Positions 1-64,000 of a stretch of DNA of 64,000 bases are shown here, in pieces. Both the position numbers and the translations under genes were made by a program. The notes under the pieces were generated by a model. That model saw nothing but the letters and a program-made list of their open reading frames with translations, searched no databases and was not told where the DNA came from. Position 1 is the stretch's first letter, and each line of letters starts with the position of its first letter. The stretch is from Thalassovita aquimarina (GTDB lineage Bacteria > Pseudomonadota > Alphaproteobacteria > Rhodobacterales > Rhodobacteraceae): contig NZ_JADMKU010000020.1 in assembly GCF_018219815.1 (NCBI RefSeq), forward strand, positions 1 to 64,000, given 5' to 3'.

Positions 1-65
1 ACAGGTGCCCGAAGGTCTTCCTCTCCGCAATCGCGCTCGCTGCAACCGTCATCTATTGGCTATGA
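1..65 (+). CDS. C-terminal fragment of a probable membrane protein (cut by window edge)
   Basis: Reading from base 3, an open frame enters from the left edge and stops with TGA at 63-65. It gives about 20 residues, mostly hydrophobic (LSAIALAATVIYWL at the end), with the strong third-position GC typical of genes in this window. This looks like the last transmembrane helix or tail anchor of a gene that starts outside the window. The fragment is too short to name a family. The other two forward frames give Ser/Arg-rich peptides without this codon pattern. Confidence 0.4.
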   Translation, partial: RCPKVFLSAIALAATVIYWL

Positions 66-232
66 GTCCTGACCCTACGATATGTTCGATTACCGAACGA
101 TAGCGAACAATTTATCACGTCACTTCTGATAATAGAGTTCTAGGGAATTTCTTACACGAGTGAACACAGAAAGATGTAGGCCGGGCTTCAGCCCGGCCAT
201 CTTCTCACAAATCCCGGGGAACTTGCCCCCGC
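66..232. other. Intergenic stretch with an imperfect TGTTCG/CGAACA dyad
   Basis: This AT-richer stretch separates the edge fragment from the oxidoreductase on the minus strand. TGTTCG (83-88) and CGAACA (104-109) form an inverted repeat, with a further CGAACG between them. A GGCCGGGC..GCCCGGCC hairpin at about 180-199 could terminate the oxidoreductase transcript that ends at 233. No gene is seen here. Confidence 0.4.
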
Positions 233-1198
233 TCACGGCTCCAGCACCAGTTTCCCCGTCGCCCCGCGCCCCAGCACCCGTTTCAGCACATCCGCCGCAT
301 CCGCCAGCGGATAGCGCCCCTCGACCACCGGCTTGACCTTGCCGTCCTGATACCAGCCGATCAGCTCCTTCATGTTGTCGGCATAGATCTCGGGCTCGGC
401 CCGTGTGAAGTTGCCCCAGAACACGCCGACCACGGCATATTCCTTGACCAGCGCCAGGTTGACCGGGAATTTCGGAATGGTGCCGCTGGCGAAGCCGATG
501 ATCAGCAACCGGCCATTGCGCGCCATCGACCGCGAACAGGCGTCGAACGCCTCGCCGCCGACCACGTCGTAGACCACGTCGACGCCCTTGCCGCCGGTCA
601 TGTCCTTCAGCTGGTCCTTCAGGTTCTCGTACCCGATCGCTTCGTCCGCCCCGGCCTGCAGCGCGATGGCGCGCTTCTCGTCGCTGGAACAGACCGCGAT
701 CACCTTCGCCCCCATGATCTTGCCGATCTGGATCGCCGCCACGCCGGTCGCGCCCGCGCCGCCCAGAACCACCAGCGTTTCGCCCGCCTTCAAATCCGCC
801 CGCTGCTTCAGCGCGTGATGCGAAGTGCCATAGGCCACCATCAAGGCGCAGGCATCGCCGCCATCCATGTCGCCGATCGGGAACACCCGGCCTTCTTCGG
901 CCACCACCTTTTCGGCATAACCGCCGAGCTGGCAAATCGTCGCCACCCGGTCGCCCACCTTCAGGGTCTTCACATCCGGCCCGACGCTTTCCACCACCCC
1001 GGCGGCCTCCATCCCCGGCACGAAGGGACGTTCGGGCTTCATCTGGTAAAGCCCCTGAACCAGCAACCCGTCGGGGTAATTCACACCCGCGGCCTCGACC
1101 TTGATCACCACGTCGCTTCCCTTGGCCGCCGGGTCCGGCATATCGGCGTATTCCAATTGCTCCAAGGGGGCGAATTCGTTGCAGATAATGGCTTTCAT
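233..1198 (-). CDS. NADPH:quinone oxidoreductase family protein (zinc-independent MDR)
   Basis: This is a medium-chain dehydrogenase/reductase of the quinone oxidoreductase type, 321 residues, probably cytosolic and NADPH-dependent. It reduces quinones, enones or enoyl thioesters; the true substrate cannot be read from the sequence. The N-terminal GroES-like domain carries GVNYPDGL and the GMEAAGVVESVG segment. The Rossmann domain carries GGAGATGVAAIQIGK. The zinc-ligand cysteines of alcohol dehydrogenases are absent. The ATG at 1198 follows GGAGGAACCCGGA; an in-frame GTG 15 bases upstream lies inside that ribosome-binding site and was rejected. It diverges from the acyl-CoA ligase gene, so a role in the same acyl-CoA metabolism is possible. 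Confidence 0.85.
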   Translation of the reverse strand: MKAIICNEFAPLEQLEYADMPDPAAKGSDVVIKVEAAGVNYPDGLLVQGLYQMKPERPFVPGMEAAGVVESVGPDVKTLKVGDRVATICQLGGYAEKVVAEEGRVFPIGDMDGGDACALMVAYGTSHHALKQRADLKAGETLVVLGGAGATGVAAIQIGKIMGAKVIAVCSSDEKRAIALQAGADEAIGYENLKDQLKDMTGGKGVDVVYDVVGGEAFDACSRSMARNGRLLIIGFASGTIPKFPVNLALVKEYAVVGVFWGNFTRAEPEIYADNMKELIGWYQDGKVKPVVEGRYPLADAADVLKRVLGRGATGKLVLEP

Positions 1199-1492
1199 TC
1201 CGGGTTCCTCCACCGTTCCCTATGGCCCCTCCCCGAGGCCGTATTTTCACCCCCGAGTGTAGGGGCGCGGCCCGTTCCGGGCAATCGTTGCACCCGGCCG
1301 CGCCAAAGTGACGGTGCGGCACTTTTCGCGCCTCTTTTGACGCTCGGGACATTTGCGGAATGATTTTCCGTTTTCTCACAATCCCTTGAGCGCAAATCGG
1401 AATTCCAGACCGCCCAGACGAATCTGCTTTTGTAAATCCAAGGCCCACGCTAGTCTCCGCTCAGGGAGATTTTTACAATTCGGGAGGAGATC
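1199..1492. promoter_or_regulatory. Divergent promoter region between oxidoreductase and acyl-CoA ligase
   Basis: About 290 bases without a gene lie between two divergent start codons. The half nearer the ligase is AT-richer. It contains CATTTGCGGAATG at 1350-1362, a partial dyad that shares CATTTNNNGAA with promoter regions at 10921 and 19005. The ligase has a good ribosome-binding site, GGGAGGAG, ending about four bases before its ATG at 1493. Near 1241 there is a weak half-copy (GTATTTTCA) of the intergenic repeat found at 20201. No clear -35/-10 pair could be assigned. Confidence 0.4.
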
Positions 1493-3124
1493 ATGCTTGG
1501 CATGATGATGCATCGTCCGCTGATGATCAGCGATATTCTGACCTATGCCGCCGAGGCGCATCCGACAGCGGAAATTGTATCCGTGCGGACCGAGGGCGAC
1601 CTGCATCGCCAGACCTATCCCGAAACGCTGGCCCGGGTGTCGCAGCTGGCCCATGCGCTGCAGGGTCACGGCATCCGCCTTGGCGACCGGGTGGCGACGC
1701 TGGCCTGGAACGGCTACCGCCATTTCGAACTCTACTACGCGATCTCGGGCATCGGCGCGGTCTGCCACACGATCAACCCGCGCCTGTCGGCGGAACAGCT
1801 GATCTACATCGTCAACCATGCCGAGGATAAGCTGCTCTTCGTCGACACCACCTTCGTGCCGATCCTCGAAGCGGTGAAGGATCACCTGCCCAAGGATCTG
1901 ATCTACGTGGTGATGACCGACCGCGATCACATGCCGGAAAACAGCCTCGACGCGCTGTGTTACGAAGAACTGCTGACCGGGCAGCCGGAAAGCTTCGACT
2001 GGCCGATGCTGGATGAAAACACCGCCTCGGGCCTGTGCTATACCTCGGGCACCACGGGCAACCCCAAGGGCGCGCTCTATTCGCACCGTTCCACCGTGCT
2101 GCACGCGCTTCTGGTGACCTCGGTGCTGGGGTCCACCCTGCCCGAAGGCGCTGGCGTGCTGCCGGTGGTGCCGCTGTTTCACGTCAACGCCTGGGGCCTG
2201 CCCTATACCGCGCCGCTGCTGGGGCTGAACATGATCATGCCGGGCGGCGCGCTGGACGGGCCCAGCCTGTACAAGCTGATGGATGGCGAAAAGGTCCATT
2301 CCGCCTGGGGCGTACCCACCGTCTGGATGGGGCTGCTGGCGGAAATCAAGGCGCAGGGCCGCAAACCCGAAGGCTTCGCCGACGTGGTGGTCGGCGGGTC
2401 CGCCGCGCCGCGTTCGATGATCGAGGCGTTCGAAAAGATGGATGTCAGCGTCGGCCATGCCTGGGGCATGACCGAAATGTCGCCGATCGGCACCCATGGC
2501 AACATGCCCAACTGGGTCAAGCAGCTGCCCTTCGACCAGATGATCGACAAGAAGGCCCAGCAGGGCCGCCGCGTCTTCGGCGTGGAACTCAAGATCGTGG
2601 ACGATCACGGCAACCGCCAGCCGCATGACGGCAAGGCGATCGGTGAATTGTACGTGCGCGGCAACACCATCGTGTCGGGCTATTTCAACAATGCCGAAGC
2701 GTCGGAAAAGGCGATCGACGCCGAAGGCTGGTTCGGCACCGGCGACATCGCCAGCATCGATTCAAACGGGTTCCTGTCGATCCAGGACCGGTCGAAGGAC
2801 CTGATCAAGTCGGGCGGCGAATGGATTTCCTCGATCGACCTGGAAAACGCCGCCATGTCGCACCCGGCCATCGCCAATTGCGCCGCCATCGCGATGCCGC
2901 ACCCGAAATGGGACGAACGCCCGGTGCTGATCGCGGTGCCGGCGGGCGACGACCGGCCGGCGCTCGAAGACATGCACGACCACATGTCGGAACATTTCGC
3001 CAAGTGGCAGCTGCCCGACGACCTGATCTGGGTCGACGAACTGCCGCTGACGGCGACCGGCAAGACCTCGAAACTGACCCTGCGCCAGCAGTTCGCGGAT
3101 TACAAACTGCCCGATCTGCGCTGA
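1493..3124 (+). CDS. Acyl-CoA ligase of the AMP-binding family (DmdB/medium-to-long-chain type)
   Basis: This 543-residue adenylate-forming enzyme makes an acyl-CoA from a carboxylic acid, ATP and CoA. The phosphate-binding motif YTSGTTGNPKG lies near residue 183. The adenylation signature GWFGTGD and the C-terminal catalytic lysine region (LTATGKTSKL) are both present, and the length is normal. The opening MLGMMMHRPLMISDIL and the overall pattern recall the Roseobacter DmdB 3-methylmercaptopropionate-CoA ligases as well as fatty-acid ligases, so sulfur-containing or medium-chain acids are candidate substrates. GGGAGGAGATC precedes the ATG. The gene ends at a 12-bp terminator hairpin shared with the convergent marR gene. 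Confidence 0.88.
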   Translation: MLGMMMHRPLMISDILTYAAEAHPTAEIVSVRTEGDLHRQTYPETLARVSQLAHALQGHGIRLGDRVATLAWNGYRHFELYYAISGIGAVCHTINPRLSAEQLIYIVNHAEDKLLFVDTTFVPILEAVKDHLPKDLIYVVMTDRDHMPENSLDALCYEELLTGQPESFDWPMLDENTASGLCYTSGTTGNPKGALYSHRSTVLHALLVTSVLGSTLPEGAGVLPVVPLFHVNAWGLPYTAPLLGLNMIMPGGALDGPSLYKLMDGEKVHSAWGVPTVWMGLLAEIKAQGRKPEGFADVVVGGSAAPRSMIEAFEKMDVSVGHAWGMTEMSPIGTHGNMPNWVKQLPFDQMIDKKAQQGRRVFGVELKIVDDHGNRQPHDGKAIGELYVRGNTIVSGYFNNAEASEKAIDAEGWFGTGDIASIDSNGFLSIQDRSKDLIKSGGEWISSIDLENAAMSHPAIANCAAIAMPHPKWDERPVLIAVPAGDDRPALEDMHDHMSEHFAKWQLPDDLIWVDELPLTATGKTSKLTLRQQFADYKLPDLR

Positions 3125-3144
3125 GCGCCAGACATCGGAGAACC

Positions 3145-3172
3145 GCAAAGGGCGCCGTCAGGCGCCCTTTGC
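3145..3172. terminator. Bidirectional terminator hairpin, 12-bp perfect stem
   Basis: GCAAAGGGCGCC pairs perfectly with GGCGCCCTTTGC around a GTCA loop. It lies between the convergent acyl-CoA ligase and marR genes. The right arm is inside the last codons of marR (Ala-Lys-Gly-Ala), so the marR 3' end is part of the hairpin. The AAA/TTT ends give short U-tracts in both directions. Confidence 0.75.
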
Positions 3173-3634
3173 ATATCCCCCGGCTATGTCCTGCAACCCG
3201 GCAAGCAGTTGCTTCATGTCGATGTCGGGGTTTTCCCTGACCACCTGCAGCTGCGCCGCCTTCCAGGATTTCGAAGCGGCCTCCAGCTTGGCTTCACCCT
3301 CCGACGTCAGGAACAGTACCCGCTTGCGCTTGTCCTGTTCGTCCGGCATCGACTTGATGACGCCCATCCGGTCCAGCGGCACCAACCCGCGCGACAGCGC
3401 CGACTGGTCGATATCCATGTAATCCGCGATCTTCTGCACCGTCGGTCGTCGCAGCGCCTTGATCCAGACCAGCGTGGAAAACTGGGTCACCGTCAACCCG
3501 TGCCCTTCCAGCGCCGCGTCATAAAGCCGGATCAACCGGCGCGACGCCCTGCGCATCGCCAGGCAATAACAGTTCCCGGCCAATACCTCGGCCAGTTCGG
3601 GCGACATTTCCCCTGTCTCGTCACGTAACGTCAT
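3158..3634 (-). CDS. MarR-family transcriptional regulator
   Basis: This is a winged-helix repressor of about 158 residues, expected to bind DNA as a dimer and to release it on binding a small ligand. The helix-turn-helix region (RPTVQKIADYMDIDQSALSRGL) is followed by the wing (DEQDKRKRVLFLTSEG), a typical MarR layout. I chose the ATG at 3634, preceded by GGGAG. The longer open frame to 3676 would begin inside the palindromic operator, so it is unlikely to be translated. The gene diverges from a thioesterase gene, and two perfect palindromes between the two starts are its probable operators. It may respond to an acyl-CoA or aromatic acid; this is inference. Confidence 0.88.
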   Translation of the reverse strand: MTLRDETGEMSPELAEVLAGNCYCLAMRRASRRLIRLYDAALEGHGLTVTQFSTLVWIKALRRPTVQKIADYMDIDQSALSRGLVPLDRMGVIKSMPDEQDKRKRVLFLTSEGEAKLEAASKSWKAAQLQVVRENPDIDMKQLLAGLQDIAGGYAKGA

Positions 3635-3653
3635 CTGCACTCCCGTTGACTGC

Positions 3654-3686
3654 ATGCATATGCATGGATTATACATGCATATGCAT
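3654..3686. promoter_or_regulatory. Tandem palindromic operator (2 x ATGCATATGCAT)
   Basis: Two identical perfect 12-bp palindromes, ATGCATATGCAT, lie at 3654-3665 and 3675-3686. Their centres are 21 bp apart, about two turns of DNA, so two dimers would sit on the same face. They lie between the divergent marR and thioesterase start codons, the usual place for an autoregulatory MarR operator. An A+T-rich box (GGATTATAC) lies between them. Confidence 0.72.
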
Positions 3687-3704
3687 TGAACTGGAGATTA
3701 CGTC

Positions 3705-4205
3705 ATGTTCGACACCGTGCCAAGACCCGACCTCCCGATCGGGATCGCGCCCATCGAACAGGCCGCCAAGATGACCGGCCTGGAACAACTGCAAGCCCTG
3801 CTTCGGGGTGACTTTCCCGCCCCGTCGATGGCGCCGGCACTGGATTTCTGGTTACATGCCGTGGCCGAAGGCGAAGCCGAGTTTCGCGGCGAACCTTCGG
3901 CCCGTATCCTCAACCCGATGGGCCAGGTGCATGGCGGCTGGGCGATGACCCTGCTCGATTCGGCTCTCGGCTCCGCGGTCCATACCGTCATGGCGCGGGG
4001 CGAAACCTATGCCTCGCTGGATACCAGCGTGAAATTCCTCCGCCCGATCACGCCGCAGACCGGACAGGTGCGCGCCCTGGGCAAGCTGCAATCGCGCGGC
4101 CGCCGCATCGCCCATGCCGAGGGCCGGATCGAGGATCGGAAAGGCCGGGTGCTGGCGCTGGCCACGACCAGCTGCTTTATCCAGCCGATGCACACTGCCG
4201 GCTGA
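3705..4205 (+). CDS. PaaI-family hotdog thioesterase
   Basis: This is a 166-residue hotdog-fold protein expected to hydrolyse acyl-CoA or aryl-CoA thioesters in the cytosol. The family signature is seen at GQVHGGWAMTLLDSALGSAVH (about residues 74-94), followed by the strand TSVKFLRPITPQTGQVRALG. A GGAG element lies 6 bases before the ATG. The gene diverges from marR across a two-palindrome operator and is therefore the likely target of that regulator. A GC-rich hairpin (GGGGC..GCCCC, about 4212-4227) follows the stop codon. The exact acyl substrate is unknown. Confidence 0.82.
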   Translation: MFDTVPRPDLPIGIAPIEQAAKMTGLEQLQALLRGDFPAPSMAPALDFWLHAVAEGEAEFRGEPSARILNPMGQVHGGWAMTLLDSALGSAVHTVMARGETYASLDTSVKFLRPITPQTGQVRALGKLQSRGRRIAHAEGRIEDRKGRVLALATTSCFIQPMHTAG

Positions 4206-4315
4206 CGGGCCGGGGCGTCGCAGCCCCCGCCCACCCGAACCCCGACCCGCCGCCGGTCGATGCCCATCTCGGGCAAGGCGCTTCACCGCTTCCGCACGCT
4301 CCGGCCGGGCCTGAC

Positions 4316-5026
4316 CTACAACCACTTCAGCTTCGCCGCATGCGCCCGGATACGCTGCGCCGACAACGGTCCGCCATGCCCCAGGTAAAACCTTTTGCCA
4401 CCCCGTGCCAGCAACCGCTCCAGCGACCGCGCGGTCTGCTTCGGCGCTTCCTCGAAAGGCGGGCTCTTGGGGCGGTTCTTCAGGGCGATCCCGCCCAGAA
4501 GAATGCCCGACGCCGCAAGATCGCCGGCCAGGATATTTCCGTCCGGCAACAACACCGACAGCGATCCCGGCGTGTGCCCCGGCGTGTGCAGCACCTGCGC
4601 GTCGAACCCGAAATCCTGAAGCCCGGTTTCCGCTTCCGTCATCACATGATCGGGGGTGAAATACTCGAACCGCCTTTCGATCACGCCGGATTTCTGAAAC
4701 AGCCGCCCGAACAGGCCCGACGGCCGCAGCAGCGGCGGCTCCCCGGCACAATAGTCGACCTCGTCCTGATGCGCCAAGATCGGCGCTCCGGACAGGGCGC
4801 GCAATTGCTCCGCGGAACCGGCGTGATCAATATGGGCATGGGTCACGACGATAAGCCTCAGATCGGACAGGGTCAGGCCATGCCTTTCCAACGCGGCCTT
4901 CACCTTCGAAGCGGACCTCGGCAGCCCAGTATCGACCAGCATGGCGCGGCCGTTTTCCACCACCAGAAACGCATTCAGCATACCGAAGGGCAGCATCTCG
5001 ACGGGAACGATTTTCGGGTCGGTCAT
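4316..5026 (-). CDS. MBL-fold metallohydrolase (glyoxalase II-like)
   Basis: This 236-residue metallo-beta-lactamase-fold hydrolase carries the metal-binding THAHIDH motif at about residues 62-68. Further likely ligands are HTPGHTPGS (about 147) and the C-terminal YLGHGGPL. The length and motif order fit small thioesterase-like or lactonase-like members. No signal peptide is seen, so it is probably cytosolic. It diverges from the hxlR-type regulator gene at 5173, which may control it. Glyoxalase II, lactonase and generic esterase roles cannot be told apart here. Confidence 0.82.
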   Translation of the reverse strand: MTDPKIVPVEMLPFGMLNAFLVVENGRAMLVDTGLPRSASKVKAALERHGLTLSDLRLIVVTHAHIDHAGSAEQLRALSGAPILAHQDEVDYCAGEPPLLRPSGLFGRLFQKSGVIERRFEYFTPDHVMTEAETGLQDFGFDAQVLHTPGHTPGSLSVLLPDGNILAGDLAASGILLGGIALKNRPKSPPFEEAPKQTARSLERLLARGGKRFYLGHGGPLSAQRIRAHAAKLKWL

Positions 5027-5172
5027 CGGATGATTTTCCTTTTGTCGTCATCTCTGCCGTTTAGTTGGCACGACCCTGAAGGGCCCACAATTAGGCACTT
5101 TTTTGTAACCGCGACCGGCGCACCGTTGCGCACCCGGCGACGCCGCCCCACAACTCCGATCGGAGATTTGCC
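5027..5172. promoter_or_regulatory. Divergent promoter region, MBL hydrolase / HxlR regulator
   Basis: These 146 bases between divergent starts are AT-richer than their surroundings. They contain a partial direct repeat, TTAGTTGGCAC (from about 5071) and TTAGGCAC (about 5091), followed by a TTTTTT run and GTAACC. Such repeats are plausible HxlR contacts, but there is no clean dyad, so no operator is assigned. Confidence 0.3.
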
Positions 5173-5550
5173 ATGAAAGACATGACACCCCCCATCATCC
5201 AATGGGTACGCCCTGACAGCGGCAACTGCCCGGTGGCGGACACGCTGCATGCACTCGGGGGAAAACATAAACCGCGTATCCTGCATTGCCTTGCAATGAG
5301 CGACCTGTATTTTCTGGAACTGACCCGCGCGCTGGACGGGATCAGCCGCAAGGTGTTGGCCGAACAGTTGCGCGACCTTCAGGCGTTCGGGCTTATCACC
5401 CGGACTGAACGCAACGATGCGCGAAACCGCATCGCCTATTCCTTGTCCGAAAAGGGCAGCGCCCTCGCAGCGATCCTGTCGCAGATCTACGACTGGTCCG
5501 TACTGTACCCGCTATCAGCCCAGACCGACAGCCATCCCCTTGCGCGCTGA
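5173..5550 (+). CDS. HxlR-family winged-helix transcriptional regulator
   Basis: This 125-residue protein fits the HxlR (YodB/HypR-like) family. It has an N-terminal cysteine in GNCPVADTLHALGGKHKPRIL, a recognition segment LDGISRKVLAEQLRDLQAFGLITRT and the wing YSLSEKGSAL. Members respond to electrophiles, often through the N-terminal Cys that is present here. It lacks the Trp of the usual GGKWKxxIL motif, having GGKHKPRIL instead. It diverges from the MBL hydrolase gene, the most likely target. The start was placed at the ATG at 5173 after GATCGGAG. Confidence 0.83.
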   Translation: MKDMTPPIIQWVRPDSGNCPVADTLHALGGKHKPRILHCLAMSDLYFLELTRALDGISRKVLAEQLRDLQAFGLITRTERNDARNRIAYSLSEKGSALAAILSQIYDWSVLYPLSAQTDSHPLAR

Positions 5551-5845
5551 GTGGCACCCCCGGGCATCTGTACCGTTTCGGCCTACAAATCCGGCAAATG
5601 CCGACAAACTTCTGTACCGCGGTTTGGTTAAGCGCGCCCCGGTCACAAAACGTAAAAACGCCCGGCTGGCCCCTCAACCAGCCGGGCGCGTTCCCCAAAG
5701 TGCCGGGGAGATGCGAAACGGGTCTCCTCCCAATCCCCGCTCCGCAGAATCGCTTACACCCCACGATCTATACGATAAGTCTCGCATAAAATGTATAGTG
5801 GAAATCCCGGCGCCGGTTTTATGACGCCCGGAACGCGTTTCCGCC
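5551..5845. other. Intergenic region downstream of hxlR and livF
   Basis: About 295 bases separate two convergent genes. The only clear element is the terminator at 5651-5688. A short GGAA-CGCG-TTTCC dyad at about 5830-5842 lies next to the livF stop. No ORF with the local codon bias and no RNA gene was recognised. Confidence 0.5.
5651..5688 (-). terminator. Rho-independent terminator for the liv operon
   Basis: CGCCCGGCTGG (5659-5669) pairs perfectly with CCAGCCGGGCG (5678-5688). On the minus strand the stem is followed by TTTTT (5658-5654 on the plus strand as AAAAA). It lies about 160 bases past the livF stop, so it probably ends the transporter transcript. Confidence 0.75.
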
Positions 5846-6553
5846 TCAGACTTCCAGCCATTCGGAACGGATATCGTCGCGGGTTTTGAACTCCTCCGGG
5901 GTGCCGGAATAGACGATTTCGCCATGCCCCATGACATAGACCCGGTCGGCGATCCGCAGCGCGATCGACAGCTTCTGCTCGACCAGCAGGATCGCCACCC
6001 CGGTTTTGGCGATCTCGGCGATCATGTCGCCGATCTGATGCACGATCTTCGGGGCCAGGCCCTCGGTCGGTTCGTCGATGATGATCAGTTCGGGATCGCC
6101 CATCAGGGTCCGGCACATGGTGAGCATCTGCTTTTCCCCGCCCGACAGCACACCGGCCAGGTTGTCGGCCCGCTCCCGCAGGTTGGGGAACATGTCAAGC
6201 ATCTCATCCACCGTGTATTTTCCCGGATGGCGCATGTCCTTGATGCCAAGGATCAGGTTCTGCCGAACCGTCATCGTGGGGAAAATATCGCGGCTTTCGG
6301 GGACGTATCCCAGCCCCAGCCGCGCGATCTGGTGGCTTTCTAGGCCCGATATGGGCTGGCCCTTGAACAGGATCTCGCCCTTGGGCGGCACTTCGCCCAT
6401 GATCGCCTTGGCGGTGGTGGACCGGCCCACCCCGTTGCGACCCAGAAGCGCGATCACCTCGCCCGGCATGATTTCCATGTTCACGCCGCGCAGCACGTGG
6501 GATTTGCCGTAAAACGCGTTCAGGTCCTTCACGGACAGCATCGCCTGGGTCAT
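5846..6553 (-). CDS. livF: HAAT-type ABC transporter ATP-binding protein (LivF-like), Walker A Arg variant
   Basis: This 235-residue ATPase is one of two that power the Liv-type importer. Its features are the Walker A region at residues 38-46 (GRNGVGRST), the ABC signature LSGGEKQM and the Walker B IIIDEPTEGLAP. The Walker A lysine is arginine (Arg44, codon 6422-6424, read as CGG on the minus strand); most LivF proteins have Lys. The partner LivG keeps Lys, so the ATPase pair may have one weaker or degenerate site. It is the last gene of a five-gene operon, overlaps livG by four bases and ends before a strong terminator. The naming follows the family and does not prove leucine transport. Confidence 0.88.
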   Translation of the reverse strand: MTQAMLSVKDLNAFYGKSHVLRGVNMEIMPGEVIALLGRNGVGRSTTAKAIMGEVPPKGEILFKGQPISGLESHQIARLGLGYVPESRDIFPTMTVRQNLILGIKDMRHPGKYTVDEMLDMFPNLRERADNLAGVLSGGEKQMLTMCRTLMGDPELIIIDEPTEGLAPKIVHQIGDMIAEIAKTGVAILLVEQKLSIALRIADRVYVMGHGEIVYSGTPEEFKTRDDIRSEWLEV

Positions 6554-7323
6554 GCCGCATCTCCTTCGATCGCGTCCGCCTCGTCACCGAGATAGGCCTC
6601 GCGCACCTTTTCGTTGCCGCGGATTTCCGTCGGCTTGCCGGTGGCGATGATCTCGCCATAGACCAGCACGCTGATCCGGTCGGCCAGGTTGAAGACAACG
6701 CCCATGTCGTGTTCCACGATCAACAGCGTCTTGCCCTCGGTGGCCTGCTTGATCAGCGCCACCGCGCGTTCGGTTTCCGAATGCGACATGCCGGCAGTGG
6801 GTTCGTCCAGCATGATCACATCCGCCCCCCCCGCGATGGTGATCGCGATCTCCAAGGTCCGCTGATCGGCATAGGGAAGCAGCGCCGCGGGCAGGTTTGC
6901 CTTGTCGAGAAGATCAACGCTTTCAAGGATTTCCGCGGTCTTTCGCTGCACGTCATGCAGGTTGCCGACATTGCGCCAGAACCCGTAGCCGTAGCCCATC
7001 GAATACAGCACGCCGCAGCGCACGTTTTCCCGAACCGTCATGTTGGAGAAGATGTTCGACACCTGAAAACTGCGCGACAATCCCATGCGGTTGATCCGGA
7101 ACGGTTTCATCCCGCCGATTTCCTCGCCGCGCAACTTGATGCTGCCCTTGCTCGGGTGGTAGCCGCCCGAGATCAGGTTGAACAGGGTCGACTTGCCTGC
7201 ACCGTTCGGCCCGATGATCGCGTGGCGTTCGCCGGGCTCGATGTCCAGCGTCACGCCCCGGATGATATGCGCCGGGCCGAAGCTTTTATGCAGGTTGTTG
7301 ATGGAAAGCGCCGGAATGCTCAT
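6550..7323 (-). CDS. livG: HAAT-type ABC transporter ATP-binding protein (LivG-like)
   Basis: This 257-residue ATPase is the second nucleotide-binding subunit of the importer. It has a canonical Walker A (GPNGAGKST, about residues 38-46), a Walker B with VIMLDEPTAGMS, and the C-terminal extension usual for LivG. The ABC signature is not textbook here: the LSGGQ position reads LLPYADQRTLEIA, as in many LivG proteins. The gene overlaps both livM and livF by four bases (ATGA), which suggests translational coupling within the operon. Confidence 0.9.
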   Translation of the reverse strand: MSIPALSINNLHKSFGPAHIIRGVTLDIEPGERHAIIGPNGAGKSTLFNLISGGYHPSKGSIKLRGEEIGGMKPFRINRMGLSRSFQVSNIFSNMTVRENVRCGVLYSMGYGYGFWRNVGNLHDVQRKTAEILESVDLLDKANLPAALLPYADQRTLEIAITIAGGADVIMLDEPTAGMSHSETERAVALIKQATEGKTLLIVEHDMGVVFNLADRISVLVYGEIIATGKPTEIRGNEKVREAYLGDEADAIEGDAA

Positions 7324-8600
7324 GCCTGGCCCTCCTTGTTTTTGTGCGCCATGCGCAGGATGCCGACACCGGCAACGAACGGGATGAAGATCACGGCCCA
7401 GGTCAGCACGCCGTCATGCGGCAGGTGCATCCCGAAGGGTTCGAACACCTCGCCGTAATTGTTCGACCAGTGCACCGAAACCTCGACCAGGGTGATGAGA
7501 CCGATCATGATCAGAACGATCCCCGCGATCTGAACACTCCATCTGCGGAAATTCTCGCCCGCTCCTTCGCCGCGCAGCCCGTTGAACAGCCCGACGACGA
7601 TCCCGGCCAGACCTCCGGGCGCAAACATCACGATCGCGATGAACAGCAGCCCAAGGTACAGCAGCCAAGCTTCGGAATAATCCGACATCATCGACTGCAT
7701 GTAGGTCAGCAGAACCGCGCCCATGATGGGGCCCGCGAAGTAGCGAATACCGCCGATATAGGCCATCAGAAGAACCATGCCGGACGGTACCAGAGACAGC
7801 GCTTCGGGAGTGAAGATTTCATAGTTCACCGCAGCCATGCCGCCGGCCAGACCGGCGAACCCGCCCGAGAAGATGAACACCAGATAGCGCACCTTCTGCG
7901 GATCATAGCCGACGAATTCCACCCGTTCGGGATTGTCGCGGGTCGCTTCGGACATCTTGCCCAGGGGCGTGCGGGTGAACGCATAAGTGCCCAGGACCCC
8001 GATGAACGTCCAGAAGGCGATGAACCAGTAGACCTCGTCGATCGGCCCCAGCGACAGGCCGAACAGTTCCGGCCCGTTCATCCGGTCGCCGGAAATGCCT
8101 TCTTCGCCGCCGAAAATCGATCCGAACATGAATCCGGCCGCCGCGATCAGTTCCGCCACGCCGAGCGAAATCATCGCAAACGGCGTGCCCGCGCGCCGGC
8201 AGGACGGCCAGCCGATGATCGCGCCTGCCAGCGCACCGCCGGCAAAGCCGATGACCGGCAGGAAGAAGACCGGATAAGACGCCCAGAAGCCGCCCTCGCC
8301 ATAGCTTGCGGCCTCGATCGCGCCCATCGCGTGCACGGCGGCGTAACCGCCCAGCCCGAAATAGACCGCGTGCCCGAAGGACAGCAGCCCGGCCCGGCCC
8401 AGCAGCATGTTGTAGGACATGGCAAAAACGATATTCACGCCCATCGCGCTCATCAGAGAATAGACCGTGCGCGACGGCCCGAAGAACGGGATCACGGCAA
8501 GAACGACGGCAAGGGCGATCAGCGGAACGATCCGCCGCATGAACTTCTGGCTGCCGCTCGGCCCCAGGACGTTCACGGAATTGACTGCAACATTGGTCAT
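7320..8600 (-). CDS. livM: HAAT-type ABC transporter permease (LivM-like)
   Basis: This 426-residue membrane permease has about ten hydrophobic segments. The family core GVNIVFAMSYNMLLGRAGLLSFGHA-type region is near residues 54-78, and the EAA-like loop with TPLGKMSEATRDNPERVEFVGY is near 218-240. At the C-terminus are two further hydrophobic stretches, which makes it longer than the roughly 320-residue minimal LivM. It overlaps livH and livG by four bases each. It forms the channel with LivH in the inner membrane. Confidence 0.88.
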   Translation of the reverse strand: MTNVAVNSVNVLGPSGSQKFMRRIVPLIALAVVLAVIPFFGPSRTVYSLMSAMGVNIVFAMSYNMLLGRAGLLSFGHAVYFGLGGYAAVHAMGAIEAASYGEGGFWASYPVFFLPVIGFAGGALAGAIIGWPSCRRAGTPFAMISLGVAELIAAAGFMFGSIFGGEEGISGDRMNGPELFGLSLGPIDEVYWFIAFWTFIGVLGTYAFTRTPLGKMSEATRDNPERVEFVGYDPQKVRYLVFIFSGGFAGLAGGMAAVNYEIFTPEALSLVPSGMVLLMAYIGGIRYFAGPIMGAVLLTYMQSMMSDYSEAWLLYLGLLFIAIVMFAPGGLAGIVVGLFNGLRGEGAGENFRRWSVQIAGIVLIMIGLITLVEVSVHWSNNYGEVFEPFGMHLPHDGVLTWAVIFIPFVAGVGILRMAHKNKEGQA

Positions 8601-9529
8601 AGTTCACGGTCTCCCAGCAAACCACGCGGGCGGACCATCAGGATCAGCACCAGCATCAGGAAGGGGATCATCGGCGCCAGCGAAGCGATGGTGATGCTCC
8701 CAAGTTCGGTGGCCTCGCTCAGCCCGAGCCAGCCGAAGATATCGGCAAACCGGGCATCGATGGCGACCGCGAAGGTCTGCAACAGGCCCAGCAGCATGGC
8801 GGCAAGGAACGCCCCCATCAGGCTGCCCAGGCCACCGACGACGACGACCACGAAGACGATCGGCCCCATCTGCACCGCCATGGCCGGATCGGTCACGAGG
8901 TAGTTGCCGCCGATCACGCCCGCCAGCCCGGCCAGCGCGCAGCCGACACCGAACACCGTCATGAAGATGCGCGGCACGTTATGGCCCAGATGGCCCACCA
9001 TGTGGGGGTGGCTCAGCGCGGCCTGGATGATCAGGCCGGCGCGGGTACGGTTGAGGATGAACCAAAGCGCCGCCAGCATGGCCAGCGCCACGAACAGGGT
9101 GAAAATCCGGTAGGCCGGGTATTGCGCTCCGAACAATTCGAACAGCGGGAAGTCCAGCAATTCGGGAACCCGGTAATCAACTGCGTTGCGGCCCCAAACG
9201 ATCTTGACCACCTCGTCGATCAGATAGGCGAGTCCGAAAGTGAACAGCAATTCGGCCACGTGTCCGTTCACGTGAACGGTCCGCAATCCGTATTTTTCCA
9301 CCAAAGCGCCGACCAGCCCGACCAGGATCGGGGCAAAGACCAGGGCCAGCCAGAAGCTGCTGGCTTCGGAGATGGTGTAGGCGAAATAGGCTCCCAGCAT
9401 GTAAAAGCTGGCATGGGCGAAGTTCAGAACGCCCATCATGCTGAAGATTAGTGTCAGACCGCTCGACAGCATGAACAGAAGGAGCCCGTAAATCACCCCG
9501 TTGAGGAGTGAAAATACGATCGTTTCCAT
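8597..9529 (-). CDS. livH: HAAT-type ABC transporter permease (LivH-like)
   Basis: This 310-residue polytopic permease has the LivH opening (LLNGVIYGLLLFMLSSGLTLIF) and the conserved GGLGSLMGAFLAA loop near residue 233. AAGAGG lies five bases before the ATG. It is separated from the upstream binding-protein gene by 71 bases that hold a large palindrome, a common place for an RNA hairpin that lets the binding protein be made in excess. It works with LivM as the membrane heterodimer. Confidence 0.9.
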   Translation of the reverse strand: METIVFSLLNGVIYGLLLFMLSSGLTLIFSMMGVLNFAHASFYMLGAYFAYTISEASSFWLALVFAPILVGLVGALVEKYGLRTVHVNGHVAELLFTFGLAYLIDEVVKIVWGRNAVDYRVPELLDFPLFELFGAQYPAYRIFTLFVALAMLAALWFILNRTRAGLIIQAALSHPHMVGHLGHNVPRIFMTVFGVGCALAGLAGVIGGNYLVTDPAMAVQMGPIVFVVVVVGGLGSLMGAFLAAMLLGLLQTFAVAIDARFADIFGWLGLSEATELGSITIASLAPMIPFLMLVLILMVRPRGLLGDREL

Positions 9530-9548
9530 GAAAACCTCTTAGCAGTAA

Positions 9549-9574
9549 GGTGCCGCGTGATGTCACGCGGCACC
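9549..9574. terminator. Intercistronic palindrome between livK and livH
   Basis: GGTGCCGCGTGA and TCACGCGGCACC form a 12-bp perfect inverted repeat with only TG between. It lies between the binding-protein stop (9601) and livH (9529) on the minus strand. There is no T-run, so it is more likely a 3'-end stabilising or partially terminating hairpin than a full terminator. Confidence 0.6.
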
Positions 9575-9600
9575 GTTCTTGGAATAAGATTCAGGCGGCC

Positions 9601-10839
9601 TTATGTCTTCGGGCGCTTCATCTTACAGGTGGTTTCGGTGCGGGTGTCTTCCGCTTCGATGCGGTCCGCGTCGCCCGACTTCCACCCCAAGGGCAGCTTC
9701 TCGACACCGCGCTCCACGTCGTCCGAGAAGGTCGACATGAACATCGGCTGCAGGATCTGGTGGTTGTCCGCACGCATGGTGACAACGCCGTTGGGGCTGT
9801 CGTATTCCATGCCCTCCAGCGCGAACGCGACACCCATCGGGTCGATGCTGCCGGCCTTCTCGGCCGCCATCGACAGCATGTTCATCGCGTTGTGGATGCG
9901 GTGGTAGTAGTAGTTGTCTTCGGTGTACTTGGCCTCGTAGCCGTCGACATAGGCCGCCTGGGCGTCCGACATCGGCAGGTTGGTGTTGTTCTCGACGATC
10001 GCCTTGACCTGGCCGACCGCTGCTTCGCCCATCGCCGTGGCGGCGCCTTTCGACCCGCCGTAATAGGTCAGGATCGGGCCATCAAAGCCAGAATCGGTCG
10101 CCGCCTTGATCAGCAGCACCATGTCGGCGCCCCAGTTGCCGGTGATCACCGCGTCGGCGCCCGAGCTGATGATTTTCTGCACGTAGGGGGTAAAGTCCTT
10201 CACCTTGCCCAGCGGGTGCAGTTCGTTGCCGACGATTTCGATGTCGGGGCGCTTTTCGGTCAGGTTCTTGACGGCGGCGGCGGCAACGGCCTTACCGAAG
10301 GAATAATCCTGGCCGATGATGTAGACGCTCTTGATGTCCGGCTGATCTTTCACCCAGTTGGTGACGGCCTCCATCTTCATGTCGGCATCCGCGTCGAAAC
10401 GGAAATGCCAGAAACTGCAGCGATCGTTAGTGAAGGACGGGTCAACCGCGGCGTAGTTCAGGAACAGGACTTCCTCGCCGGGGTTGCGCTTGTTGTGCTT
10501 GTTGATCGCGTCGATCAGCGCCGAGGCGACCGAGGACCCGTTGCCCTGCGCGATGTAGCGAACACCGCTGTCCAACGCCTTCTGCAGCTGAACCAGAGAT
10601 TCCTTGGGATTGATCTTGTTGTCGTAACCGATGACTTCGACTTCGTTGCCGTTGATGCCACCGTTGGCGTTCATCTGTTCGGCGGCATAGATCCATTCGT
10701 TCAGCCCCGCCTGCCCCGACGGCCCGAACGGACCCGAAAGCGGGTCGATAAAGGCGATTTTCAGCGTCTCCGCAGAGGCGCCGGACACGGCTACCATGCT
10801 CATAGCAGCTGCCAGGGCAACCGATGTAATGCGTTTCAT
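9601..10839 (-). CDS. HAAT-type ABC transporter periplasmic substrate-binding protein (LivK-like)
   Basis: This 412-residue protein begins with a signal peptide (MKRITSVALAAAMSMVAVSGASA, cleavage near Ala23). The mature part starts ETLKIAFIDPLSGPFG, the usual type I periplasmic binding fold of the HAAT family. A cysteine near residue 142 (NDRCSFWHF) and Cys406 near the C-terminus may form a disulfide. GGGAGGAAAC precedes the ATG. As the first gene of the operon it captures the ligand in the periplasm. Its divergent neighbours are acyl-CoA dehydrogenases, so the ligand is more likely a carboxylic acid than leucine; this is inference from context. Confidence 0.88.
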   Translation of the reverse strand: MKRITSVALAAAMSMVAVSGASAETLKIAFIDPLSGPFGPSGQAGLNEWIYAAEQMNANGGINGNEVEVIGYDNKINPKESLVQLQKALDSGVRYIAQGNGSSVASALIDAINKHNKRNPGEEVLFLNYAAVDPSFTNDRCSFWHFRFDADADMKMEAVTNWVKDQPDIKSVYIIGQDYSFGKAVAAAAVKNLTEKRPDIEIVGNELHPLGKVKDFTPYVQKIISSGADAVITGNWGADMVLLIKAATDSGFDGPILTYYGGSKGAATAMGEAAVGQVKAIVENNTNLPMSDAQAAYVDGYEAKYTEDNYYYHRIHNAMNMLSMAAEKAGSIDPMGVAFALEGMEYDSPNGVVTMRADNHQILQPMFMSTFSDDVERGVEKLPLGWKSGDADRIEAEDTRTETTCKMKRPKT

Positions 10840-10974
10840 AGATGTTTCCTCCCGTCTGTGGATGACGCCGCAACGTCATTTCCGCCCCCGATCAAAAGCG
10901 GGGACTCGCTTCTTGTCAATCATTTTGTGAAACTCTATTCTGCAATGCGAAACATTCGACAAGGGAGGTGTTGA
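10840..10974. promoter_or_regulatory. Divergent promoter region, Liv transporter / acyl-CoA catabolic operon
   Basis: These 135 bases separate the two divergent operons. They contain CATTTTGTGAAAC (10921-10933), AATG-CGAAA-CATT (about 10943-10955) and outer TTGTC/GACAA arms. The CATTTNNNGAA core recurs upstream of 1493 and 19085. The catabolic side has GGGAGGTG seven bases or fewer from its ATG. A shared regulator for transport and catabolism is plausible, but no regulator gene adjoins. Confidence 0.4.
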
Positions 10975-12171
10975 ATGACCGACGTGTCAACGGAGCTGTC
11001 CAGCTTCCGCGAAGCTATCGCAAAATGGATTACCGATAATTGTCCCGAGTCGCTGCGCAAGCGCCCGATCGACGAAGATTCGATCGTTTGGGGCGGCCGC
11101 AACTGGACCTTCAAGCACGAAGAACAGCGGCTCTGGATGGAAAGCGCCGTCGCCAAGGGAATGACCGCGCCGCGCTGGCCAACAGCCTATGGCGGGGCCG
11201 GGCTGAGCCGGGCCGAAGAAAAGATTTTCCGCGAGGAAATGGCGCGCCTGAAGGCGCCCAGCCCGCTGGAAAGTTTCGGGCTTTGGATGCTGGGACCGGC
11301 GCTTCTGGCCTTCGGCACCGAAGAGCAGAAACTGCATTTCCTGCCGCAGATCACCAGCGGCAAAATCCGCTGGTGTCAGGGTTATTCCGAACCCGGCGCA
11401 GGCAGCGACCTGGCTAGCGTTCAGACCCGCGCCGAGGACATGGGCGATCACTGGCTGGTCAACGGCTCGAAGATCTGGACCTCCTATGCCGACAAGGCCG
11501 ACTGGATCTTCGCGCTGGTGCGCACCGACCGCGACGCCCCCAAGCATCTGGGCATTTCCTTCATGCTGATCGACATGACGTCGCCCGGCGTCACGACCAA
11601 GCCGATCCGGCTGATTTCGGGCAAGTCGCCGTTCTGCGAAACCTTCTTCGACAATGTAAAAGTGCCGAAATCCTATGGCGAAAACATCCCCTCCCATGTG
11701 GGCGAAATCAATCGCGGCTGGGACGTGGCGAAACACCTGCTGACCCATGAACGCGAAATGATCAGCGGTGGCGCGCAGGGTTTGCTGGGCGGCCGGTCCA
11801 CCGGCGAATTCCTCGGCAATCTCGACGCCGACACGCTGGCCGATCCGGTGATCCGGTCGCAGGCGATGGAACTGGAAGTGGACACGCTGGCCTTCTGCAT
11901 GACGCTGGACCGCTACAAGGACCAGGCACAATCGGGGTGCGGCGTCGGCAATGCCAGTGCGATGCTGAAATACTACGGCACGGAGATCAACAAGCGCCGC
12001 TACGAATTGCTGATGTCGGCGGCAGGCAGCGAAGGCACCGAATGGGACAGTCCGCACGGGTCGCTGGCAGCGGAATGGCTGCGCACCAAGGCCAACTCGA
12101 TCGAGGGCGGCACCTCCGAGGTGATGCTCGACATCATCGCCAAGCGCGTTCTCGAACTGCCGTCGAAATAG
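10975..12171 (+). CDS. Acyl-CoA dehydrogenase, large (catalytic) subunit of a probable heteromer
   Basis: This 398-residue FAD enzyme introduces the alpha-beta double bond into an acyl-CoA and passes electrons to ETF. CQGYSEPGAGSDLA (about residues 137-150) and a WIFALVRT strand mark the middle domain. The helix-G segment LLTHERE puts Glu259 where isovaleryl- and long-chain-type enzymes have their catalytic base. The later site used by short-chain enzymes reads SIEGGTSE, with Gly at the catalytic position. The next gene, 11 bases downstream, is a shorter dehydrogenase without such a base. Such large/small pairs form alpha-2-beta-2 enzymes for bulky or branched CoA esters (ChsE, PimC/PimD types). 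Confidence 0.86.
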   Translation: MTDVSTELSSFREAIAKWITDNCPESLRKRPIDEDSIVWGGRNWTFKHEEQRLWMESAVAKGMTAPRWPTAYGGAGLSRAEEKIFREEMARLKAPSPLESFGLWMLGPALLAFGTEEQKLHFLPQITSGKIRWCQGYSEPGAGSDLASVQTRAEDMGDHWLVNGSKIWTSYADKADWIFALVRTDRDAPKHLGISFMLIDMTSPGVTTKPIRLISGKSPFCETFFDNVKVPKSYGENIPSHVGEINRGWDVAKHLLTHEREMISGGAQGLLGGRSTGEFLGNLDADTLADPVIRSQAMELEVDTLAFCMTLDRYKDQAQSGCGVGNASAMLKYYGTEINKRRYELLMSAAGSEGTEWDSPHGSLAAEWLRTKANSIEGGTSEVMLDIIAKRVLELPSK

Positions 12172-12182
12172 GAACCTGACAG

Positions 12183-13304
12183 ATGACAAGTCTTCTTGAA
12201 ACCGAGGACGAAACCCTGCTGCGCGATTCCGCGCGGGGGTTTCTGAGCGAAGCCTCGCCCGTTTCCGCCCTGCGCGCCAACCGCGATCAGGGCCGCGCCT
12301 TCGATCCGGGCCTCTGGCGGGAAATGGCACAGATGGGATGGACCGGCGTATTGGTGCCCGAAGATCAGGGCGGCGCCGATATGGGCCACCGCGCGGCCGG
12401 TATCCTGGCCGAGGAAATGGGCACCGTCCTGGCCGCCTCGCCGTTCATTTCGACCGCCGTGATCGCCGCCACCGCCCTGCGCGGTTCGGGCAACGGCGCA
12501 TTGGAAAAGATCGCCTCGGGCGAGGCGATCTATGCCATCGCGGTGGATGAAGGGGCCAAGCACGCGCCGCTGAAAACCGCTTTGAAGGCGGAAAAATCCG
12601 GCAACGGTTATCGGCTGTCGGGGATGAAAACCTTCGTCGCCGACGGCGCCTCGGCCGACCGTGTTCTGGTTCTGGCCCGCACCGCAGGCGCGGCAGGCGA
12701 AGCGGACGGGCTGACCCTATTCGATATCGACGCGGACCGCGCCGGGCTGCAGCGCGATGCCACTGGAACGGTCGATTCGCGCGATCATGCGCGGTTCACC
12801 TTCGACGGGCTGGAAGCCACCGGCGAGGATGTCGTCGGCGAGCTGGACAACGGGCTCGCGACGCTGCGTCACGGACTGCAGGCGGGACAGGCGGCGCTGG
12901 CGGCCGAGCTCACCGGGCTAAGCGGCGGCGCCTATGCGATGACGCTGAGCTACCTGAAGGAACGCCAACAGTTCGGTCGCACCATCGGCAGCTTCCAGGC
13001 GCTGCAGCACCGCGCCGCGCATCTGTGGAGCGAGATCGAGGTCACCGCCTCGGCCGTCATCAATGCCGGGCGGATGCTGGACGAGGCGCCGGATCAGGCC
13101 ACACTGGCCGTGTCCGTCGCCAAGGCCCGCGCCACCGCCACCGCGAAACTGGCGGTGATGGAAGGGGTGCAGATGCATGGCGGCATCGGCATGACGGACG
13201 AATTTGACATGGGCTTCTTCATGAAGCGCGCCCGTGTCGGGGCCGAATGGCTTGGCGATTATGGTTATCACGCCGCGCAGGTCGCCGCGGCACGCGGATT
13301 CTGA
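12183..13304 (+). CDS. Acyl-CoA dehydrogenase, small (non-catalytic) subunit of a probable heteromer
   Basis: This 373-residue dehydrogenase-fold protein immediately follows the large subunit gene (11-base gap, AGGAA before the ATG). The FAD-contact segment ERQQFGRTIGSFQALQHR and the MHGGIGMTDEFDM segment are present. The helix-G glutamate is missing, and the C-terminal IYEGT-like catalytic segment is absent because the protein ends soon after the MHGG region. This matches the small subunits of ChsE- and PimCD-type heteromers, which supply FAD contacts at the dimer interface. It would act together with the preceding protein. Confidence 0.83.
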   Translation: MTSLLETEDETLLRDSARGFLSEASPVSALRANRDQGRAFDPGLWREMAQMGWTGVLVPEDQGGADMGHRAAGILAEEMGTVLAASPFISTAVIAATALRGSGNGALEKIASGEAIYAIAVDEGAKHAPLKTALKAEKSGNGYRLSGMKTFVADGASADRVLVLARTAGAAGEADGLTLFDIDADRAGLQRDATGTVDSRDHARFTFDGLEATGEDVVGELDNGLATLRHGLQAGQAALAAELTGLSGGAYAMTLSYLKERQQFGRTIGSFQALQHRAAHLWSEIEVTASAVINAGRMLDEAPDQATLAVSVAKARATATAKLAVMEGVQMHGGIGMTDEFDMGFFMKRARVGAEWLGDYGYHAAQVAAARGF

Positions 13305-13314
13305 GGGAGGGAAC

Positions 13315-14133
13315 ATGAAACCGACTGATCTTTTCGATCTGACTGGCAAGGTGGCACTGGTCACCGGCGGGTCGAGCGGCATCGGCCGCATGGCAGCCGA
13401 AGGGCTTGTCGCCGCCGGCGCGCGGGTGCTGATCACCAGCCGCAAGGTTGATGCCTGCGAAGCGGTCGCTGCCGAACTGAACGGCATGGACTACACCGGC
13501 AGCGCCGAAGGATTCGGCAGCGACGTGTCGACCGAGGAAGGCGTCGACGCTCTGGTAGCCGAGGTGAACAAGCGCACCGAAAAGCTGCATATCCTGATGA
13601 ACAACGCGGGCCGCACCTGGGGCGCCGCGATGGGCGAACACCCCTACGAAGCCTGGGACAAGCTCTTGCGCCTCAACGTCACCGGCATGTTCCACCTGAC
13701 CCAGCAATTGCTGCCGCTGCTGAAATCCGCCAGCACCCCCGACGATCCGGCCCGCGTGGTCAATGTCGGATCGGTGATGGGCGACATTCCCAAGGGCACC
13801 CGCACCTATTCCTATGCCGTGTCGAAGGGCGCGGTGCATCACATGACCCGCGTTCTGTCGAACGATCTGGCGCCCGAGGGCATCACCGTGAACGCCATCG
13901 CGCCGGGGCCCTTCGTGTCGAAGATGACCGCCTTTGCCATCGGCACCGAGGAAGGTCAGGCGAAATCGGCGCAAGGAGTGCCTTTGGGCCGCGTCGGACG
14001 CCCCGAAGACATCGCTGGCGCGCTGCTGTATCTTTGCGGCAAGGGCGGTTCCTATGTGTCGGGCGCGATCCTACCGCTGTCAGGCGGGATGCAATCGAAC
14101 GCCCCCGGTTCCCTGTTCAACGAGGATCTGTAA
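13315..14133 (+). CDS. SDR-family NAD(P)-dependent oxidoreductase
   Basis: This short-chain dehydrogenase of 272 residues has the TGGSSGIGR cofactor loop (about residues 19-27), NNAGRTW, the SYAVSKGAV catalytic Tyr-Lys region and the PGPFVSKM loop. It probably oxidises a hydroxyacyl or other alcohol intermediate of the surrounding pathway, or reduces a keto group. The start was set at the ATG at 13315 after GAGGGAGGGAAC. A longer open frame from 13234 overlaps the preceding gene and was rejected. Its substrate cannot be deduced. Plant and bacterial relatives include the rhamnolipid-reductase-like RhlG group. Confidence 0.85.
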   Translation: MKPTDLFDLTGKVALVTGGSSGIGRMAAEGLVAAGARVLITSRKVDACEAVAAELNGMDYTGSAEGFGSDVSTEEGVDALVAEVNKRTEKLHILMNNAGRTWGAAMGEHPYEAWDKLLRLNVTGMFHLTQQLLPLLKSASTPDDPARVVNVGSVMGDIPKGTRTYSYAVSKGAVHHMTRVLSNDLAPEGITVNAIAPGPFVSKMTAFAIGTEEGQAKSAQGVPLGRVGRPEDIAGALLYLCGKGGSYVSGAILPLSGGMQSNAPGSLFNEDL

Positions 14134-14136
14134 CCG

Positions 14137-14616
14137 ATGACGCTTCCTTCAGGCAAAAAGCTGTCACGCGAAGATTTCGAGGCCCTGCTGGGCAAGGAAA
14201 TGGGCGTATCCGACTGGTTCAGCGTCACCCAGGACCAGATCAACCAGTTTGCCGATTGCACCCATGACCATCAGTATATCCATGTCGATCCCGAAGCGGC
14301 GGCGCAGACGCCCTTCGGCACCACCATCGCGCACGGGTTCCTGACGCTGTCGCTGTTGTCGGCCATGGTTTACCAGATGCCCTCGATCGAGGGCATCGTG
14401 ATGGGTGTCAATTACGGATTCGACCGGGTTCGTTTCATATCGCCGGTCAAGGTCGGCTCAAGGGTCCGGGGCCGTTTCGTTCTGTCCAAGTTCGAGGAAC
14501 TGAAACCGGGCGAATTCCAGACCACGATGGATGTGACGGTCGAAATCGAAGGGCAGGAAAAACCCGCGCTGGTGGCCCAATGGCTTGGCCGCCGCTACAT
14601 GGGAGGAGAAGCATGA
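14137..14616 (+). CDS. MaoC-family (R)-specific enoyl-CoA hydratase
   Basis: This 159-residue hotdog hydratase has the MaoC signature: FADCTHDHQYIHVDPEAA with the catalytic Asp/His (about residues 41-58), then TIAHGFLTLSLLS. It adds water to trans-2-enoyl-CoA to give (R)-3-hydroxyacyl-CoA. Its stop codon overlaps the start of the following MFE-2-like dehydrogenase (ATGA), so hydration and oxidation are encoded as translationally coupled neighbours. A GAGGA element within the end of the previous gene serves as the ribosome-binding site. Confidence 0.87.
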   Translation: MTLPSGKKLSREDFEALLGKEMGVSDWFSVTQDQINQFADCTHDHQYIHVDPEAAAQTPFGTTIAHGFLTLSLLSAMVYQMPSIEGIVMGVNYGFDRVRFISPVKVGSRVRGRFVLSKFEELKPGEFQTTMDVTVEIEGQEKPALVAQWLGRRYMGGEA

Positions 14617-15542
14617 GCGAAGTAAGTTTTGACGGCCGGGTGGCCATCGTCACCGGCGCCGGGGCCGGTCTGGGCCGCAGCCATGCGCTTGGCCTTGCCG
14701 CCCGTGGCGCCAAGGTCATGGTCAACGATCTGGGCGCGGCCACCGACGGCAGCGGGTCGGGATCGGACGCCGCCCGCGCGGTGGTCGAGGAAATCCGCGC
14801 CGGTGGCGGCAAGGCGATCGCCAACGGCGCCAACGTCGCCGATGCAACGCAGGTGCAGGCGATGGTCGACGAAGCGATCGCCGAATTCGGCCATGTCGAC
14901 ATCCTGGTGAACAACGCGGGCATCCTGCGCGACAAGACCTTCGCCAAGATGTCGCTGGGCGATTTCCGCATGGTGATGGACGTACACCTCATGGGATCGG
15001 TCTACACCGCCCATGCGCTGTGGCGGCACATGTGCGAACGCGAATACGGTCGCATCGTTTTCACCACCTCGGCCTCGGGGCTTTACGGCAATTTCGGCCA
15101 GTCGAACTACGGCGCGGCGAAATCGGCGATGCTGGGGTTGATGAACGTGCTGTCCATCGAGGGCGCGAAATACAACGTGCGCGCCAACATGCTGGCCCCC
15201 ACCGCGGCGACCCGGATGACCGAGGGCCTGATCCCCGACGAACTGCTGGCGCTGCTGCAGCCCGAAACCATCACCCCCGGCCTGCTGGCGCTGGTCAGCG
15301 AAGAAGCCCCGACCAAGATGATCCTCGGCGCCGGTGCCGGTTGCTTCACCGAAACCAAGGTCTATGAGACCCAAGGCATCACCCTGCAGGACGCAGACCT
15401 GAGCCCGGAAACCGTGCTGGCCCGGATGGCGGAAATCCGTGCCCCGGAAAATCAGCAAGTGATGGGCAACGCTTTCGACCAGACCAATAAATACGTCCGG
15501 AATGCAGCGGCGGCGCGCGGCGTCACCCTGCCCGGCGAATGA
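14613..15542 (+). CDS. SDR of the MFE-2/HSD17B4 type, (R)-3-hydroxyacyl-CoA dehydrogenase
   Basis: This 309-residue dehydrogenase closely follows the N-terminal domain of peroxisomal multifunctional enzyme 2. The shared features are VTGAGAGLGRSHALGLA, MVNDLGAATDG, VNNAGILRDKTFAKM and SGLYGNFGQSNYGAAK with the catalytic Tyr/Lys. It should oxidise (R)-3-hydroxyacyl-CoA to 3-ketoacyl-CoA with NAD+. The ATG at 14613 overlaps the MaoC stop. MaoC plus this protein form a split version of the dehydrogenase/hydratase fusion of eukaryotic MFE-2. A thiolase gene follows and would complete the cycle. Confidence 0.87.
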   Translation: MSEVSFDGRVAIVTGAGAGLGRSHALGLAARGAKVMVNDLGAATDGSGSGSDAARAVVEEIRAGGGKAIANGANVADATQVQAMVDEAIAEFGHVDILVNNAGILRDKTFAKMSLGDFRMVMDVHLMGSVYTAHALWRHMCEREYGRIVFTTSASGLYGNFGQSNYGAAKSAMLGLMNVLSIEGAKYNVRANMLAPTAATRMTEGLIPDELLALLQPETITPGLLALVSEEAPTKMILGAGAGCFTETKVYETQGITLQDADLSPETVLARMAEIRAPENQQVMGNAFDQTNKYVRNAAAARGVTLPGE

Positions 15543-15566
15543 ACCCTGACCAAAAGGAATTTGAAA

Positions 15567-16769
15567 ATGCGTGACGCAGTTATCGTTTCCACCGCCCGCA
15601 CCCCGATCGGCAAGGCCTATCGCGGTGCGTTCAACAACACCTCGGCCCAGACCCTGATCGGGCATGCCGTATCAAACGCGGTCAGCCGCGCCGGTCTCGA
15701 CGGATCGGAAATCGAGGATTGCATCGTCGGTTCCGCGATCCAGCAGGGGTCGACCGGCGGCAATATCGGCCGTCAGGCGGTGATCCGCGCCGGTCTGCCG
15801 GTGACCATCGCGGGCATGTCGATGGACCGTCAATGCGCCAGCGGCATGATGGCGATCGCCACCGCGGCCAAGCAGGTGGTGCATGACGGCATGGATATCG
15901 TCATCGGCGGCGGCGTCGAATCGATCAGCCTTGTGCAGAACGAAAAGATGCGCACCGACTGGCTGCGCGACGACTGGACCATGGAACACAAGCCCGAGCT
16001 GTACATGTCCATGCTGGAAACCGCCGAAATCGTCGCCGACCGCTATGGCGTGTCGCGCGAGGAACAGGACGCCTACGCCCTGCAGTCGCAGCAGCGCACC
16101 GCCGCCGCGCAGGAAGCGGGCAAGTTCGACGACGAAATCGTGCCGATGACCACCGTGATGAAGGTGGTGAACAAGGAAACCCGCGAAGTATCGGACCAGG
16201 AAATCACCCTGTCCAAGGACGAAGGCAACCGCCCCTCGACCACGCTGGAAAACCTCGCCGGGCTGTCGCCGGTGTTCAAGGACGGCCAGGTGGTGAAGGA
16301 AGGCAAGTTCATCACTGCCGGCAACGCGTCGCAGCTGTCCGACGGCGCCTCGGCCAGCGTCATCATGGAAGCCAAGGAAGCCGAAAAGCGCGGATTGCAG
16401 CCGCTGGGCCGCTATGTCGGCGTGATGGCCGCCGGTCTGGAACCCGATGAAATGGGCATCGGCCCGGTCTACGCGGTGCCGAAGCTTTTGAAGGCGCACG
16501 GGCTGACCATGGACGATATCGGCCTGTGGGAACTGAACGAAGCCTTTGCCTGCCAGGTGCTGCAATCGGCCAAGGTGCTGGGCATCCCGAACGAGCTGCT
16601 CAACGTCGATGGCGGCGCGATCTCGATCGGCCACCCCTACGGCATGTCGGGCGCCCGCATGGTCGGCCACGCCCTGATCGAGGGCAAGCGCCGCGGTGCC
16701 AAATACGTCGTCTGCACCATGTGCGTCGGCGGCGGCATGGGGGCTGCGGGCCTGTTCGAAGTGCTCTGA
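15567..16769 (+). CDS. Acetyl-CoA acyltransferase (3-ketoacyl-CoA thiolase)
   Basis: This 400-residue thiolase cleaves 3-ketoacyl-CoA with CoA to release acetyl-CoA and a shortened acyl-CoA. All catalytic residues are visible: nucleophile Cys90 in RQCASGMMA, His356 in [13 protein letters not shown] and Cys386 in [10 protein letters not shown]. The length is normal for degradative thiolases. The start is the ATG at 15567; a TTG two codons upstream is less likely. It closes a full beta-oxidation set encoded from 10975 onward. Confidence 0.9.
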
Positions 16770-16789
16770 TCCTATACGAAACCCAAACT

Positions 16790-16815
16790 ACGGGACCGCA
16801 TCCTCGCGGTCCCGT
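16790..16815. terminator. Hairpin between thiolase and histidine phosphatase genes
   Basis: ACGGGACCGC pairs with GCGGTCCCGT around ATCCTC, a 10-bp perfect stem. There is no T-tract, so it may only partly stop transcription or may protect the upstream mRNA. Confidence 0.5.
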
Positions 16816-16833
16816 CAGCAAGAAGGCCCCGCA

Positions 16834-17502
16834 ATGCCCGAACTTTACCTGATCCGTCACGCCCAAGCGTCCTTTGGCGCGGCGAATTACGATGTCCTGT
16901 CCGATCTGGGTCATGACCAATCCGAAGCCCTGGGCAAGGCGCTGGCCCTGCAGGGCGTGGAGCCGGACACCCTGTTCATCGGGGCGCAGCGCCGCCATCG
17001 CGAAACGCTGGAAGGCATTTTCAAGGGGCTGGGCCGCGAACTGCCCGAAGTGCAGATGCACGCGGGCCTGAACGAATTCGATTTCAAGAACCTGCTCGAT
17101 GCCCATTACCGCGACCGCCCGGCGCCAGAAAACATGCACAGCGAACGCAAATCGCATTTCCGCACCCTGCGCGACACGGTGCTGGCCTGGCAGCGCGACG
17201 AAATCACCGATCCGCCCGAAACCTGGGCCGATTTCACCGCTCGGGTCGAAGCCGCGCGGCAGGCGATGATCGATAGCGGCGCCAAGACCATCATCGCGGT
17301 CAGTTCCGGCGGCGCCATCGGTCAGATGATCGCGGCCACGCTGAACACCCCGGCCGAACAACAGATCCGCCTACAACTGCAGATGAAGAACTGCGCGGTG
17401 AACCGCTTCGTTTATTCGGCACGCAGTTTCTACCTGCACGGGTTCAACGAAACCCCGCATATCAACGCCGCCAACGCCGACCCGCTGCTGACCTATAGCT
17501 GA
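16834..17502 (+). CDS. Histidine phosphatase (phosphoglycerate-mutase-like) family protein
   Basis: This 222-residue protein has the catalytic RHG-type motif as LIRHAQASFG (catalytic His9 by position) and a second conserved region AVSSGGAIGQM, where the usual His-Gly is Ser-Gly. It would hydrolyse a phosphate ester through a phosphohistidine. The second catalytic His of the classic family is therefore not obvious, though relatives annotated as histidine phosphatases show the same. It lies immediately before a kinase-like phosphotransferase gene within an acyl-CoA operon, which suggests a linked phosphorylation step. The start is the ATG at 16834 after AAGAAGG. Confidence 0.8.
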   Translation: MPELYLIRHAQASFGAANYDVLSDLGHDQSEALGKALALQGVEPDTLFIGAQRRHRETLEGIFKGLGRELPEVQMHAGLNEFDFKNLLDAHYRDRPAPENMHSERKSHFRTLRDTVLAWQRDEITDPPETWADFTARVEAARQAMIDSGAKTIIAVSSGGAIGQMIAATLNTPAEQQIRLQLQMKNCAVNRFVYSARSFYLHGFNETPHINAANADPLLTYS

Positions 17503-17510
17503 GGCCCATC

Positions 17511-18545
17511 ATGACAAAAACCGATCCCACCAAGCTGGATACCGACGTCGTCGCCGCCTATCTGCGCGATCACCTTGACGGGTTCGAAGGCCCGGTCGAG
17601 GCCGAAAAATTCAACGTCGGCCAATCCAATCCGACCTTCCGGCTGCGCACACCGAAAAAAAACTACGTGCTGCGCCGCAAACCGCCCGGAGTTCTTCTGA
17701 AATCGGCCCATGCGGTGGATCGCGAATTCCGGGTGCAAAGCGCGCTGCACAACACCGACGTGCCGGTGGCCAAGATGTACCTGCTTTGCGAAGACGACGA
17801 CGTGATCGGGTCGGCCTTCTACGTGATGGAAGAAATCGTCGGGCGGCATTTCAACGACCCACGCCTGCCAGAACTGGCGAAGGAAGACCGGCTGCCGATC
17901 GTCGATGAAATGAACCGAGTGCTGGCGGCGATCCACAATGTCGATCTGGAAGCCACCGGCCTGTCCGATTACGGGCCCCAGGGGAATTACTATCGCCGCC
18001 AGATCGACCGCTGGACCAAGCAATACCGCGCCTCGGAAACCGACAAAATCCCGGCGATGGAAGAGCTGATCGCATGGCTCGACACCAACATCCCCGAAGA
18101 GGACGGCCAGCGCACGCTGGTGCACGGCGATTACCGCATCGACAACATGCTGTTCCACCCCGACCGGCCCGAATGCGCCGCGGTGCTGGATTGGGAACTG
18201 TCCACCATCGGCCACCCCTATGCCGATCTGGCCGCGGTGATCATGCAATGGAAAATGCCGCCCGGCCCCGAAGGCCGCGGGCTGGCCGGCGTCGACCGCG
18301 CCGCGCAAGGGCTGATGAGCGACGACGCCTTTGTCGACGCCTATTGCGCCCGACGCGACCTGCCCGGCATCGACAGTTTCGGCTTCTACCTGGCGTTCAC
18401 ATTTTTCCGCATGGCCGGCATCATCCAGGGCGTTTACAAACGCGCGCTGGACGGCAACGCCTCCAATCCCGAACGGGCGAAGACACTGGGCGGCTACGTG
18501 TCCACCTTCGCCGCAAACGGGTTGGCCGCCGCCAAGACCGTATGA
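17511..18545 (+). CDS. Phosphotransferase family protein (ACAD10/ACAD11/LvaA-like kinase)
   Basis: This 344-residue aminoglycoside-phosphotransferase-fold protein has the nucleotide-loop region FNVGQSNPTFRL, the catalytic loop VHGDYRIDNMLFHP (about 204-217) and the metal-binding DWELSTIGHPYADLA (about 225-239). Inside acyl-CoA operons this subfamily corresponds to the kinase half of ACAD10/11 and to LvaA of levulinate catabolism, which phosphorylate 4-hydroxyacyl-CoA. Phosphorylation of a hydroxyacyl-CoA is therefore the leading hypothesis, not a proven function. It is 8 bases after the histidine phosphatase gene and overlaps the next gene by four bases. Confidence 0.84.
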   Translation: MTKTDPTKLDTDVVAAYLRDHLDGFEGPVEAEKFNVGQSNPTFRLRTPKKNYVLRRKPPGVLLKSAHAVDREFRVQSALHNTDVPVAKMYLLCEDDDVIGSAFYVMEEIVGRHFNDPRLPELAKEDRLPIVDEMNRVLAAIHNVDLEATGLSDYGPQGNYYRRQIDRWTKQYRASETDKIPAMEELIAWLDTNIPEEDGQRTLVHGDYRIDNMLFHPDRPECAAVLDWELSTIGHPYADLAAVIMQWKMPPGPEGRGLAGVDRAAQGLMSDDAFVDAYCARRDLPGIDSFGFYLAFTFFRMAGIIQGVYKRALDGNASNPERAKTLGGYVSTFAANGLAAAKTV

Positions 18546-18973
18546 CGGAAGGAATGAACGTGAGAGACAGTCACATCGACCCCGCCTTGGCCGAAGACCC
18601 CTATGCGCTGCAAAAGCATCTGGGTTTCAAGATCACCGGCTGGGAAAAGGATTACGCCCGTGTCGAACTGCCGATGCAGGATCACCTGGGCAACCGTTAT
18701 GGCATCCCGCATGGCGGGGTGCACGCGACGCTGCTGGATACCGCGATGGGATTCGCCGGATGCTATACCGGCGATCCGGCGGAAAAACAGCTGGCGATGA
18801 CGCTGTCGCTGAACGTGAATTACGTCGGACAGATGAAGGGCAGTTTGCTGATCTGTGAAGGTTTCCGAACCGGTGGCGGCCGCAAGACCTTCTTCGCCGA
18901 AGCCAGGGTGACCGACGACCTCGGCACCCTGATCGCAACGGGAACGGCGGTGTTTCGCTACCGGTCGAGATAG
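18542..18973 (+). CDS. PaaI-family hotdog thioesterase
   Basis: This protein of up to 143 residues has the hotdog thioesterase signature GNRYGIPHGGVHATLLDTAMG, followed by LSLNVNYVGQMKGS. It would hydrolyse or proof-read acyl-CoA intermediates. The ATG at 18542 overlaps the stop of the phosphotransferase gene, but GGAAGGA (18547-18553) is better spaced for the GTG at 18560. The first six residues may therefore not be made. It is probably the last gene of the operon, with a 110-base gap before the next start. Confidence 0.82.
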   Translation: MTEGMNVRDSHIDPALAEDPYALQKHLGFKITGWEKDYARVELPMQDHLGNRYGIPHGGVHATLLDTAMGFAGCYTGDPAEKQLAMTLSLNVNYVGQMKGSLLICEGFRTGGGRKTFFAEARVTDDLGTLIATGTAVFRYRSR

Positions 18974-19084
18974 GGTCAATCGGGGTTCGCACATGACGCG
19001 ATGTCATTTCGTGAAATCGCGTAATTCCCTAGTATTTCAATGACTTTTACCCAGAATAAAACAGAAGGAACAGGAGGAATTTCC
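18974..19084 (+). promoter_or_regulatory. Promoter region of the CurA-like reductase with a CATTTCGTGAAAT dyad
   Basis: The ATTTC-GT-GAAAT palindrome, within CATTTCGTGAAAT at 19005-19017, lies about 70 bases before the reductase start. It shares CATTTNNNGAA with 1350 and 10921. A strong AGGAGGAA precedes the ATG. Confidence 0.4.
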
Positions 19085-20128
19085 ATGGCAGAAATGATGC
19101 AACGGGTCGTGCTGGCACGCCGCCCGCAAGGCGAACCGGTCGACGAGGATTTCCGGCTTGAAGAGGCGCCGATGCCCACGCCCGGCGACGGCGAGGTTCT
19201 AGTCCGCGTCACCCATATGTCTCTCGACCCCTACATGCGGGGCCGTATGGACGACGCCAAGTCCTATGCCAAGCCGGTCGAGATCGACCACACGATGGAA
19301 GGCGGCGCCGTGGGAGAGGTGATCGCCTCCAACCACCCGAATTTCGCCCCCGGCGATTTCGCCTTCGGCATGTTCGGCTGGGCCAGCCACGGCTGCCTGC
19401 CGGGCAAGGAACTGCGCAAGCTCGACCCGGCCCACGGCCCGGTGACCAACGCGCTCGGCGTGCTGGGCATGCCCGGTTTCACCGGCTGGTTCGGCCTGAC
19501 CGAATACGGCAAGCCGAAGGCGGGCGAAACCCTGGTCGTGGCCGCCGCCACCGGCCCTGTGGGATCGATGGTCGGCCAGATGGCGAAACAATTGGGCCTG
19601 CGTGTTGTCGGCATCGCCGGCGGAGCGGATAAATGCAAGCTCGCCAAGGACACGTTCGGCTTCGACGAATGCCTCGATCACCGCGCCTATGACGACGCCA
19701 AGGCGCTACGCGCGGCGCTTAAGGACGTCTGCCCGAACGGCGTCGACATCTATTTCGAAAACGTCGCCGGCAAGGTCCTGGAAGCGGTGCTGCCGCTGAT
19801 GAATGTCGGCGGCCGCATTCCTGTCTGCGGCATGATCGCCTGGTACAATGCCGGGGCGCTCGGCGGCAATCAGCAGGGCGAAAAGGACCAGTTGCCGAAG
19901 ATGTGGCGCACGATTCTGGTCAACCGGCTGCATGTGCACGGATTCATCATCTCGGATCATTTCGACCGCTACCCGGACTTCCTGTCTGATGCCGGACCGC
20001 GCGTGGCCGGTGGCAAGATCAAGACGGTCGAGGATATCGCCGAAGGGCTTGAAAACGCGCCGCGCGCCTTCATGAACATGCTGAAGGGCGGCAATTTCGG
20101 CAAGCAGATCGTCAAAGTGGCGGAATAA
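19085..20128 (+). CDS. NADP-dependent oxidoreductase (CurA / prostaglandin-reductase-like MDR)
   Basis: This 347-residue medium-chain reductase of the zinc-independent leukotriene/curcumin reductase group has the N-terminal SLDPYMRGRMDD motif. Its Rossmann loop is AAATGPVGSMVGQMAK, and the C-terminal half has the conserved PVCGMIAWYNA. It reduces carbon-carbon double bonds of enones or related compounds with NADPH. The ATG at 19085 follows AGGAGGAATTTCC. It has its own upstream region, so it may be a separate transcription unit beside the acyl-CoA operon. A terminator follows at 20156. Confidence 0.87.
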   Translation: MAEMMQRVVLARRPQGEPVDEDFRLEEAPMPTPGDGEVLVRVTHMSLDPYMRGRMDDAKSYAKPVEIDHTMEGGAVGEVIASNHPNFAPGDFAFGMFGWASHGCLPGKELRKLDPAHGPVTNALGVLGMPGFTGWFGLTEYGKPKAGETLVVAAATGPVGSMVGQMAKQLGLRVVGIAGGADKCKLAKDTFGFDECLDHRAYDDAKALRAALKDVCPNGVDIYFENVAGKVLEAVLPLMNVGGRIPVCGMIAWYNAGALGGNQQGEKDQLPKMWRTILVNRLHVHGFIISDHFDRYPDFLSDAGPRVAGGKIKTVEDIAEGLENAPRAFMNMLKGGNFGKQIVKVAE

Positions 20129-20155
20129 AATCCGCCTGCGCGTGCCGCGGGCGGG

Positions 20156-20180
20156 AAAAGGGGGGCCTTGCCCCCCTTTT
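20156..20180. terminator. Bidirectional Rho-independent terminator
   Basis: AAAAGGGGGG pairs with CCCCCCTTTT around CCTTG. The A-run and T-run make it usable for the plus-strand reductase and for the minus-strand dehydrogenase gene that ends at 20352. Confidence 0.78.
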
Positions 20181-20200
20181 GGCCTTCGGCCAATTCACCC

Positions 20201-20351
20201 CCCAGGGTATTTTCACCAAGAAAAAGCAAGGGCGTTTTCCCCTTCCTGCCCAGCGCGAATGCTCCGGTGGTTCGGGGCAGCGCACCCGGGGCGGTTGTGC
20301 GCCCCGAGACGAAGCGAAAACTGCGCGCCCTGAAAGGACGCACAATTCCGG
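20201..20351. repeat. Mosaic intergenic repeat copy 1 (boxes A and B)
   Basis: Box A (20201-20227) reads CCCAGGGTATTTTCACCAAG then AAAAAGC. It recurs inverted at 29041-29064 and 63901-63931. Box B (20322-20351) starts TGCGCGCC and ends GCACAATTCCGG, and recurs at 29108-29136. The sequence between the boxes is GC-rich and non-coding. The element ends exactly at the dehydrogenase stop codon. Confidence 0.55.
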
Positions 20352-21425
20352 TCAGGCGGCGCGGTTGCCAGCCATCACCCGGGTCAGGTGATAATCGGTA
20401 TCGCCCAGCTGCGCGTCCAGCATCACCAGGCGCTTGGCGTAATGCGAAATCGGGTATTCCCAGGTCATCGCGATGCCGCCATGCATCTGGATCGCTTCCT
20501 CCGCCACAAGGCGCGCAGCGCGGCCGATCATGTTCTTGGCCATCGAGGCATAGCGCGAAGCGTCTTCGCCGCCCAGTTCCGCCGCCGCCTTGATCGTGAT
20601 CGAGCGGGCCTGTTCGATCTCGGTCAGCATGTCGACCGCGCGGTGCTGCAGCACCTGGAACTTGCCGATCGGAACGCCGAACTGCTTGCGCTGTTTCAGG
20701 TAATCGACCGTGGTCGCATGGGTCACGTCCATCGCGCCCACTGCCTCGGCGCAGAGCGCGACGATACCGGCATTGATCGCGTCCTGCATGGCATCCCCCG
20801 CATCGGCCATCAGCAGACGCGCCGGAGTGTCATCCAGCAGGACCTCGGCCGCGCCGCCGCCTTCCATCATGGCATAACCGGTCACGTTAGCATCAGCCGC
20901 CTGCACCTCGAACAGTGCCAGCGTGCCGTCGAGCTTGGCCGCGATCAACAGAACATCGGTGGCCTGGCCGCCATAGACGGTGCTCTTGCGGCCCGACAGG
21001 GTGAAATTATCGCCCTTCGCGGTCGCTGAGCAGGCGATCTGATCCAGTTCATAGGGCGCGTCGATCTCGGTGAAGCCCACCGCGTATTTCGTCGCGCCCG
21101 ACAGCAGCGCTTCCTGGTCCTCGCCCGCAGCATTCAGCAGGCGCGAGGCCATCAGCGCACCCAGCACCGGTTCCGGGGTCAGTTGGCGGCCCATCGCTTC
21201 GAACACCACCGAGATGTCGAAACCGGCGCCGCCGAAGCCGCCCGCGCTTTCTGGGGCTAGCGCGAAGAGCGCACCCAGTTCGGCCAGTTCGTCCCATTTC
21301 GACGGGTCGTGGAACGGCGCCTCATAGGCCACCTTGTTGCGGTGTTCCACGGGATATTGTTCTGCCAGGTAGCGGTTCAACGTGTCGCTGAGCATCTGGC
21401 GGTCTTCGGTCAGATTGAAATCCAT
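20352..21425 (-). CDS. Acyl-CoA dehydrogenase, small subunit (PimD-like)
   Basis: This 357-residue dehydrogenase-fold protein has KQRKQFGVPIGKFQVLQHR (FAD contact) and MHGGIAMTWEYPISHYAKR, but ends without the C-terminal catalytic segment and lacks the helix-G glutamate. It therefore looks like the non-catalytic partner of the large dehydrogenase encoded four bases upstream. The gene order of hydratase/dehydrogenase fusion, large and small dehydrogenase resembles the pim genes for pimeloyl-CoA in Rhodopseudomonas, so dicarboxyl-CoA or long acyl-CoA is a candidate substrate. It is the last gene of its operon. Confidence 0.83.
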   Translation of the reverse strand: MDFNLTEDRQMLSDTLNRYLAEQYPVEHRNKVAYEAPFHDPSKWDELAELGALFALAPESAGGFGGAGFDISVVFEAMGRQLTPEPVLGALMASRLLNAAGEDQEALLSGATKYAVGFTEIDAPYELDQIACSATAKGDNFTLSGRKSTVYGGQATDVLLIAAKLDGTLALFEVQAADANVTGYAMMEGGGAAEVLLDDTPARLLMADAGDAMQDAINAGIVALCAEAVGAMDVTHATTVDYLKQRKQFGVPIGKFQVLQHRAVDMLTEIEQARSITIKAAAELGGEDASRYASMAKNMIGRAARLVAEEAIQMHGGIAMTWEYPISHYAKRLVMLDAQLGDTDYHLTRVMAGNRAA

Positions 21426-21429
21426 CGTC

Positions 21430-22617
21430 TCACAGCTCCAGCATGGTCTTGGTCAGGATGTTGCGCTGGATCTCGTTCGATCCACCGAAAATCGAGGTCT
21501 TGCGGTTGTTGAAATACCGCGCCGCGTTGTTGGCGGTGTCGGCCGGGCCGAACATCAGGTTGCCGTCGTTGACGTAACCCGGGAAGGGCGCGGCGGCCGG
21601 GCCAAGCGCGCGGCGGGCCAGATCCTTGAGTTCCTGGTTGATCACCGTGCCCTTGATCTTCAGGATCGAGGTTTCCGGCCCCGGCGCGCCCTGTTGCTGC
21701 GCCTTGAACAGCATCCGCAGGTTGGTGATCTTCATCGCTTCGAGGTCGATTTCCGCCTGCGCCACACGGGCGGCGAAGAGCGGATCCTCGATCAGCGGGC
21801 GACCATTGCGCTGCACCTTAGCCGCCAGCGCCTTGACCTCTTCCAGCGCCTGCATCGAAAAACCCACCCCGGCGATGCCGGTGCGTTCATGGGTCAGTAG
21901 GTACTTGGCGATGGTCCAGCCCCTGTTTTCCTCGCCCACCAGGTTTTCGTACGGCACGCGCACATCGGTGAAGAACACCTCGTTCACCTCGTGACCGCCC
22001 TCGATCAGCTTGATCGGGCGCAGCTCGATCCCCGGCGTCTTCATGTCGACCAGGATGAAGCTGATGCCCGACTGCTGCTTGGCGTCCGGGTCGGTGCGGC
22101 ACAGGCAGAAGATCCAGTCGGCATGCTGGCCCAGCGTGGTCCATGTTTTCTGACCGTTGATCACCCATTGGTCGCCATCGCGCACGGCGCGGGTTTTCAG
22201 GCTGGCAAGGTCCGACCCGGCGCCCGGTTCGGAATAGCCCTGGCACCACCAGTCGGTGCCGTCCAGGATACGCGGCAGGTAATGATCCTGCTGTTCCTTG
22301 GTACCGAATTTCTGCAGCACCGGCCCCAGCATCGACAGCCCGAAGGGCACGATGCGCGGCGCGTAGGCGCGGCAGCATTCCTCTTCGAAGATATGGCGCT
22401 GTACCGGGGTCCAGCCGGGGCCGCCGAATTCCTTCGGCCAGGTGGTGGCAAGCCAGCCCTTGGCGTTCAGGATGGCATGGTATTCTTCCATAATTTCCTT
22501 GGTCAGCTCGCCCCCCGAACGCACCGCGTCGGAAATGTGGGCGGGCAGGTTTTCGGCAAGGTAACTGCGAACCTCGTCGCGGAACGCGATGTCCTCTGCG
22601 GAAAAGCTCAGATCCAT
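21430..22617 (-). CDS. Acyl-CoA dehydrogenase, large subunit (PimC-like)
   Basis: This 395-residue flavoenzyme has CQGYSEPGAGSDLASL (about 133-148), the helix-G LLTHERTG with Glu244 as likely catalytic base, and the C-terminal IFGGSNEIQRNI. The start is the ATG at 22617, a few bases after the stop of the upstream fusion gene, with GGGAG at good spacing; a GTG one codon earlier is less likely. It pairs with the small subunit gene four bases downstream. Its general sequence pattern is that of proteins annotated as pimeloyl-CoA dehydrogenase large subunit. Confidence 0.86.
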   Translation of the reverse strand: MDLSFSAEDIAFRDEVRSYLAENLPAHISDAVRSGGELTKEIMEEYHAILNAKGWLATTWPKEFGGPGWTPVQRHIFEEECCRAYAPRIVPFGLSMLGPVLQKFGTKEQQDHYLPRILDGTDWWCQGYSEPGAGSDLASLKTRAVRDGDQWVINGQKTWTTLGQHADWIFCLCRTDPDAKQQSGISFILVDMKTPGIELRPIKLIEGGHEVNEVFFTDVRVPYENLVGEENRGWTIAKYLLTHERTGIAGVGFSMQALEEVKALAAKVQRNGRPLIEDPLFAARVAQAEIDLEAMKITNLRMLFKAQQQGAPGPETSILKIKGTVINQELKDLARRALGPAAAPFPGYVNDGNLMFGPADTANNAARYFNNRKTSIFGGSNEIQRNILTKTMLEL

Positions 22618-22620
22618 CAC

Positions 22621-24720
22621 TCAGGCTCCCTTGTTCAGATCGGCGAAAGTGGTGCCTTCGTCCGCCATCTTCTGCAGCAGCGGCGGCACCTGCCAGTAAT
22701 TGGCGTCTTCCTTGGCGTATTCGGTGATGCGGGCGACCAGTTCCTTGGCCCCGATCGTATCCGCGTAGTGCAGCGGGCCGCCGCGGAAACGCGGGAAGCC
22801 GTAGCCGAACAGGAACACCATATCGACATCGACCGGGCGCTTGGCGGTGCCGTCTTCGACCACGCGAGTTGCTTCGACGATCATCGCGGTCATGTAGCGG
22901 TCGACGATTTCGGCATCGGTGAAGGTGCGCGGTGTGATGCCCTTCTCGGCGCGCACCGCGTCGATGATCTTGGCCACTTCCGGGTTGGGTTCCGGCGCGG
23001 CGTCGCCGTAGATGTAGTATCCCTGCCCCGCCTTGCGGCCGAACCAGCCGTTTTCGCAGATCTTGTCGGCCACGTCGCCGGCATAGCGTTCGTTCGGATC
23101 GCGGGTCGCCGCCTTGCGCTTGCGGGTCATCCAACCGATATCGAGCCCGGCCAGATCGCCCACCTTGTGCGGCCCCATGGCAAACCCGAAGCCTTCCAGC
23201 GCATCATCCACCTGCTGCGGCGACGCGCCGTCCAGCACCAGATAGCTGGCGGTTTTCGAATAATGCGCCAGGATACGGTTGCCGATGAAGCCGTCGCAGA
23301 CCTGCGCCAGAACGCCGACCTTCTTCAGCCGCTTCGCCAGCGCGAAACCGGTGGCCAGAACATCGGGTGCCGTTTTCGCCCCCTGCACGATTTCCAACAG
23401 CCGCATCACATGGGCGGGGCTGAAGAAATGCAGCCCCAGCACGTCCTGCGGACGGTCGGTGCTGTCGGCGATTTCGTTGACGTCCAGATAGGAGGTGTTG
23501 GAGGCGAGGATCGCGCCTTCCTTGCAGATGGTGTTGAGCTTGCCGAAGATGTCCTTCTTCACGTCCATCTGTTCGAACACCGCCTCGATCACCAGATCGA
23601 CATCGGACAGTACCTCCAGCCCCAGCGACGGTTCCAGCATCTTCAGCGCGGCGTCTTTCTGCTCGGCGGTCATCTTGCCGCGCTTCACCGCGCCTTCGAG
23701 GTTCTTGGTGATCGTCGCAACGCCGCGATCTAGCCCTTCCTGCGCGACTTCGACCAGACGCACAGGAATGCCCGCCAGCAGGCAGGAGGTGGCGATCCCC
23801 GATCCCATCGTGCCGCCGCCGATCACGCCGATCTTATTGATCTCGCGACTGTCGCCCTTGGCTTCGGGGATGCCGGACACGGCACGTTCGCCGAAAAACG
23901 CATGGATCAGCCCGGCGCGCTGCGGGGTCTGCATCGAATCCAAGAAGGCCTGGCGTTCGATCTTCAGCCCCTCTGTCAGCGGCAGGGACGAAGCCGCCAC
24001 CGCCTCGACCACCTTGTGCGGCGAAAAGAGGTGCGCCTGCTTCGCCTTCAGCTTCGCGGCGGTGTCTTCCAGCGCCTTGTCGTCGCGTTCGACCTGCAGT
24101 TCACTGGTGCGGCGTGTCGCCAGCTTGCCGTCCAGAACGTCTTGCGCGGCCTGCAGGGCGGCCTCGCGCGGGGTGGTATCGACCAGACGGTCGATCACAC
24201 CTTTTTCCAAGGCTTCCTCGGCCTTCACCTGACGTCCCGACAGCGCCATGTCGAGCGTGAAGGGAATGCCAGCGATGCGCGGCAGCCGCTGCGTGCCACC
24301 GGCGCCGGGCAGCAGCCCCAGCAGAATTTCCGGTAGGCCGACGCGCAGCCCCTTGATGCCGATGCGGGCATGGGTCGCCATGCCCAGTTCGAAACCACCG
24401 CCAAGCGCGGTGCCATGCATGACCGAAATCACCGGGATCTGGCTGGCCTCGATGATGTTATAGACATCCGGCAGCGCCGGCGGCTGCGGCGGTTTGCCGA
24501 ATTCGGTGATATCGGCGCCGGCGACGAAGGTACGGCCCTCGGCATAGATCGCGATGACCTTGGCGGTGCCTTCTTCGTTCAACCGGGTGATCGCATCCTG
24601 CAAGCCCTGCCTGACCACCTGCCCGGTGGCGTTCACCGGTGGATTGTCGATGATGATCAAGGCAATGTCGCCCTGCCGTTCGATGGAAATCTTTTCGTTT
24701 ACCTGGGTGACATCGGTCAT
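22621..24720 (-). CDS. Enoyl-CoA hydratase / 3-hydroxyacyl-CoA dehydrogenase fusion (FadJ/PimF-like)
   Basis: This 699-residue bifunctional protein has an N-terminal crotonase domain (about 1-190; GGGFELGMATHARIG oxyanion region), then the NAD-binding domain starting VIGGGTMGSGIA near residue 297. The dehydrogenase catalytic segment GLHFFSPAHVM follows, with two C-terminal 3HCDH domains. It hydrates enoyl-CoA and oxidises (S)-3-hydroxyacyl-CoA. It has the length of FadJ/PimF and peroxisomal bifunctional enzymes. It is the first gene of a three-gene operon with the two dehydrogenase subunits. This (S)-specific route contrasts with the MaoC/MFE-2 (R)-route encoded 8 kb away. Confidence 0.9.
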   Translation of the reverse strand: MTDVTQVNEKISIERQGDIALIIIDNPPVNATGQVVRQGLQDAITRLNEEGTAKVIAIYAEGRTFVAGADITEFGKPPQPPALPDVYNIIEASQIPVISVMHGTALGGGFELGMATHARIGIKGLRVGLPEILLGLLPGAGGTQRLPRIAGIPFTLDMALSGRQVKAEEALEKGVIDRLVDTTPREAALQAAQDVLDGKLATRRTSELQVERDDKALEDTAAKLKAKQAHLFSPHKVVEAVAASSLPLTEGLKIERQAFLDSMQTPQRAGLIHAFFGERAVSGIPEAKGDSREINKIGVIGGGTMGSGIATSCLLAGIPVRLVEVAQEGLDRGVATITKNLEGAVKRGKMTAEQKDAALKMLEPSLGLEVLSDVDLVIEAVFEQMDVKKDIFGKLNTICKEGAILASNTSYLDVNEIADSTDRPQDVLGLHFFSPAHVMRLLEIVQGAKTAPDVLATGFALAKRLKKVGVLAQVCDGFIGNRILAHYSKTASYLVLDGASPQQVDDALEGFGFAMGPHKVGDLAGLDIGWMTRKRKAATRDPNERYAGDVADKICENGWFGRKAGQGYYIYGDAAPEPNPEVAKIIDAVRAEKGITPRTFTDAEIVDRYMTAMIVEATRVVEDGTAKRPVDVDMVFLFGYGFPRFRGGPLHYADTIGAKELVARITEYAKEDANYWQVPPLLQKMADEGTTFADLNKGA

Positions 24721-24866
24721 CTGGCTGCCTCACGCTCCTGCAATCGTACAGAGGGATACAGGCCGTCCAGCGGCCTCCTCCTTCGCGGCCAAACTAAAGC
24801 GAAGCGACAGGCGCGTCAACGCGCGGAATTTTGTTTTGCACAGCAGAACGAAGCAATGACGTCAGG
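24721..24866. other. Intergenic region upstream of the hydratase/dehydrogenase fusion
   Basis: These 146 bases hold the presumed promoter of the minus-strand operon. Small dyads are seen: GGCCG-TCCAG-CGGCC (24761-24775) and GCGCGT-CA-ACGCGC (24811-24824), the latter near the 3' end of the adenine deaminase gene upstream. No gene is seen. Confidence 0.4.
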
Positions 24867-26564
24867 TTACGAGATGATCTCGAACCGGTTCACGTCGACC
24901 AGCCCCCGGTCGGTGATCTTGAGGTTCGGGATCACCGGCAAGGCAAGAAAGGCCAGTTGCAGGAAGGGTTCTTCCAGCGTGACGCCAAGCAAACGTGCCG
25001 CTGCACGCAGATGTTCGAGCTTTTCCTTTACCGCCTCGAACGGGTCAAGGCTCATCAGCCCGGCCACCGGCAGGGCCAGTTCGGCCAGCACCTTACCATC
25101 CCGCGCCACCACGAAACCGCCCTCGATTTCCCCCAACCGGTTGGCGGCCAGCGCCATGTCATCGTAATCGGCCCCCACCACCGCGATATTGTGGTGGTCG
25201 TGACAGACGGTCGAGGCGATGGCGCCATGCCGCAGCCCAAAGCCGCGCACGAAACCGGTGGCCATGTTGCCGTTCTTGCCGTGCCGTTCGATCACCGCGA
25301 TCTTGATCAGGTCGCGACCCGGATCGGGGCGCTTGTCGCCGTCTTCGATCGGGATCACCTCGTGCAAATGCTCGGTAATGATCTTGCCTTCGATTATGCC
25401 GATCACGTCGGTGTCTTCGCGGTTGCCCGCAGTGCGGAAATGCTGCGCAGTCACCGTCGGCGCGTTGACCGAATGGCGCCCCACCGGCGGGATCGTGTCG
25501 CGCGCGGCGAAGGCTTCGTCTGTCACCTCGACACCGCCACAGAGGACCCTTTGCACATCACAGTCTTCAAGGCTGGTCAACGCCACGATATCGGCGCGCT
25601 TGCCCGGGGCGATGAGCCCGCGATCCTTCAGCCCGAAGGCTTCGGCCGCCGACAGACTGGCGGCGCGATAGGCGGCCAGCACCGGCGCGCCCAGCCCGAT
25701 CAGGCTGCGGATCATGTAATCGAGATGGCCGTATTCGGCGATGTCGAGCGGATTGCGGTCGTCGGTGCACAGGCACAGGTAAGGCGCGGTGCGGTCGGTC
25801 AGCGCCGGCGCCAGCGCATGCATGTCCTTGGACACCGACCCTTCGCGGATCAGCACCCGCATCCCCTTGCGCAGCTTTTCCAGCGCCTCCTCGGCCGTGG
25901 TCGCTTCGTGTTCGGTGCGGATACCGGCGGCGATATAGCCGTTCAGGTCCTTGCCCGACAGCAGCGGGCAATGGCCGTCGATGTGTTTGCCGCGGAACAG
26001 GTTGAGCTTTTCCATCACGCCCGGGTCCTTGTAGAGCACCCCGGGGAAATTCATGAACTCGGCCAGCCCAATGCCTGTCAGATGGTCCATCAAGGGGACC
26101 AGATCGGCGGCTTCGATCCTTGCACCGGCGGTTTCCATTTCGGTCGAGGGCACGCAGGAGGACAGTTGCACCCGAATGCTCATCAGCGTGTGCAGCGCGG
26201 CCTGCTGGAAATATCGGATGCCGTCGGGGCCGATCACATTGGCAATCTCGTGCGGATCGCAGATCGCGGTGGTGACCCCGCGCGGCAGCACGCAGCGGTC
26301 AAATTCGAACGGCGTGACCAGCGAGCTTTCGATATGCAGATGGGTATCGATGAATCCGGGCACCAGAATCTGGCCCGACACGTCGATCACGCGCTTGCCC
26401 TCGTAGGCCGCGCAGGTGCCGACGATGGTATCGCCGCAGATCGCCACGTCGCCGTCGAGCAATTCGCCGGTGACGAGATCGAGCACCTTGCCTCCGCGCA
26501 GCACGATATCGGCGGGCTCCACCCCGCGCCCCTGATCGATCAGCTGGTCCAGTTCCGCCATCAT
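24867..26564 (-). CDS. ade: Adenine deaminase
   Basis: This 565-residue amidohydrolase deaminates adenine to hypoxanthine in purine salvage, using a metal centre. [18 protein letters not shown] holds the HxH metal ligands and the typical Ade signature. [15 protein letters not shown] and the later [11 protein letters not shown] fit the same family. The start is one of two adjacent ATGs (26564/26561) after AGGAGAG; an upstream in-frame GTG at 26600 lacks support. It is followed 62 bases upstream by tex on the same strand. Confidence 0.92.
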
Positions 26565-26626
26565 GCTCTCCTGTCTCCGGTTGCGCGCCGAGGATGCCAC
26601 GGAACCGGAGGGGAGGCGAGGCGCGA

Positions 26627-28951
26627 TCAGCGTTTTTTCAAGGCATCCGCCAGCGCCGCGCCAAGCGCCCCGTTCGCCGCGCTGTCCGTCTTGCGCTGCG
26701 GCGGCTTGGCCGAAGATTTGCCAGAGGGCTTGCCGGAGAACTTATCGCGCCCACGCCCGTCACCGCCGCGCGCCGGGCCGGGTTTGCCGCCATCCTTGCG
26801 CATCGACAGACCGATCCGGTTGCGCGGCACATCGACCTCGGTCACCCGGACCTTGACGATATCGCCCGCCTTGACCACCTCATGCGGGTCCTTGACGAAA
26901 CGGTCGGCCAGCTGGCTGACATGGACCAGCCCGTCCTGATGCACACCGATATCGACGAAGGCGCCGAAGGCGGCGACGTTGGTGACGGTGCCTTCCAGCG
27001 ACATGCCAGGTTTCAGGTCCTTGATGTCCTCGACCCCCTCGGCGAAGCTCGCCGTCTTGAAGCTGGGGCGCGGGTCGCGGCCGGGCTTGGCCAGTTCCGA
27101 CAGGATGTCGCGCACGGTGGGCAGGCCGAAAGTGTCGTCGGTGAAATCCTGCGCGTCGAGGCCCTGCAGGCACTTTTCATCGCCCATCAGGCTGCGCAGA
27201 TCGCGGCCGCAGGCGGCGACGATGCGGCGCGCCACGCCATAGGCTTCGGGGTGCACGGCGGAGGCGTCGAGCGGTTCTTCACCATCGTTGATCCGCAGGA
27301 ACCCGGCACATTGCTCGAACGCGCGCGGGCCCAGCCGCGCCACATCAAGCAGCTGCTTCCTTGTCCTGAACGCGCCATTGGCGTTGCGATGGGCGACGAT
27401 GGCTTCGGCCAGCGATTCACCCAGCCCCGACACCCGCGCCAAGAGCGGCGCCGAGGCCATGTTCAGGTCGACCCCCACTGCGTTCACCGCATCCTCGACC
27501 ACCGCTTCCAGCGCGCGGCCCAGTTGATACTGATCGACATCGTGCTGGTACTGGCCGACGCCAATGGATTTGGGTTCGATCTTCACCAGCTCGGCCAGCG
27601 GGTCCTGCAGGCGCCGCGCGATCGACACCGCGCCGCGCAAGCTGACATCGAGATCGGGGAATTCCCGCGCCGCCAGTTCGGACGCGGAATAGACCGAGGC
27701 GCCGGCTTCACTGACAACCACCTTGGTGGGTTTCGCCCCGGGAAGGTCGCGCAGCAGGTCGGCGACCATCTTTTCGGTTTCGCGGCTGGCGGTGCCGTTG
27801 CCGATGGCGATCAGCGCGGCATCGTGCTTGCGGATCAGCGCGGCCAGCGTTGCCTGCGCCCCACGCAGATCGTTCTTCGGCTGGAACGGATAGATCGTGT
27901 CGGTATCCAGCAGCTTGCCGGTGGCATTGACCACCGCCACCTTCACCCCGGTGCGGATACCGGGATCAAGCCCGATGGTCGCCTTCGCCCCGGCCGGCGC
28001 GGCCAGCAGCAGGTCCTTCAAATTACGGGCAAACACCTTGATCGCCTCGTCCTGCGCCCGCTTGCGCAGATCGCCCATCAGGTCGAGCATCATGGTCAGG
28101 CTCAGCTTCACCCGCCAGGTCCAGCCGGCGGTCTTGCGCAGCCACTGATCGCCGGGGCCGTCACCCGACACCTGCAACACCGCCGCCACCATCGCCTCGG
28201 CCCGCGCGGCGCCGGTTTCGGGGTCGGGCGCGACATCGACGCTCAACACGCCCTCGTTGCTGGCCCGCATCATCGCCAGCGCCCGGTGGCTGGGCACGTC
28301 GGCCCATTTTTCGCGATGATCGAAATAGTCGGAAAACTTCGCGCCCTTCTGTTCCTGCCCCTCGATCACCCGGGCGCTGATCACCGCCTCCTTATGCATG
28401 AAATCGCGCAACCGGCCGATCAGGTCGGCGTTTTCGCTCAGGGTTTCCGCGATTATGTCGCGTGCGCCGTTGAGCGCATCTTTGACGCTTGGCACCGCTT
28501 CGGTGACATAGGACTGCGCCAACGCCTCGGGATCGGCGCTCCGATCCGACAGGATCGCGTCGACCAGCGGACCAAGCCCGTTTTCCCGCGCGATCATCGC
28601 ACGGGTCCGGCGCTTGGGCTTGTAGGGCAGGTAAAGGTCTTCAAGCTGCGCCTTGGTTTCGGCCCCCGCGATTGCCCGCGCCAAGTCGTCGGTCAGCTTG
28701 TCCTGTCCCTTGATCGATTCGACGATCGCGGTGCGCCGCGCCTCCAGTTCGCGCAGATAGGTCAGCCGGTCGGACAAGAGGCGCAACTGCGTATCGTCCA
28801 GCCCGCCGGTCACTTCCTTGCGGTAGCGCGCCACGAAGGGCACCGTCGCGCCTTCGTCCAGCAATTGCACTGCGGCCCCCACCTGCTCGGGGCGGGCGCC
28901 GATATCGGTGGCGATGGTGCGATGGATGCGAAGCGAAACGTCTTGGGCCAT
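26627..28951 (-). CDS. tex: RNA-binding transcriptional accessory protein Tex
   Basis: This 774-residue protein matches Tex throughout. It has the N-terminal HTH-like segment, the YqgF-like nuclease-fold core ([16 protein letters not shown]), the helix-hairpin-helix region ([20 protein letters not shown]) and a C-terminal S1 RNA-binding domain ([21 protein letters not shown]). A basic glycine-rich tail follows. The ATG at 28951 was chosen because the sequence upstream of it loses similarity to the family start. It binds nucleic acid and influences transcription or RNA turnover in the cytosol. Confidence 0.92.
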
Positions 28952-29040
28952 GAGGATCCGGTGTCTAAAGATCAGGGAGCGCCACAATAATCCCCCCGCC
29001 TGCCCGCGCAAGGGCGAAAAAAACCGCCCCGTCCCCGTCG

Positions 29041-29136
29041 GCTTTTCCTGGCCAAAATACCCCGAAGCGCGAGGCAGAGCCTCGCAATCGCGCGTCAGCG
29101 CTCATCCTGCGCGCCTGGGACGGGCGCACAATCCGG
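29041..29136. repeat. Mosaic intergenic repeat copy 2 (boxes A and B)
   Basis: Box A, 29041-29064, is the inverse of the copy at 20201 (GCTTTTCCTGGCCAAAATAC then CCCG). Box B, 29108-29136, begins TGCGCGCC and ends GCGCACAATCCGG; it can fold as a short hairpin and matches 20322-20351 in the same orientation. The spacing between boxes differs between copies. Confidence 0.55.
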
Positions 29137-29150
29137 CAAGACCCGGACAG

Positions 29151-29177
29151 AAAAAACCGGGCGTCGAAACGCCCGGT
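29151..29177 (-). terminator. Rho-independent terminator of glnK-amtB
   Basis: On the minus strand ACCGGGCG and CGCCCGGT form an 8-bp stem around TTTCGA, followed by a T-run (AAAAAA at 29151-29156 on the plus strand). It lies 34 bases past the amtB stop. Confidence 0.85.
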
Positions 29178-29210
29178 CCAGGTGATAAAAGACTGAATAG
29201 GAAGGAAATA

Positions 29211-30554
<1,344 letters not shown>

Positions 30555-30577
30555 TTCCTTAATCCCCTATCCGCGAC

Positions 30578-30916
30578 TTACAGCGCGTCTTCGTTGGTTT
30601 CGCCGGTACGGACCCGCACGGCCTGCGCCACGTCCAACACGAAAATCTTGCCGTCTCCGATCTTGCCGGTGCGCGCGGTGCTGGTGATGGTTTCGATCAC
30701 CTGGTCGGCCATTGAGGCGCTCACGACGATTTCCAGTTTGACCTTGGGCACGAAATTCACCGCGTATTCGGCACCGCGATAGATTTCCGTGTGACCCGAC
30801 TGAGAGCCGAAACCCTTGATTTCGGTCACCATCATGCCGCGCACGCCGATGTCGGTCAGCGCCTCGCGGACCTCCTCGAGCTTGAACGGCTTGATTGTTG
30901 CAATGATGAGTTTCAC
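30578..30916 (-). CDS. glnK: Nitrogen regulatory protein P-II (GlnK)
   Basis: This 112-residue PII protein has the T-loop GHTEIYRGAEYAV with Tyr51, the uridylylation site, and the C-terminal TGKIGDGKIFVLDVAQAVRVRTGE nucleotide-binding region (B and C loops). It senses 2-oxoglutarate and ATP/ADP and controls AmtB, encoded directly downstream. The pairing with amtB identifies it as GlnK rather than GlnB. No convincing sigma-54 promoter or NtrC site could be read upstream. Confidence 0.94.
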   Translation of the reverse strand: MKLIIATIKPFKLEEVREALTDIGVRGMMVTEIKGFGSQSGHTEIYRGAEYAVNFVPKVKLEIVVSASMADQVIETITSTARTGKIGDGKIFVLDVAQAVRVRTGETNEDAL

Positions 30917-31175
30917 CTTGATCCCCTTGTCACTATGCTGCGGGAACCCCCGCCAGATTGCAGGACCAAGGAAGCCGGGTCCGGGGCGTTGCGTGAAGCG
31001 ACAAGCCCGGCTTCGTGTTGAAACTCAGGCCGTTTTGCATATTTTTTAGTCGATATGACCTGGATGCCTATTATTTAATCATCCACGAAACGATTTCAGG
31101 GCAAACAGAAAGCCTCAACATTCCCGACCACGGCCTGTATCATGCCCAAAACGACGAGCCGAGCAGGACAAGATC
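30917..31175. promoter_or_regulatory. Divergent region glnK / penicillin-binding protein
   Basis: About 260 bases without a gene. Near glnK there is a dyad GAAGCCGGG (30971-30979) / CCCGGCTTC (31006-31014). The centre (31025-31085) is AT-rich (TTTTTTAGTCGATATG and TATTATTTAATC) and probably holds promoters. A sigma-54 -24/-12 pair with correct spacing was not found. Confidence 0.4.
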
Positions 31176-33350
31176 ATGAGCGATTCAGGTCGGAAAAGGC
31201 CGCCCCTTGTGGCTGAACGACGATATCCGGGATCCACCCGGAGCAAGCCGAAATCGACGAAACCCAAGACGGCGAAACCGAAGCCCAAATCGGCCAAGCC
31301 GAAGCGCCGCGCGGCGCTGCGCAAGCCGGCGAAAACCACCGGAAACCCGATTTCGCGGCTCTTCAGGCGGCTTTTCGGCCTGATCTTCCGCGTCATCTGG
31401 GGGTTCAGCTGGCGTATCGGCACGGTGGTGGCGCTGCTCGTGGCGCTGGCGGTGGGTTATATCTACAGCACGCTTCCGGCCGCCGAAACGCTGCTGGACG
31501 GCCGCGCCAAGGGGTCGGTCACGATGACCGACCGCAATGGCGAGGTGTTCGCCTGGCGCGGCGACCAGTTCGGCGGCGTGGTCACCGCCGATTCCGTATC
31601 GCCGCATCTGAAAAACGCGGTCGTCGCGACCGAGGACAAGCGCTTCTATCGCCATTTCGGCATTTCTCCGCGCGGCGTCGCCAGCGCGATCCGGATCAAC
31701 CTGCGCGAAGGCCGCGGCCCGCTGTCGGGTCACGGCGGGTCGACCATCACCCAGCAGACCGCGAAACTTTTGTGCCTTGGCGTGGAATACGACGCCGACG
31801 ATTGGGAGAGCGAAGCCGCATACGAAGCGGACTGCCGCCAGGGATCGCTGTGGCGCAAGGTCAAGGAAGCGATTTTCGCCCTGGCGATGGAAACCAAGTA
31901 CAGCAAGGACGAAATCCTCTCGATCTACCTCAACCGCGCCTATATGGGCGGCGGCGCCTATGGCGCCGAGGCCGCGTCGCAGCGCTTCTTCGGCAAACCC
32001 GCCGCTGCCGTGACCCCGGCCGAGGGCGCGATGCTGGCGGGGCTTTTGACCGCGCCGACCTCGCTGGCGCCGACCAACAACCTGGAACGTTCTCAGAACC
32101 GCGCCGCCGTGGTGATCGGGCTGATGCGCGACCAGGGCTACCTGTCGGCCTCCGCCGCGCAGGACGCGCTGAATCACCCCGCCGAACTGTCCTCGGCCGC
32201 CAAAGCGCGGGCGGGCGGCTATTTCGCCGATTGGGTGATGTCCTCGGGGCCGGAATATTTCACCCGCAACACCCGGTCCGACGTGGTGATCCGCACCACG
32301 CTGGACCAGCGCATCCAGAAAGCCGCCGAAGACGCGATGACCTACATCTTCTCCGAGAAGGTGAAGGAAGGATCCAAGGCGCAGGCGGCAATCGTGGTGA
32401 TGTCGGCCGACGGCGCGGTGCGCGGCATGGTGGGCGGGCGCGAAACCAAGGTCGCGGGCGTGTTCAACCGCGCCACCACCGCGAAACGGCAATCCGGTTC
32501 CGCCTTCAAACCCTTCGTCTATGCCACCGCGCTGGAACTGGGCTGGTCGTCGAACGACACGGTGATGGACGAACCGCTGACCATCGACATTCCCGGATCG
32601 GGCCCGTGGTCGCCGCAGAACTACGACAGGAAGTTCCATGGCGAGGTGACCCTGACCGAAGCGTTGCGCAGTTCGCTCAACATCCCGGCGGTCAAGGTGG
32701 CGCGCGCCGCGGGGCTGGACAATGTGCGGCGGGTGGCCGAGGGCTTCGGCATCCGTTCCGACCTGGCGCAGGGGCCCGCCCTGGCGCTTGGCGCGTCGGA
32801 AACAACGCTGCTCGAAATGACCGGCGCTTATGCCGGGATCCTCAACGGCGGCAGTTCGGTGGTGCCTTACGGATTGGTCGAATTGCGGATGCAGCATGAC
32901 GAGGATCCGCTGATGACCGCGACCGGCGGAATCCGCGAACGGGTAATCAGCGAAGACGCAGCCCGCGAACTGACATGGATGATGTATAACGTGGCGACCC
33001 GCGGGTCGGGACGTCGCGCCAACCTGCCGGACCGCGAAGTCGCCGGTAAGACCGGCACCTCCTCCTCTGCGAAAGATGCCTGGTTCATCGGCTTCACCGC
33101 CGATTACGTTGCCGGTGTGTGGATGGGGTACGACGACAACACCCCGCTGACCGGCGTCACCGGATCGGGGCTGCCCGCCGAGATCTGGCATGAAACCATG
33201 AGACGCGTGCACGAGGGCATCGACCCGAAACCCCTGCCGATGCTGCGCGACGGCGCGCCCGCCAGGAATGGCGGCACCACGGACGGCGGCGGCACCCGCA
33301 ACGGGATCAATCAACTGCTGCGCGATCTGTTGGGGCCGCGAAACCGCTAG
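31176..33350 (+). CDS. Class A penicillin-binding protein 1A family (transglycosylase/transpeptidase)
   Basis: This 724-residue bifunctional peptidoglycan synthase has a very basic cytoplasmic tail rich in KPK repeats (residues 23-52) and one transmembrane helix at about 80-99. Its GT51 domain has catalytic Glu153 in ATEDKRFYRHFG. The transpeptidase domain has Ser442 (SAFK), the SLN motif at 500-502 and KTGT at 625-628. It polymerises and cross-links glycan strands in the periplasm. It is shorter than E. coli PBP1a because the extra OB domain is small or absent. A terminator follows at 33378. Confidence 0.91.
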   Translation: MSDSGRKRPPLVAERRYPGSTRSKPKSTKPKTAKPKPKSAKPKRRAALRKPAKTTGNPISRLFRRLFGLIFRVIWGFSWRIGTVVALLVALAVGYIYSTLPAAETLLDGRAKGSVTMTDRNGEVFAWRGDQFGGVVTADSVSPHLKNAVVATEDKRFYRHFGISPRGVASAIRINLREGRGPLSGHGGSTITQQTAKLLCLGVEYDADDWESEAAYEADCRQGSLWRKVKEAIFALAMETKYSKDEILSIYLNRAYMGGGAYGAEAASQRFFGKPAAAVTPAEGAMLAGLLTAPTSLAPTNNLERSQNRAAVVIGLMRDQGYLSASAAQDALNHPAELSSAAKARAGGYFADWVMSSGPEYFTRNTRSDVVIRTTLDQRIQKAAEDAMTYIFSEKVKEGSKAQAAIVVMSADGAVRGMVGGRETKVAGVFNRATTAKRQSGSAFKPFVYATALELGWSSNDTVMDEPLTIDIPGSGPWSPQNYDRKFHGEVTLTEALRSSLNIPAVKVARAAGLDNVRRVAEGFGIRSDLAQGPALALGASETTLLEMTGAYAGILNGGSSVVPYGLVELRMQHDEDPLMTATGGIRERVISEDAARELTWMMYNVATRGSGRRANLPDREVAGKTGTSSSAKDAWFIGFTADYVAGVWMGYDDNTPLTGVTGSGLPAEIWHETMRRVHEGIDPKPLPMLRDGAPARNGGTTDGGGTRNGINQLLRDLLGPRNR

Positions 33351-33377
33351 GCCCGGCAAATATCACAGGTCATTAAA

Positions 33378-33400
33378 AAGGGGGGCGAAAGCCCCCCCTT
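33378..33400. terminator. Bidirectional terminator between PBP gene and mlaC
   Basis: AAGGGGGGC pairs with GCCCCCCCTT (one extra C) around GAAA. It sits between the convergent ends of the PBP gene (33350) and the mlaC-like gene (33421), with A/T runs on both sides. Confidence 0.75.
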
Positions 33401-33420
33401 GTCGCATCCTATGGTCCGGA

Positions 33421-34026
33421 TCAGCTGAGCTTGCGCAGATCCGCGATCACAGCGTTGAGATCGCCCCGGCGCTGATCCAGCATCGCGCCGATTTCGGTGC
33501 GTTCGGTCAGCAGCATGTTGATGCCCTCGATGAACAGATTGAAGAACCGCGCCGACCCGCTTCTGTCCGACACCAGGAACACCACCTCGAACGGTTTTTC
33601 GCCGCGCAGATGGGCTGTGGTTTTCACCTCGATGAAGCTTTTGATCGCCCGCGCCGAATTCACCACGATCTTGCCGCCAATGAATTCACGGAACCGCTTG
33701 CCGTATTTGACAGAGATATAGCGCTGGAAAACTTTGGTGAATTCGTGCATTTGCGCCGCGCTGGCGCTGCGGGCATCGACGCCAAGCGCATAGCGCGCGA
33801 TGGTAGGCACATCGGCGTAACGGGCGAAGATCCTTTCGAATTCCTTGTACATCGCGGATTCCGATTTGCCTGAATCGATCACCGCGTTGATGTCGGCGAC
33901 CAGTTTGTCGACCAGCGACTTGGCGCTTGACGCGCTGAGCGCGAAGGCGGGCATCGGCACCGCGGCAGCCAGCGCAACCGCGCTGATCTGCGACAGGAAA
34001 GACCGGCGAGACGGATTATTCAGCAT
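33421..34026 (-). CDS. mlaC: MlaC/Ttg2D-family phospholipid-binding protein
   Basis: This 201-residue secreted protein begins with a basic, twin-arginine-like leader (NPSRRSFLSQISAVALAAAVPMPAFA), then the MlaC fold: YADVPTIARYALGV, FQRYISVKYGKRFREF and a C-terminal INMLLTERTEIGAMLDQRRGDL. It shuttles phospholipids across the periplasm for outer-membrane lipid asymmetry. The ATG at 34026 follows GAGGACC and lies 11 bases inside the end of mlaA, so the two are coupled. The transporter genes mlaFED are not in this window. SRRSFL is compatible with Tat export, but this is not certain. Confidence 0.86.
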   Translation of the reverse strand: MLNNPSRRSFLSQISAVALAAAVPMPAFALSASSAKSLVDKLVADINAVIDSGKSESAMYKEFERIFARYADVPTIARYALGVDARSASAAQMHEFTKVFQRYISVKYGKRFREFIGGKIVVNSARAIKSFIEVKTTAHLRGEKPFEVVFLVSDRSGSARFFNLFIEGINMLLTERTEIGAMLDQRRGDLNAVIADLRKLS

Positions 34027-34837
34027 AAGGGTCCTCGTACGGATCAAAATACGGATCTGAATAGGGATCGGAATAAGGGTCCGAATACGGATCCACATAG
34101 GTATCCGATCCGCCGCCGCCAAGTTCGAAGCGGCGATTTTGTGTATAAAGCAGCCGCCCCTGCGCATAACTGTCGGCGCTTTCATACAGGATTGAATCCA
34201 CCGTATCGGCATACCGGCCGCGATCGCCGACCTTGGACACGACCCGCGCCGCGGTACCGTAATACTTCTCGGGACTGGGAATGACGTAGGACAAAGGATC
34301 GGTGAACAGGTCGACAAACTTGCCCACCGCATCGCGTTCGTTCGAAGGCCCCAGCAACGGCAATTCGACATAGGCGCCTTCGGACGCGCCCCAGACATGC
34401 AGGGTTTCGCCGAAATCGGTATCGTCCTTGTTCACGCCGAAATCGGCCGCCACGTCGAACATCCCGCCAAAGCCCAGCGTCGTGTTGACGACGAAACGGT
34501 ACAGGTTGATGCCGAATCCTTTCGGATCGCCCTGCAGCAAATGATTCACCGCCATGCTCGGTTCGGACAGGTTGTCGGCGAAATTGGCGACCCCGTCCTG
34601 GATATCGTCGGGCACCACGCTGGCATACCCTTTGCCGGCCGGCCGCAATACTGCGCGGTCCATGGCACGGTTGAACGCGTGGGTTTCGCGGTTGGCATCT
34701 TCATACGGATCGAAGACCCCGCCAGACTTCAATGCGGCGGGATCCACCGGCGTGCACCCCGCCAGAGCCAGCCCAAGACAAAGCAGGACAGACTTTACCC
34801 CGGCGGGTCGCTTGTGTTTTCTGCTGTTAACCGTCAA
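34016..34837 (-). CDS. mlaA: MlaA/VacJ-family outer-membrane lipoprotein with C-terminal DPY repeats
   Basis: This 273-residue lipoprotein has the lipobox LALAGC (Cys28) followed by TPVDP. The MlaA core has DPYEDANRETHAFNRAMD, VANFADNLSEPSMAVNHLLQGD and the LPLLGPSNERDAVGKFVD loop. MlaA removes misplaced phospholipids from the outer leaflet. The C-terminus is unusual: six consecutive DPY units (VDPY, SDPY three times, FDPY, EDPY) occupy the last 26 residues, encoded by a 12-bp tandem repeat at 34025-34096. The start is at 34837; the upstream region is shared with the type I secretion operon. Confidence 0.88.
   Translation of the reverse strand: MTVNSRKHKRPAGVKSVLLCLGLALAGCTPVDPAALKSGGVFDPYEDANRETHAFNRAMDRAVLRPAGKGYASVVPDDIQDGVANFADNLSEPSMAVNHLLQGDPKGFGINLYRFVVNTTLGFGGMFDVAADFGVNKDDTDFGETLHVWGASEGAYVELPLLGPSNERDAVGKFVDLFTDPLSYVIPSPEKYYGTAARVVSKVGDRGRYADTVDSILYESADSYAQGRLLYTQNRRFELGGGGSDTYVDPYSDPYSDPYSDPYFDPYEDPYAE
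34025..34096 (-). repeat. 12-bp tandem repeat encoding DPY units
   Basis: Six 12-base units encode xDPY at the end of mlaA. The units keep GATCCGTAT-like cores but differ at synonymous positions and at the first codon (Val, Ser, Ser, Ser, Phe, Glu). The repeat extends to within three residues of the stop and overlaps the mlaC ribosome-binding site. Confidence 0.8.
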
Positions 34838-35023
34838 TTGTTCAACCGAATTCTGATTATTGAACGTGTATGTAATTCATGAATGTTCCGATCTCAGCCC
34901 GCCGGGAAGCGGTTAACACTTCTCTGTGGCAGATAAGAGACATAGGAATCTCTTTCGCGCTTTATATAGCAGCGGGTCTCCTCCGACTATGCTGCTGACC
35001 ATAAGATTTGTAAAAAGGTCGGT
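34838..35023. promoter_or_regulatory. Divergent promoter region mlaA / type I secretion genes
   Basis: These 186 AT-richer bases contain the palindrome ATTCATGAAT (34875-34884) and the inverted repeat AAGAGA-N8-TCTCTT (34935-34954). An AGCAGC..GCTGCT hairpin (34969-34996) lies close to the secretion gene start. One of these is probably an operator or leader structure. No strong Shine-Dalgarno precedes the ATG at 35024 (AAAAGGTCGGT). Confidence 0.4.
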
Positions 35024-36766
35024 ATGACACGGATGCAGCACAGCCAGACAGAAAAAGGCAGGCAGGAACTGCTGGACGCCCGGCGCGAAAGCCGCGGGCT
35101 GTACTGGAGCGTCGCGCTGTTCAGTTTCTTTGTGAACCTACTGATGCTGACCAGCCCGCTTTACATGCTGCAGGTCTATGACCGCGTGCTGGGCAGCCGG
35201 TCGGTCGAAACGCTGTTCAGCCTGACGCTGCTCGTCGCCTTCCTGTTCCTGATGATGGGTATGCTGGATATCGCCCGGACGCGGATCATGGCGCGGGTCG
35301 GCGCCCGGCTTCAACAAAGGCTGGACCGGCGGGTATTCAACGCGGTGATCCGCAAGGCGGCGGTGAAACCGGATGAACATTCGGCCACCGGACTGCGCGA
35401 CCTTGAAGCGGTGCAAAGGCTGATCAGTTCCCCGGCCCTGACCGCGTTTTTCGACATTCCCTGGACGCCATTTTTCCTGTTCGGCATCATGATCTTCCAC
35501 CCGTGGCTGGGTTATCTGGCGATCAGCGGCGGGTTCATCCTGATCCTGATCGCCGTCGCGAACCAGATCTTCACCCGGCAACCGACGGCGCAGGCGAACC
35601 AGGCGGCGGTGCAAGCCGAACATATCGCCGCGCAATTGCAGGCCGAGGCGGAATCGGTTCAGTCGATGGGGATGCGCGAAGCGACATTCCACCGGTGGCA
35701 GCAAAGCCGCAACAAGGCGCTGAGCGATTATATCTCGGCCAACGATTCGGGCAGCGGGTTTTCCGTCACGACCAAGGTTTTCCGGCAGTTCCTGCAATCG
35801 GCGATGCTGGGGCTTGGGGCCTATCTGGTACTGCATGGCGAAATGACACCCGGCGCGATGATCGCCGGGTCGATCCTGATGGGCCGGGCGCTGGCCCCGA
35901 TCGAAATGCTGATCAACCAGTGGCCGGTGGTTCAGCGCGCCTCGAAAGGCTGGAACAACCTCGCCGAACTTCTGTCGCTGATCCCGCCCGAGGGCACGCG
36001 CACGCCGCTGCCCACCCCTAAAGCCCGGCTGGAAGTGCAAAGCCTGACCGTGGTGCCCCCAGGCGAAGCCCAGGCGACCTTGCGGATGGTCAACTTCACC
36101 CTGCCGCCCGGGACCGCCCTGGGCGTGATCGGCCCGTCGGGTGCCGGCAAATCGTCGCTTGCGCGGGCCATTACCGGGCTGTGGCGGCCGGCGGGCGGCA
36201 AGATCAGGCTCGATGGGGCCACGCTGGACCAATATGATCCGACGGTTCTGGGCCAGTTGATCGGCTACCTGCCACAGCGGGTCGAGCTGTTCGACGGCAC
36301 CATTGCCGACAACATTGCCCGGCTGTCGCCCGAACCCGATCCCGAAAAAATCGTCGCCGCCGCCAAGCGCGCCGATGCGCATGACATGATCCTGAAGCTG
36401 CCCAACGGCTACGACACCCGCGTGACCGCTTCGGGCGGCCGGTTGTCCGGCGGACAGATCCAGCGCGTCGGACTGGCCCGCGCGATGTATTCCGACCCGG
36501 TAATCCTGGTGTTGGATGAACCCAACTCCAATCTCGACAACGAAGGATCGATGGCGCTGAACTCGGCAATCAAGACGCTCAAATCCGAGGGAAAATCGGT
36601 GATCATCATGGCGCACCGCCCGGCGGCGATCCAGGAATGCGATCTGCTGCTGATGCTGGACAATGGCGCCGCCAAGGCGTTCGGCCAGAAGGATGACGTG
36701 CTGCGCGAAGTGGTGAAAAACGCCCAGCAGATCCAGAAATCGACGGGACAGGGGGGCGTGAGATGA
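35024..36766 (+). CDS. Type I secretion system permease/ATPase (PrtD/AprD-like)
   Basis: This 580-residue ABC exporter has an N-terminal transmembrane domain (hydrophobic segments at about 27-50, 62-85, 140-180 and 255-300). Its nucleotide-binding domain has Walker A GPSGAGKSS (about 370), signature LSGGQIQRV and Walker B VILVLDEPNSNLD. SPLYMLQVYDRVLGSRSVETL near the start is typical of the PrtD/RTX exporter group. It drives secretion of a protein with a C-terminal signal through an adaptor and TolC. The adaptor gene follows with a four-base overlap. No TolC or RTX substrate gene is seen in the window. Confidence 0.9.
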   Translation: MTRMQHSQTEKGRQELLDARRESRGLYWSVALFSFFVNLLMLTSPLYMLQVYDRVLGSRSVETLFSLTLLVAFLFLMMGMLDIARTRIMARVGARLQQRLDRRVFNAVIRKAAVKPDEHSATGLRDLEAVQRLISSPALTAFFDIPWTPFFLFGIMIFHPWLGYLAISGGFILILIAVANQIFTRQPTAQANQAAVQAEHIAAQLQAEAESVQSMGMREATFHRWQQSRNKALSDYISANDSGSGFSVTTKVFRQFLQSAMLGLGAYLVLHGEMTPGAMIAGSILMGRALAPIEMLINQWPVVQRASKGWNNLAELLSLIPPEGTRTPLPTPKARLEVQSLTVVPPGEAQATLRMVNFTLPPGTALGVIGPSGAGKSSLARAITGLWRPAGGKIRLDGATLDQYDPTVLGQLIGYLPQRVELFDGTIADNIARLSPEPDPEKIVAAAKRADAHDMILKLPNGYDTRVTASGGRLSGGQIQRVGLARAMYSDPVILVLDEPNSNLDNEGSMALNSAIKTLKSEGKSVIIMAHRPAAIQECDLLLMLDNGAAKAFGQKDDVLREVVKNAQQIQKSTGQGGVR

Positions 36767-38070
36767 CCAATCCGTCCCCGAAACCCTTTTCCGTTGCCGT
36801 ACCGCTTTTCATCGGTTTCCTTGCACTGGCCGTGCTCGTGGGGGGCTTTGGCGTCTGGTCGGTCGTGACCCAGATCGCCGGCGCCATCGTCGCTGGCGGC
36901 CAGATCGAGGTGGATCAAAACCGGCAGGTGGTACAGCACCCCGATGGCGGGGTGATCGCGGAAATCCTTGTCGACGAGGGCGATTTCATCGAGGCCGACC
37001 AGCTTCTGATCCGGCTCGATCCAACCGAGCTCAAATCGGAACTGGTCATCGTCGAAGGTCAGCTTTTCGAACTCATGGCCCGGCGCGGGCGGCTTGAAGC
37101 CGAACAGAACAGCAGTTCCGCAATCAGCTTCGACCCGGCCCTGCTGCGGGCGGCGGAAGAAAACGACGAGGTGAAGGACCTGATCGCCGGCCAGGTGCGG
37201 CTTTTGCAAGCGCGCGACGAATCCGAAAAACAGGAAATCGATCAGCTTGAAAAGCGCGTGGCGCAGATCCGCAGCCAGATCGAAGGGGTCGAGGCACAGC
37301 GCGTGGCGCTGACCCGGCAGCTGAGCCTGATCGAAGAGGAACTGGCCAACCAGCAATCGCTGCTTGACCGGGGGCTGGCGCAGGCCTCCCGCGTGTTGTC
37401 GTTGCAGCGCGAAGAGGCACGGCTGAGCGGACAGGTCGGCAACCTGATAGCCCAAGCGGCGCAGGCCGAGGGACGGATTACCGAAATCCAGATCGAGATT
37501 CTGAAACTCGACACCGGCAGGCGGGAAGAAGCGGTTTCCCGCCTGCGCGACCTCCAATACCAGGAACTGGAACTGGCCGAACGCCGCCGCGCGCTGCTGA
37601 CCCGGCTCAACCGGCTGGATATCCGGGCGCCGGTTTCGGGCATTGTCTATGGTCTTCAGTTCTTCACCCCCCGTTCGGTTATCCGGCCCGCCGACCCGGT
37701 GTTGTACCTGGTGCCGCAGAACCGCCCCCTGGTGATCGCGGCGCAGGTGGAAACGATCCATATCGACAAGGTCTATCCCGGTCAGGACGCAACCCTGCGT
37801 TTCCCGGCGCTGGACCAGCGCTCCACGCCGGAACTCAGCGGGCGGGTTTCGAAAGTGTCGGCGGATGCCTTCACCGACGAAAAAACCGGCCGGTCGTTCT
37901 ATCGTGCGGAAATCCTGATGAATGACGGCGAAATGGCAAAGCTCCCCGAAGGGGTGACACTGGTGCCCGGCATGCCGGTCGAAAGCTTCATCCGAACCGC
38001 CGACCGCACGCCGCTGGCCTACCTGATAAAGCCGCTGACCGACTATTTCGCCAAGGCGTTCCGGGAATGA
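36763..38070 (+). CDS. HlyD-family type I secretion periplasmic adaptor
   Basis: This 435-residue membrane fusion protein has one N-terminal membrane helix (about 12-40). The biotinyl-lipoyl-like half GGQIEVDQNRQVVQHPDGGVIAEI is near 45-70, followed by long coiled coils (about 100-270) and the second lipoyl half RAPVSGIVYGLQFF. It bridges the ABC exporter to the outer-membrane channel. The ATGA overlap with the preceding gene indicates coupled translation. A hairpin at 38085 follows the stop. Confidence 0.9.
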   Translation: MTNPSPKPFSVAVPLFIGFLALAVLVGGFGVWSVVTQIAGAIVAGGQIEVDQNRQVVQHPDGGVIAEILVDEGDFIEADQLLIRLDPTELKSELVIVEGQLFELMARRGRLEAEQNSSSAISFDPALLRAAEENDEVKDLIAGQVRLLQARDESEKQEIDQLEKRVAQIRSQIEGVEAQRVALTRQLSLIEEELANQQSLLDRGLAQASRVLSLQREEARLSGQVGNLIAQAAQAEGRITEIQIEILKLDTGRREEAVSRLRDLQYQELELAERRRALLTRLNRLDIRAPVSGIVYGLQFFTPRSVIRPADPVLYLVPQNRPLVIAAQVETIHIDKVYPGQDATLRFPALDQRSTPELSGRVSKVSADAFTDEKTGRSFYRAEILMNDGEMAKLPEGVTLVPGMPVESFIRTADRTPLAYLIKPLTDYFAKAFRE

Positions 38071-38084
38071 TCGCCGTTGCCGCG

Positions 38085-38110
38085 CGAACCGGGCCGGTGC
38101 GGTTCGGTTT
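38085..38110 (+). terminator. Probable terminator of the type I secretion operon
   Basis: CGAACCG (38085-38091) pairs with CGGTTCG (38100-38106) around GGCCGGTG, followed by GTTT. It lies 15 bases past the adaptor stop. The T-run is short, so strength is uncertain. Confidence 0.5.
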
Positions 38111-38175
38111 GGCGTTGCATTCGCCGCGCAGGGCGTTAGCGTCGCCGCCAGAAATTCCCTGACAGGAGAAAGATC

Positions 38176-38640
38176 ATGACCGTACAAATCGAAACCCGCC
38201 TTGCCGAACTTGGCGTCACCCTGCCCGAAGCCCCGGCCCCCGCGGCCAACTACGTGCCCTTCGTGCAGGTCGGCGATCTGGTCTTCGTTTCGGGTCAGAT
38301 CTCCAACGGTCCCGACGGGCTGATCACCGGCAAACTGGGCGACGACATGACCACCGCGGACGGCACCGCCGCCGCCAAGACCTGCGCCATCGCGCTGCTG
38401 GCACAGTGCAAGGCGGCCTGCGGCGGCGATCTGGACCGACTGGTGCGGGTGGTCAAGCTGACCGGCTTCGTCAATTCGACCGCCGATTTCACCGAACAGC
38501 CGCAGGTCGTTAACGGATGTTCCGATTTCCTCGTCGAGGCCCTTGGCGATATCGGCCGCCATTCGCGCTCGGCGGTGTCGGCCGCCGCCCTGCCCTTGGG
38601 CGTCGCGGTGGAAATCGAGGCGATTTTCCAGATCAAATGA
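38176..38640 (+). CDS. RidA-family protein (reactive imine/enamine deaminase)
   Basis: This 154-residue protein of the YjgF/YER057c/UK114 group has the LGVTLPEAPAPAANYVPFVQVGDLVFVSGQ opening typical of the longer RidA-like subgroup and the C-terminal RSAVSAAALPLGVAVEIEA with the conserved Arg. RidA proteins hydrolyse reactive enamines made by PLP enzymes. CAGGAGAAAG precedes the ATG. It overlaps the following glycerophosphodiesterase gene by four bases. Confidence 0.88.
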   Translation: MTVQIETRLAELGVTLPEAPAPAANYVPFVQVGDLVFVSGQISNGPDGLITGKLGDDMTTADGTAAAKTCAIALLAQCKAACGGDLDRLVRVVKLTGFVNSTADFTEQPQVVNGCSDFLVEALGDIGRHSRSAVSAAALPLGVAVEIEAIFQIK

Positions 38641-39404
38641 CCCGGTTACCCGATATTTTCCTGCAACGCCCGATCGCCCATCGGGCGCTGCACGATATTG
38701 AGCAGGGCCGGCCGGAAAATTCCCCGGCGGCGATCCGCGCGGCGATCGATGCCGGATACGGGATCGAGATTGACCTGCAATTGTCCGCCGACGGGCAGGC
38801 GATGGTGTTTCATGACTATGATCTGGAACGCCTGACCGGCGAAAAAGGCCCGATCCAGCGGCGCAGCGCTGCCGTACTGAACCAGATCCCGCTGCTGGGC
38901 GGGTCCAACACGGTGCCAACGCTGGCGCAGGTACTGGATCAGGTCGCGGGCAAAGCCCCCCTGCTGATCGAAATCAAGGATCAGGACGGGCAGATGGGCG
39001 CCAATATCGGCAAGCTGGAAGAGGCCACGGCTGCCGCGCTGCAGGACTATGAAGGCCCGGTTGCGCTGATGTCGTTCAATCCCAATTCGGTGCAGAAGAT
39101 GGCCGGGCTTTGCCCGGACATCCCGCGCGGGCTGACCACATCGGCCTATCGGCCCGAAGATTGGCTTCTGCTGCCCAACGGCACCCGCGACCGGCTGCGC
39201 GAAATCCCCGATTACGACGCGTTGGATTGCTGTTTCATCAGCCACGAGGCCGATGACCTGGACCGTCCCCGTGTGGCCGACCTGAAACGGCGCGGGGCGG
39301 GCGTTCTGTGCTGGACGATCCGGTCGCCTGAAGCCGAGGCCGAAGCGCGAAAAATAGCACATAACATAACCTTCGAAGGGTATCTTGCGGAAATCCCGGG
39401 TTGA
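38637..39404 (+). CDS. Glycerophosphodiester phosphodiesterase family protein
   Basis: This 255-residue TIM-barrel phosphodiesterase shows the GDPD start IAHRALHDIEQGRPENSPAAI with His/Arg and Glu-Asn catalytic residues, then GIEIDLQLSADGQAMVFHDYDLERLTG with the metal ligands. It lacks a signal peptide, so it is probably cytosolic. It would hydrolyse glycerophosphodiesters to glycerol-3-phosphate and an alcohol. The ATG overlaps the ridA-type stop (ATGA). Its relation to RidA is unclear beyond shared transcription. Confidence 0.87.
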   Translation: MTRLPDIFLQRPIAHRALHDIEQGRPENSPAAIRAAIDAGYGIEIDLQLSADGQAMVFHDYDLERLTGEKGPIQRRSAAVLNQIPLLGGSNTVPTLAQVLDQVAGKAPLLIEIKDQDGQMGANIGKLEEATAAALQDYEGPVALMSFNPNSVQKMAGLCPDIPRGLTTSAYRPEDWLLLPNGTRDRLREIPDYDALDCCFISHEADDLDRPRVADLKRRGAGVLCWTIRSPEAEAEARKIAHNITFEGYLAEIPG

Positions 39405-39453
39405 TCCGAATGGTCCAAGCCCCAGATAGTGATCGGGCGCGAGGGGCCGGGAA

Positions 39454-40641
39454 ATGAACGATCAAAAGGTGGAAATTCAACTGATTGGGTCGCTGGATCA
39501 GATCGATCCGGCCGACTGGGATGGGTGCGCCTGCCCCGAGGCCGCCCATGGCAGGCGGGCGAAAGACCCGTTCACCACCTATCGTTTCCTCAAGGCGCTG
39601 GAAGACAGCGGTTCGGTCGGCCCCGGCACCGGCTGGCAGCCGCAATACCTCGTCGTCCGGTCCGACGAACAGGTCATCGCCTGCGCGCCGCTTTACGCCA
39701 AGTCGCACAGCCAGGGCGAATATATCTTCGATCACAACTGGGCCCATGCCTATGAACAGGCCGGCGGGCGTTATTATCCGAAACTGCAAATCGCGGCGCC
39801 CTTCACCCCGGCCACCGGACGCCGGTTCCTGACCCGCCCCGGTTTCGACGCGGTGGGGATGAGCGCGCTGGTTCAGGGCGCGGTGCAGATTGCCTCGGAC
39901 AACGGGCTGTCGTCGCTGCACGTCACCTTCTGTACCGAGGCCGAGGCATTGGCGGGCGAACGGATGGGGCTGATGCACCGCACCAGCCAGCAATTCCACT
40001 GGGTCAACCACGCATACGAAACGTTCGACGATTTCCTCGCCTCGCTCAGTTCGCGCAAGCGCAAGACGATCCGCAAGGAACGCCGCACCGCCAATGGTTT
40101 CGGCGGCGACATCCGGATGCTGACCGGCGACGCGATCGAACCGCAGCACTGGGATGCGTTCTGGACCTTCTATCAGGACACCGGGTCGCGCAAATGGGGC
40201 ACGCCCTACCTGACCCGAACCTTTTTCGACCTGATCCACGACACCATGCGCGACGATGTCCTGCTGGTGATCGCCGAACGCAACGGATTACCGATTGCCG
40301 GGGCGCTGAATTTCATCGGGGCCGACACGCTGTACGGCCGATATTGGGGCTGTATCGAAGATCATCCCTGCCTTCATTTCGAAGCGTGCTATTATCGCGC
40401 CATCGAGTTCGCCATCGACACCGGTTTGCAACGGGTCGAGGCGGGGGCACAGGGCGAACACAAGCTGGCGCGCGGCTATCTGCCGGCGACCACCCATTCG
40501 CTGCATTGGTTCGCCGATCCCGGCTTTGCCAAAGCGGTCGGGCAATATCTGCAGGCCGAACGGGCCGCGGTGGCCGAGGATATCGAGATCCTTACCGCCT
40601 ATGGCCCGTTTCGAAAGTCATCAGGGGAGGAACAGGAATGA
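39454..40641 (+). CDS. GNAT/FemAB-like protein of the DUF482 (peptidogalycan) family
   Basis: This 395-residue protein has the features of the DUF482/COG3146 family: [55 protein letters not shown] and the C-terminal [14 protein letters not shown], with GARGE-like [17 protein letters not shown]. The fold is an acyltransferase related to GNAT and FemAB proteins. The acceptor is unknown, and proposed roles in peptidoglycan or arginine-like conjugation are unproven. It overlaps the pterin dehydratase gene by four bases. Confidence 0.85.
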
Positions 40642-40934
40642 CCGAATTGCTGAGCGATACCGGCCGCAAGACCATGCTGGAGCCGCTGTTCAAATCCGGA
40701 TGGGAAATGGTCGAAGGGCGCGACGCGATCGCCAAGACCTACACCTTCGACGATTTCACCGCCGCTTTCGCCTTCATGACCCGCACTGCGCTCTGGGCGG
40801 AAAAGTGGGATCATCACCCGGAATGGACGAATGTTTACAAGGTGGTGCAGGTGACGTTATCCACCCACGACGTCGGCGGGCTCAGCGCGCTTGACGCGAA
40901 ACTCGCACGCAAAATGGATCAACTCGCAGAATGA
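40638..40934 (+). CDS. phhB: 4a-hydroxytetrahydrobiopterin dehydratase (pterin carbinolamine dehydratase)
   Basis: This 98-residue protein carries the family motif [13 protein letters not shown] with the catalytic histidines, followed by [17 protein letters not shown]. It regenerates pterin cofactor after aromatic amino-acid hydroxylation, but no hydroxylase gene is nearby, so a pterin-recycling or moonlighting role is possible. Both ends overlap neighbours by four bases (ATGA at 40638 and 40931), indicating coupled translation. Confidence 0.9.
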
Positions 40935-41776
40935 CCCTTTCCGAAATCATGAATGTCGAGGTCTGGAACGGCCAGACCCTCGGCGCTCTTCTGACCATCG
41001 ACTTCCTCGCTTCCATCGCCGGGTCGGTTCTGGCCGCCATCGCGATCCTTGTCCTGGGCGGCATCCTGTCGGGATGGGCGCGGCGTCGGCTGATCCATCT
41101 GGGTCAGAAATACAAGGATCTGGACGACACCCTGTTCAATTTCCTTGGCAACCTAGTCCGCTACGCGATCATGGGCTTTGCCATTCTGTTCGTGCTGAAC
41201 ACGTTCGGGGTGCAGACCACCTCGATCGTGGCGGTGATCGGTGCCGCCGGTCTTGCCGTCGGTCTGGCGCTGCAGGGCACCTTGTCGAACGTCGCCGCCG
41301 GGGTGATGATCGTGCTGTTCCGCCCGATCAAGCTGGGCGATTTCGTGGAGGTGGGCGGACAGATGGGCACGGTCAAGAACATATCCCTGAACTATACAGA
41401 GCTGGCCAGCACCGATAACGTGCAGACGATCATCCCCAACGCCAATGTCTGGGGCAACACGATCACCAATTATTCTGTCTACGACACCCGCCGCGCCGAA
41501 TGGGTGTTCGGTGTCGCCTACGATGCCGATCTGAAGCTGGCCGAAGAAACCATTCGCAACACGCTGATGGCCGATCCCCGGTCGCTGACCGATCCCGAAC
41601 CGTTCCTGCAGGTCAACAACCTCGGCGATTTCTCGGTCGATTTCCTGGCCCGGACCTGGGTGCAGTCCTCTGACTATTTCGCCTACCAGGCGGATATGAA
41701 GCGCAAGGTGAAAGAAGCGCTTGACGAAGCGGGGATCGACATTCCCTTCCCCACCCGCACGGTCATTCAATCCTGA
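40931..41776 (+). CDS. MscS-family small-conductance mechanosensitive channel
   Basis: This 281-residue inner-membrane channel has three N-terminal helices (about 22-50, 74-95 and 98-130). TM3 is glycine/alanine rich ([24 protein letters not shown]), followed by the beta domain [21 protein letters not shown] and the C-terminal alpha-beta domain. It should release solutes on hypo-osmotic shock. It is the last gene of an overlapping three-gene unit and precedes a strong terminator. Confidence 0.91.
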
Positions 41777-41813
41777 TGCACCCGGCAGGACCGGGTGTCA
41801 CGCACACCGTTGA

Positions 41814-41848
41814 AACGGCGCCCCGGATCACCACCGGGGCGCCGTTTT
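41814..41848 (+). terminator. Rho-independent terminator after mscS-like gene
   Basis: AACGGCGCCCCGG pairs perfectly (13 bp) with CCGGGGCGCCGTT around ATCACCA and runs into TTTT. It also lies 7 bases beyond the stop of the convergent EF-hand gene, but lacks a T-run on that strand. Confidence 0.85.
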
Positions 41849-41854
41849 GTGACT

Positions 41855-42649
41855 TCAGGCCGCTTCCGCGATAAGCTCGTTCGTTTTCGCGTAGGCGTTC
41901 AGCGCGAGCGTATTCGTCATCTCGCTTGCCGATGCGGTCTCGACCGCAGCGGATTGATCCGTGCTTCCCAAGTCTTCGATCACCTCGGTGCTCGCGTCCG
42001 GTTCTTCCGGCGCAGTAACGGTTTCGATCACATCTGCAGTCGCAGCCTGGTCCATCAGGGCGCCGGAAACGGCTTCGTCAACCGCAGCGGCGGCGTCCGC
42101 AGCATCGGCCGCATTCGCCTCCGCCAAGCTTTCCGTGCCCTCTTCCAACGCGGTCTCCGCCACGATCTCGGAGGGTTCGGCGGCATCCGTTCCGATCGCT
42201 TCGGTGCTTGCGGCGCCAGCCGCCCCGTCAGAACCGTCGACCGGTGTGGCCGTATCCTCGGCGGGCGTTTCGGCGGTGCCGCCCTGTGTCGCTTCGATAC
42301 GGTTCAACACAGCATTCGTGCCGCCGGGATGCAGCCCGTGCGGGTGACGCGTCCAGCCCACGCGACGACCGGGCAGACCGGCCTGTTCGACGGCGGAATC
42401 GAATTCCTCCGCGGTCAGCTTTCCGTCGCCATCGCCGTCGATCTTGGAGAACGCGTCGACGCTCATCTTCCGGCCCAGCCGTGTCCCCTGAAGTTCGTCG
42501 GCGGACACGCCGCCGTCTTCGTTCTGATCGAACCGTGTAGCGACCTGTTCACCAAGAGACGCCGCAGCGGCCTTGCCACCACTATCAGCGCCCTGATATT
42601 GCGCCGCGCGCATCACCGGATGTCCGTGGGATGCTGACATTACATTCAT
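41855..42649 (-). CDS. EF-hand calcium-binding protein with acidic alanine-rich tail
   Basis: This 264-residue protein has two canonical EF-hand loops: residues 41-52 (DQNEDGGVSADE) and 71-82 (DGDGDGKLTAEE), 30 residues apart as in a paired EF-hand. The rest, about 110-264, is low-complexity Ala/Glu/Asp/Thr with no recognised domain and is probably disordered. There is no signal peptide, although the N-terminus (SASHGHPVMRAAQ) could carry unconventional export information. GAGGG precedes the ATG. The role is unknown; calcium binding is inferred from the loops. Confidence 0.78.
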   Translation of the reverse strand: MNVMSASHGHPVMRAAQYQGADSGGKAAAASLGEQVATRFDQNEDGGVSADELQGTRLGRKMSVDAFSKIDGDGDGKLTAEEFDSAVEQAGLPGRRVGWTRHPHGLHPGGTNAVLNRIEATQGGTAETPAEDTATPVDGSDGAAGAASTEAIGTDAAEPSEIVAETALEEGTESLAEANAADAADAAAAVDEAVSGALMDQAATADVIETVTAPEEPDASTEVIEDLGSTDQSAAVETASASEMTNTLALNAYAKTNELIAEAA

Positions 42650-42753
42650 TGTGAAACCCTCACCGCATTACCTTACGAGTCAGGCTAACGGTCATGCCGC
42701 TACACATGTTTAGACCAAGCGCCGACCAATTCCGTAACCCCCTGCGGCCAAGT

Positions 42754-42778
42754 AAAAAAAGGGGGCTCCCGCCCCCTT
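42754..42778 (-). terminator. Rho-independent terminator of the mono-heme protein gene
   Basis: AAGGGGGC and GCCCCCTT form the stem around TCCC. The seven-A run at 42754-42760 becomes a T-run on the minus strand. It lies 23 bases past the gene that ends at 42801. Confidence 0.82.
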
Positions 42779-42800
42779 CTTGCCGCACAGGTTCAGGTTG

Positions 42801-43880
42801 TCACTTGGCGTTGAATGCAATTGGCCACATGAAATCGAGCGGCGTGTAGCCCTTCAGATCCGCCAATTCCTTCGCGGTCAGGTTGCCCACCGGTTCCGGC
42901 ATCGGGTTGCCGGTGCTCGTCTCGACGTTCCAGGACGCGGTGGCATGACAGGCATGGCAGGAAGAATTCCACGACGTCCAATCGACGACCGGCCCCTGCG
43001 GCACGCCGGCGAAGTCTTCCATCATGGTATGGCCCAACACCTTGAACTGACCATCTTCTTCAAAGGTGATCTGGGTGCCGTTCGGCGAATACATTTCGAA
43101 CGCCGACCCGCCCAGCCCGGCCTGCTGCAGAATGGTCGCCCGTGCCGTCGTGGCGCTGTCATGCGGCTGATCGATCAGGCTGCGCGCATGGGCAAGGCCC
43201 GGATTCTTGTCGAACTCGAAGGTGGTCCAGAACCAGCTGGGATCGGGCGAGGTATAGACCTCTTTCGGGGTTTCTTTCATCTTGACCATGACGTGCAGCC
43301 CGGTCAGCGCATACTTTCCGTCATAGAACTGGTAGGCGCCTTCGGTTTCAGGCGTGTTTGCGGCCTCCCAACGCGCCTTGATCTCGACCGCCCCGATCGG
43401 CATCTGCACCATGTTCCCGGACGTGAGGTAGGCCGTCACCCCGGCGGCGGTGTTCAACCCGTTGCCAACGACATAGTCGTATCCGAGCATGTTGCGGGTC
43501 ACTTCTTCCTTTCCGACGCCGACATCCTTGGTGTCGATCATTTCGGTCCGTATGCCCTTGTTGATCACGAAATCCGGTTCCACCCGATTTTTTTGTCCCA
43601 GCATGAATTTCGGCGCGGGTTGGAACGTATCCGGATCGCTGGGCCATGTTTCCCACACGGAAACGGTATGGCCCTCGCTTTCGATTTGCTGGTTCACCCG
43701 GGCGAACAGCATCCAGGCGATTTCATAGCGTTGTTCCGGCGTGCCGCCGAAGGCCTGATCGACATAGGTGGTCGCGAAGTCCGCATCCGACATGGTCAGC
43801 CAGTCCTGGGCCTGGATAACTGTCGGCACCATCAGCGCCGCGCCAAGAGAGAGTGATGCGATCCTGGACATGAAGGTCAT
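42801..43880 (-). CDS. Periplasmic mono-heme c-type protein of unknown function
   Basis: This 359-residue protein has a signal peptide (MSRIASLSLGAALMVPTVIQA, then QDW) and a single CxxCH heme motif, SSCHACHATAS, near residue 314. The sequence between contains WETWPSDPDTF, YDYVVGNGLNTAAGV and WFWTTFEFDKNPG, which I associate with a family of uncharacterised secreted cytochrome-like proteins. Fe coordination by a distal residue is not evident. AAAGGGA precedes the ATG at 43880. The gene stands alone with its own terminator. An electron-transfer or peroxidase-like role is possible; none is shown. Confidence 0.75.
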   Translation of the reverse strand: MTFMSRIASLSLGAALMVPTVIQAQDWLTMSDADFATTYVDQAFGGTPEQRYEIAWMLFARVNQQIESEGHTVSVWETWPSDPDTFQPAPKFMLGQKNRVEPDFVINKGIRTEMIDTKDVGVGKEEVTRNMLGYDYVVGNGLNTAAGVTAYLTSGNMVQMPIGAVEIKARWEAANTPETEGAYQFYDGKYALTGLHVMVKMKETPKEVYTSPDPSWFWTTFEFDKNPGLAHARSLIDQPHDSATTARATILQQAGLGGSAFEMYSPNGTQITFEEDGQFKVLGHTMMEDFAGVPQGPVVDWTSWNSSCHACHATASWNVETSTGNPMPEPVGNLTAKELADLKGYTPLDFMWPIAFNAK

Positions 43881-44129
43881 CTGAAAATTCCCTTTGCAAA
43901 TAATGGCATAACGACCTCTGCCAGTGCTGATGACAGCCAGGCCCAAGGCCTGAAACGGTCTTGAAAGAGATTTCAGATTAGCGGAAATGCCCTCAAAGTC
44001 TACCTATGGGGGAGTTAAATGTTTTCAGATTTAATCTTAAATTGAAGAACCGCACACATGCGACAGATACCCGTTCCGAACGGGGATCGACCCGCAAACC
44101 GGGAAAACCCGGTTTGCGGGCACAGGCGT
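43881..44129. promoter_or_regulatory. AT-rich promoter region of the mono-heme gene; hairpin after peroxiredoxin gene
   Basis: These 249 bases include a stretch unusually rich in A+T (43965-44050). TTTCAGATT occurs twice (43971-43979 and 44023-44031, 52 bases apart), and AGATTTAATCT (44027-44037) is a palindrome. These are candidate regulator sites for the minus-strand gene. The end near 44091-44120 is the terminator hairpin of the peroxiredoxin gene. Confidence 0.4.
44091..44120 (-). terminator. 13-bp perfect hairpin downstream of peroxiredoxin gene
   Basis: CCCGCAAACCGGG pairs perfectly with CCCGGTTTGCGGG around AAAA. It is 10 bases past the stop of the minus-strand peroxiredoxin gene. There is no T-run on the minus strand, so it may act as a stabilising 3' hairpin. 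Confidence 0.65.
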
Positions 44130-44615
44130 TTACATGGCGGCCAGCAGGGCTTCGGCGCTGGAGGTTTCGCAACCGCGCGTCTGTTCGGGCTGGAACAGCG
44201 TCACCACGCCGTCCTCGACCAGCATCGCGTAGCGTTTCGAGCGGCTGAAGAAACCCAGGGTCGGAACGTCGAATTCCATCCCGATCGCCTTGGTAAAGGA
44301 CCCGTCGGCATCGGCCAGCAGCGTGATCCCGGCCTCGCCCGCGCCGGTGACCTTATCCCATTCCTTCACCACGAACAGGTCGTTCACCGCGACGCAGATG
44401 ATTTCATCCACCCCTTTCGCCGTGAATTGATCCTTGGTCCGAATGAAGCCGGGCATATGCGCCGTCTGGCAGGTGGTCGAAAAGGCCGCCGGCACCGCGA
44501 AGATCACCACTTTGCGTCCCTTGGTCTTGTCCGACAGCGATACGGTTTCGGGTCCTTCGTCGCCCATGAGCGACAAAACGGCCTCGGGCAGGTGGTCGTC
44601 TACTGAAATTGTCAT
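44130..44615 (-). CDS. Peroxiredoxin (Prx5/AhpE-like subfamily)
   Basis: This thiol peroxidase of about 161 residues has the peroxidatic cysteine in PAAFSTTCQTAHMPGF. The classic PxxxTxxC reads PAAFSTTC, so the active site is preserved although the usual Gly is Ala. A second Cys in RGCETSSAEALL near the C-terminus may be the resolving residue. It would reduce hydroperoxides with thiol donors. The ATG at 44615 was chosen; a TTG at 44621 has better Shine-Dalgarno spacing (GGGA), so the protein may begin two residues earlier. It diverges from an FAD oxidoreductase gene. Confidence 0.88.
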   Translation of the reverse strand: MTISVDDHLPEAVLSLMGDEGPETVSLSDKTKGRKVVIFAVPAAFSTTCQTAHMPGFIRTKDQFTAKGVDEIICVAVNDLFVVKEWDKVTGAGEAGITLLADADGSFTKAIGMEFDVPTLGFFSRSKRYAMLVEDGVVTLFQPEQTRGCETSSAEALLAAM

Positions 44616-44708
44616 CGTCAATTAACGTCCCTGATTGCGTTTCCTGTAAGGGCTCATATAGGGTTCGGATCAACGCCAGCCAGCAAAATTTTCCCGGGAG
44701 GACCAATA

Positions 44709-45920
44709 ATGAAAAAGGTCGTAGTGATCGGCGCCGGACAGGCCGGATCATCCCTTGTCGCCAAGTTGCGCAATGAAGGCTTCACCGGCCTCGTGACCCT
44801 GATCGGCGAAGAACACGTCCCCCCCTATCAGCGCCCGCCGCTTTCAAAGAAATACCTGCTGGGCGAAATGGAGCTGGAACGGCTGTTCCTGCGGCCCGAA
44901 AGCTTCTACGGCGAAAACGACATCACCCTGCATCTGGACGAAACGGTGCAGGCGATCGACCGCGCCGACAAGGTGGTGATCGCTGGCGGCGAATCCATTC
45001 CCTATGACGAACTGGTGCTGACCACCGGGTCGGTGCCGCGGCGCCTGCCCGCCGCGATCGGCGGGGAGCTGGAGGGCGTTTACGTGGTGCGCGACCTGAA
45101 GGATGTCGATGCCATGGCGCCGGAATTCCGCGACGGTGCGAAGGTGCTGATCGTCGGCGGCGGCTATATCGGGCTGGAAGCAGCGGCGGTGGCGGCCAAG
45201 AAGGGGCTGCAGGTCACGCTGGTGGAAATGGCCGACCGTATCCTGCAGCGGGTCGCCTCGCCGGAAACCTCGGATTACTTCCGCACCCTGCATCAATCGC
45301 ACGGGGTGAATATCCTTGAAGGTGTCGGCCTTGAAACCCTGACCGGCGAGGGCCGCGTCGCGGGCGCGAAATTGTCGGACGGCAGCACGCTGGACGTCGA
45401 TTTCGTCATTGTCGGTGTCGGCATCACCCCGGCCACCGCACTGGCCGAGGCGGCGGGCATTGAGATCGACAACGGCATCAAGGTGAACAAACTGGGCCAG
45501 ACCAGCGACCCGCATATCTGGGCGGCGGGCGATTGCGCCTCCTTCCCGTACAAGGGCGGCCGCATCCGCCTGGAATCTGTGCCCAACGCCATCGATCAGG
45601 CCGAATGCATCGCCGAAAACATCATGGGCGCGGGCAAGACCTATGTGCCCAAACCGTGGTTCTGGTCCGACCAGTACGATGTGAAACTGCAGATCGCCGG
45701 GCTCAACGCCGGGTACGACCGGGTGATCACGCGGGCCGGCGACAAGGACGGATCGGTGTCCTTCTGGTATTACAGGGGCGACGAATTGCTGGCTGTGGAT
45801 GCTGCCAACGACCCGCGCGCCTACATGGTCGGCAAGCGACTGATCGACGGGGGCAAATCGCCTGCCCCCGATCTAGTGGCTGACCCGGAAACCGACATGA
45901 AAGCGTTGATGAAGGCATGA
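44709..45920 (+). CDS. NAD(P)/FAD-dependent oxidoreductase (ferredoxin/rubredoxin reductase-like)
   Basis: This 403-residue flavoprotein has the N-terminal FAD loop GAGQAGSSLVAKL, PPYQRPPLSKKYLLGE, the NAD-binding loop VGGGYIGLEAAAVAAKKG and the C-terminal FAD motif IWAAGDCAS. The C-terminal reductase domain fits class III ferredoxin reductases that serve P450 or ring-hydroxylating systems. No partner ferredoxin or oxygenase is in the window. GGGAGGACCAATA precedes the ATG. It overlaps rsmD by four bases. Confidence 0.9.
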   Translation: MKKVVVIGAGQAGSSLVAKLRNEGFTGLVTLIGEEHVPPYQRPPLSKKYLLGEMELERLFLRPESFYGENDITLHLDETVQAIDRADKVVIAGGESIPYDELVLTTGSVPRRLPAAIGGELEGVYVVRDLKDVDAMAPEFRDGAKVLIVGGGYIGLEAAAVAAKKGLQVTLVEMADRILQRVASPETSDYFRTLHQSHGVNILEGVGLETLTGEGRVAGAKLSDGSTLDVDFVIVGVGITPATALAEAAGIEIDNGIKVNKLGQTSDPHIWAAGDCASFPYKGGRIRLESVPNAIDQAECIAENIMGAGKTYVPKPWFWSDQYDVKLQIAGLNAGYDRVITRAGDKDGSVSFWYYRGDELLAVDAANDPRAYMVGKRLIDGGKSPAPDLVADPETDMKALMKA

Positions 45921-46474
45921 GGATCGTCGCCGGCGCCTTCAAGGGCCGCGCGCTGGCCTCGGTCGGCAAGGGCGATCCCGGCGCGCATCTGCGCCCGACC
46001 ACGGACCGCACCCGCGAAAGCCTGTTCAACATGCTGATGGGCGGGCGGTTCGGTGACCCGATCACCGACGCCCGCGTTCTGGACCTGTTCGCCGGCACCG
46101 GCGCGTTGGGGTTGGAGGCGCTGTCACGCGGCGCGGCCCATGTCACCTTTGTCGATGACGGCAACAAGGCGGGCAGCCTGATTAAGCAGAACATCAAGAT
46201 CTGCGAGGCACAGGTGCAGACCAAGATGATACGACGCGATGCCCGCAAGCTGCCGGAAAATCCCGGCGATCCCTACGACCTGATCTTCCTCGACCCTCCC
46301 TATGGCAAGGGCTTGGGTGAAATCGCACTGGCGGCCGCGCTGCGGGGCAACTGGATCGCCGAGGGCGCGCTCATCGTCTGGGAAGAAAGAGCCGCCATCA
46401 CCGTGCCCGAGGGCCTGACCCATCTCGACGCGCGCAGATACGGCGACACCACGATCACGCTGCTGGAAGCCTGA
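45917..46474 (+). CDS. rsmD: 16S rRNA (guanine(966)-N(2))-methyltransferase RsmD
   Basis: This 185-residue methyltransferase starts MRIVAGAFKGRAL and continues with LRPTTDRTRESLFNML, the SAM loop LDLFAGTGALGLEALSRGA and the catalytic DPPYGKG, all RsmD hallmarks. It methylates G966 of 16S rRNA. Its ATG overlaps the reductase stop. The gene ends one base before the convergent pbpC-type stop, leaving no intergenic sequence. Confidence 0.93.
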   Translation: MRIVAGAFKGRALASVGKGDPGAHLRPTTDRTRESLFNMLMGGRFGDPITDARVLDLFAGTGALGLEALSRGAAHVTFVDDGNKAGSLIKQNIKICEAQVQTKMIRRDARKLPENPGDPYDLIFLDPPYGKGLGEIALAAALRGNWIAEGALIVWEERAAITVPEGLTHLDARRYGDTTITLLEA

Positions 46475-48508
46475 TCATTCGAGCTGCAGATCAACCCGGT
46501 CCGACCGTCCCTTCGCATCGATCACTGAGAGGCTGACGAAGCCTTTGCCGACGGGGCCCAGATCGGCCTGCCGCCGGTGATATCCGGTCAGCACCGGTTC
46601 GCCATTCGCCAGAATCGTGAACGGAGGCACCCCGTCACGCAGTTTCAGAACCAATCCGCCCCCATCCAGCGACAGCCGCGCCCCGTTCGGGGGAAAGGCC
46701 AGTTTCGGCGTGTCCGGTTCGGGTTCGAACACCGCGTGGCGACCGCGAAACCGCTGTAACGGCTGCGGCAGTTCCGCCGTGGACACGATCAGCGTCTCGG
46801 GCGGCGGCGGCGGCAAGGGATCAAGCTCCGGCTTCAGCCGCTGGAACGCCTTGAACAGCACCGGGGCCGCCAGATCGCCGCCAAAGGCGCCCGGCACGGG
46901 CGTCCCGTCAGGCCGCCCGATCCAGACCCCGATCACATGCGACCCGTCGAACCCCACCGCCCAGGCATCGCGATGGCCATAAGACGTCCCGGTCTTGTAG
47001 GCCAGATGGTTGCGCGGCGCGCCGTCGGGCGGGACGAGCCCCGACAGGATATGCCCGACTTGCCAGGCGGCGGAGCGGCTGACGATCCGTTCCCCCGGCT
47101 CCGCGCCCCCGGTCATGTGCAATCGCACCGCCTGTCCGCCATTGGCCAGCCCCGCATAAAGCTGCACCAGATCGCGCAGGGTGATCCCGACCCCGCCAAG
47201 CGCCACCGCCAGTCCAGGCTTGCCACCCGGGATCACCGGCGCGACCCCCGACCGCCGCAGCGCCGCCATCAACCGGCCCGGCCCGATTTCCTCGGTCAGC
47301 AGCACGACGGGAATGTTCAGCGATTCCCGCAACGCCGTCGACACCTTGATTTGCCCCCGGAAACGCCCGTCGAAATTCCGCGGTGCGTAGGCCCCGAAAG
47401 CGACCGGTCGGTCGTTGATCAGGGTTTCGGGATGGATCAGGCCCTGATCGAATCCCATCGCATAGACCAGCGGTTTCAGCGTCGATCCCGGCGACCGGAG
47501 CGCGTGTGTCATGTCGACAAATCCCTGTCCGCGCCCCTGCGCAAACCGGCGCGACCCGACCGAGGCCAGAACCTCCCCGCTGCGATGATCGGCGACCAGG
47601 ATCGCGATGGACAGACGCTCGGATTTGCCGTGCAGAGACAGTTCCGCCAATTCCTCCAGCCCCGCCTGCAACCCGGCCTCCAGCGTCAGGTCGATCCGTC
47701 CGCGATCCGGTTGCAAGGAGCGCGCGTGATCCGCTGCATGGGCGGCCAGCGCCGGGAAGGCGCGACGCGTCCGAGGCACCGGGTCATAGGCGGCCGCGGC
47801 AACGTCCCCGGCCCTCAAGACCCCCGCCTCCTGCATCCGCGCCAACACCCGGCCCCGCGCGGCCTCGGCCGCTTGCGGGTGCCGGTCCGGGCGGCGCGCC
47901 TCTGGCGATTGCGGCAGCGCCACCAGCAACGCCGCCTCCGCCGGGGTCAGCCGCCCCGGTTCCTTGCCGAAATAGCTCAGCGATGCCGCCCGCACCCCTT
48001 CGATATTGCCGCCGAACGGCGCCAGCTGCAGGTAGAGGTCCAGGATCGCATCCTTGCTGACCCGCCGTTCCAGCGCCAAGGCCACCCGCATCTGCCGCAG
48101 CTTGCCCGCCCACGACCCGGTGCTGCCATCCTCCAGCAGCCGCGCCACCTGCATCGTCAGCGTTGATCCGCCCGACACGATCCGGCCGTTCCACAGCGCT
48201 TGTCCCCCGGCCCGCACCAGCGCCCAAGGATCGATGCCATGATGACGCCAGAACCGCTTGTCCTCATAGGCCAGTAGCATCGCGATATAGCCATCATCGA
48301 CCCCATCGCGCGCCACCAGAAGCCGCCACAGACCATCCGCCACCGTATAGGCGCGCAGCAACACGCCATTGCGATCACGCGCCTCGGCCGAGGTGTCGAC
48401 GATCAGCGGCGGCAGCTCGGTCCGGTCCACCCAGCGGTCGAACCCGTCGCGCAAGGCCCCCCCGCCCAGCAGCAGGGCGACCAGCAGGACCGGCCAGAGC
48501 CGTTTCAT
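46475..48508 (-). CDS. pbpC: Penicillin-binding protein 1C
   Basis: This 677-residue class A PBP has an N-terminal membrane anchor (about 4-20), the GT51 domain with Glu82 in AYEDKRFWRHHG, then the transpeptidase domain with Ser342 (STLK), SLN at 396-398 and KTGT at 505-508. The C-terminal domain (BiPBP type) is present. It polymerises glycan; the role of PBP1C in cross-linking is often weak. Its ATG at 48508 overlaps the stop of the alpha-2-macroglobulin gene by four bases, a conserved pairing in which the macroglobulin is thought to guard the periplasm when the wall is breached. Confidence 0.92.
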   Translation of the reverse strand: MKRLWPVLLVALLLGGGALRDGFDRWVDRTELPPLIVDTSAEARDRNGVLLRAYTVADGLWRLLVARDGVDDGYIAMLLAYEDKRFWRHHGIDPWALVRAGGQALWNGRIVSGGSTLTMQVARLLEDGSTGSWAGKLRQMRVALALERRVSKDAILDLYLQLAPFGGNIEGVRAASLSYFGKEPGRLTPAEAALLVALPQSPEARRPDRHPQAAEAARGRVLARMQEAGVLRAGDVAAAAYDPVPRTRRAFPALAAHAADHARSLQPDRGRIDLTLEAGLQAGLEELAELSLHGKSERLSIAILVADHRSGEVLASVGSRRFAQGRGQGFVDMTHALRSPGSTLKPLVYAMGFDQGLIHPETLINDRPVAFGAYAPRNFDGRFRGQIKVSTALRESLNIPVVLLTEEIGPGRLMAALRRSGVAPVIPGGKPGLAVALGGVGITLRDLVQLYAGLANGGQAVRLHMTGGAEPGERIVSRSAAWQVGHILSGLVPPDGAPRNHLAYKTGTSYGHRDAWAVGFDGSHVIGVWIGRPDGTPVPGAFGGDLAAPVLFKAFQRLKPELDPLPPPPPETLIVSTAELPQPLQRFRGRHAVFEPEPDTPKLAFPPNGARLSLDGGGLVLKLRDGVPPFTILANGEPVLTGYHRRQADLGPVGKGFVSLSVIDAKGRSDRVDLQLE

Positions 48509-51500
48509 TCCGCGATCCGCACCCGGCCCGATGCGGTATTGGCGCGGTATTGCGGGCGGTACATGTCTTCGACCGTGGCCGCCGGATGATGGAATGCGCC
48601 CGGCGAAATCGCCCGCACGATATAGGCCAGCTCGATCGGGTCCTTGCCGGATTGGTCCACGGCGGCAAGGAACCGGTCGGCGCGGAATTCGCTGTGTTCG
48701 GTTTCGGCCGGGTCGAGCCAATCGAGCGCCCGGATATCGCCCTGCCGCAGCAGGTTGGGATTATCGATCTCGAACCCCGCCGGCAGCGGGTCGTTGATCA
48801 TCAGACGCGCACCGCCATCCTCGAACGGGGTCGCCTTCAGAACCGCGACCAGCCGCATGCCGGTACGAATCTGATCCCGGGTCACCGGCTCGCCCTCGGT
48901 GGTGTAATAGCTGCGGTCGATCCGGAACCCGTATCCGCCCTGATCCACGCCGCCTTCGGGAACGCCGGTGGTGGTCAGGGTGATCGGCGTCGCCGAACCC
49001 GACACGTTGCGGATCGCTATCGGCTGCGCGCCAACGCGGTCGGCCACCATGCGGGCGAAAGGACCGTCGACCGGCCTGCCATCGATTTCCAGCCCGGAAA
49101 GCGACGGGTCCAGCACCAGCGCCTTGGCCGCCAGCAGCGACCAGGACGCTTCCTGCGTCGACATCACCCGCCCCGCGGCACCGATGCGCTGCACAAGTGC
49201 ATCGCGGTCAACGGCCGCGCTGCCGGCTTCGACCGCCAGCGACAACACCCCGGCGGCATCGCGCAGGTTGGTGCCGTAATCGGCCCGCAGCACCGGTTTG
49301 TCCTCACCCGGCAGGGTCCGCAGCATGCGGGCGGCACGGCCGAACATCGCATCGGCCCGGGTCTGATCGCCGTAAGACGCCAGCGCCGCGCCCAGCTGCG
49401 CCGCCGCCAGCGGCGTGGTGAAGGCATCGCCCTTGACGTCGGCATAGTAACGCAGGTCACCCATCGCCGCCGCCCCTTCGCGCGCCAGCACCATCAGCGC
49501 ATAGGCCAGGTCACCGCCGCCTTCGTCGAAGTCGGGGTTGTAGTTCACCCGGTTGCGCAGATTGTCCAACGCCATGCGGAAGGCGGTGTCGGGAACCGCG
49601 ATCCCTTCGGCCCGCGCCCGGCTGAGGAAATCGGACACATAGGCATCGAGCCAGAAATCGCCCGACCCGGCCCGCCACAGCCCGAAGGCGCCGTTGCTGG
49701 ATTGGCGCGTCAGCACCTTTTCCACCGCCTGATCGACCCGCTTGCGGATGCGGTCACGCCCCCCAAGCCCCAGGGATTCGCTCAGCTGGCTGAGATACAG
49801 CAGCGGCATCGCCTGGCTGGTCACCTGTTCGGTGCAGCCATAGGGATAGCGGTCGAGCGATGCCAGAAGCGCCGGCGCGTTCAGCTTGGCCAAGGGCCCC
49901 GCTGTCACCACCGCCGATCCGCTGCCGGGGCGAAGCCCGGTAAAGACCTCGTCGTCCAGCAGAAAGGTCTTGCCCGCGTCGAGCGTGAAGCGCTGCGTCA
50001 GCGACACCGCCGGATCGTTATTGCGCACCCCGATGGTCAGGTCCTTGACCAGCTGGCGGCCCTCCGGCGTCGTCAGCGCCACCCGGATCGAATGATCGCC
50101 AACCTCGCCCGCCGTCACCGGCAAGCTCAGCACTTCCTTGCCCTTCTCGGCCAGCGTCACGCCAGACGGCACCGACGCGGGATCGAGCGTCACGCCATCG
50201 GCGGTCACGTCCAGCCCCATCCGCCCCGCCGGGCCGGTGGCATGGACGATTTCCAGCAGCAACCGGCTTTGATCGCCCGGCGACAGGAAGCGCGGCAGGC
50301 TGGCGGTGACCACCACCGGGTCGCGCACCAGCACATCCGCCTCGGCCTCACCCACGCCGGTTTGCGACCAGGCCACCGCCATCAGCCGCACCGTGCCGTT
50401 GAAGGCGGGCAGGTCGAAGCCGACCTCGGCCCTGCCATCCGCCCCGACCTCAACCGGGCCGGTGAAATAGGCGACCAGTTCCTCGGTCGGCGGCGGCGAC
50501 TGGAACCCGGCGCCCATGCCGGCATCGCCACCCGAACGCACCTGCCCCATTGCGCCGTTCATCCCGTCGATCAGCCGGCCGTAGAGGTCGCGAATTTCCA
50601 CGCCCAACCGGCGCTGACCGAAATAGTGGCCGGAAGGATCGGGGCTCTGGAAACCGGTCAGGTTCAGGATGCCCACATCGACCGCCGCGACGGTGACATA
50701 GGCGGTTTCGCCCTCCTTCACACCTTCGACCTGCACCGACGCGGCAAGCGTCCCGCGCGGATCGGCCTCCGCCGGGGCATCAAGGCGCACCTGCAACTGC
50801 TTGTCGCCGGGATCGACCTTGGCATGGCTCAGCCCCAGCGACCGCGCCGGATTACGCCCGGCGCTAACATCCATCGGCCGGATCACCGAAGCCGTCACAT
50901 AGGCCCCCGCGCCCCAGTCATCGGTCACGTCGAGCGGGATCAGGTTTTCGCCCTCGCTGACCTCGACCGCCTTCATTGCGATCACCCGGTTCGACATCAC
51001 CGTGACCAAGGCCTTGCCCGCATAGCGCGGCACCAGCCGCAATTGCGCGACCTCACCACTGCGATAGGACGGTTTATCCAGCGACAGTTCCAGCGTATCG
51101 GGCGTGGTGCTGACATCGGCGGGTGCGTACCAGCCGGCATAGAAAGAACTGCTGGCCGATACGTATTCGCCGCCCTGCCGTTCCACCACCAATTCGTAAT
51201 TGCCCCATTCGACCGGCACGCTGACCTTCAGCGGATCGGTGCCCAGCATCGCCTCGCCGCTGGCGATGGGTTTGCGAGTGGTGATCGGTTCCCAGTTCCA
51301 ACTGCCCCATTGCTGATACCACTGGTAACGGTGGGTGACCCGGTTCAGGGTCCAGCGCACCGGCATGTCGATCTGGCTCAAATCGGGGCCAAGCGCGATC
51401 ACCTGCAATTGCGCCTCGCCGCCCTCGGGCACGACGCCGTCGAACATCTGCTTGATGCCGATGATCGGTTTCGCCGGGGCAAGGTCGCGCGTCAGCCGCC

Positions 51501-53940
51501 GTTCGACCGGGCGGCCCGATCCTTCGGCGACGCTGACCCGCACTTCGGCCGTCAGCGGCCGGTCGGCATCCTCTATCACGGGCAGCGGCAAGGGCATCAC
51601 CGCAACGCCCTGATCGTCGGTTTCGCCGCCGCCGAAGAATTCGGTGCGTTTGTAAAACCCATCATCCTGCCGCCCGTAGCGGTAGCCGGGATAGCCTTTC
51701 AGTTCCTCTGCCTCGGACAAAACCACCGAGCCGTCGACCGACAACCCGCCCGCGGGCGCGCCGAAGAGGTATTTCGCCTCAACCGTCAGGGGCGGCTGGT
51801 CGCCGGGGCGGAGGTCATGTTCGGGCAGCGACAGGGTGAAATCGATCCGCTCGGGCAGGAAATCCTCGACCAGAACGGTCTGGCTGGCCAGCGCCGGTTG
51901 ATCCACGTCGGCCTTGATATCCAGCCGCCACGACCCGCGCGGCACGCTGTCGCCCAGAGCGAAGGCAAAGACATGGCCGCCCGCCTTGTCCTGCGCCGAC
52001 AGCGATCGGGCGTATTCCACCCCGTCGGGCCGGGTCAGGATCGCGGTGATCGGCAAACCGCCGATCGCCGCCGCCTTGCCATCGCGGGTCAGAACGGTGG
52101 CGTGGATGGTTTCGCCCGCGCGATAGGCGCCGCGATCGGTGGTCAGGAACATATCGATCGGCGGGCTGGGTTCGCGGCCCTCCACCCCACGATCCGACAG
52201 GTCGAACGCCGGGTCCTTCAGCGACAGGAAGGTCAGGTCCCGATCCCCCTGCGCCACGGTCAGCAGCGCGGGCACCGCCGCCCCCAGCCCCCTTGTCAGC
52301 CCGGCGTCGAAATGCGCGTAACCCTCGGCATCGGTCTGAACCTCGCCCAGCACCCGGTTCGATTGCGAAATCAGCGTGGCCTTGGCCCCGGCCACGGGTT
52401 CGGCATCGCCCAGCCCGCGCACGAAGACATGCAGCCCGTCCACGCCGCTCAGCGTGGTGACGCCCAGATCGGACAGCACGAACCATTGCGTCGCCAGCGG
52501 GTCCTCATAGGGATCGGCGCCGGGCACCTCGGCCGACAGCGCGTAGATCCCGGCGGGCAGGTCGGCGATGATATCGCCCAGCGGCAAGCGGGTGGTCATG
52601 TCGCGGTTCAGCTCATTCTGCACCTCGCCTTTGCCGGCCCAAACCTGTTCGCCGATCTGGGCGCTGAAATCGGTTTCTTCCCAGTAATTCAGCGGCCGCC
52701 CGAAATAATGCGACTGGAACACCCGCAGCATGTTGCGGTCGCTGACCTGGCGCAGCGTCAGGTCCAGCGTATCGACATTCACCGTTTCCACCGGCAGCGC
52801 CGCATCGGGCGATTTCGGTAGCACGTAGGCGCGGCCCGAGAACCGGACCGAGGCGCTGCGATCGCGCACATATTGGGTGATGGTGACATCCTTGGCCATA
52901 GTTTCGCCGCTCGCCGCGGGCAGCCCTTCGCGGAAGGTCAGGCTGTAGCGTTGGCCGTGATCCAACCCGTCGACGCACAGCCGGTTGCCGCTGACCGTCA
53001 CCGCCATGTCCGTGGCGGGCAGCTTGACGAAGGGCGCGTAATCGACGCCGGTCTTGACCAACGCCTCGGAAAACTCGGCACAGATGCGCGGGTCGGCACT
53101 GTCGCTTTCGGCCAGATTTTCGGTGATGCGAAATCCGTATTTTCCGATGGCGTCATCGAGCGCATCGCTCAATTCAACCCAGTTCGGTTGCTTGTCCAGC
53201 GCCAGCCGCAGGGCCGGGATCATGTCGCGGCCGCGCCCGTTGGCTTCGAACGCGTCGGCCATCAGCTGCAGGCTGTTGGCGGCAAGCGCCGGGGAACCGG
53301 CGCGCAGATAGGCGTTGATCGCCGCCGTCAGCGCGCGGTTGCGATAGCGGTTCTTGTTGTTCTTGCTGGCCTCGGCGGCCAACAGCGACAGGCGGGCATA
53401 TTCCAGCCACTGGTCGGCCTGATCGGTATGCGATACCGCCCCGCCCATCCAGCGCATCGCGTTGATCCAGTCCTTCTGCTGGCGGCGTTCCTGTGCAGCG
53501 TTCAGAAGCGCCTCGACCGAATATTGCCCCGATGGATGGGTCCAGCCAATCCGCTGCGCCTGACCATGCGCCTCGTTAATGTCGCCGGGGCCCAGGAAGG
53601 GCGCAGCCGCGGCGCGCGCCGCTGCGGCATCAAGCAGCTCTGCCGGGGTTTCGATGATTTCCGCCGACCACGCCCCTTCGTAGGGCTGCCGGTCCGTGAT
53701 ATCGGATTTCGGGAAACAGGCGTTCGATTTTTCGTTGAAGGTGAAGGCCTTGCAACTCGGATCCACCAGGCAGGCCCGTTCGCACGCATTGTAATCGGTA
53801 TCGAACAGCGCCTGCAGATCGGAACCGTAGAAATCGACATCGCGGGTCAGAACGTAGTGCCGCTGCGGCACAGCATTTTCGGCGGCACCCGGAGAGGTCA
53901 GACAAAAGGCGGCAAAAAGCGCTGAAAGAACGCGTCGCAT
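48505..53940 (-). CDS. Bacterial alpha-2-macroglobulin with N-terminal PAN/Apple domain
   Basis: This 1811-residue secreted protein has a signal peptide (about 1-20, no lipobox), so it appears periplasmic rather than lipid-anchored. Residues about 27-80 form a PAN/Apple-like domain with Cys53, Cys57, Cys63 and Cys75. Macroglobulin MG domains follow, then the bait-like region and the thioester motif GCTEQ with Cys1369 and the Glu-Gln pair intact, then the complement-like domain. It should trap proteases by covalent capture. It is the first gene of an operon with pbpC, as in many proteobacteria. The plus strand opposite is open for long stretches but shows no real gene. Confidence 0.9.
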   Translation of the reverse strand: MRRVLSALFAAFCLTSPGAAENAVPQRHYVLTRDVDFYGSDLQALFDTDYNACERACLVDPSCKAFTFNEKSNACFPKSDITDRQPYEGAWSAEIIETPAELLDAAAARAAAAPFLGPGDINEAHGQAQRIGWTHPSGQYSVEALLNAAQERRQQKDWINAMRWMGGAVSHTDQADQWLEYARLSLLAAEASKNNKNRYRNRALTAAINAYLRAGSPALAANSLQLMADAFEANGRGRDMIPALRLALDKQPNWVELSDALDDAIGKYGFRITENLAESDSADPRICAEFSEALVKTGVDYAPFVKLPATDMAVTVSGNRLCVDGLDHGQRYSLTFREGLPAASGETMAKDVTITQYVRDRSASVRFSGRAYVLPKSPDAALPVETVNVDTLDLTLRQVSDRNMLRVFQSHYFGRPLNYWEETDFSAQIGEQVWAGKGEVQNELNRDMTTRLPLGDIIADLPAGIYALSAEVPGADPYEDPLATQWFVLSDLGVTTLSGVDGLHVFVRGLGDAEPVAGAKATLISQSNRVLGEVQTDAEGYAHFDAGLTRGLGAAVPALLTVAQGDRDLTFLSLKDPAFDLSDRGVEGREPSPPIDMFLTTDRGAYRAGETIHATVLTRDGKAAAIGGLPITAILTRPDGVEYARSLSAQDKAGGHVFAFALGDSVPRGSWRLDIKADVDQPALASQTVLVEDFLPERIDFTLSLPEHDLRPGDQPPLTVEAKYLFGAPAGGLSVDGSVVLSEAEELKGYPGYRYGRQDDGFYKRTEFFGGGETDDQGVAVMPLPLPVIEDADRPLTAEVRVSVAEGSGRPVERRLTRDLAPAKPIIGIKQMFDGVVPEGGEAQLQVIALGPDLSQIDMPVRWTLNRVTHRYQWYQQWGSWNWEPITTRKPIASGEAMLGTDPLKVSVPVEWGNYELVVERQGGEYVSASSSFYAGWYAPADVSTTPDTLELSLDKPSYRSGEVAQLRLVPRYAGKALVTVMSNRVIAMKAVEVSEGENLIPLDVTDDWGAGAYVTASVIRPMDVSAGRNPARSLGLSHAKVDPGDKQLQVRLDAPAEADPRGTLAASVQVEGVKEGETAYVTVAAVDVGILNLTGFQSPDPSGHYFGQRRLGVEIRDLYGRLIDGMNGAMGQVRSGGDAGMGAGFQSPPPTEELVAYFTGPVEVGADGRAEVGFDLPAFNGTVRLMAVAWSQTGVGEAEADVLVRDPVVVTASLPRFLSPGDQSRLLLEIVHATGPAGRMGLDVTADGVTLDPASVPSGVTLAEKGKEVLSLPVTAGEVGDHSIRVALTTPEGRQLVKDLTIGVRNNDPAVSLTQRFTLDAGKTFLLDDEVFTGLRPGSGSAVVTAGPLAKLNAPALLASLDRYPYGCTEQVTSQAMPLLYLSQLSESLGLGGRDRIRKRVDQAVEKVLTRQSSNGAFGLWRAGSGDFWLDAYVSDFLSRARAEGIAVPDTAFRMALDNLRNRVNYNPDFDEGGGDLAYALMVLAREGAAAMGDLRYYADVKGDAFTTPLAAAQLGAALASYGDQTRADAMFGRAARMLRTLPGEDKPVLRADYGTNLRDAAGVLSLAVEAGSAAVDRDALVQRIGAAGRVMSTQEASWSLLAAKALVLDPSLSGLEIDGRPVDGPFARMVADRVGAQPIAIRNVSGSATPITLTTTGVPEGGVDQGGYGFRIDRSYYTTEGEPVTRDQIRTGMRLVAVLKATPFEDGGARLMINDPLPAGFEIDNPNLLRQGDIRALDWLDPAETEHSEFRADRFLAAVDQSGKDPIELAYIVRAISPGAFHHPAATVEDMYRPQYRANTASGRVRIAE

Positions 53941-54087
53941 GAAAGCGGCTCCTGCTTAAATCAATTGCCGCGATGCTGGCATGCGGATCGAAGATTCTGC
54001 AAGGGAAACCGCCCGGTATCCGGGACACCCCGTAGCAGGGCAAACTGATCAAAGGCGCGGGTCGCCCTTACGGAGCCGCGACCAGGA
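53941..54087. other. Intergenic region alpha-2-macroglobulin / yaaA
   Basis: These 147 bases contain the presumed promoter of the macroglobulin-pbpC operon and the end of yaaA. A short GGGACACCCC-like stretch is seen, but no stable hairpin or gene was recognised. Confidence 0.3.
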
Positions 54088-54867
54088 TCAGGCCGCGTTG
54101 GCCTGTGCTGCTTCAGCGCTGCGCAGGAAGACCCAGCGGTCGCCTTCGCTCAGGTCGGGATTGAAGCGATAGCCGCCGGTGTCGAAATCGCGGATCGCTT
54201 CGGGATCGATCAACCGGCGCTGGATGATGAAACGGGCCATCGCGCCGCGGGCGCGCTTGGCGTAGAAGCTGACGATTTTCGGCACGCCCGCCTTTTCTTC
54301 CATGAAGACCGGGGTGATCACCCGCAGCTTCAGCGCGTTCAAATCCACCGCGCCGAAATATTCCTGGCTGGCACAGTTGATCAGCGTATCGGTGCCGATG
54401 TCAGCCGCCTGCGCGTTCAGCGCCTCGGCGATGTCGCCGCCCCAGTATTCATAGAGGTTCTTGCCCTTCGGGTTCTGCAGGCGGCTGCCCATTTCCAGAC
54501 GGTAGGGCTGAATTTCATCCAACGGCCGCAGCAGGCCGTAAAGCCCCGACAGGATGCGGAAATGATCCTGCGCCCAAGCCATTTCGTCGTCTTCCAGCGT
54601 TCCCGCTTCCAGCCCGACATAGGTGTCCCCGGCAAAGGCCAGCGCGGCGGGCTTGGCCTCCATCTCGCCGAAATCGCGGAACCTCTCGGCGTTCAGCTTG
54701 CCCAGCTTTTCGCTGATATGCATCAGCTTCATCAGGTCATCGACCGACAGGTCGCGCGCCACGCCTGCCAGTTCCTCGGCCCGATCCGCGAATTGCGGCT
54801 GGGTGGGGGTAATGCCCTCAACCGGGGTGGTGTCAATCTTCTTGGCCGGGGAAACGACGATCAGCAT
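54088..54867 (-). CDS. yaaA: Peroxide stress protein YaaA
   Basis: This 259-residue protein has the invariant YaaA opening MLIVVSPAKKID and further family segments: LYGLLRPLDEIQPYRLEMGSRL, YWGGDIAEALN, LINCASQEYFGAV and IVSFYAKRARGAMARF. In E. coli YaaA lowers free iron during peroxide stress and is under OxyR. Here it lies 33 bases after recQ on the same strand, so the two may share a transcript. No OxyR site could be read. Confidence 0.93.
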   Translation of the reverse strand: MLIVVSPAKKIDTTPVEGITPTQPQFADRAEELAGVARDLSVDDLMKLMHISEKLGKLNAERFRDFGEMEAKPAALAFAGDTYVGLEAGTLEDDEMAWAQDHFRILSGLYGLLRPLDEIQPYRLEMGSRLQNPKGKNLYEYWGGDIAEALNAQAADIGTDTLINCASQEYFGAVDLNALKLRVITPVFMEEKAGVPKIVSFYAKRARGAMARFIIQRRLIDPEAIRDFDTGGYRFNPDLSEGDRWVFLRSAEAAQANAA

Positions 54868-54900
54868 GACGGGTCCTCAGAAATGTTGTTTAGAACGTTT

Positions 54901-56940
54901 CTAACCTGCTTCGCGCAGGACGTCCAGAAAGGCGGTGGCAAAACGGTCGGCCCGTTTTTCGCCCAGCAGACGCGTCATCGTACCTGCATCGCCCGGCCGC
55001 AGCTGCGCCACCTTGGCCAAGAGCGACGCCGAACAGCTCAGCGGTTTTTCCGACCCGTCGGTGCCGCGCGCCAGATCGGCCTGAACTTCCAGCAGACGAT
55101 CATAGACTGCCCCGGCATCGCGGCCGGCCAGTTTGCGGCGGGTGGGATGCATTTCCTCGGCCGCGCCGGTGATCACGGACAGGAAATCGGCGCCGTAGCG
55201 TTCCAGCTTCTTCGCCCCCACGCCGCTGATCCGCGCCATGTCGTCGAGCGTCGCGGGCCGGGTTTCGGCCATTTCGATCAGGGTGCGGTCGTTGAAGATC
55301 ACGTAGGCCGGCACCCTTGCAGCCTCGGCCAGGGCGCGGCGCTTGGCCTTGAGCGCAGACAGCAGCGGCGCGTCTTCGTCGCTGACCAATGCCTTGACCG
55401 CCGGGCGACGCTGCGCGGAAACGATGGTGTCCTTGCGCAGCATGATCGTGTCCTCGCCGCGCAGGATCGGCAGGGCGGTGTCGGTCATCCGCAAGGCGCC
55501 GTGGCGTTCGGGATCGGGGCGGATCAGGTCATGGCCCATCATCTGCCGGAAAATCGCCTGCCATTGCGGGCGGCTGTATTCCTTGCCGACCCCGAAGGTC
55601 GGCAATTCGTTATGCCCCTTGGCCCGGATGCGGTCGTTTTCGTTGCCCAGTAGAATCTCGATCAGGTGCCCCGCGCCAAACCATTCCCCGGTGCGCAGGA
55701 TCGCCGACAGCGCCATGCGCACCGGCTGGGTGCCGTCGAAGACCTCGGGCGGGCTATCGCACAGGTCGCATTTGCCGCAAGTGACCTCGGTTTCACCGAA
55801 ATAGCCCAGCAGGGTTTCGCGGCGGCATTTCAGCGCCTCGGCAAGGCCCAGCAGCGCGTTCAGCCGCGCATGATCGGCCATGCGCCGTTCGGGCGGCGCC
55901 AACCCCTCGTCGATCTGGGCGCGGCGTAGGCGGATGTCGTCGGCGCCGAACAGGGTCAGGGTTTCCGCCGGCGCCCCGTCGCGCCCGGCGCGGCCGATTT
56001 CCTGATAATAGGCCTCGATCGATTTCGGCAGGTCGGCATGGGCAACCCAGCGGATATCGGGCTTGTCCACACCCATGCCGAAGGCGACTGTAGCGACCAC
56101 GATCAGCCCGTCTTCCTGCTGGAAGCGCTGTTCGGTCTGGCGGCGATCCTCTGCCTCCATCCCGCCGTGGTAATGGCAGGCCGCGTGACCCTCATCCCGC
56201 AGCGCCTTGGCCAGGGTTTCGGTCTTGGCCCGCGTGCCGCAATAGACGATGCCGGACTGCCCCTTGCGGGCGCTCGCGAAGCTCAGGATCTGGCGGCGGG
56301 GATTGTTCTTGGCGGCGAAGGCCAGATGGATATTGGGCCGGTCGAAGCCGCGCAGGAAGGTGTCGGGTTGCTGCCCGTCGAACAGTCGGGTGACGATCTC
56401 GGCCTGGGTTTCGGCATCCGCCGTGGCGGTGAAGGCCGCCAAGGGCACGTCCAGCGCCTGCCGCAATTCTCCGATGCGCAAGTAATCGGGGCGGAAATCG
56501 TGGCCCCACTGGCTGACGCAATGGGCTTCGTCCACCGCGATCAGGCTGACCCCGATCCGCCGCAACATGTTCAACGCCGATCCCGCGCCCAGCCGTTCCG
56601 GCGCGATGTACAGCAGTTTCAGCCGCTTTTCCTCCAGCGCCTGCCACACCGCATCGGTTTCTTCCTGGGTGTTGCCGCTGGTCAGCGCGCCCGCTTCGAC
56701 TCCCGCTTCGCGCAGGCCGCGCACCTGATCGCGCATCAGCGCGATCAGTGGCGAGATGACCACCGTGACGCCGTCGCGCATCAGCGCGGGCAATTGGAAA
56801 CACAGGGATTTGCCGCCGCCCGTCGGCATGATGGCGAGAACGTTGCGGCCCGCCGCGACAGCCTCGACCACCTCTTCCTGCCCGGGGCGGAAGGCATCGT
56901 AACCGAAAACATCGCTCAGAAGCGTGGCAGCGCTTGGCAT
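54901..56940 (-). CDS. recQ: ATP-dependent DNA helicase RecQ
   Basis: This 679-residue superfamily-2 helicase has Walker A TGGGKS (residues about 40-45), DEAH at 137-140 and the RecQ loop VDEAHCVSQWGHDFRPDY. The RQC zinc cysteines (CRRETLLGYFGE then CGKCDLC) and a C-terminal HRDC domain (about 515-600) are present. It unwinds DNA in recombination and fork repair. The ATG at 56940 is preceded by a CCTGTAAG/CTTACAGG hairpin whose downstream arm includes the only Shine-Dalgarno-like AGG, so initiation may be restrained. Confidence 0.93.
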   Translation of the reverse strand: MPSAATLLSDVFGYDAFRPGQEEVVEAVAAGRNVLAIMPTGGGKSLCFQLPALMRDGVTVVISPLIALMRDQVRGLREAGVEAGALTSGNTQEETDAVWQALEEKRLKLLYIAPERLGAGSALNMLRRIGVSLIAVDEAHCVSQWGHDFRPDYLRIGELRQALDVPLAAFTATADAETQAEIVTRLFDGQQPDTFLRGFDRPNIHLAFAAKNNPRRQILSFASARKGQSGIVYCGTRAKTETLAKALRDEGHAACHYHGGMEAEDRRQTEQRFQQEDGLIVVATVAFGMGVDKPDIRWVAHADLPKSIEAYYQEIGRAGRDGAPAETLTLFGADDIRLRRAQIDEGLAPPERRMADHARLNALLGLAEALKCRRETLLGYFGETEVTCGKCDLCDSPPEVFDGTQPVRMALSAILRTGEWFGAGHLIEILLGNENDRIRAKGHNELPTFGVGKEYSRPQWQAIFRQMMGHDLIRPDPERHGALRMTDTALPILRGEDTIMLRKDTIVSAQRRPAVKALVSDEDAPLLSALKAKRRALAEAARVPAYVIFNDRTLIEMAETRPATLDDMARISGVGAKKLERYGADFLSVITGAAEEMHPTRRKLAGRDAGAVYDRLLEVQADLARGTDGSEKPLSCSASLLAKVAQLRPGDAGTMTRLLGEKRADRFATAFLDVLREAG

Positions 56941-56945
56941 GAGGA

Positions 56946-56977
56946 CCTGTAAGATTGTTTGTTTCTGCTCTTACAGG
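56946..56977 (-). promoter_or_regulatory. Inverted repeat directly upstream of recQ
   Basis: CCTGTAAG (56946-56953) and CTTACAGG (56970-56977) form an 8-bp perfect dyad with 16 bases between. It ends five bases before the recQ ATG. It could be an operator or an RNA hairpin covering the ribosome-binding site. Confidence 0.55.
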
Positions 56978-57056
56978 AGTTGTCCCACACTAAGAATCGG
57001 TAAACAAGCCCCGGCGGCAGCGCACGAGGCTTGGGAACAGGATTGTCAGATAGGGA

Positions 57057-57341
57057 TCAGTAAACCCCGAAGTTGTTCTGAACCACGATGCGGATCGCGA
57101 TGATGCCCAGCAGAACCACCAACGGCGCAAGATCGATCCCCCCCATCGGCGGCAGGATCTTGCGGATCTGCGAATAGAGCGGTTCCAGCAGCCGGTTCAG
57201 CCCGTACCAGATCTGGGCGACGAACTGCTGATGCAGGTTCAGCACCTGGAAACTGATCAGCCAGCTCATGATCACATGCGCGATCACGAAAAACCAAACG
57301 ACATCCAGCACAAGCATCAGGATCTGGATCAGCGAAATCAT
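57057..57341 (-). CDS. YggT-family membrane protein
   Basis: This 94-residue protein has two hydrophobic segments (about 3-25 and 66-88) joined by LLEPLYSQIRKILPPMGGIDLAPLV, the YggT signature. The family is linked to cell division, osmotic and K+ tolerance, but its biochemistry is unclear. The start was set at the ATG at 57341 after GAGGTGCC; the frame extends further upstream without similarity. It diverges from a thioesterase gene. Confidence 0.88.
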   Translation of the reverse strand: MISLIQILMLVLDVVWFFVIAHVIMSWLISFQVLNLHQQFVAQIWYGLNRLLEPLYSQIRKILPPMGGIDLAPLVVLLGIIAIRIVVQNNFGVY

Positions 57342-57474
57342 CTGCGGCACCTCTCTCTTGGGTCGCTCAACAGGTAAGCGCCGGGGTGCCAAGACGCAAG
57401 CTTTGACGCGGGGTTTCTGTTGACCCTGTCCCGGCCCGGCGACAGAGAAACACGGTTTTGAAAAGGAGCTCGCA
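57342..57474. promoter_or_regulatory. Divergent promoter region yggT / thioesterase
   Basis: These 133 bases hold the ribosome-binding sites of both genes (GAGAGAGGTGCC for yggT, AAAAGGAGCTCGC for the thioesterase). No dyad or consensus promoter could be confidently assigned. Confidence 0.3.
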
Positions 57475-58011
57475 ATGTTTCCGATGGTCCGGCTGGTCAA
57501 GGAGTTCGTCAAATACCGCAACGCACCGGCGCTGCCCTATGACGGCACCCATGTATCGCGGCATATGTGCCTGCCCTGGGACCTTGACCCGTTCATGGAA
57601 CTGAACAACGGCCGCACCCTGACGCTGTTCGATCTGGGGCGGCTGTTGCTGGCGAAGCGGGTCGGGCTGATTGCCACGCTGAAGCGCGAAGGCTGGGGCA
57701 TGACCATGGCCGGATCCTGCGTGCGCTACCGCCGTCGCATCCGCGTTTTCGAAACGTTCGAAATGCGCTCGCGCGCCCTGGGCTGGGACGACAAGTTTCT
57801 CTATATCGACCAATCGATGTGGAAGAAGAACGGCGACTGTGCCAACCACGTCGTCTACCGTGCCGCGATCACCGATGCGAACGGTATCGTCGGCACCGAC
57901 CGGGTGCGCCGCGCCCTGGCCGCCGAAACCGCCGCGATGGAACTGCCCGAATGGGTTCTGAAATGGATTGATGCCGAAAACGCACGCCCCTGGCCCCCAA
58001 TTCAGGATTGA
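57475..58011 (+). CDS. Acyl-CoA thioesterase of the 4HBT-like hotdog family
   Basis: This 178-residue hotdog protein carries DLDPFMELNNGRTLTLFDLGRLLLAKRVG, a variant of the 4-hydroxybenzoyl-CoA thioesterase motif with the catalytic Asp region near residue 38, and the strand SRALGWDDKFLYIDQSMWKKNG. It belongs to the group often annotated as thioesterase or acyl-CoA thioester hydrolase (THEM6-like). The substrate is not known. AAAAGGAG precedes the ATG. A transporter gene follows 64 bases later. Confidence 0.8.
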   Translation: MFPMVRLVKEFVKYRNAPALPYDGTHVSRHMCLPWDLDPFMELNNGRTLTLFDLGRLLLAKRVGLIATLKREGWGMTMAGSCVRYRRRIRVFETFEMRSRALGWDDKFLYIDQSMWKKNGDCANHVVYRAAITDANGIVGTDRVRRALAAETAAMELPEWVLKWIDAENARPWPPIQD

Positions 58012-58075
58012 CTTGCCTCAGCGACAATTCGCCTGTCATAACACGTTGCAAGAGATAAAAGATTTGGGGACAGGG

Positions 58076-59458
58076 ATGCGCAAACGTATTTGGGGTTGGT
58101 TCTTTTTCGATTGGGCCAGCCAGCCCTATAACACGCTGCTTCTGACATTTATTTTTGGGCCCTACTTCTCGGAAGTCGTCAGCGACGCGCTCGTGTTGCA
58201 AGGGTTTCAGGAAGAAGCGGCCAATGCACAGGCCCAAGCCTATTGGGGCTTCGGCATCGGCGCGGCGGGGGTGGTGATCGCGATTCTGGCACCCATCCTT
58301 GGTGCGATGGCAGACACATCGGGCAACCGGCTGCGCTGGATCTGGCTGTTCTCAGCCATGTATGTCGTCGGGGCTGTGGGCCTGTGGACGGCGGCGCCGG
58401 ATCATTTCAACCTGGTCCCGATACTGATCCTGTTCGCGATCGGCCTGATCGGAATGGAATTCGCCACCATCTTCACCAACTCGATGCTGCCCGACTTGGG
58501 CACCAAGGAAGAAATCGGCCGGATTTCCGGCAATGGCTGGGCCTTCGGCTATGTCGGCGGGCTGCTCGCTTTGATCCTGATGCTGGCGTTCTTCGCCGAA
58601 AGCGCGGCGACCGGCAAAACCTTCGTCGGCTTGTCGCCCATCTTCGGGCTGGATGCCGAAATGCGCGAAGGCACCCGCTTCGTCGGCCCGCTAACCGCGA
58701 TCTGGTTCGCGGTATTCATGATCCCCTTCTTCCTGTGGGTGCGCGATCCGAAACCCACCGGTGCCCCCAAGGGCGCGGTGAAGCAAGCACTGAAGGAAGT
58801 CGTGCACACCGTGTCCCGGCTGCCGCGCACGCCGTCTCTTTTCGCTTATCTCACCTCGTCGATGTTCTACCGTGACGCGCTGAACGGGATGTATGTGTTC
58901 GGCGGCATCTACGCCGAGGGCGTACTGGGCTGGACCGTACAAGACATCGGCATCTTCGGCATCATCGCCATCATCGCCGGGGCGATCTTTGCCTGGCTCG
59001 GCGGTCACGCGGATGAACGCTTCGGCCCCAAGCCGGTGATCACCGCCTGCATCCTGGTATTGACCTTCGTCGCCATCTCCATCGTTTTCGTGTCGCGCGA
59101 CAGTGTCTATGGCATCCCGGTCGGGGCGGAATCGAAACTGCCCGATATCGTGTTTTATCTGCTGGGTGCGGCGATCGGCGCGGCAGGCGGCATAATCCAG
59201 TCGGCCAGCCGCACGATGATGGTGCGCCAGGGCAACCCGCATAAGATGGTCGAAAGCTTCGGCCTCTACGCGCTGGCGGGCAAGGCGACGTCGTTCCTGG
59301 CTCCAATGCTGATAGGGGTGGCTTCCACGATCAGCCAAAACCAGCAATTGGGCGTTTCTCCGCTGATCGCGCTTTTCCTTATCGGGCTGATCTTGCTACG
59401 CTGGGTCAAACCCGAAGGAGACCCGAAGGCATGGCAAGAAAACTCCTCAGCCTCGTAG
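58076..59458 (+). CDS. UMF1-type MFS transporter (Atg22-like)
   Basis: This 460-residue membrane protein has about twelve hydrophobic segments. The family opening WGWFFFDWASQPYNTLLLTFIFGPYF and GNGWAFGYVGGLLAL place it in the UMF1 family. Yeast Atg22 exports amino acids from the vacuole; bacterial substrates are not defined. The ATG at 58076 follows GGGGACAGGG. It overlaps the next gene, mepA, by 28 bases in another frame, which suggests one transcript. Confidence 0.86.
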   Translation: MRKRIWGWFFFDWASQPYNTLLLTFIFGPYFSEVVSDALVLQGFQEEAANAQAQAYWGFGIGAAGVVIAILAPILGAMADTSGNRLRWIWLFSAMYVVGAVGLWTAAPDHFNLVPILILFAIGLIGMEFATIFTNSMLPDLGTKEEIGRISGNGWAFGYVGGLLALILMLAFFAESAATGKTFVGLSPIFGLDAEMREGTRFVGPLTAIWFAVFMIPFFLWVRDPKPTGAPKGAVKQALKEVVHTVSRLPRTPSLFAYLTSSMFYRDALNGMYVFGGIYAEGVLGWTVQDIGIFGIIAIIAGAIFAWLGGHADERFGPKPVITACILVLTFVAISIVFVSRDSVYGIPVGAESKLPDIVFYLLGAAIGAAGGIIQSASRTMMVRQGNPHKMVESFGLYALAGKATSFLAPMLIGVASTISQNQQLGVSPLIALFLIGLILLRWVKPEGDPKAWQENSSAS

Positions 59459-60360
59459 CGCTTTCGCTGATCCTGGCGGGCTGCGATTCCAGCGGCCCGC
59501 AGACCGACGGCGCGCGCCCTGCCTTTTCGACCCAGCAGGCGATTCCAAAGGCGATGATCGGGGTGCCCGCCAAGCAGCTGTTCGGGGGCCATGAACACGG
59601 ATCGGCGCAACAGGCCCAGCCGCACGGCAGCTATGCCAAGGGCTGCCTTGCCGGCGGCACGCAACTGCCCGGAACCGGCCCGACATGGCAGGCAATGCGG
59701 CTCAGCCGCAACCGCAACTGGGGCTATCCGGAAACCGTCGATTTCATCCGCGACCTGTCGGCCAAGGCGGCCAAGCAACCGGGATGGAGCGGGCTTTACA
59801 TCGGCGATATCAGCCAGCCGCGCGGCGGACCGATGCTGACCGGGCATCGCAGCCACCAGATCGGCATGGATATCGACATCTGGATGCGCCCGGCCGACCG
59901 GCTGGACCTGAGCGCGACGGAACGCGAAAACATGTCCTCGATCTCGATGCGGCGCGCCAAGGGCGCCTATGTGAACGAAAACTGGACCCGCCAGCATCAC
60001 GAGATCCTCAAAGCCGCCGCCAGCGATCCGCGCGTCGCCCGCATCTTCGTCTTCCCCGGCGCCAAGGTGCAGATGTGCAAGGACGAAAAGGGCGATCGCG
60101 CCTGGCTGCGGAAAATCCGGCCGTGGTGGGGGCATCATTACCATTTCCATGTCCGGCTGAATTGCCCCAAGGGCGCGCGCGGCTGCGTGAACCAGCCACC
60201 GCCACCGCCCGGTGACGGCTGCGATGCGGCAGAGGACTGGGTTTACGACATCCTGCATCCCAAGCCGCCCGATCCCGACGCACCGCCGCCGAAACCGCGC
60301 CGTGAACTAACCATGGCCGATCTGCCGAACCAATGCGTATCCGTCTTGCAATCGCAATAG
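59431..60360 (+). CDS. mepA: Penicillin-insensitive murein endopeptidase (MepA family)
   Basis: This 309-residue LAS-type metallopeptidase has a lipobox (LILAGC, Cys18), so it may be a lipoprotein, unlike the soluble E. coli enzyme. GHRSHQIGMDID (His139/His142 and Asp147 to Asp149) and WWGHHYHFHVRL (His235-His240) supply the zinc ligands. It cleaves D,D- and L,D-bonds in peptidoglycan. It begins inside the end of the UMF1 transporter gene and overlaps the next gene by 28 bases. The C-terminal third is proline-rich. Confidence 0.9.
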   Translation: MARKLLSLVALSLILAGCDSSGPQTDGARPAFSTQQAIPKAMIGVPAKQLFGGHEHGSAQQAQPHGSYAKGCLAGGTQLPGTGPTWQAMRLSRNRNWGYPETVDFIRDLSAKAAKQPGWSGLYIGDISQPRGGPMLTGHRSHQIGMDIDIWMRPADRLDLSATERENMSSISMRRAKGAYVNENWTRQHHEILKAAASDPRVARIFVFPGAKVQMCKDEKGDRAWLRKIRPWWGHHYHFHVRLNCPKGARGCVNQPPPPPGDGCDAAEDWVYDILHPKPPDPDAPPPKPRRELTMADLPNQCVSVLQSQ

Positions 60361-61247
60361 CGGCGCTCGCCGCCTTTGGCCTGACCGTATCGGGCAGCGC
60401 CCGGCCGCAGGAAAAGGCGCGCCTGCTGTCTGCCTATGGCTGGAACGAAGCGCTGGAAGGATTCGGCGGCATCTCGGCACTGGAACTGGACGCTGACGGT
60501 AAAAATTTCATCGCCGTGACAGACCGGACCCTGCTTTTGCAGGGCCAACTGCAACGCGAAAACGGCACCGTGACGGGCGTGACCCTGACCGGATCGAATT
60601 TCCTGCTCAAACCCGACGGTACCCGGCTGACCGGCTGGCGCCGCGATTCCGAAGGCTTGGCCTTGCGCAGCGACGGCCGGCTTTTTGTCAGCTTCGAAGC
60701 CGGGGCCAAGGTCTGGGCCTACTCCGATCCGCAAGGCCCGGCGACCCGGCTGCCGGGCCATCCCGATTTCAAGGACATGCCCGGCAATGCCGCTCTCGAA
60801 GCGTTGGCCATCGATGATCGGGGACATCTTTACGCCGTGCCCGAAGCGCCGCTGACCCGCGCCGGCGGCCTGCCGCTTTACCGCTACGACGGGACCGAAT
60901 GGCAGATCGTTCAGCGCATCACCCCCTCGGAACGCTTCGCCCCCGTCGGCGCCGATTTCGGCCCGGACGGAAAGTTCTACCTGCTGGAACGGAACTTCGG
61001 CGGCATCGGATTTCGCAGCCGGGTGCGGCGCTTCGATCTGGCGGATTTCGCCCCAAAAGGCGAAGTTCTGTTCACCTCCTCGCTCGGTCAGCATGACAAC
61101 CTCGAAGGGCTGTCGGTCTGGCGCGACGGGGCCGGCTATATCCGCCTGACAATGGTGTCGGACGACAATTTCAAGTTCTTCCAGCGCACCGAGATCGTGG
61201 AATACGCCCTTGCGGAAACGCTTGCCAAAGCGTCACTTAGCCATTAG
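60333..61247 (+). CDS. Esterase-like activity of phytase family protein, secreted
   Basis: This 304-residue protein has a signal peptide (MRIRLAIAIAALAAFGLTVSGSA, then RPQEK) and beta-propeller repeats matching the phytase-like esterase family: GFGGISALELDADGKNFIAVTDR, RRDSEGLALRSDGRLFVSFE, NLEGLSVWRDGAGY and a SDDNFKFFQRTEIVEY end. The conserved aspartates and glutamates that bind metal or substrate are visible in these segments. It would act in the periplasm on phosphate or carboxyl esters; the specific substrate is unknown. Its start overlaps the end of mepA. Confidence 0.84.
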   Translation: MRIRLAIAIAALAAFGLTVSGSARPQEKARLLSAYGWNEALEGFGGISALELDADGKNFIAVTDRTLLLQGQLQRENGTVTGVTLTGSNFLLKPDGTRLTGWRRDSEGLALRSDGRLFVSFEAGAKVWAYSDPQGPATRLPGHPDFKDMPGNAALEALAIDDRGHLYAVPEAPLTRAGGLPLYRYDGTEWQIVQRITPSERFAPVGADFGPDGKFYLLERNFGGIGFRSRVRRFDLADFAPKGEVLFTSSLGQHDNLEGLSVWRDGAGYIRLTMVSDDNFKFFQRTEIVEYALAETLAKASLSH

Positions 61248-61315
61248 AGGCCGCCCTTTCGTTCCCGCGAGACCGGGAACCATGTCGCCGCTACCATGTA
61301 AAAACGGATCGAAAA

Positions 61316-61939
61316 ATGAACCGCACACATATTCCCGGCATCCTTGCCATGGCCGCCATCGTGCTGGCCTCGAATATCTTCGTCCAGTTCCTGTTCGGCC
61401 AGTGGCTGACCTGGGGGGCGTTCACCTATCCTTTCGCCTTCCTGGTGACCGACGTGATGAACCGCGTCTACGGCCCCGGCCCGGCCCGCAAGGTCGTGGT
61501 GGCGGGTTTCGTCACCGGGGTCATCTGTTCGTTGATCGGCACCCAGATCATGGGCGAATTCGGCCCGCTGGTAACGCTGCGCATCGCAATCGGTTCCGGC
61601 CTCGCTTTCCTGACCGCGCAACTGACCGACGTGGCGGTGTTCGACCGTCTGCGCGGCGGCAAATGGTGGCGCGCGCCGCTGGCCTCGACCCTGGTCGGAT
61701 CGTCGCTCGATACCGCGATCTTTTTCTCTGTCGCCTTTTCGGCCGGGCTGAGCTTCATCGAACCGGCGAACGACGTATCTTGGGCAAACGAAACCCTGCC
61801 ACTTCTGGGCGCCGGTCCGACCGTGCCGCTCTGGGTCTCGCTGGGCGTTGCCGATTGGCTGGTCAAACTGTCGCTCGCCATCATAGCACTTGTGCCTTTC
61901 CGCATCATCGTGGGGAAACTTACGGCACCTGCCACATGA
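61316..61939 (+). CDS. yhhQ: Queuosine precursor transporter (YhhQ/DUF165)
   Basis: This 207-residue integral membrane protein has about six hydrophobic segments. The signature FPFAFLVTDVMNRVYG-type segment reads YPFAFLVTDVMNRVYGPGPARKVV. LDTAIFFSVAFS and the C-terminal DWLVKLSLAIIALVPFRIIV complete the family pattern. It imports preQ0/preQ1 for queuosine tRNA modification. A GTTCCCG..CGGGAAC hairpin at 61261-61280 lies upstream; I could not match it to the known preQ1 riboswitch. Confidence 0.88.
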   Translation: MNRTHIPGILAMAAIVLASNIFVQFLFGQWLTWGAFTYPFAFLVTDVMNRVYGPGPARKVVVAGFVTGVICSLIGTQIMGEFGPLVTLRIAIGSGLAFLTAQLTDVAVFDRLRGGKWWRAPLASTLVGSSLDTAIFFSVAFSAGLSFIEPANDVSWANETLPLLGAGPTVPLWVSLGVADWLVKLSLAIIALVPFRIIVGKLTAPAT

Positions 61940-61946
61940 TTTTGTT

Positions 61947-61975
61947 TTGACTTTGCGAAAATCTGTGGCACGATT
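61947..61975 (+). promoter_or_regulatory. Candidate sigma-70 promoter of the structured leader RNA
   Basis: TTGACT at 61947-61952 lies 8 bases after the yhhQ stop and is followed after 17 bases by ACGATT (61970-61975), a weak -10. A start near 61982 would place the extended Shine-Dalgarno about ten bases into the transcript. Confidence 0.5.
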
Positions 61976-62008
61976 CTCCTATCGAAAACTTAGAAAGGAG
62001 GTGCTCTT

Positions 62009-62065
62009 GTGTCTAATGGGATAGCGGAGAGAGGTGTCGGAACAGTTCGGAAGGCAAGCGTCTGA
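62009..62065 (+). CDS. Candidate 18-codon leader peptide upstream of arfB
   Basis: GTG at 62009 lies seven bases after AGGAGG, part of AAAGGAGGTG, a ten-base perfect complement of the 16S tail. The frame encodes MSNGIAERGVGTVRKASV (GTG read as Met) and stops with TGA at 62063-62065. Start spacing and Shine-Dalgarno are optimal, better than those of most genes here. The alternative is that the G-rich stretch serves only RNA pairing. The peptide has no recognised family. Confidence 0.5.
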   Translation: MSNGIAERGVGTVRKASV

Positions 62066-62131
62066 GGCAACCCTTGGTTGTAAATTTTCCGAATTGGTGA
62101 GCGCCTAACCGGCTCCACCTCCTTTTCTCTC

Positions 62132-62168
62132 AAGGGTCGCTCCGAGCAGGGCGGCCCTTACTCTTTTT
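62132..62168 (+). terminator. Rho-independent terminator between the leader RNA and arfB
   Basis: AAGGGTCGCTC (62132-62142) pairs with GGGCGGCCCTT (62149-62159), including G-U pairs, around CGAGCA. ACTCTTTTT follows. It ends 24 bases before the arfB ATG, so arfB needs read-through or a promoter inside the element. Confidence 0.75.
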
Positions 62169-62191
62169 CCCCGGCGCGTTAGAGTACCGAC

Positions 62192-62611
62192 ATGCTCAGG
62201 ATCAACGACACCATCACCATCGCCGACTGGGAACTGACCGAACAGTTCGTCCGCGCTTCGGGCCCCGGCGGCCAGAACGTGAACAAGGTCAGCACCGCGG
62301 TCGAACTGCGTTTCGAAGCCGAACGCAGTCCGTCCCTGCCCGGCCCCGTGAAGGCGCGGCTGAAACGGCTGGCCGGGCGGCGCTGGACCAAGGAGGGCGC
62401 GCTGGTGATCCAATGCGACGAAACCCGCAGCCAGGCGCGCAACCGCGATATTGCCCGGCAGCGCCTGGTCGACCTGATCCTGAAAGCGCTGGAACGGCCC
62501 AAGCGCCGCATCCCCACCAAGCCCACCAAGGGCAGCCAGCGCCGCCGCATAGAGGCCAAGAAACAGCGCGGCGAGGTCAAGGCCCTGCGTGGCCGGATCA
62601 CGGACGACTAG
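62192..62611 (+). CDS. arfB: Alternative ribosome-rescue aminoacyl-tRNA hydrolase ArfB
   Basis: This 139-residue protein has the GGQ hydrolase motif in RASGPGGQNVNKVSTAVELRF (about residues 23-43) and a basic C-terminal tail (KPTKGSQRRRIEAKKQRGEVK) that enters the empty mRNA channel of stalled ribosomes. It releases peptide from non-stop complexes and backs up tmRNA. No good Shine-Dalgarno precedes the ATG (GAGTACCGAC), and a terminator lies just upstream, so expression may be conditional on the leader element. Confidence 0.92.
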   Translation: MLRINDTITIADWELTEQFVRASGPGGQNVNKVSTAVELRFEAERSPSLPGPVKARLKRLAGRRWTKEGALVIQCDETRSQARNRDIARQRLVDLILKALERPKRRIPTKPTKGSQRRRIEAKKQRGEVKALRGRITDD

Positions 62612-62686
62612 CGGCCCCGGCGAATCCGGTAGTACGGGATTAATACGGTCTTTCCGCGTGTCCGCATTCCGGGCAATAGTCCCGCC

Positions 62687-63898
62687 ATGGGAGCCGACAT
62701 ACTAGACAGCCGCTATTCCTGGACCCGGCTGGGTCTTTCCATGCTGATCGGGCTGATCGGCAATGTCGGCATGTGGGTGGTCATCGTGGTCATGCCCGCG
62801 GTGCAATCGGAATTCGGACTGGACCGCGCCGAAGCCTCTTATCCCTATATCCTGACCATGGTCGGCTTCGCCCTGGGCAATTTCCTCATCGGCACCATCG
62901 TCGACCGGGTTGGCATCACCTGGGCGCTGAGCGCGTCTGCGATCCTGATCGGGGCGGGCTTTGCCCTGGCTGCGGTCAGCCCCACGGTATTCGTCCTGTC
63001 GGCGCTGCACCTGCTGATCGGGTTGGGAACCGCCGCCAGCTTCGGCCCGCTGATCGCCGACGTGTCGCTGTGGTTCCTCAAACGCCGCGGCATCGCGGTG
63101 GCGATCACCGCCAGCGCCAATTACCTCTCGGGCGCGTTCTGGCCGGTGGTGCTGGCGGATTTCCAGGCCGGCCACGGCTGGCGTGGGGTCTACCTGTTGC
63201 TGGCGATGATCTGTTCCGTCTCGGTCCTGCTCCTGGCCCAGCTGCTGCGCCGCCGCGTGCCGCTCGAGGCCACCGCCCGATCCGACGCCGCCTCGAGCGC
63301 ACGGGCACAATCGAGCGGCTTCAGCCACACCAAGCTGGTGATCCTGCTGGGCCTCGCCGGGATCGGCTGTTGCGTCGCGATGTCGATGCCGCAGGTCCAT
63401 ATCGTGTCCTTCTGCGTCGATCTCGGCTATGGCCCCGCGGTGGGTGCCGAAATGCTGTCGCTGATGCTGCTGGGCGGGGTTGCGTCAAGGCTGATCTCGG
63501 GCCTTCTCAGCGACCGGCTGGGCGGCCTGCGCACATTGCTGATCGGTTCGACCCTGCAGATGCTGGCGCTGTTTCTCTACCTGCCCTTCGACGGGCTGGT
63601 GTCGCTCTATGTCGTGTCGACCATCTTCGGCCTGGCCCAGGGCGGCATCGTGCCATCCTACGCGGTTATCGTGCGCGAATACATGCCCGCGAAAGAGGCG
63701 GGCAGCCGCGTCGGCTTCGTTCTGATGACCACGGTGATCGGCATGGCGCTTGGCGGCTGGATGTCGGGCTGGATCTACGATGTCACCGGCAGCTATCAGA
63801 TGGCATTCTGGAACGGCATCGGCTGGAACCTGCTGAACATCCTGATCGCAATGACGATCCTGTTCCGCTCGATCCGCCCGGCACCCCTGCCCGCCTGA
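62687..63898 (+). CDS. MFS transporter (OFA/monocarboxylate-like)
   Basis: This 403-residue membrane protein has about twelve hydrophobic segments in two six-helix halves. The cytoplasmic loop motif after TM2 reads NFLIGTIVDRVGI, a variant of the MFS GxxxDRxGRR motif. GVASRLISGLLSDRLGGLRT is the second-half equivalent, and LIGLGTAASFGPLIADVSLWFLKRRGIAVAI fits the oxalate/formate and monocarboxylate group. The likely substrate is a small carboxylate; this is inference. No Shine-Dalgarno is obvious before the ATG at 62687. Repeat elements follow the stop. Confidence 0.86.
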   Translation: MGADILDSRYSWTRLGLSMLIGLIGNVGMWVVIVVMPAVQSEFGLDRAEASYPYILTMVGFALGNFLIGTIVDRVGITWALSASAILIGAGFALAAVSPTVFVLSALHLLIGLGTAASFGPLIADVSLWFLKRRGIAVAITASANYLSGAFWPVVLADFQAGHGWRGVYLLLAMICSVSVLLLAQLLRRRVPLEATARSDAASSARAQSSGFSHTKLVILLGLAGIGCCVAMSMPQVHIVSFCVDLGYGPAVGAEMLSLMLLGGVASRLISGLLSDRLGGLRTLLIGSTLQMLALFLYLPFDGLVSLYVVSTIFGLAQGGIVPSYAVIVREYMPAKEAGSRVGFVLMTTVIGMALGGWMSGWIYDVTGSYQMAFWNGIGWNLLNILIAMTILFRSIRPAPLPA

Positions 63899-63900
63899 CC

Positions 63901-63985
63901 GCTTCTTCTTTTCAAAAATATCCCGGGGGAGTCGTTGAAAATCGCGCCGATTTTCAACGGCGGGGGCAGCACCCCCAAGCCCGCT
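63901..63985. repeat. Intergenic repeat copy 3 plus REP-like hairpin
   Basis: Box A (63901-63931), inverted relative to 20201, reads GCTTCTTCTTTTCAAAAATA then TCCCGGGGG. CGTTGAAAATCG (63933-63944) and CGATTTTCAACG (63948-63959) form a 12-bp perfect hairpin with a CGC loop, followed by GGGGGCAGCACCCCC, a second hairpin. This composite is REP-like and may also end the MFS transcript. Confidence 0.6.
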
Positions 63986-64000
63986 CAGACGCCGCGCGCG

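Follow-up and report, generated by a model that had tools for sequence, protein, structure and literature searches.

In alphaproteobacteria, Hahn and colleagues are said to have described in 2017 a small mRNA of Bradyrhizobium, rreB, with a 17-nt Shine-Dalgarno (SD) sequence and a 14-residue ORF. This RNA reportedly co-sediments with the 30S subunit and is weakly translated, and rreR is reportedly its 18-residue counterpart in the Rhodobacter/Roseobacter lineage. We analysed a 64,000-nt stretch of Thalassovita aquimarina DNA (the window), in which an element at 61947-62168 sits between the gene of a queuosine-precursor transporter (TIGR00697, 96 bits) and arfB, whose identity at 62192..62611 is confirmed by an NF006718 score of 190 bits, where the cut-off is 100. 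The element probably belongs to a kind already described in alphaproteobacteria, the small mRNA, and we take it to be an ortholog of rreR, an assignment based on sequence and on position (yhhQ lies upstream in 108/119 homologs). From sequence comparison we propose, at a probability of roughly 60%, that this is a small mRNA gene in its own right, about 185 nt long and the genus's ortholog of rreR; its SD would be locked within its own RNA and opened by the 30S subunit, and translation would be selected more than the peptide.

Parts and distribution of the element

The features of the locus are collected in Table 1. An earlier note on this DNA had described a TTGACT box, a GTG-started 18-codon ORF, an anti-SD copy, a terminator and arfB, all of which are present; it had also put the SD seven bases ahead of the GTG, and the SD is there, with a spacer of 5 nt instead. 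Across the 4.33 Mb assembly the motif AAAGGAGGTG has three occurrences, namely in the SD, as the complement at 62116-62125, and once more in a reading frame that stays open over 400 codons or more, compared with 14 occurrences of the reversed pattern used as a control in the same assembly. The pair formed by the SD and its complement exceeds chance, and the element is also conserved in relatives. The fold of the whole region 61940-62200 is unexceptional (z -1.45, 13/200 shuffles equally good).

Table 1. Features of the T. aquimarina element and its downstream neighbour, in window coordinates
Feature	Position	Strand	Remarks
Own promoter (predicted)	61947..61974	+	-35 TTGACT 61947-61952, TG 61966-61967, -10 CACGAT 61969-61974
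Transcription start (predicted)	~61981	+	
Shine-Dalgarno (SD) AGAAAGGAGGTG	61992..62003	+	12 nt complementary to the 16S 3' tail of a congener
AAAGGAGGTG, within the SD	61994-62003	+	
ORF, GTG start, 18 codons, TGA stop	62009..62065	+	stop at codon 19 in 115/119 homologs
GAGAGAGGTG, inside the ORF	62027-62036	+	
CACCTCCTTTTCT, internal 16S anti-SD copy, able to pair with the SD	62116..62128	+	32/45 inferred changes lead to an SD-pairing base
Intrinsic terminator	62132..62168	+	11-bp stem 62132-62159, T run 62164-62168
TTAGAG, candidate -10 for a leaderless arfB mRNA	62179..62184	+	-13 to -8 of arfB; departs from TANNNT
arfB, neighbour outside the element	62192..62611	+	ATG at 62192, 23 nt past the T run

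A TTG[AC][CT] box lies upstream in 99/119 homologs, in 92 of them 46-60 nt before the SD, and in those 92 the T, G, A and T of TG-N-CANNNT are each kept at about 98%. A generic sigma-70 scan of the locus found no promoter, so the predicted promoter is argued from this conservation. The two arms of the terminator match within genomes with a z of -20, which served as the positive control for our pairing tests. Conserved promoter and terminator together point to an independent transcript of about 185 nt, and by its conserved predicted promoter, GTG-started 18-codon ORF, rod-like fold and terminator the element is, as judged from the alignment, an independent small RNA gene.

The element is conserved in related genomes: a DNA search found it in 41/101 genomes, T. 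aquimarina counted, and the Rfam CC2171 model has matches at E 0.001 or better in at least 237/292 genomes of the order. In this stricter search T. aquimarina itself lies outside these 237, the matches are mostly one per listed genome (two each in G116, G118, G138 and G192), and among 14 control genomes Caulobacter vibrioides alone matches. An RNA with a near-invariant ribosome-binding site is hence present in at least that share of one bacterial order. A 21-base pattern of SD and start occurs in at least 120 stretches of a named collection, and among the 80 matches listed the titles are alphaproteobacterial or unresolved proteobacterial except for one Gemmatimonadota MAG. The SD-start pattern was found in 25/299 genomes of a phylum sample, all 25 within the 86 of this class and 0/213 outside it, and in 20/289 genomes of a class sample, with one copy in each matching genome of both. 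Since the exact pattern misses T. aquimarina's own element, these pattern counts are lower bounds. Our own model, R1, matched 41/289 genomes at class level (T. aquimarina included) at E 0.001 or better; among 30 R1 loci examined, 11 lacked the SD-start motif by the first pattern, and 2 of these 11 later proved genuine. Nine model matches were missed by the SD pattern, eight starting GTGCATCAT and one TTG, and all nine likewise end their frame at codon 19.

The homolog set used throughout was obtained from 174 SD-motif loci, of which 123 passed a filter on the start (GTG), on codon 2 (Ser) and on residues 11-12, with the stop not used; removal of 4 duplicates left 119, in which Ser 2 is constant by construction. 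The main counts draw on 80 of the at least 120 pattern stretches, and the other 40, examined separately, gave 14 further homologs of this type.

Predicted pairing of the SD with 16S rRNA and with the internal copy

The complement of the 16S 3' tail at the SD runs for 12 contiguous nt in T. aquimarina, where it is interrupted after GGTG; it is exact over 16-18 nt in 68/119 homologs, and a 17-nt complement, GAAAGGAGGTGATCCAG, is found in 52/119. The tail, as its complement CTTAGAAAGGAGGTGATCCAG, was taken from a congener (G001) and applied to all homologs; its pattern was seen in 3 of the 9 genomes searched (G001, G053 and G317), with no match in the T. aquimarina assembly or in 5 others of the nine, where it may be masked, unassembled or different. 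Counting 3 nt past the usual mature end of 16S rRNA, the region 61989-62003 matches 15 nt of the congener's complement, a match absent from other members of the genus, L003 and L006 among them.

RNAalifold, applied to 33 and to 119 sequences, predicted an SD:anti-SD pairing, a start-codon hairpin, a rod and the terminator. Mapped by parsimony onto a tree with 108 YhhQ proteins, the 7 core SD columns show no inferred change, while the 7 anti-SD columns show 45, of which 32 led to an SD-pairing base and 13 did not. Without the column that faces A, in which no change can keep the pair, 32/42 changes preserve pairing, against an estimate of about 19 based on the spectrum of changes in 35 unpaired columns, and the anti-SD strand changes 3.6 times less often than unpaired columns. 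The earlier note had asked whether this stem covaries: changes on the anti-SD strand mostly keep the pairing, and the SD side never changes, so covariation in the classical sense is not visible. Matched SD/anti-SD duplexes also beat permuted ones (z -4.5, relatedness not removed). For the internal GAGGTG stem, which underlay the suggestion of two mutually exclusive folds, matched pairs likewise beat permuted ones (z -2.9, relatedness not removed), but two of its pairs are broken in 18/119 and 32/119 homologs, and that suggestion comes out as a weak one.

The predicted pairing probability of the SD is 0.88 compared with 0.65 in shuffles for a random 40 of the 119 homologs, 0.87 compared with 0.75 in nine sequences with 14-codon ORFs, and 0.79 compared with 0.70 in four unclassed sequences. 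In contrast, SD pairing falls below that of the shuffles in 31 MSHC-type (0.56 vs 0.69) and 21 MSSE-type sequences (0.60 vs 0.67), which means that the group as a whole does not share the lock. In all 9 genus members the anti-SD copy reads CACCTCCTT, which extends the cis match. Their predicted 16S duplex averages -26.9 kcal/mol, compared with -34.2 in the other 110 homologs, whereas their predicted SD:anti-SD duplex averages -15.6 compared with -12.6 kcal/mol; T. aquimarina has the second weakest 16S duplex and the third strongest SD:anti-SD duplex predicted among the 119.

Pairing with other mRNAs could just as well be what keeps CACCTCC conserved, in which case the element would act in trans, as an antisense to their SDs. 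The strand is conserved and its changes are mostly compatible with GGAGGTG pairing, as expected for cis and trans action alike; against the trans reading, the SD is predicted to be paired in this type (0.88 in the sample of 40), and in the genus the copy extends the cis match and the predicted SD:anti-SD duplex is stronger than in the other homologs. We therefore regard a trans-acting RNA as very unlikely.

arfB as a neighbour and the 18-codon ORF

The earlier note had held that translation of the leader could decide read-through into arfB, and had asked whether the element always precedes this gene. Such a translation-dependent attenuator, in which leader translation or ribosome supply would set terminator read-through, finds some encouragement in the locus: ORF and terminator precede arfB with a short gap past the terminator, and arfB starts on the same strand no more than 400 nt downstream in 91/119 homologs and in 9 of the 14 further ones. 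However, the arrangement is not constant. arfB lies at 645-2182 nt in 10/119 homologs and was not found in the downstream DNA, some of it short, of 18/119, so that 28/119 have no arfB within 400 nt; of the further homologs, one has it at 2864 nt and four yielded no arfB. Among homologs without arfB nearby 25/25 have a complete SD stem, compared with 83/91 adjacent ones, where the 25 are those with at least 1000 nt of downstream sequence, 3 shorter ones being left out. Terminator hairpin energies are alike (-20.0 kcal/mol non-adjacent, -21.2 adjacent), and the T-run pattern was found in 18/25 non-adjacent and 78/91 adjacent homologs. Two candidate antiterminator pairings gave no within-genome match (z +2.35 and -1.04, with the positive control at -20); a contingency test that set the stop hairpin against the arm of the terminator relied on a column with hardly any variation and gave no information.

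Upstream of arfB itself, 17/91 leaders have a TANNNT that begins at -13 or -12 relative to the start codon, where about 1.2 are expected, and SD-like words peak at -9 (8 vs 1.3 expected); for a looser -10 pattern, the stretch from -22 to -10 taken together shows no enrichment (18 vs 14). In part of the genomes, then, the position of TANNNT makes it likely that arfB has a promoter placed for a leaderless mRNA, with transcription from the ATG, and T. aquimarina carries a weaker form of this motif there. This positioned -10-like signal speaks against attenuation, as does the presence of yhhQ upstream in most homologs, which means that gene order is conserved on both sides of the element. The proximity of arfB and yhhQ looks like conserved gene order, or a shared neighbourhood, rather than control. 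Control of arfB by the element is not supported, an attenuator is quite improbable, and the supposed constant association with arfB does not hold.

At 92 loci with other ORF types (66 + 26, flank lengths varying), arfB was not found downstream. In three of them (L106, L056 and L163) it lies divergently upstream, at distances of 175, 925 and 1030 nt; all three have MSSEKP-type ORFs, L106 is from a Hyphomonadaceae MAG, and they represent a second, different arfB neighbourhood. A common neighbour for the other ORF types was sought and rejected, as the Pfam families of flanking ORFs share no theme: among 20 of 36 such ORFs from 18 loci, 7 had no family and 13 had families without a theme; one of the 13, from a Hyphomonadaceae MAG, is an RF-1 domain protein (arfB).

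The codon-19 stop of the ORF is TGA in 57 homologs, TAG in 46 and TAA in 12, and the remaining four ORFs of the set end after 17, 17, 20 and 22 codons. The same stop is found in 9/9 divergent homologs outside the set, and the 14 further homologs stop after 18 codons in 13 cases and after 17 in one. Frames +1 and +2 are interrupted by stops in 52/115 and 60/115, respectively.

One could see in the element a gene for a functional 18-residue micropeptide. A consensus form, MSR.hLERGVGT, is recognisable across many genera, and the synonymous fraction in frame 0 (0.37 vs 0.30 expected) lies above all 200 simulations. In codons 2-12 alone, moreover, the positional entropies are 0.52, 0.55 and 0.63, with the third position slightly the most variable, so together with the frame-0 excess some constraint on the peptide is possible. 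Yet a similar excess appears in frame +1 (0.31 vs 0.24 expected, also above all 200 simulations), the entropies over codons 2-18 are flat (0.83, 0.86 and 0.81), and residues 13-18 drift among homologs. Relatives of other ORF types carry unrelated peptides, of 14 residues in Bradyrhizobium and its kin and mostly 20-34 elsewhere, with 57-59 residues at three MSHG-type loci. A micropeptide gene is on these grounds unlikely. By the alignment, constraint on the peptide is weak while the position of the stop is kept, and selection seems to act on 30S binding and on the act of translating and stopping more than on the peptide; because the conserved N-terminal half overlaps RNA structure, this selection on translation is something we infer.

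Among the other types, four loci (L046, L050, L056 and L061) have ATG-started 26-codon ORFs with EQPP or EQPL near the end, and the codons of these residues carry CAGCCTC, another possible SD complement.

Proposed action and comparison with known systems

Under the proposed small-mRNA reading, the RNA would fold with its SD locked by its own anti-SD copy until a 30S subunit opened the lock, the 16S tail pairing with the SD. The subunit would then initiate at the GTG and translate the 18 codons, opening the whole 5' strand, and clearance would be slow, with an effect on RNA stability. The candidate consequence is buffering of 30S subunits, or an RNA stability set by ribosome supply. The earlier note had offered, beside attenuation, an RNA acting alone on ribosomes or free 30S subunits, and this idea fits the features that sequence comparison supports: the RNA is discrete, it has the SD/anti-SD stem, the retained 18-codon ORF and the terminator, and it could pair with the 16S tail.

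A broader extension, which we put forward as doubtful, would hold for the tiny alphaproteobacterial mRNAs at large: the peptide would be disposable and what is conserved as the product would be the binding of a ribosome, serving to gauge or to store free 30S subunits. In Rhodobacterales these mRNAs would have acquired the anti-SD copy, which would keep the RNA locked until 30S subunits are in excess, so that stability or translation would report ribosome supply, and the strong predicted lock and weak 16S match of the genus would amount to a shifted set point. Across the alignment the SD, its internal complement, the frame, the stop, the promoter and the terminator are kept, whereas the neighbours and a large part of the peptide drift, and this split reduces the question of the element's purpose to a few clean mutants.

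A literature search found no study of this element, which is no claim of its absence from print, and, one citation apart, the accessible passages of PMC7298713, PMC5082802, PMC10117765 and PMC9373788 give no description of it. Attenuators of the trpL type (rnTrpL/peTrpL, as presented in the accessible part of PMC7298713) resemble it in their short ORF, nested stems and terminator. In contrast to them, the element has no consistent downstream gene and no antiterminator signal for the two candidates, and where the trpL type is, in that same part, leaderless, the element is SD-led with a leader of about 12 nt.

No Rfam family matches at gathering score over the 64,000-nt window; 6S RNA, which the earlier note had named as a family to search for, was rejected for want of an Rfam match. 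The Caulobacter sRNA CC2171 (RF01867), which is named in passing in the accessible parts of two papers, in a table of sRNAs predicted for Mesorhizobium (PMC5596092) and in a list of updated Rfam structures (PMC11701678), shares with the element a 5' block, GAAAGGAGGUGAUCCAGUGUC, and the terminator. The two differ in the middle of the RNA and in the peptide, and the T. aquimarina element scores 24.7 bits (E 0.0037) against a gathering cut-off of 75, which 0/292 genomes of the order pass. Read from its GUG, the RF01867 consensus gives VSHCHQ, the ORF start in Brevundimonas and others. The consensus of this 'sRNA' thus holds the start of a conserved small ORF (VSHCHQ...), as at L121 and similar loci. 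Judged by these sequence likenesses, CC2171 is a member of the same group as the element.

With rreB and rreR the element has in common that it is a small mRNA with a long SD matching the 16S tail and a GTG start, and the 14-residue ORFs of Bradyrhizobium and the 17-nt complement in 52/119 homologs agree with what is reported of both. The GTG-started 18-codon ORF that reportedly marks rreR in this lineage is found in T. aquimarina. In contrast, the SD complement of at least 16 nt, the other reported mark, is seen in 68/119 homologs, whereas in T. aquimarina the complement stops at 12 nt, interrupted after GGTG, and is joined to one of the strongest predicted SD:anti-SD duplexes of the set. We thus file the T. 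aquimarina element as a diverged ortholog of rreR and not as a typical member. To the described small mRNAs the present comparison adds that changes in the anti-SD strand mostly keep its pairing with the SD, that the codon-19 stop is kept with weak constraint on the peptide, and that CC2171 joins the same group, which links an Rfam 'sRNA' family with the small mRNAs.
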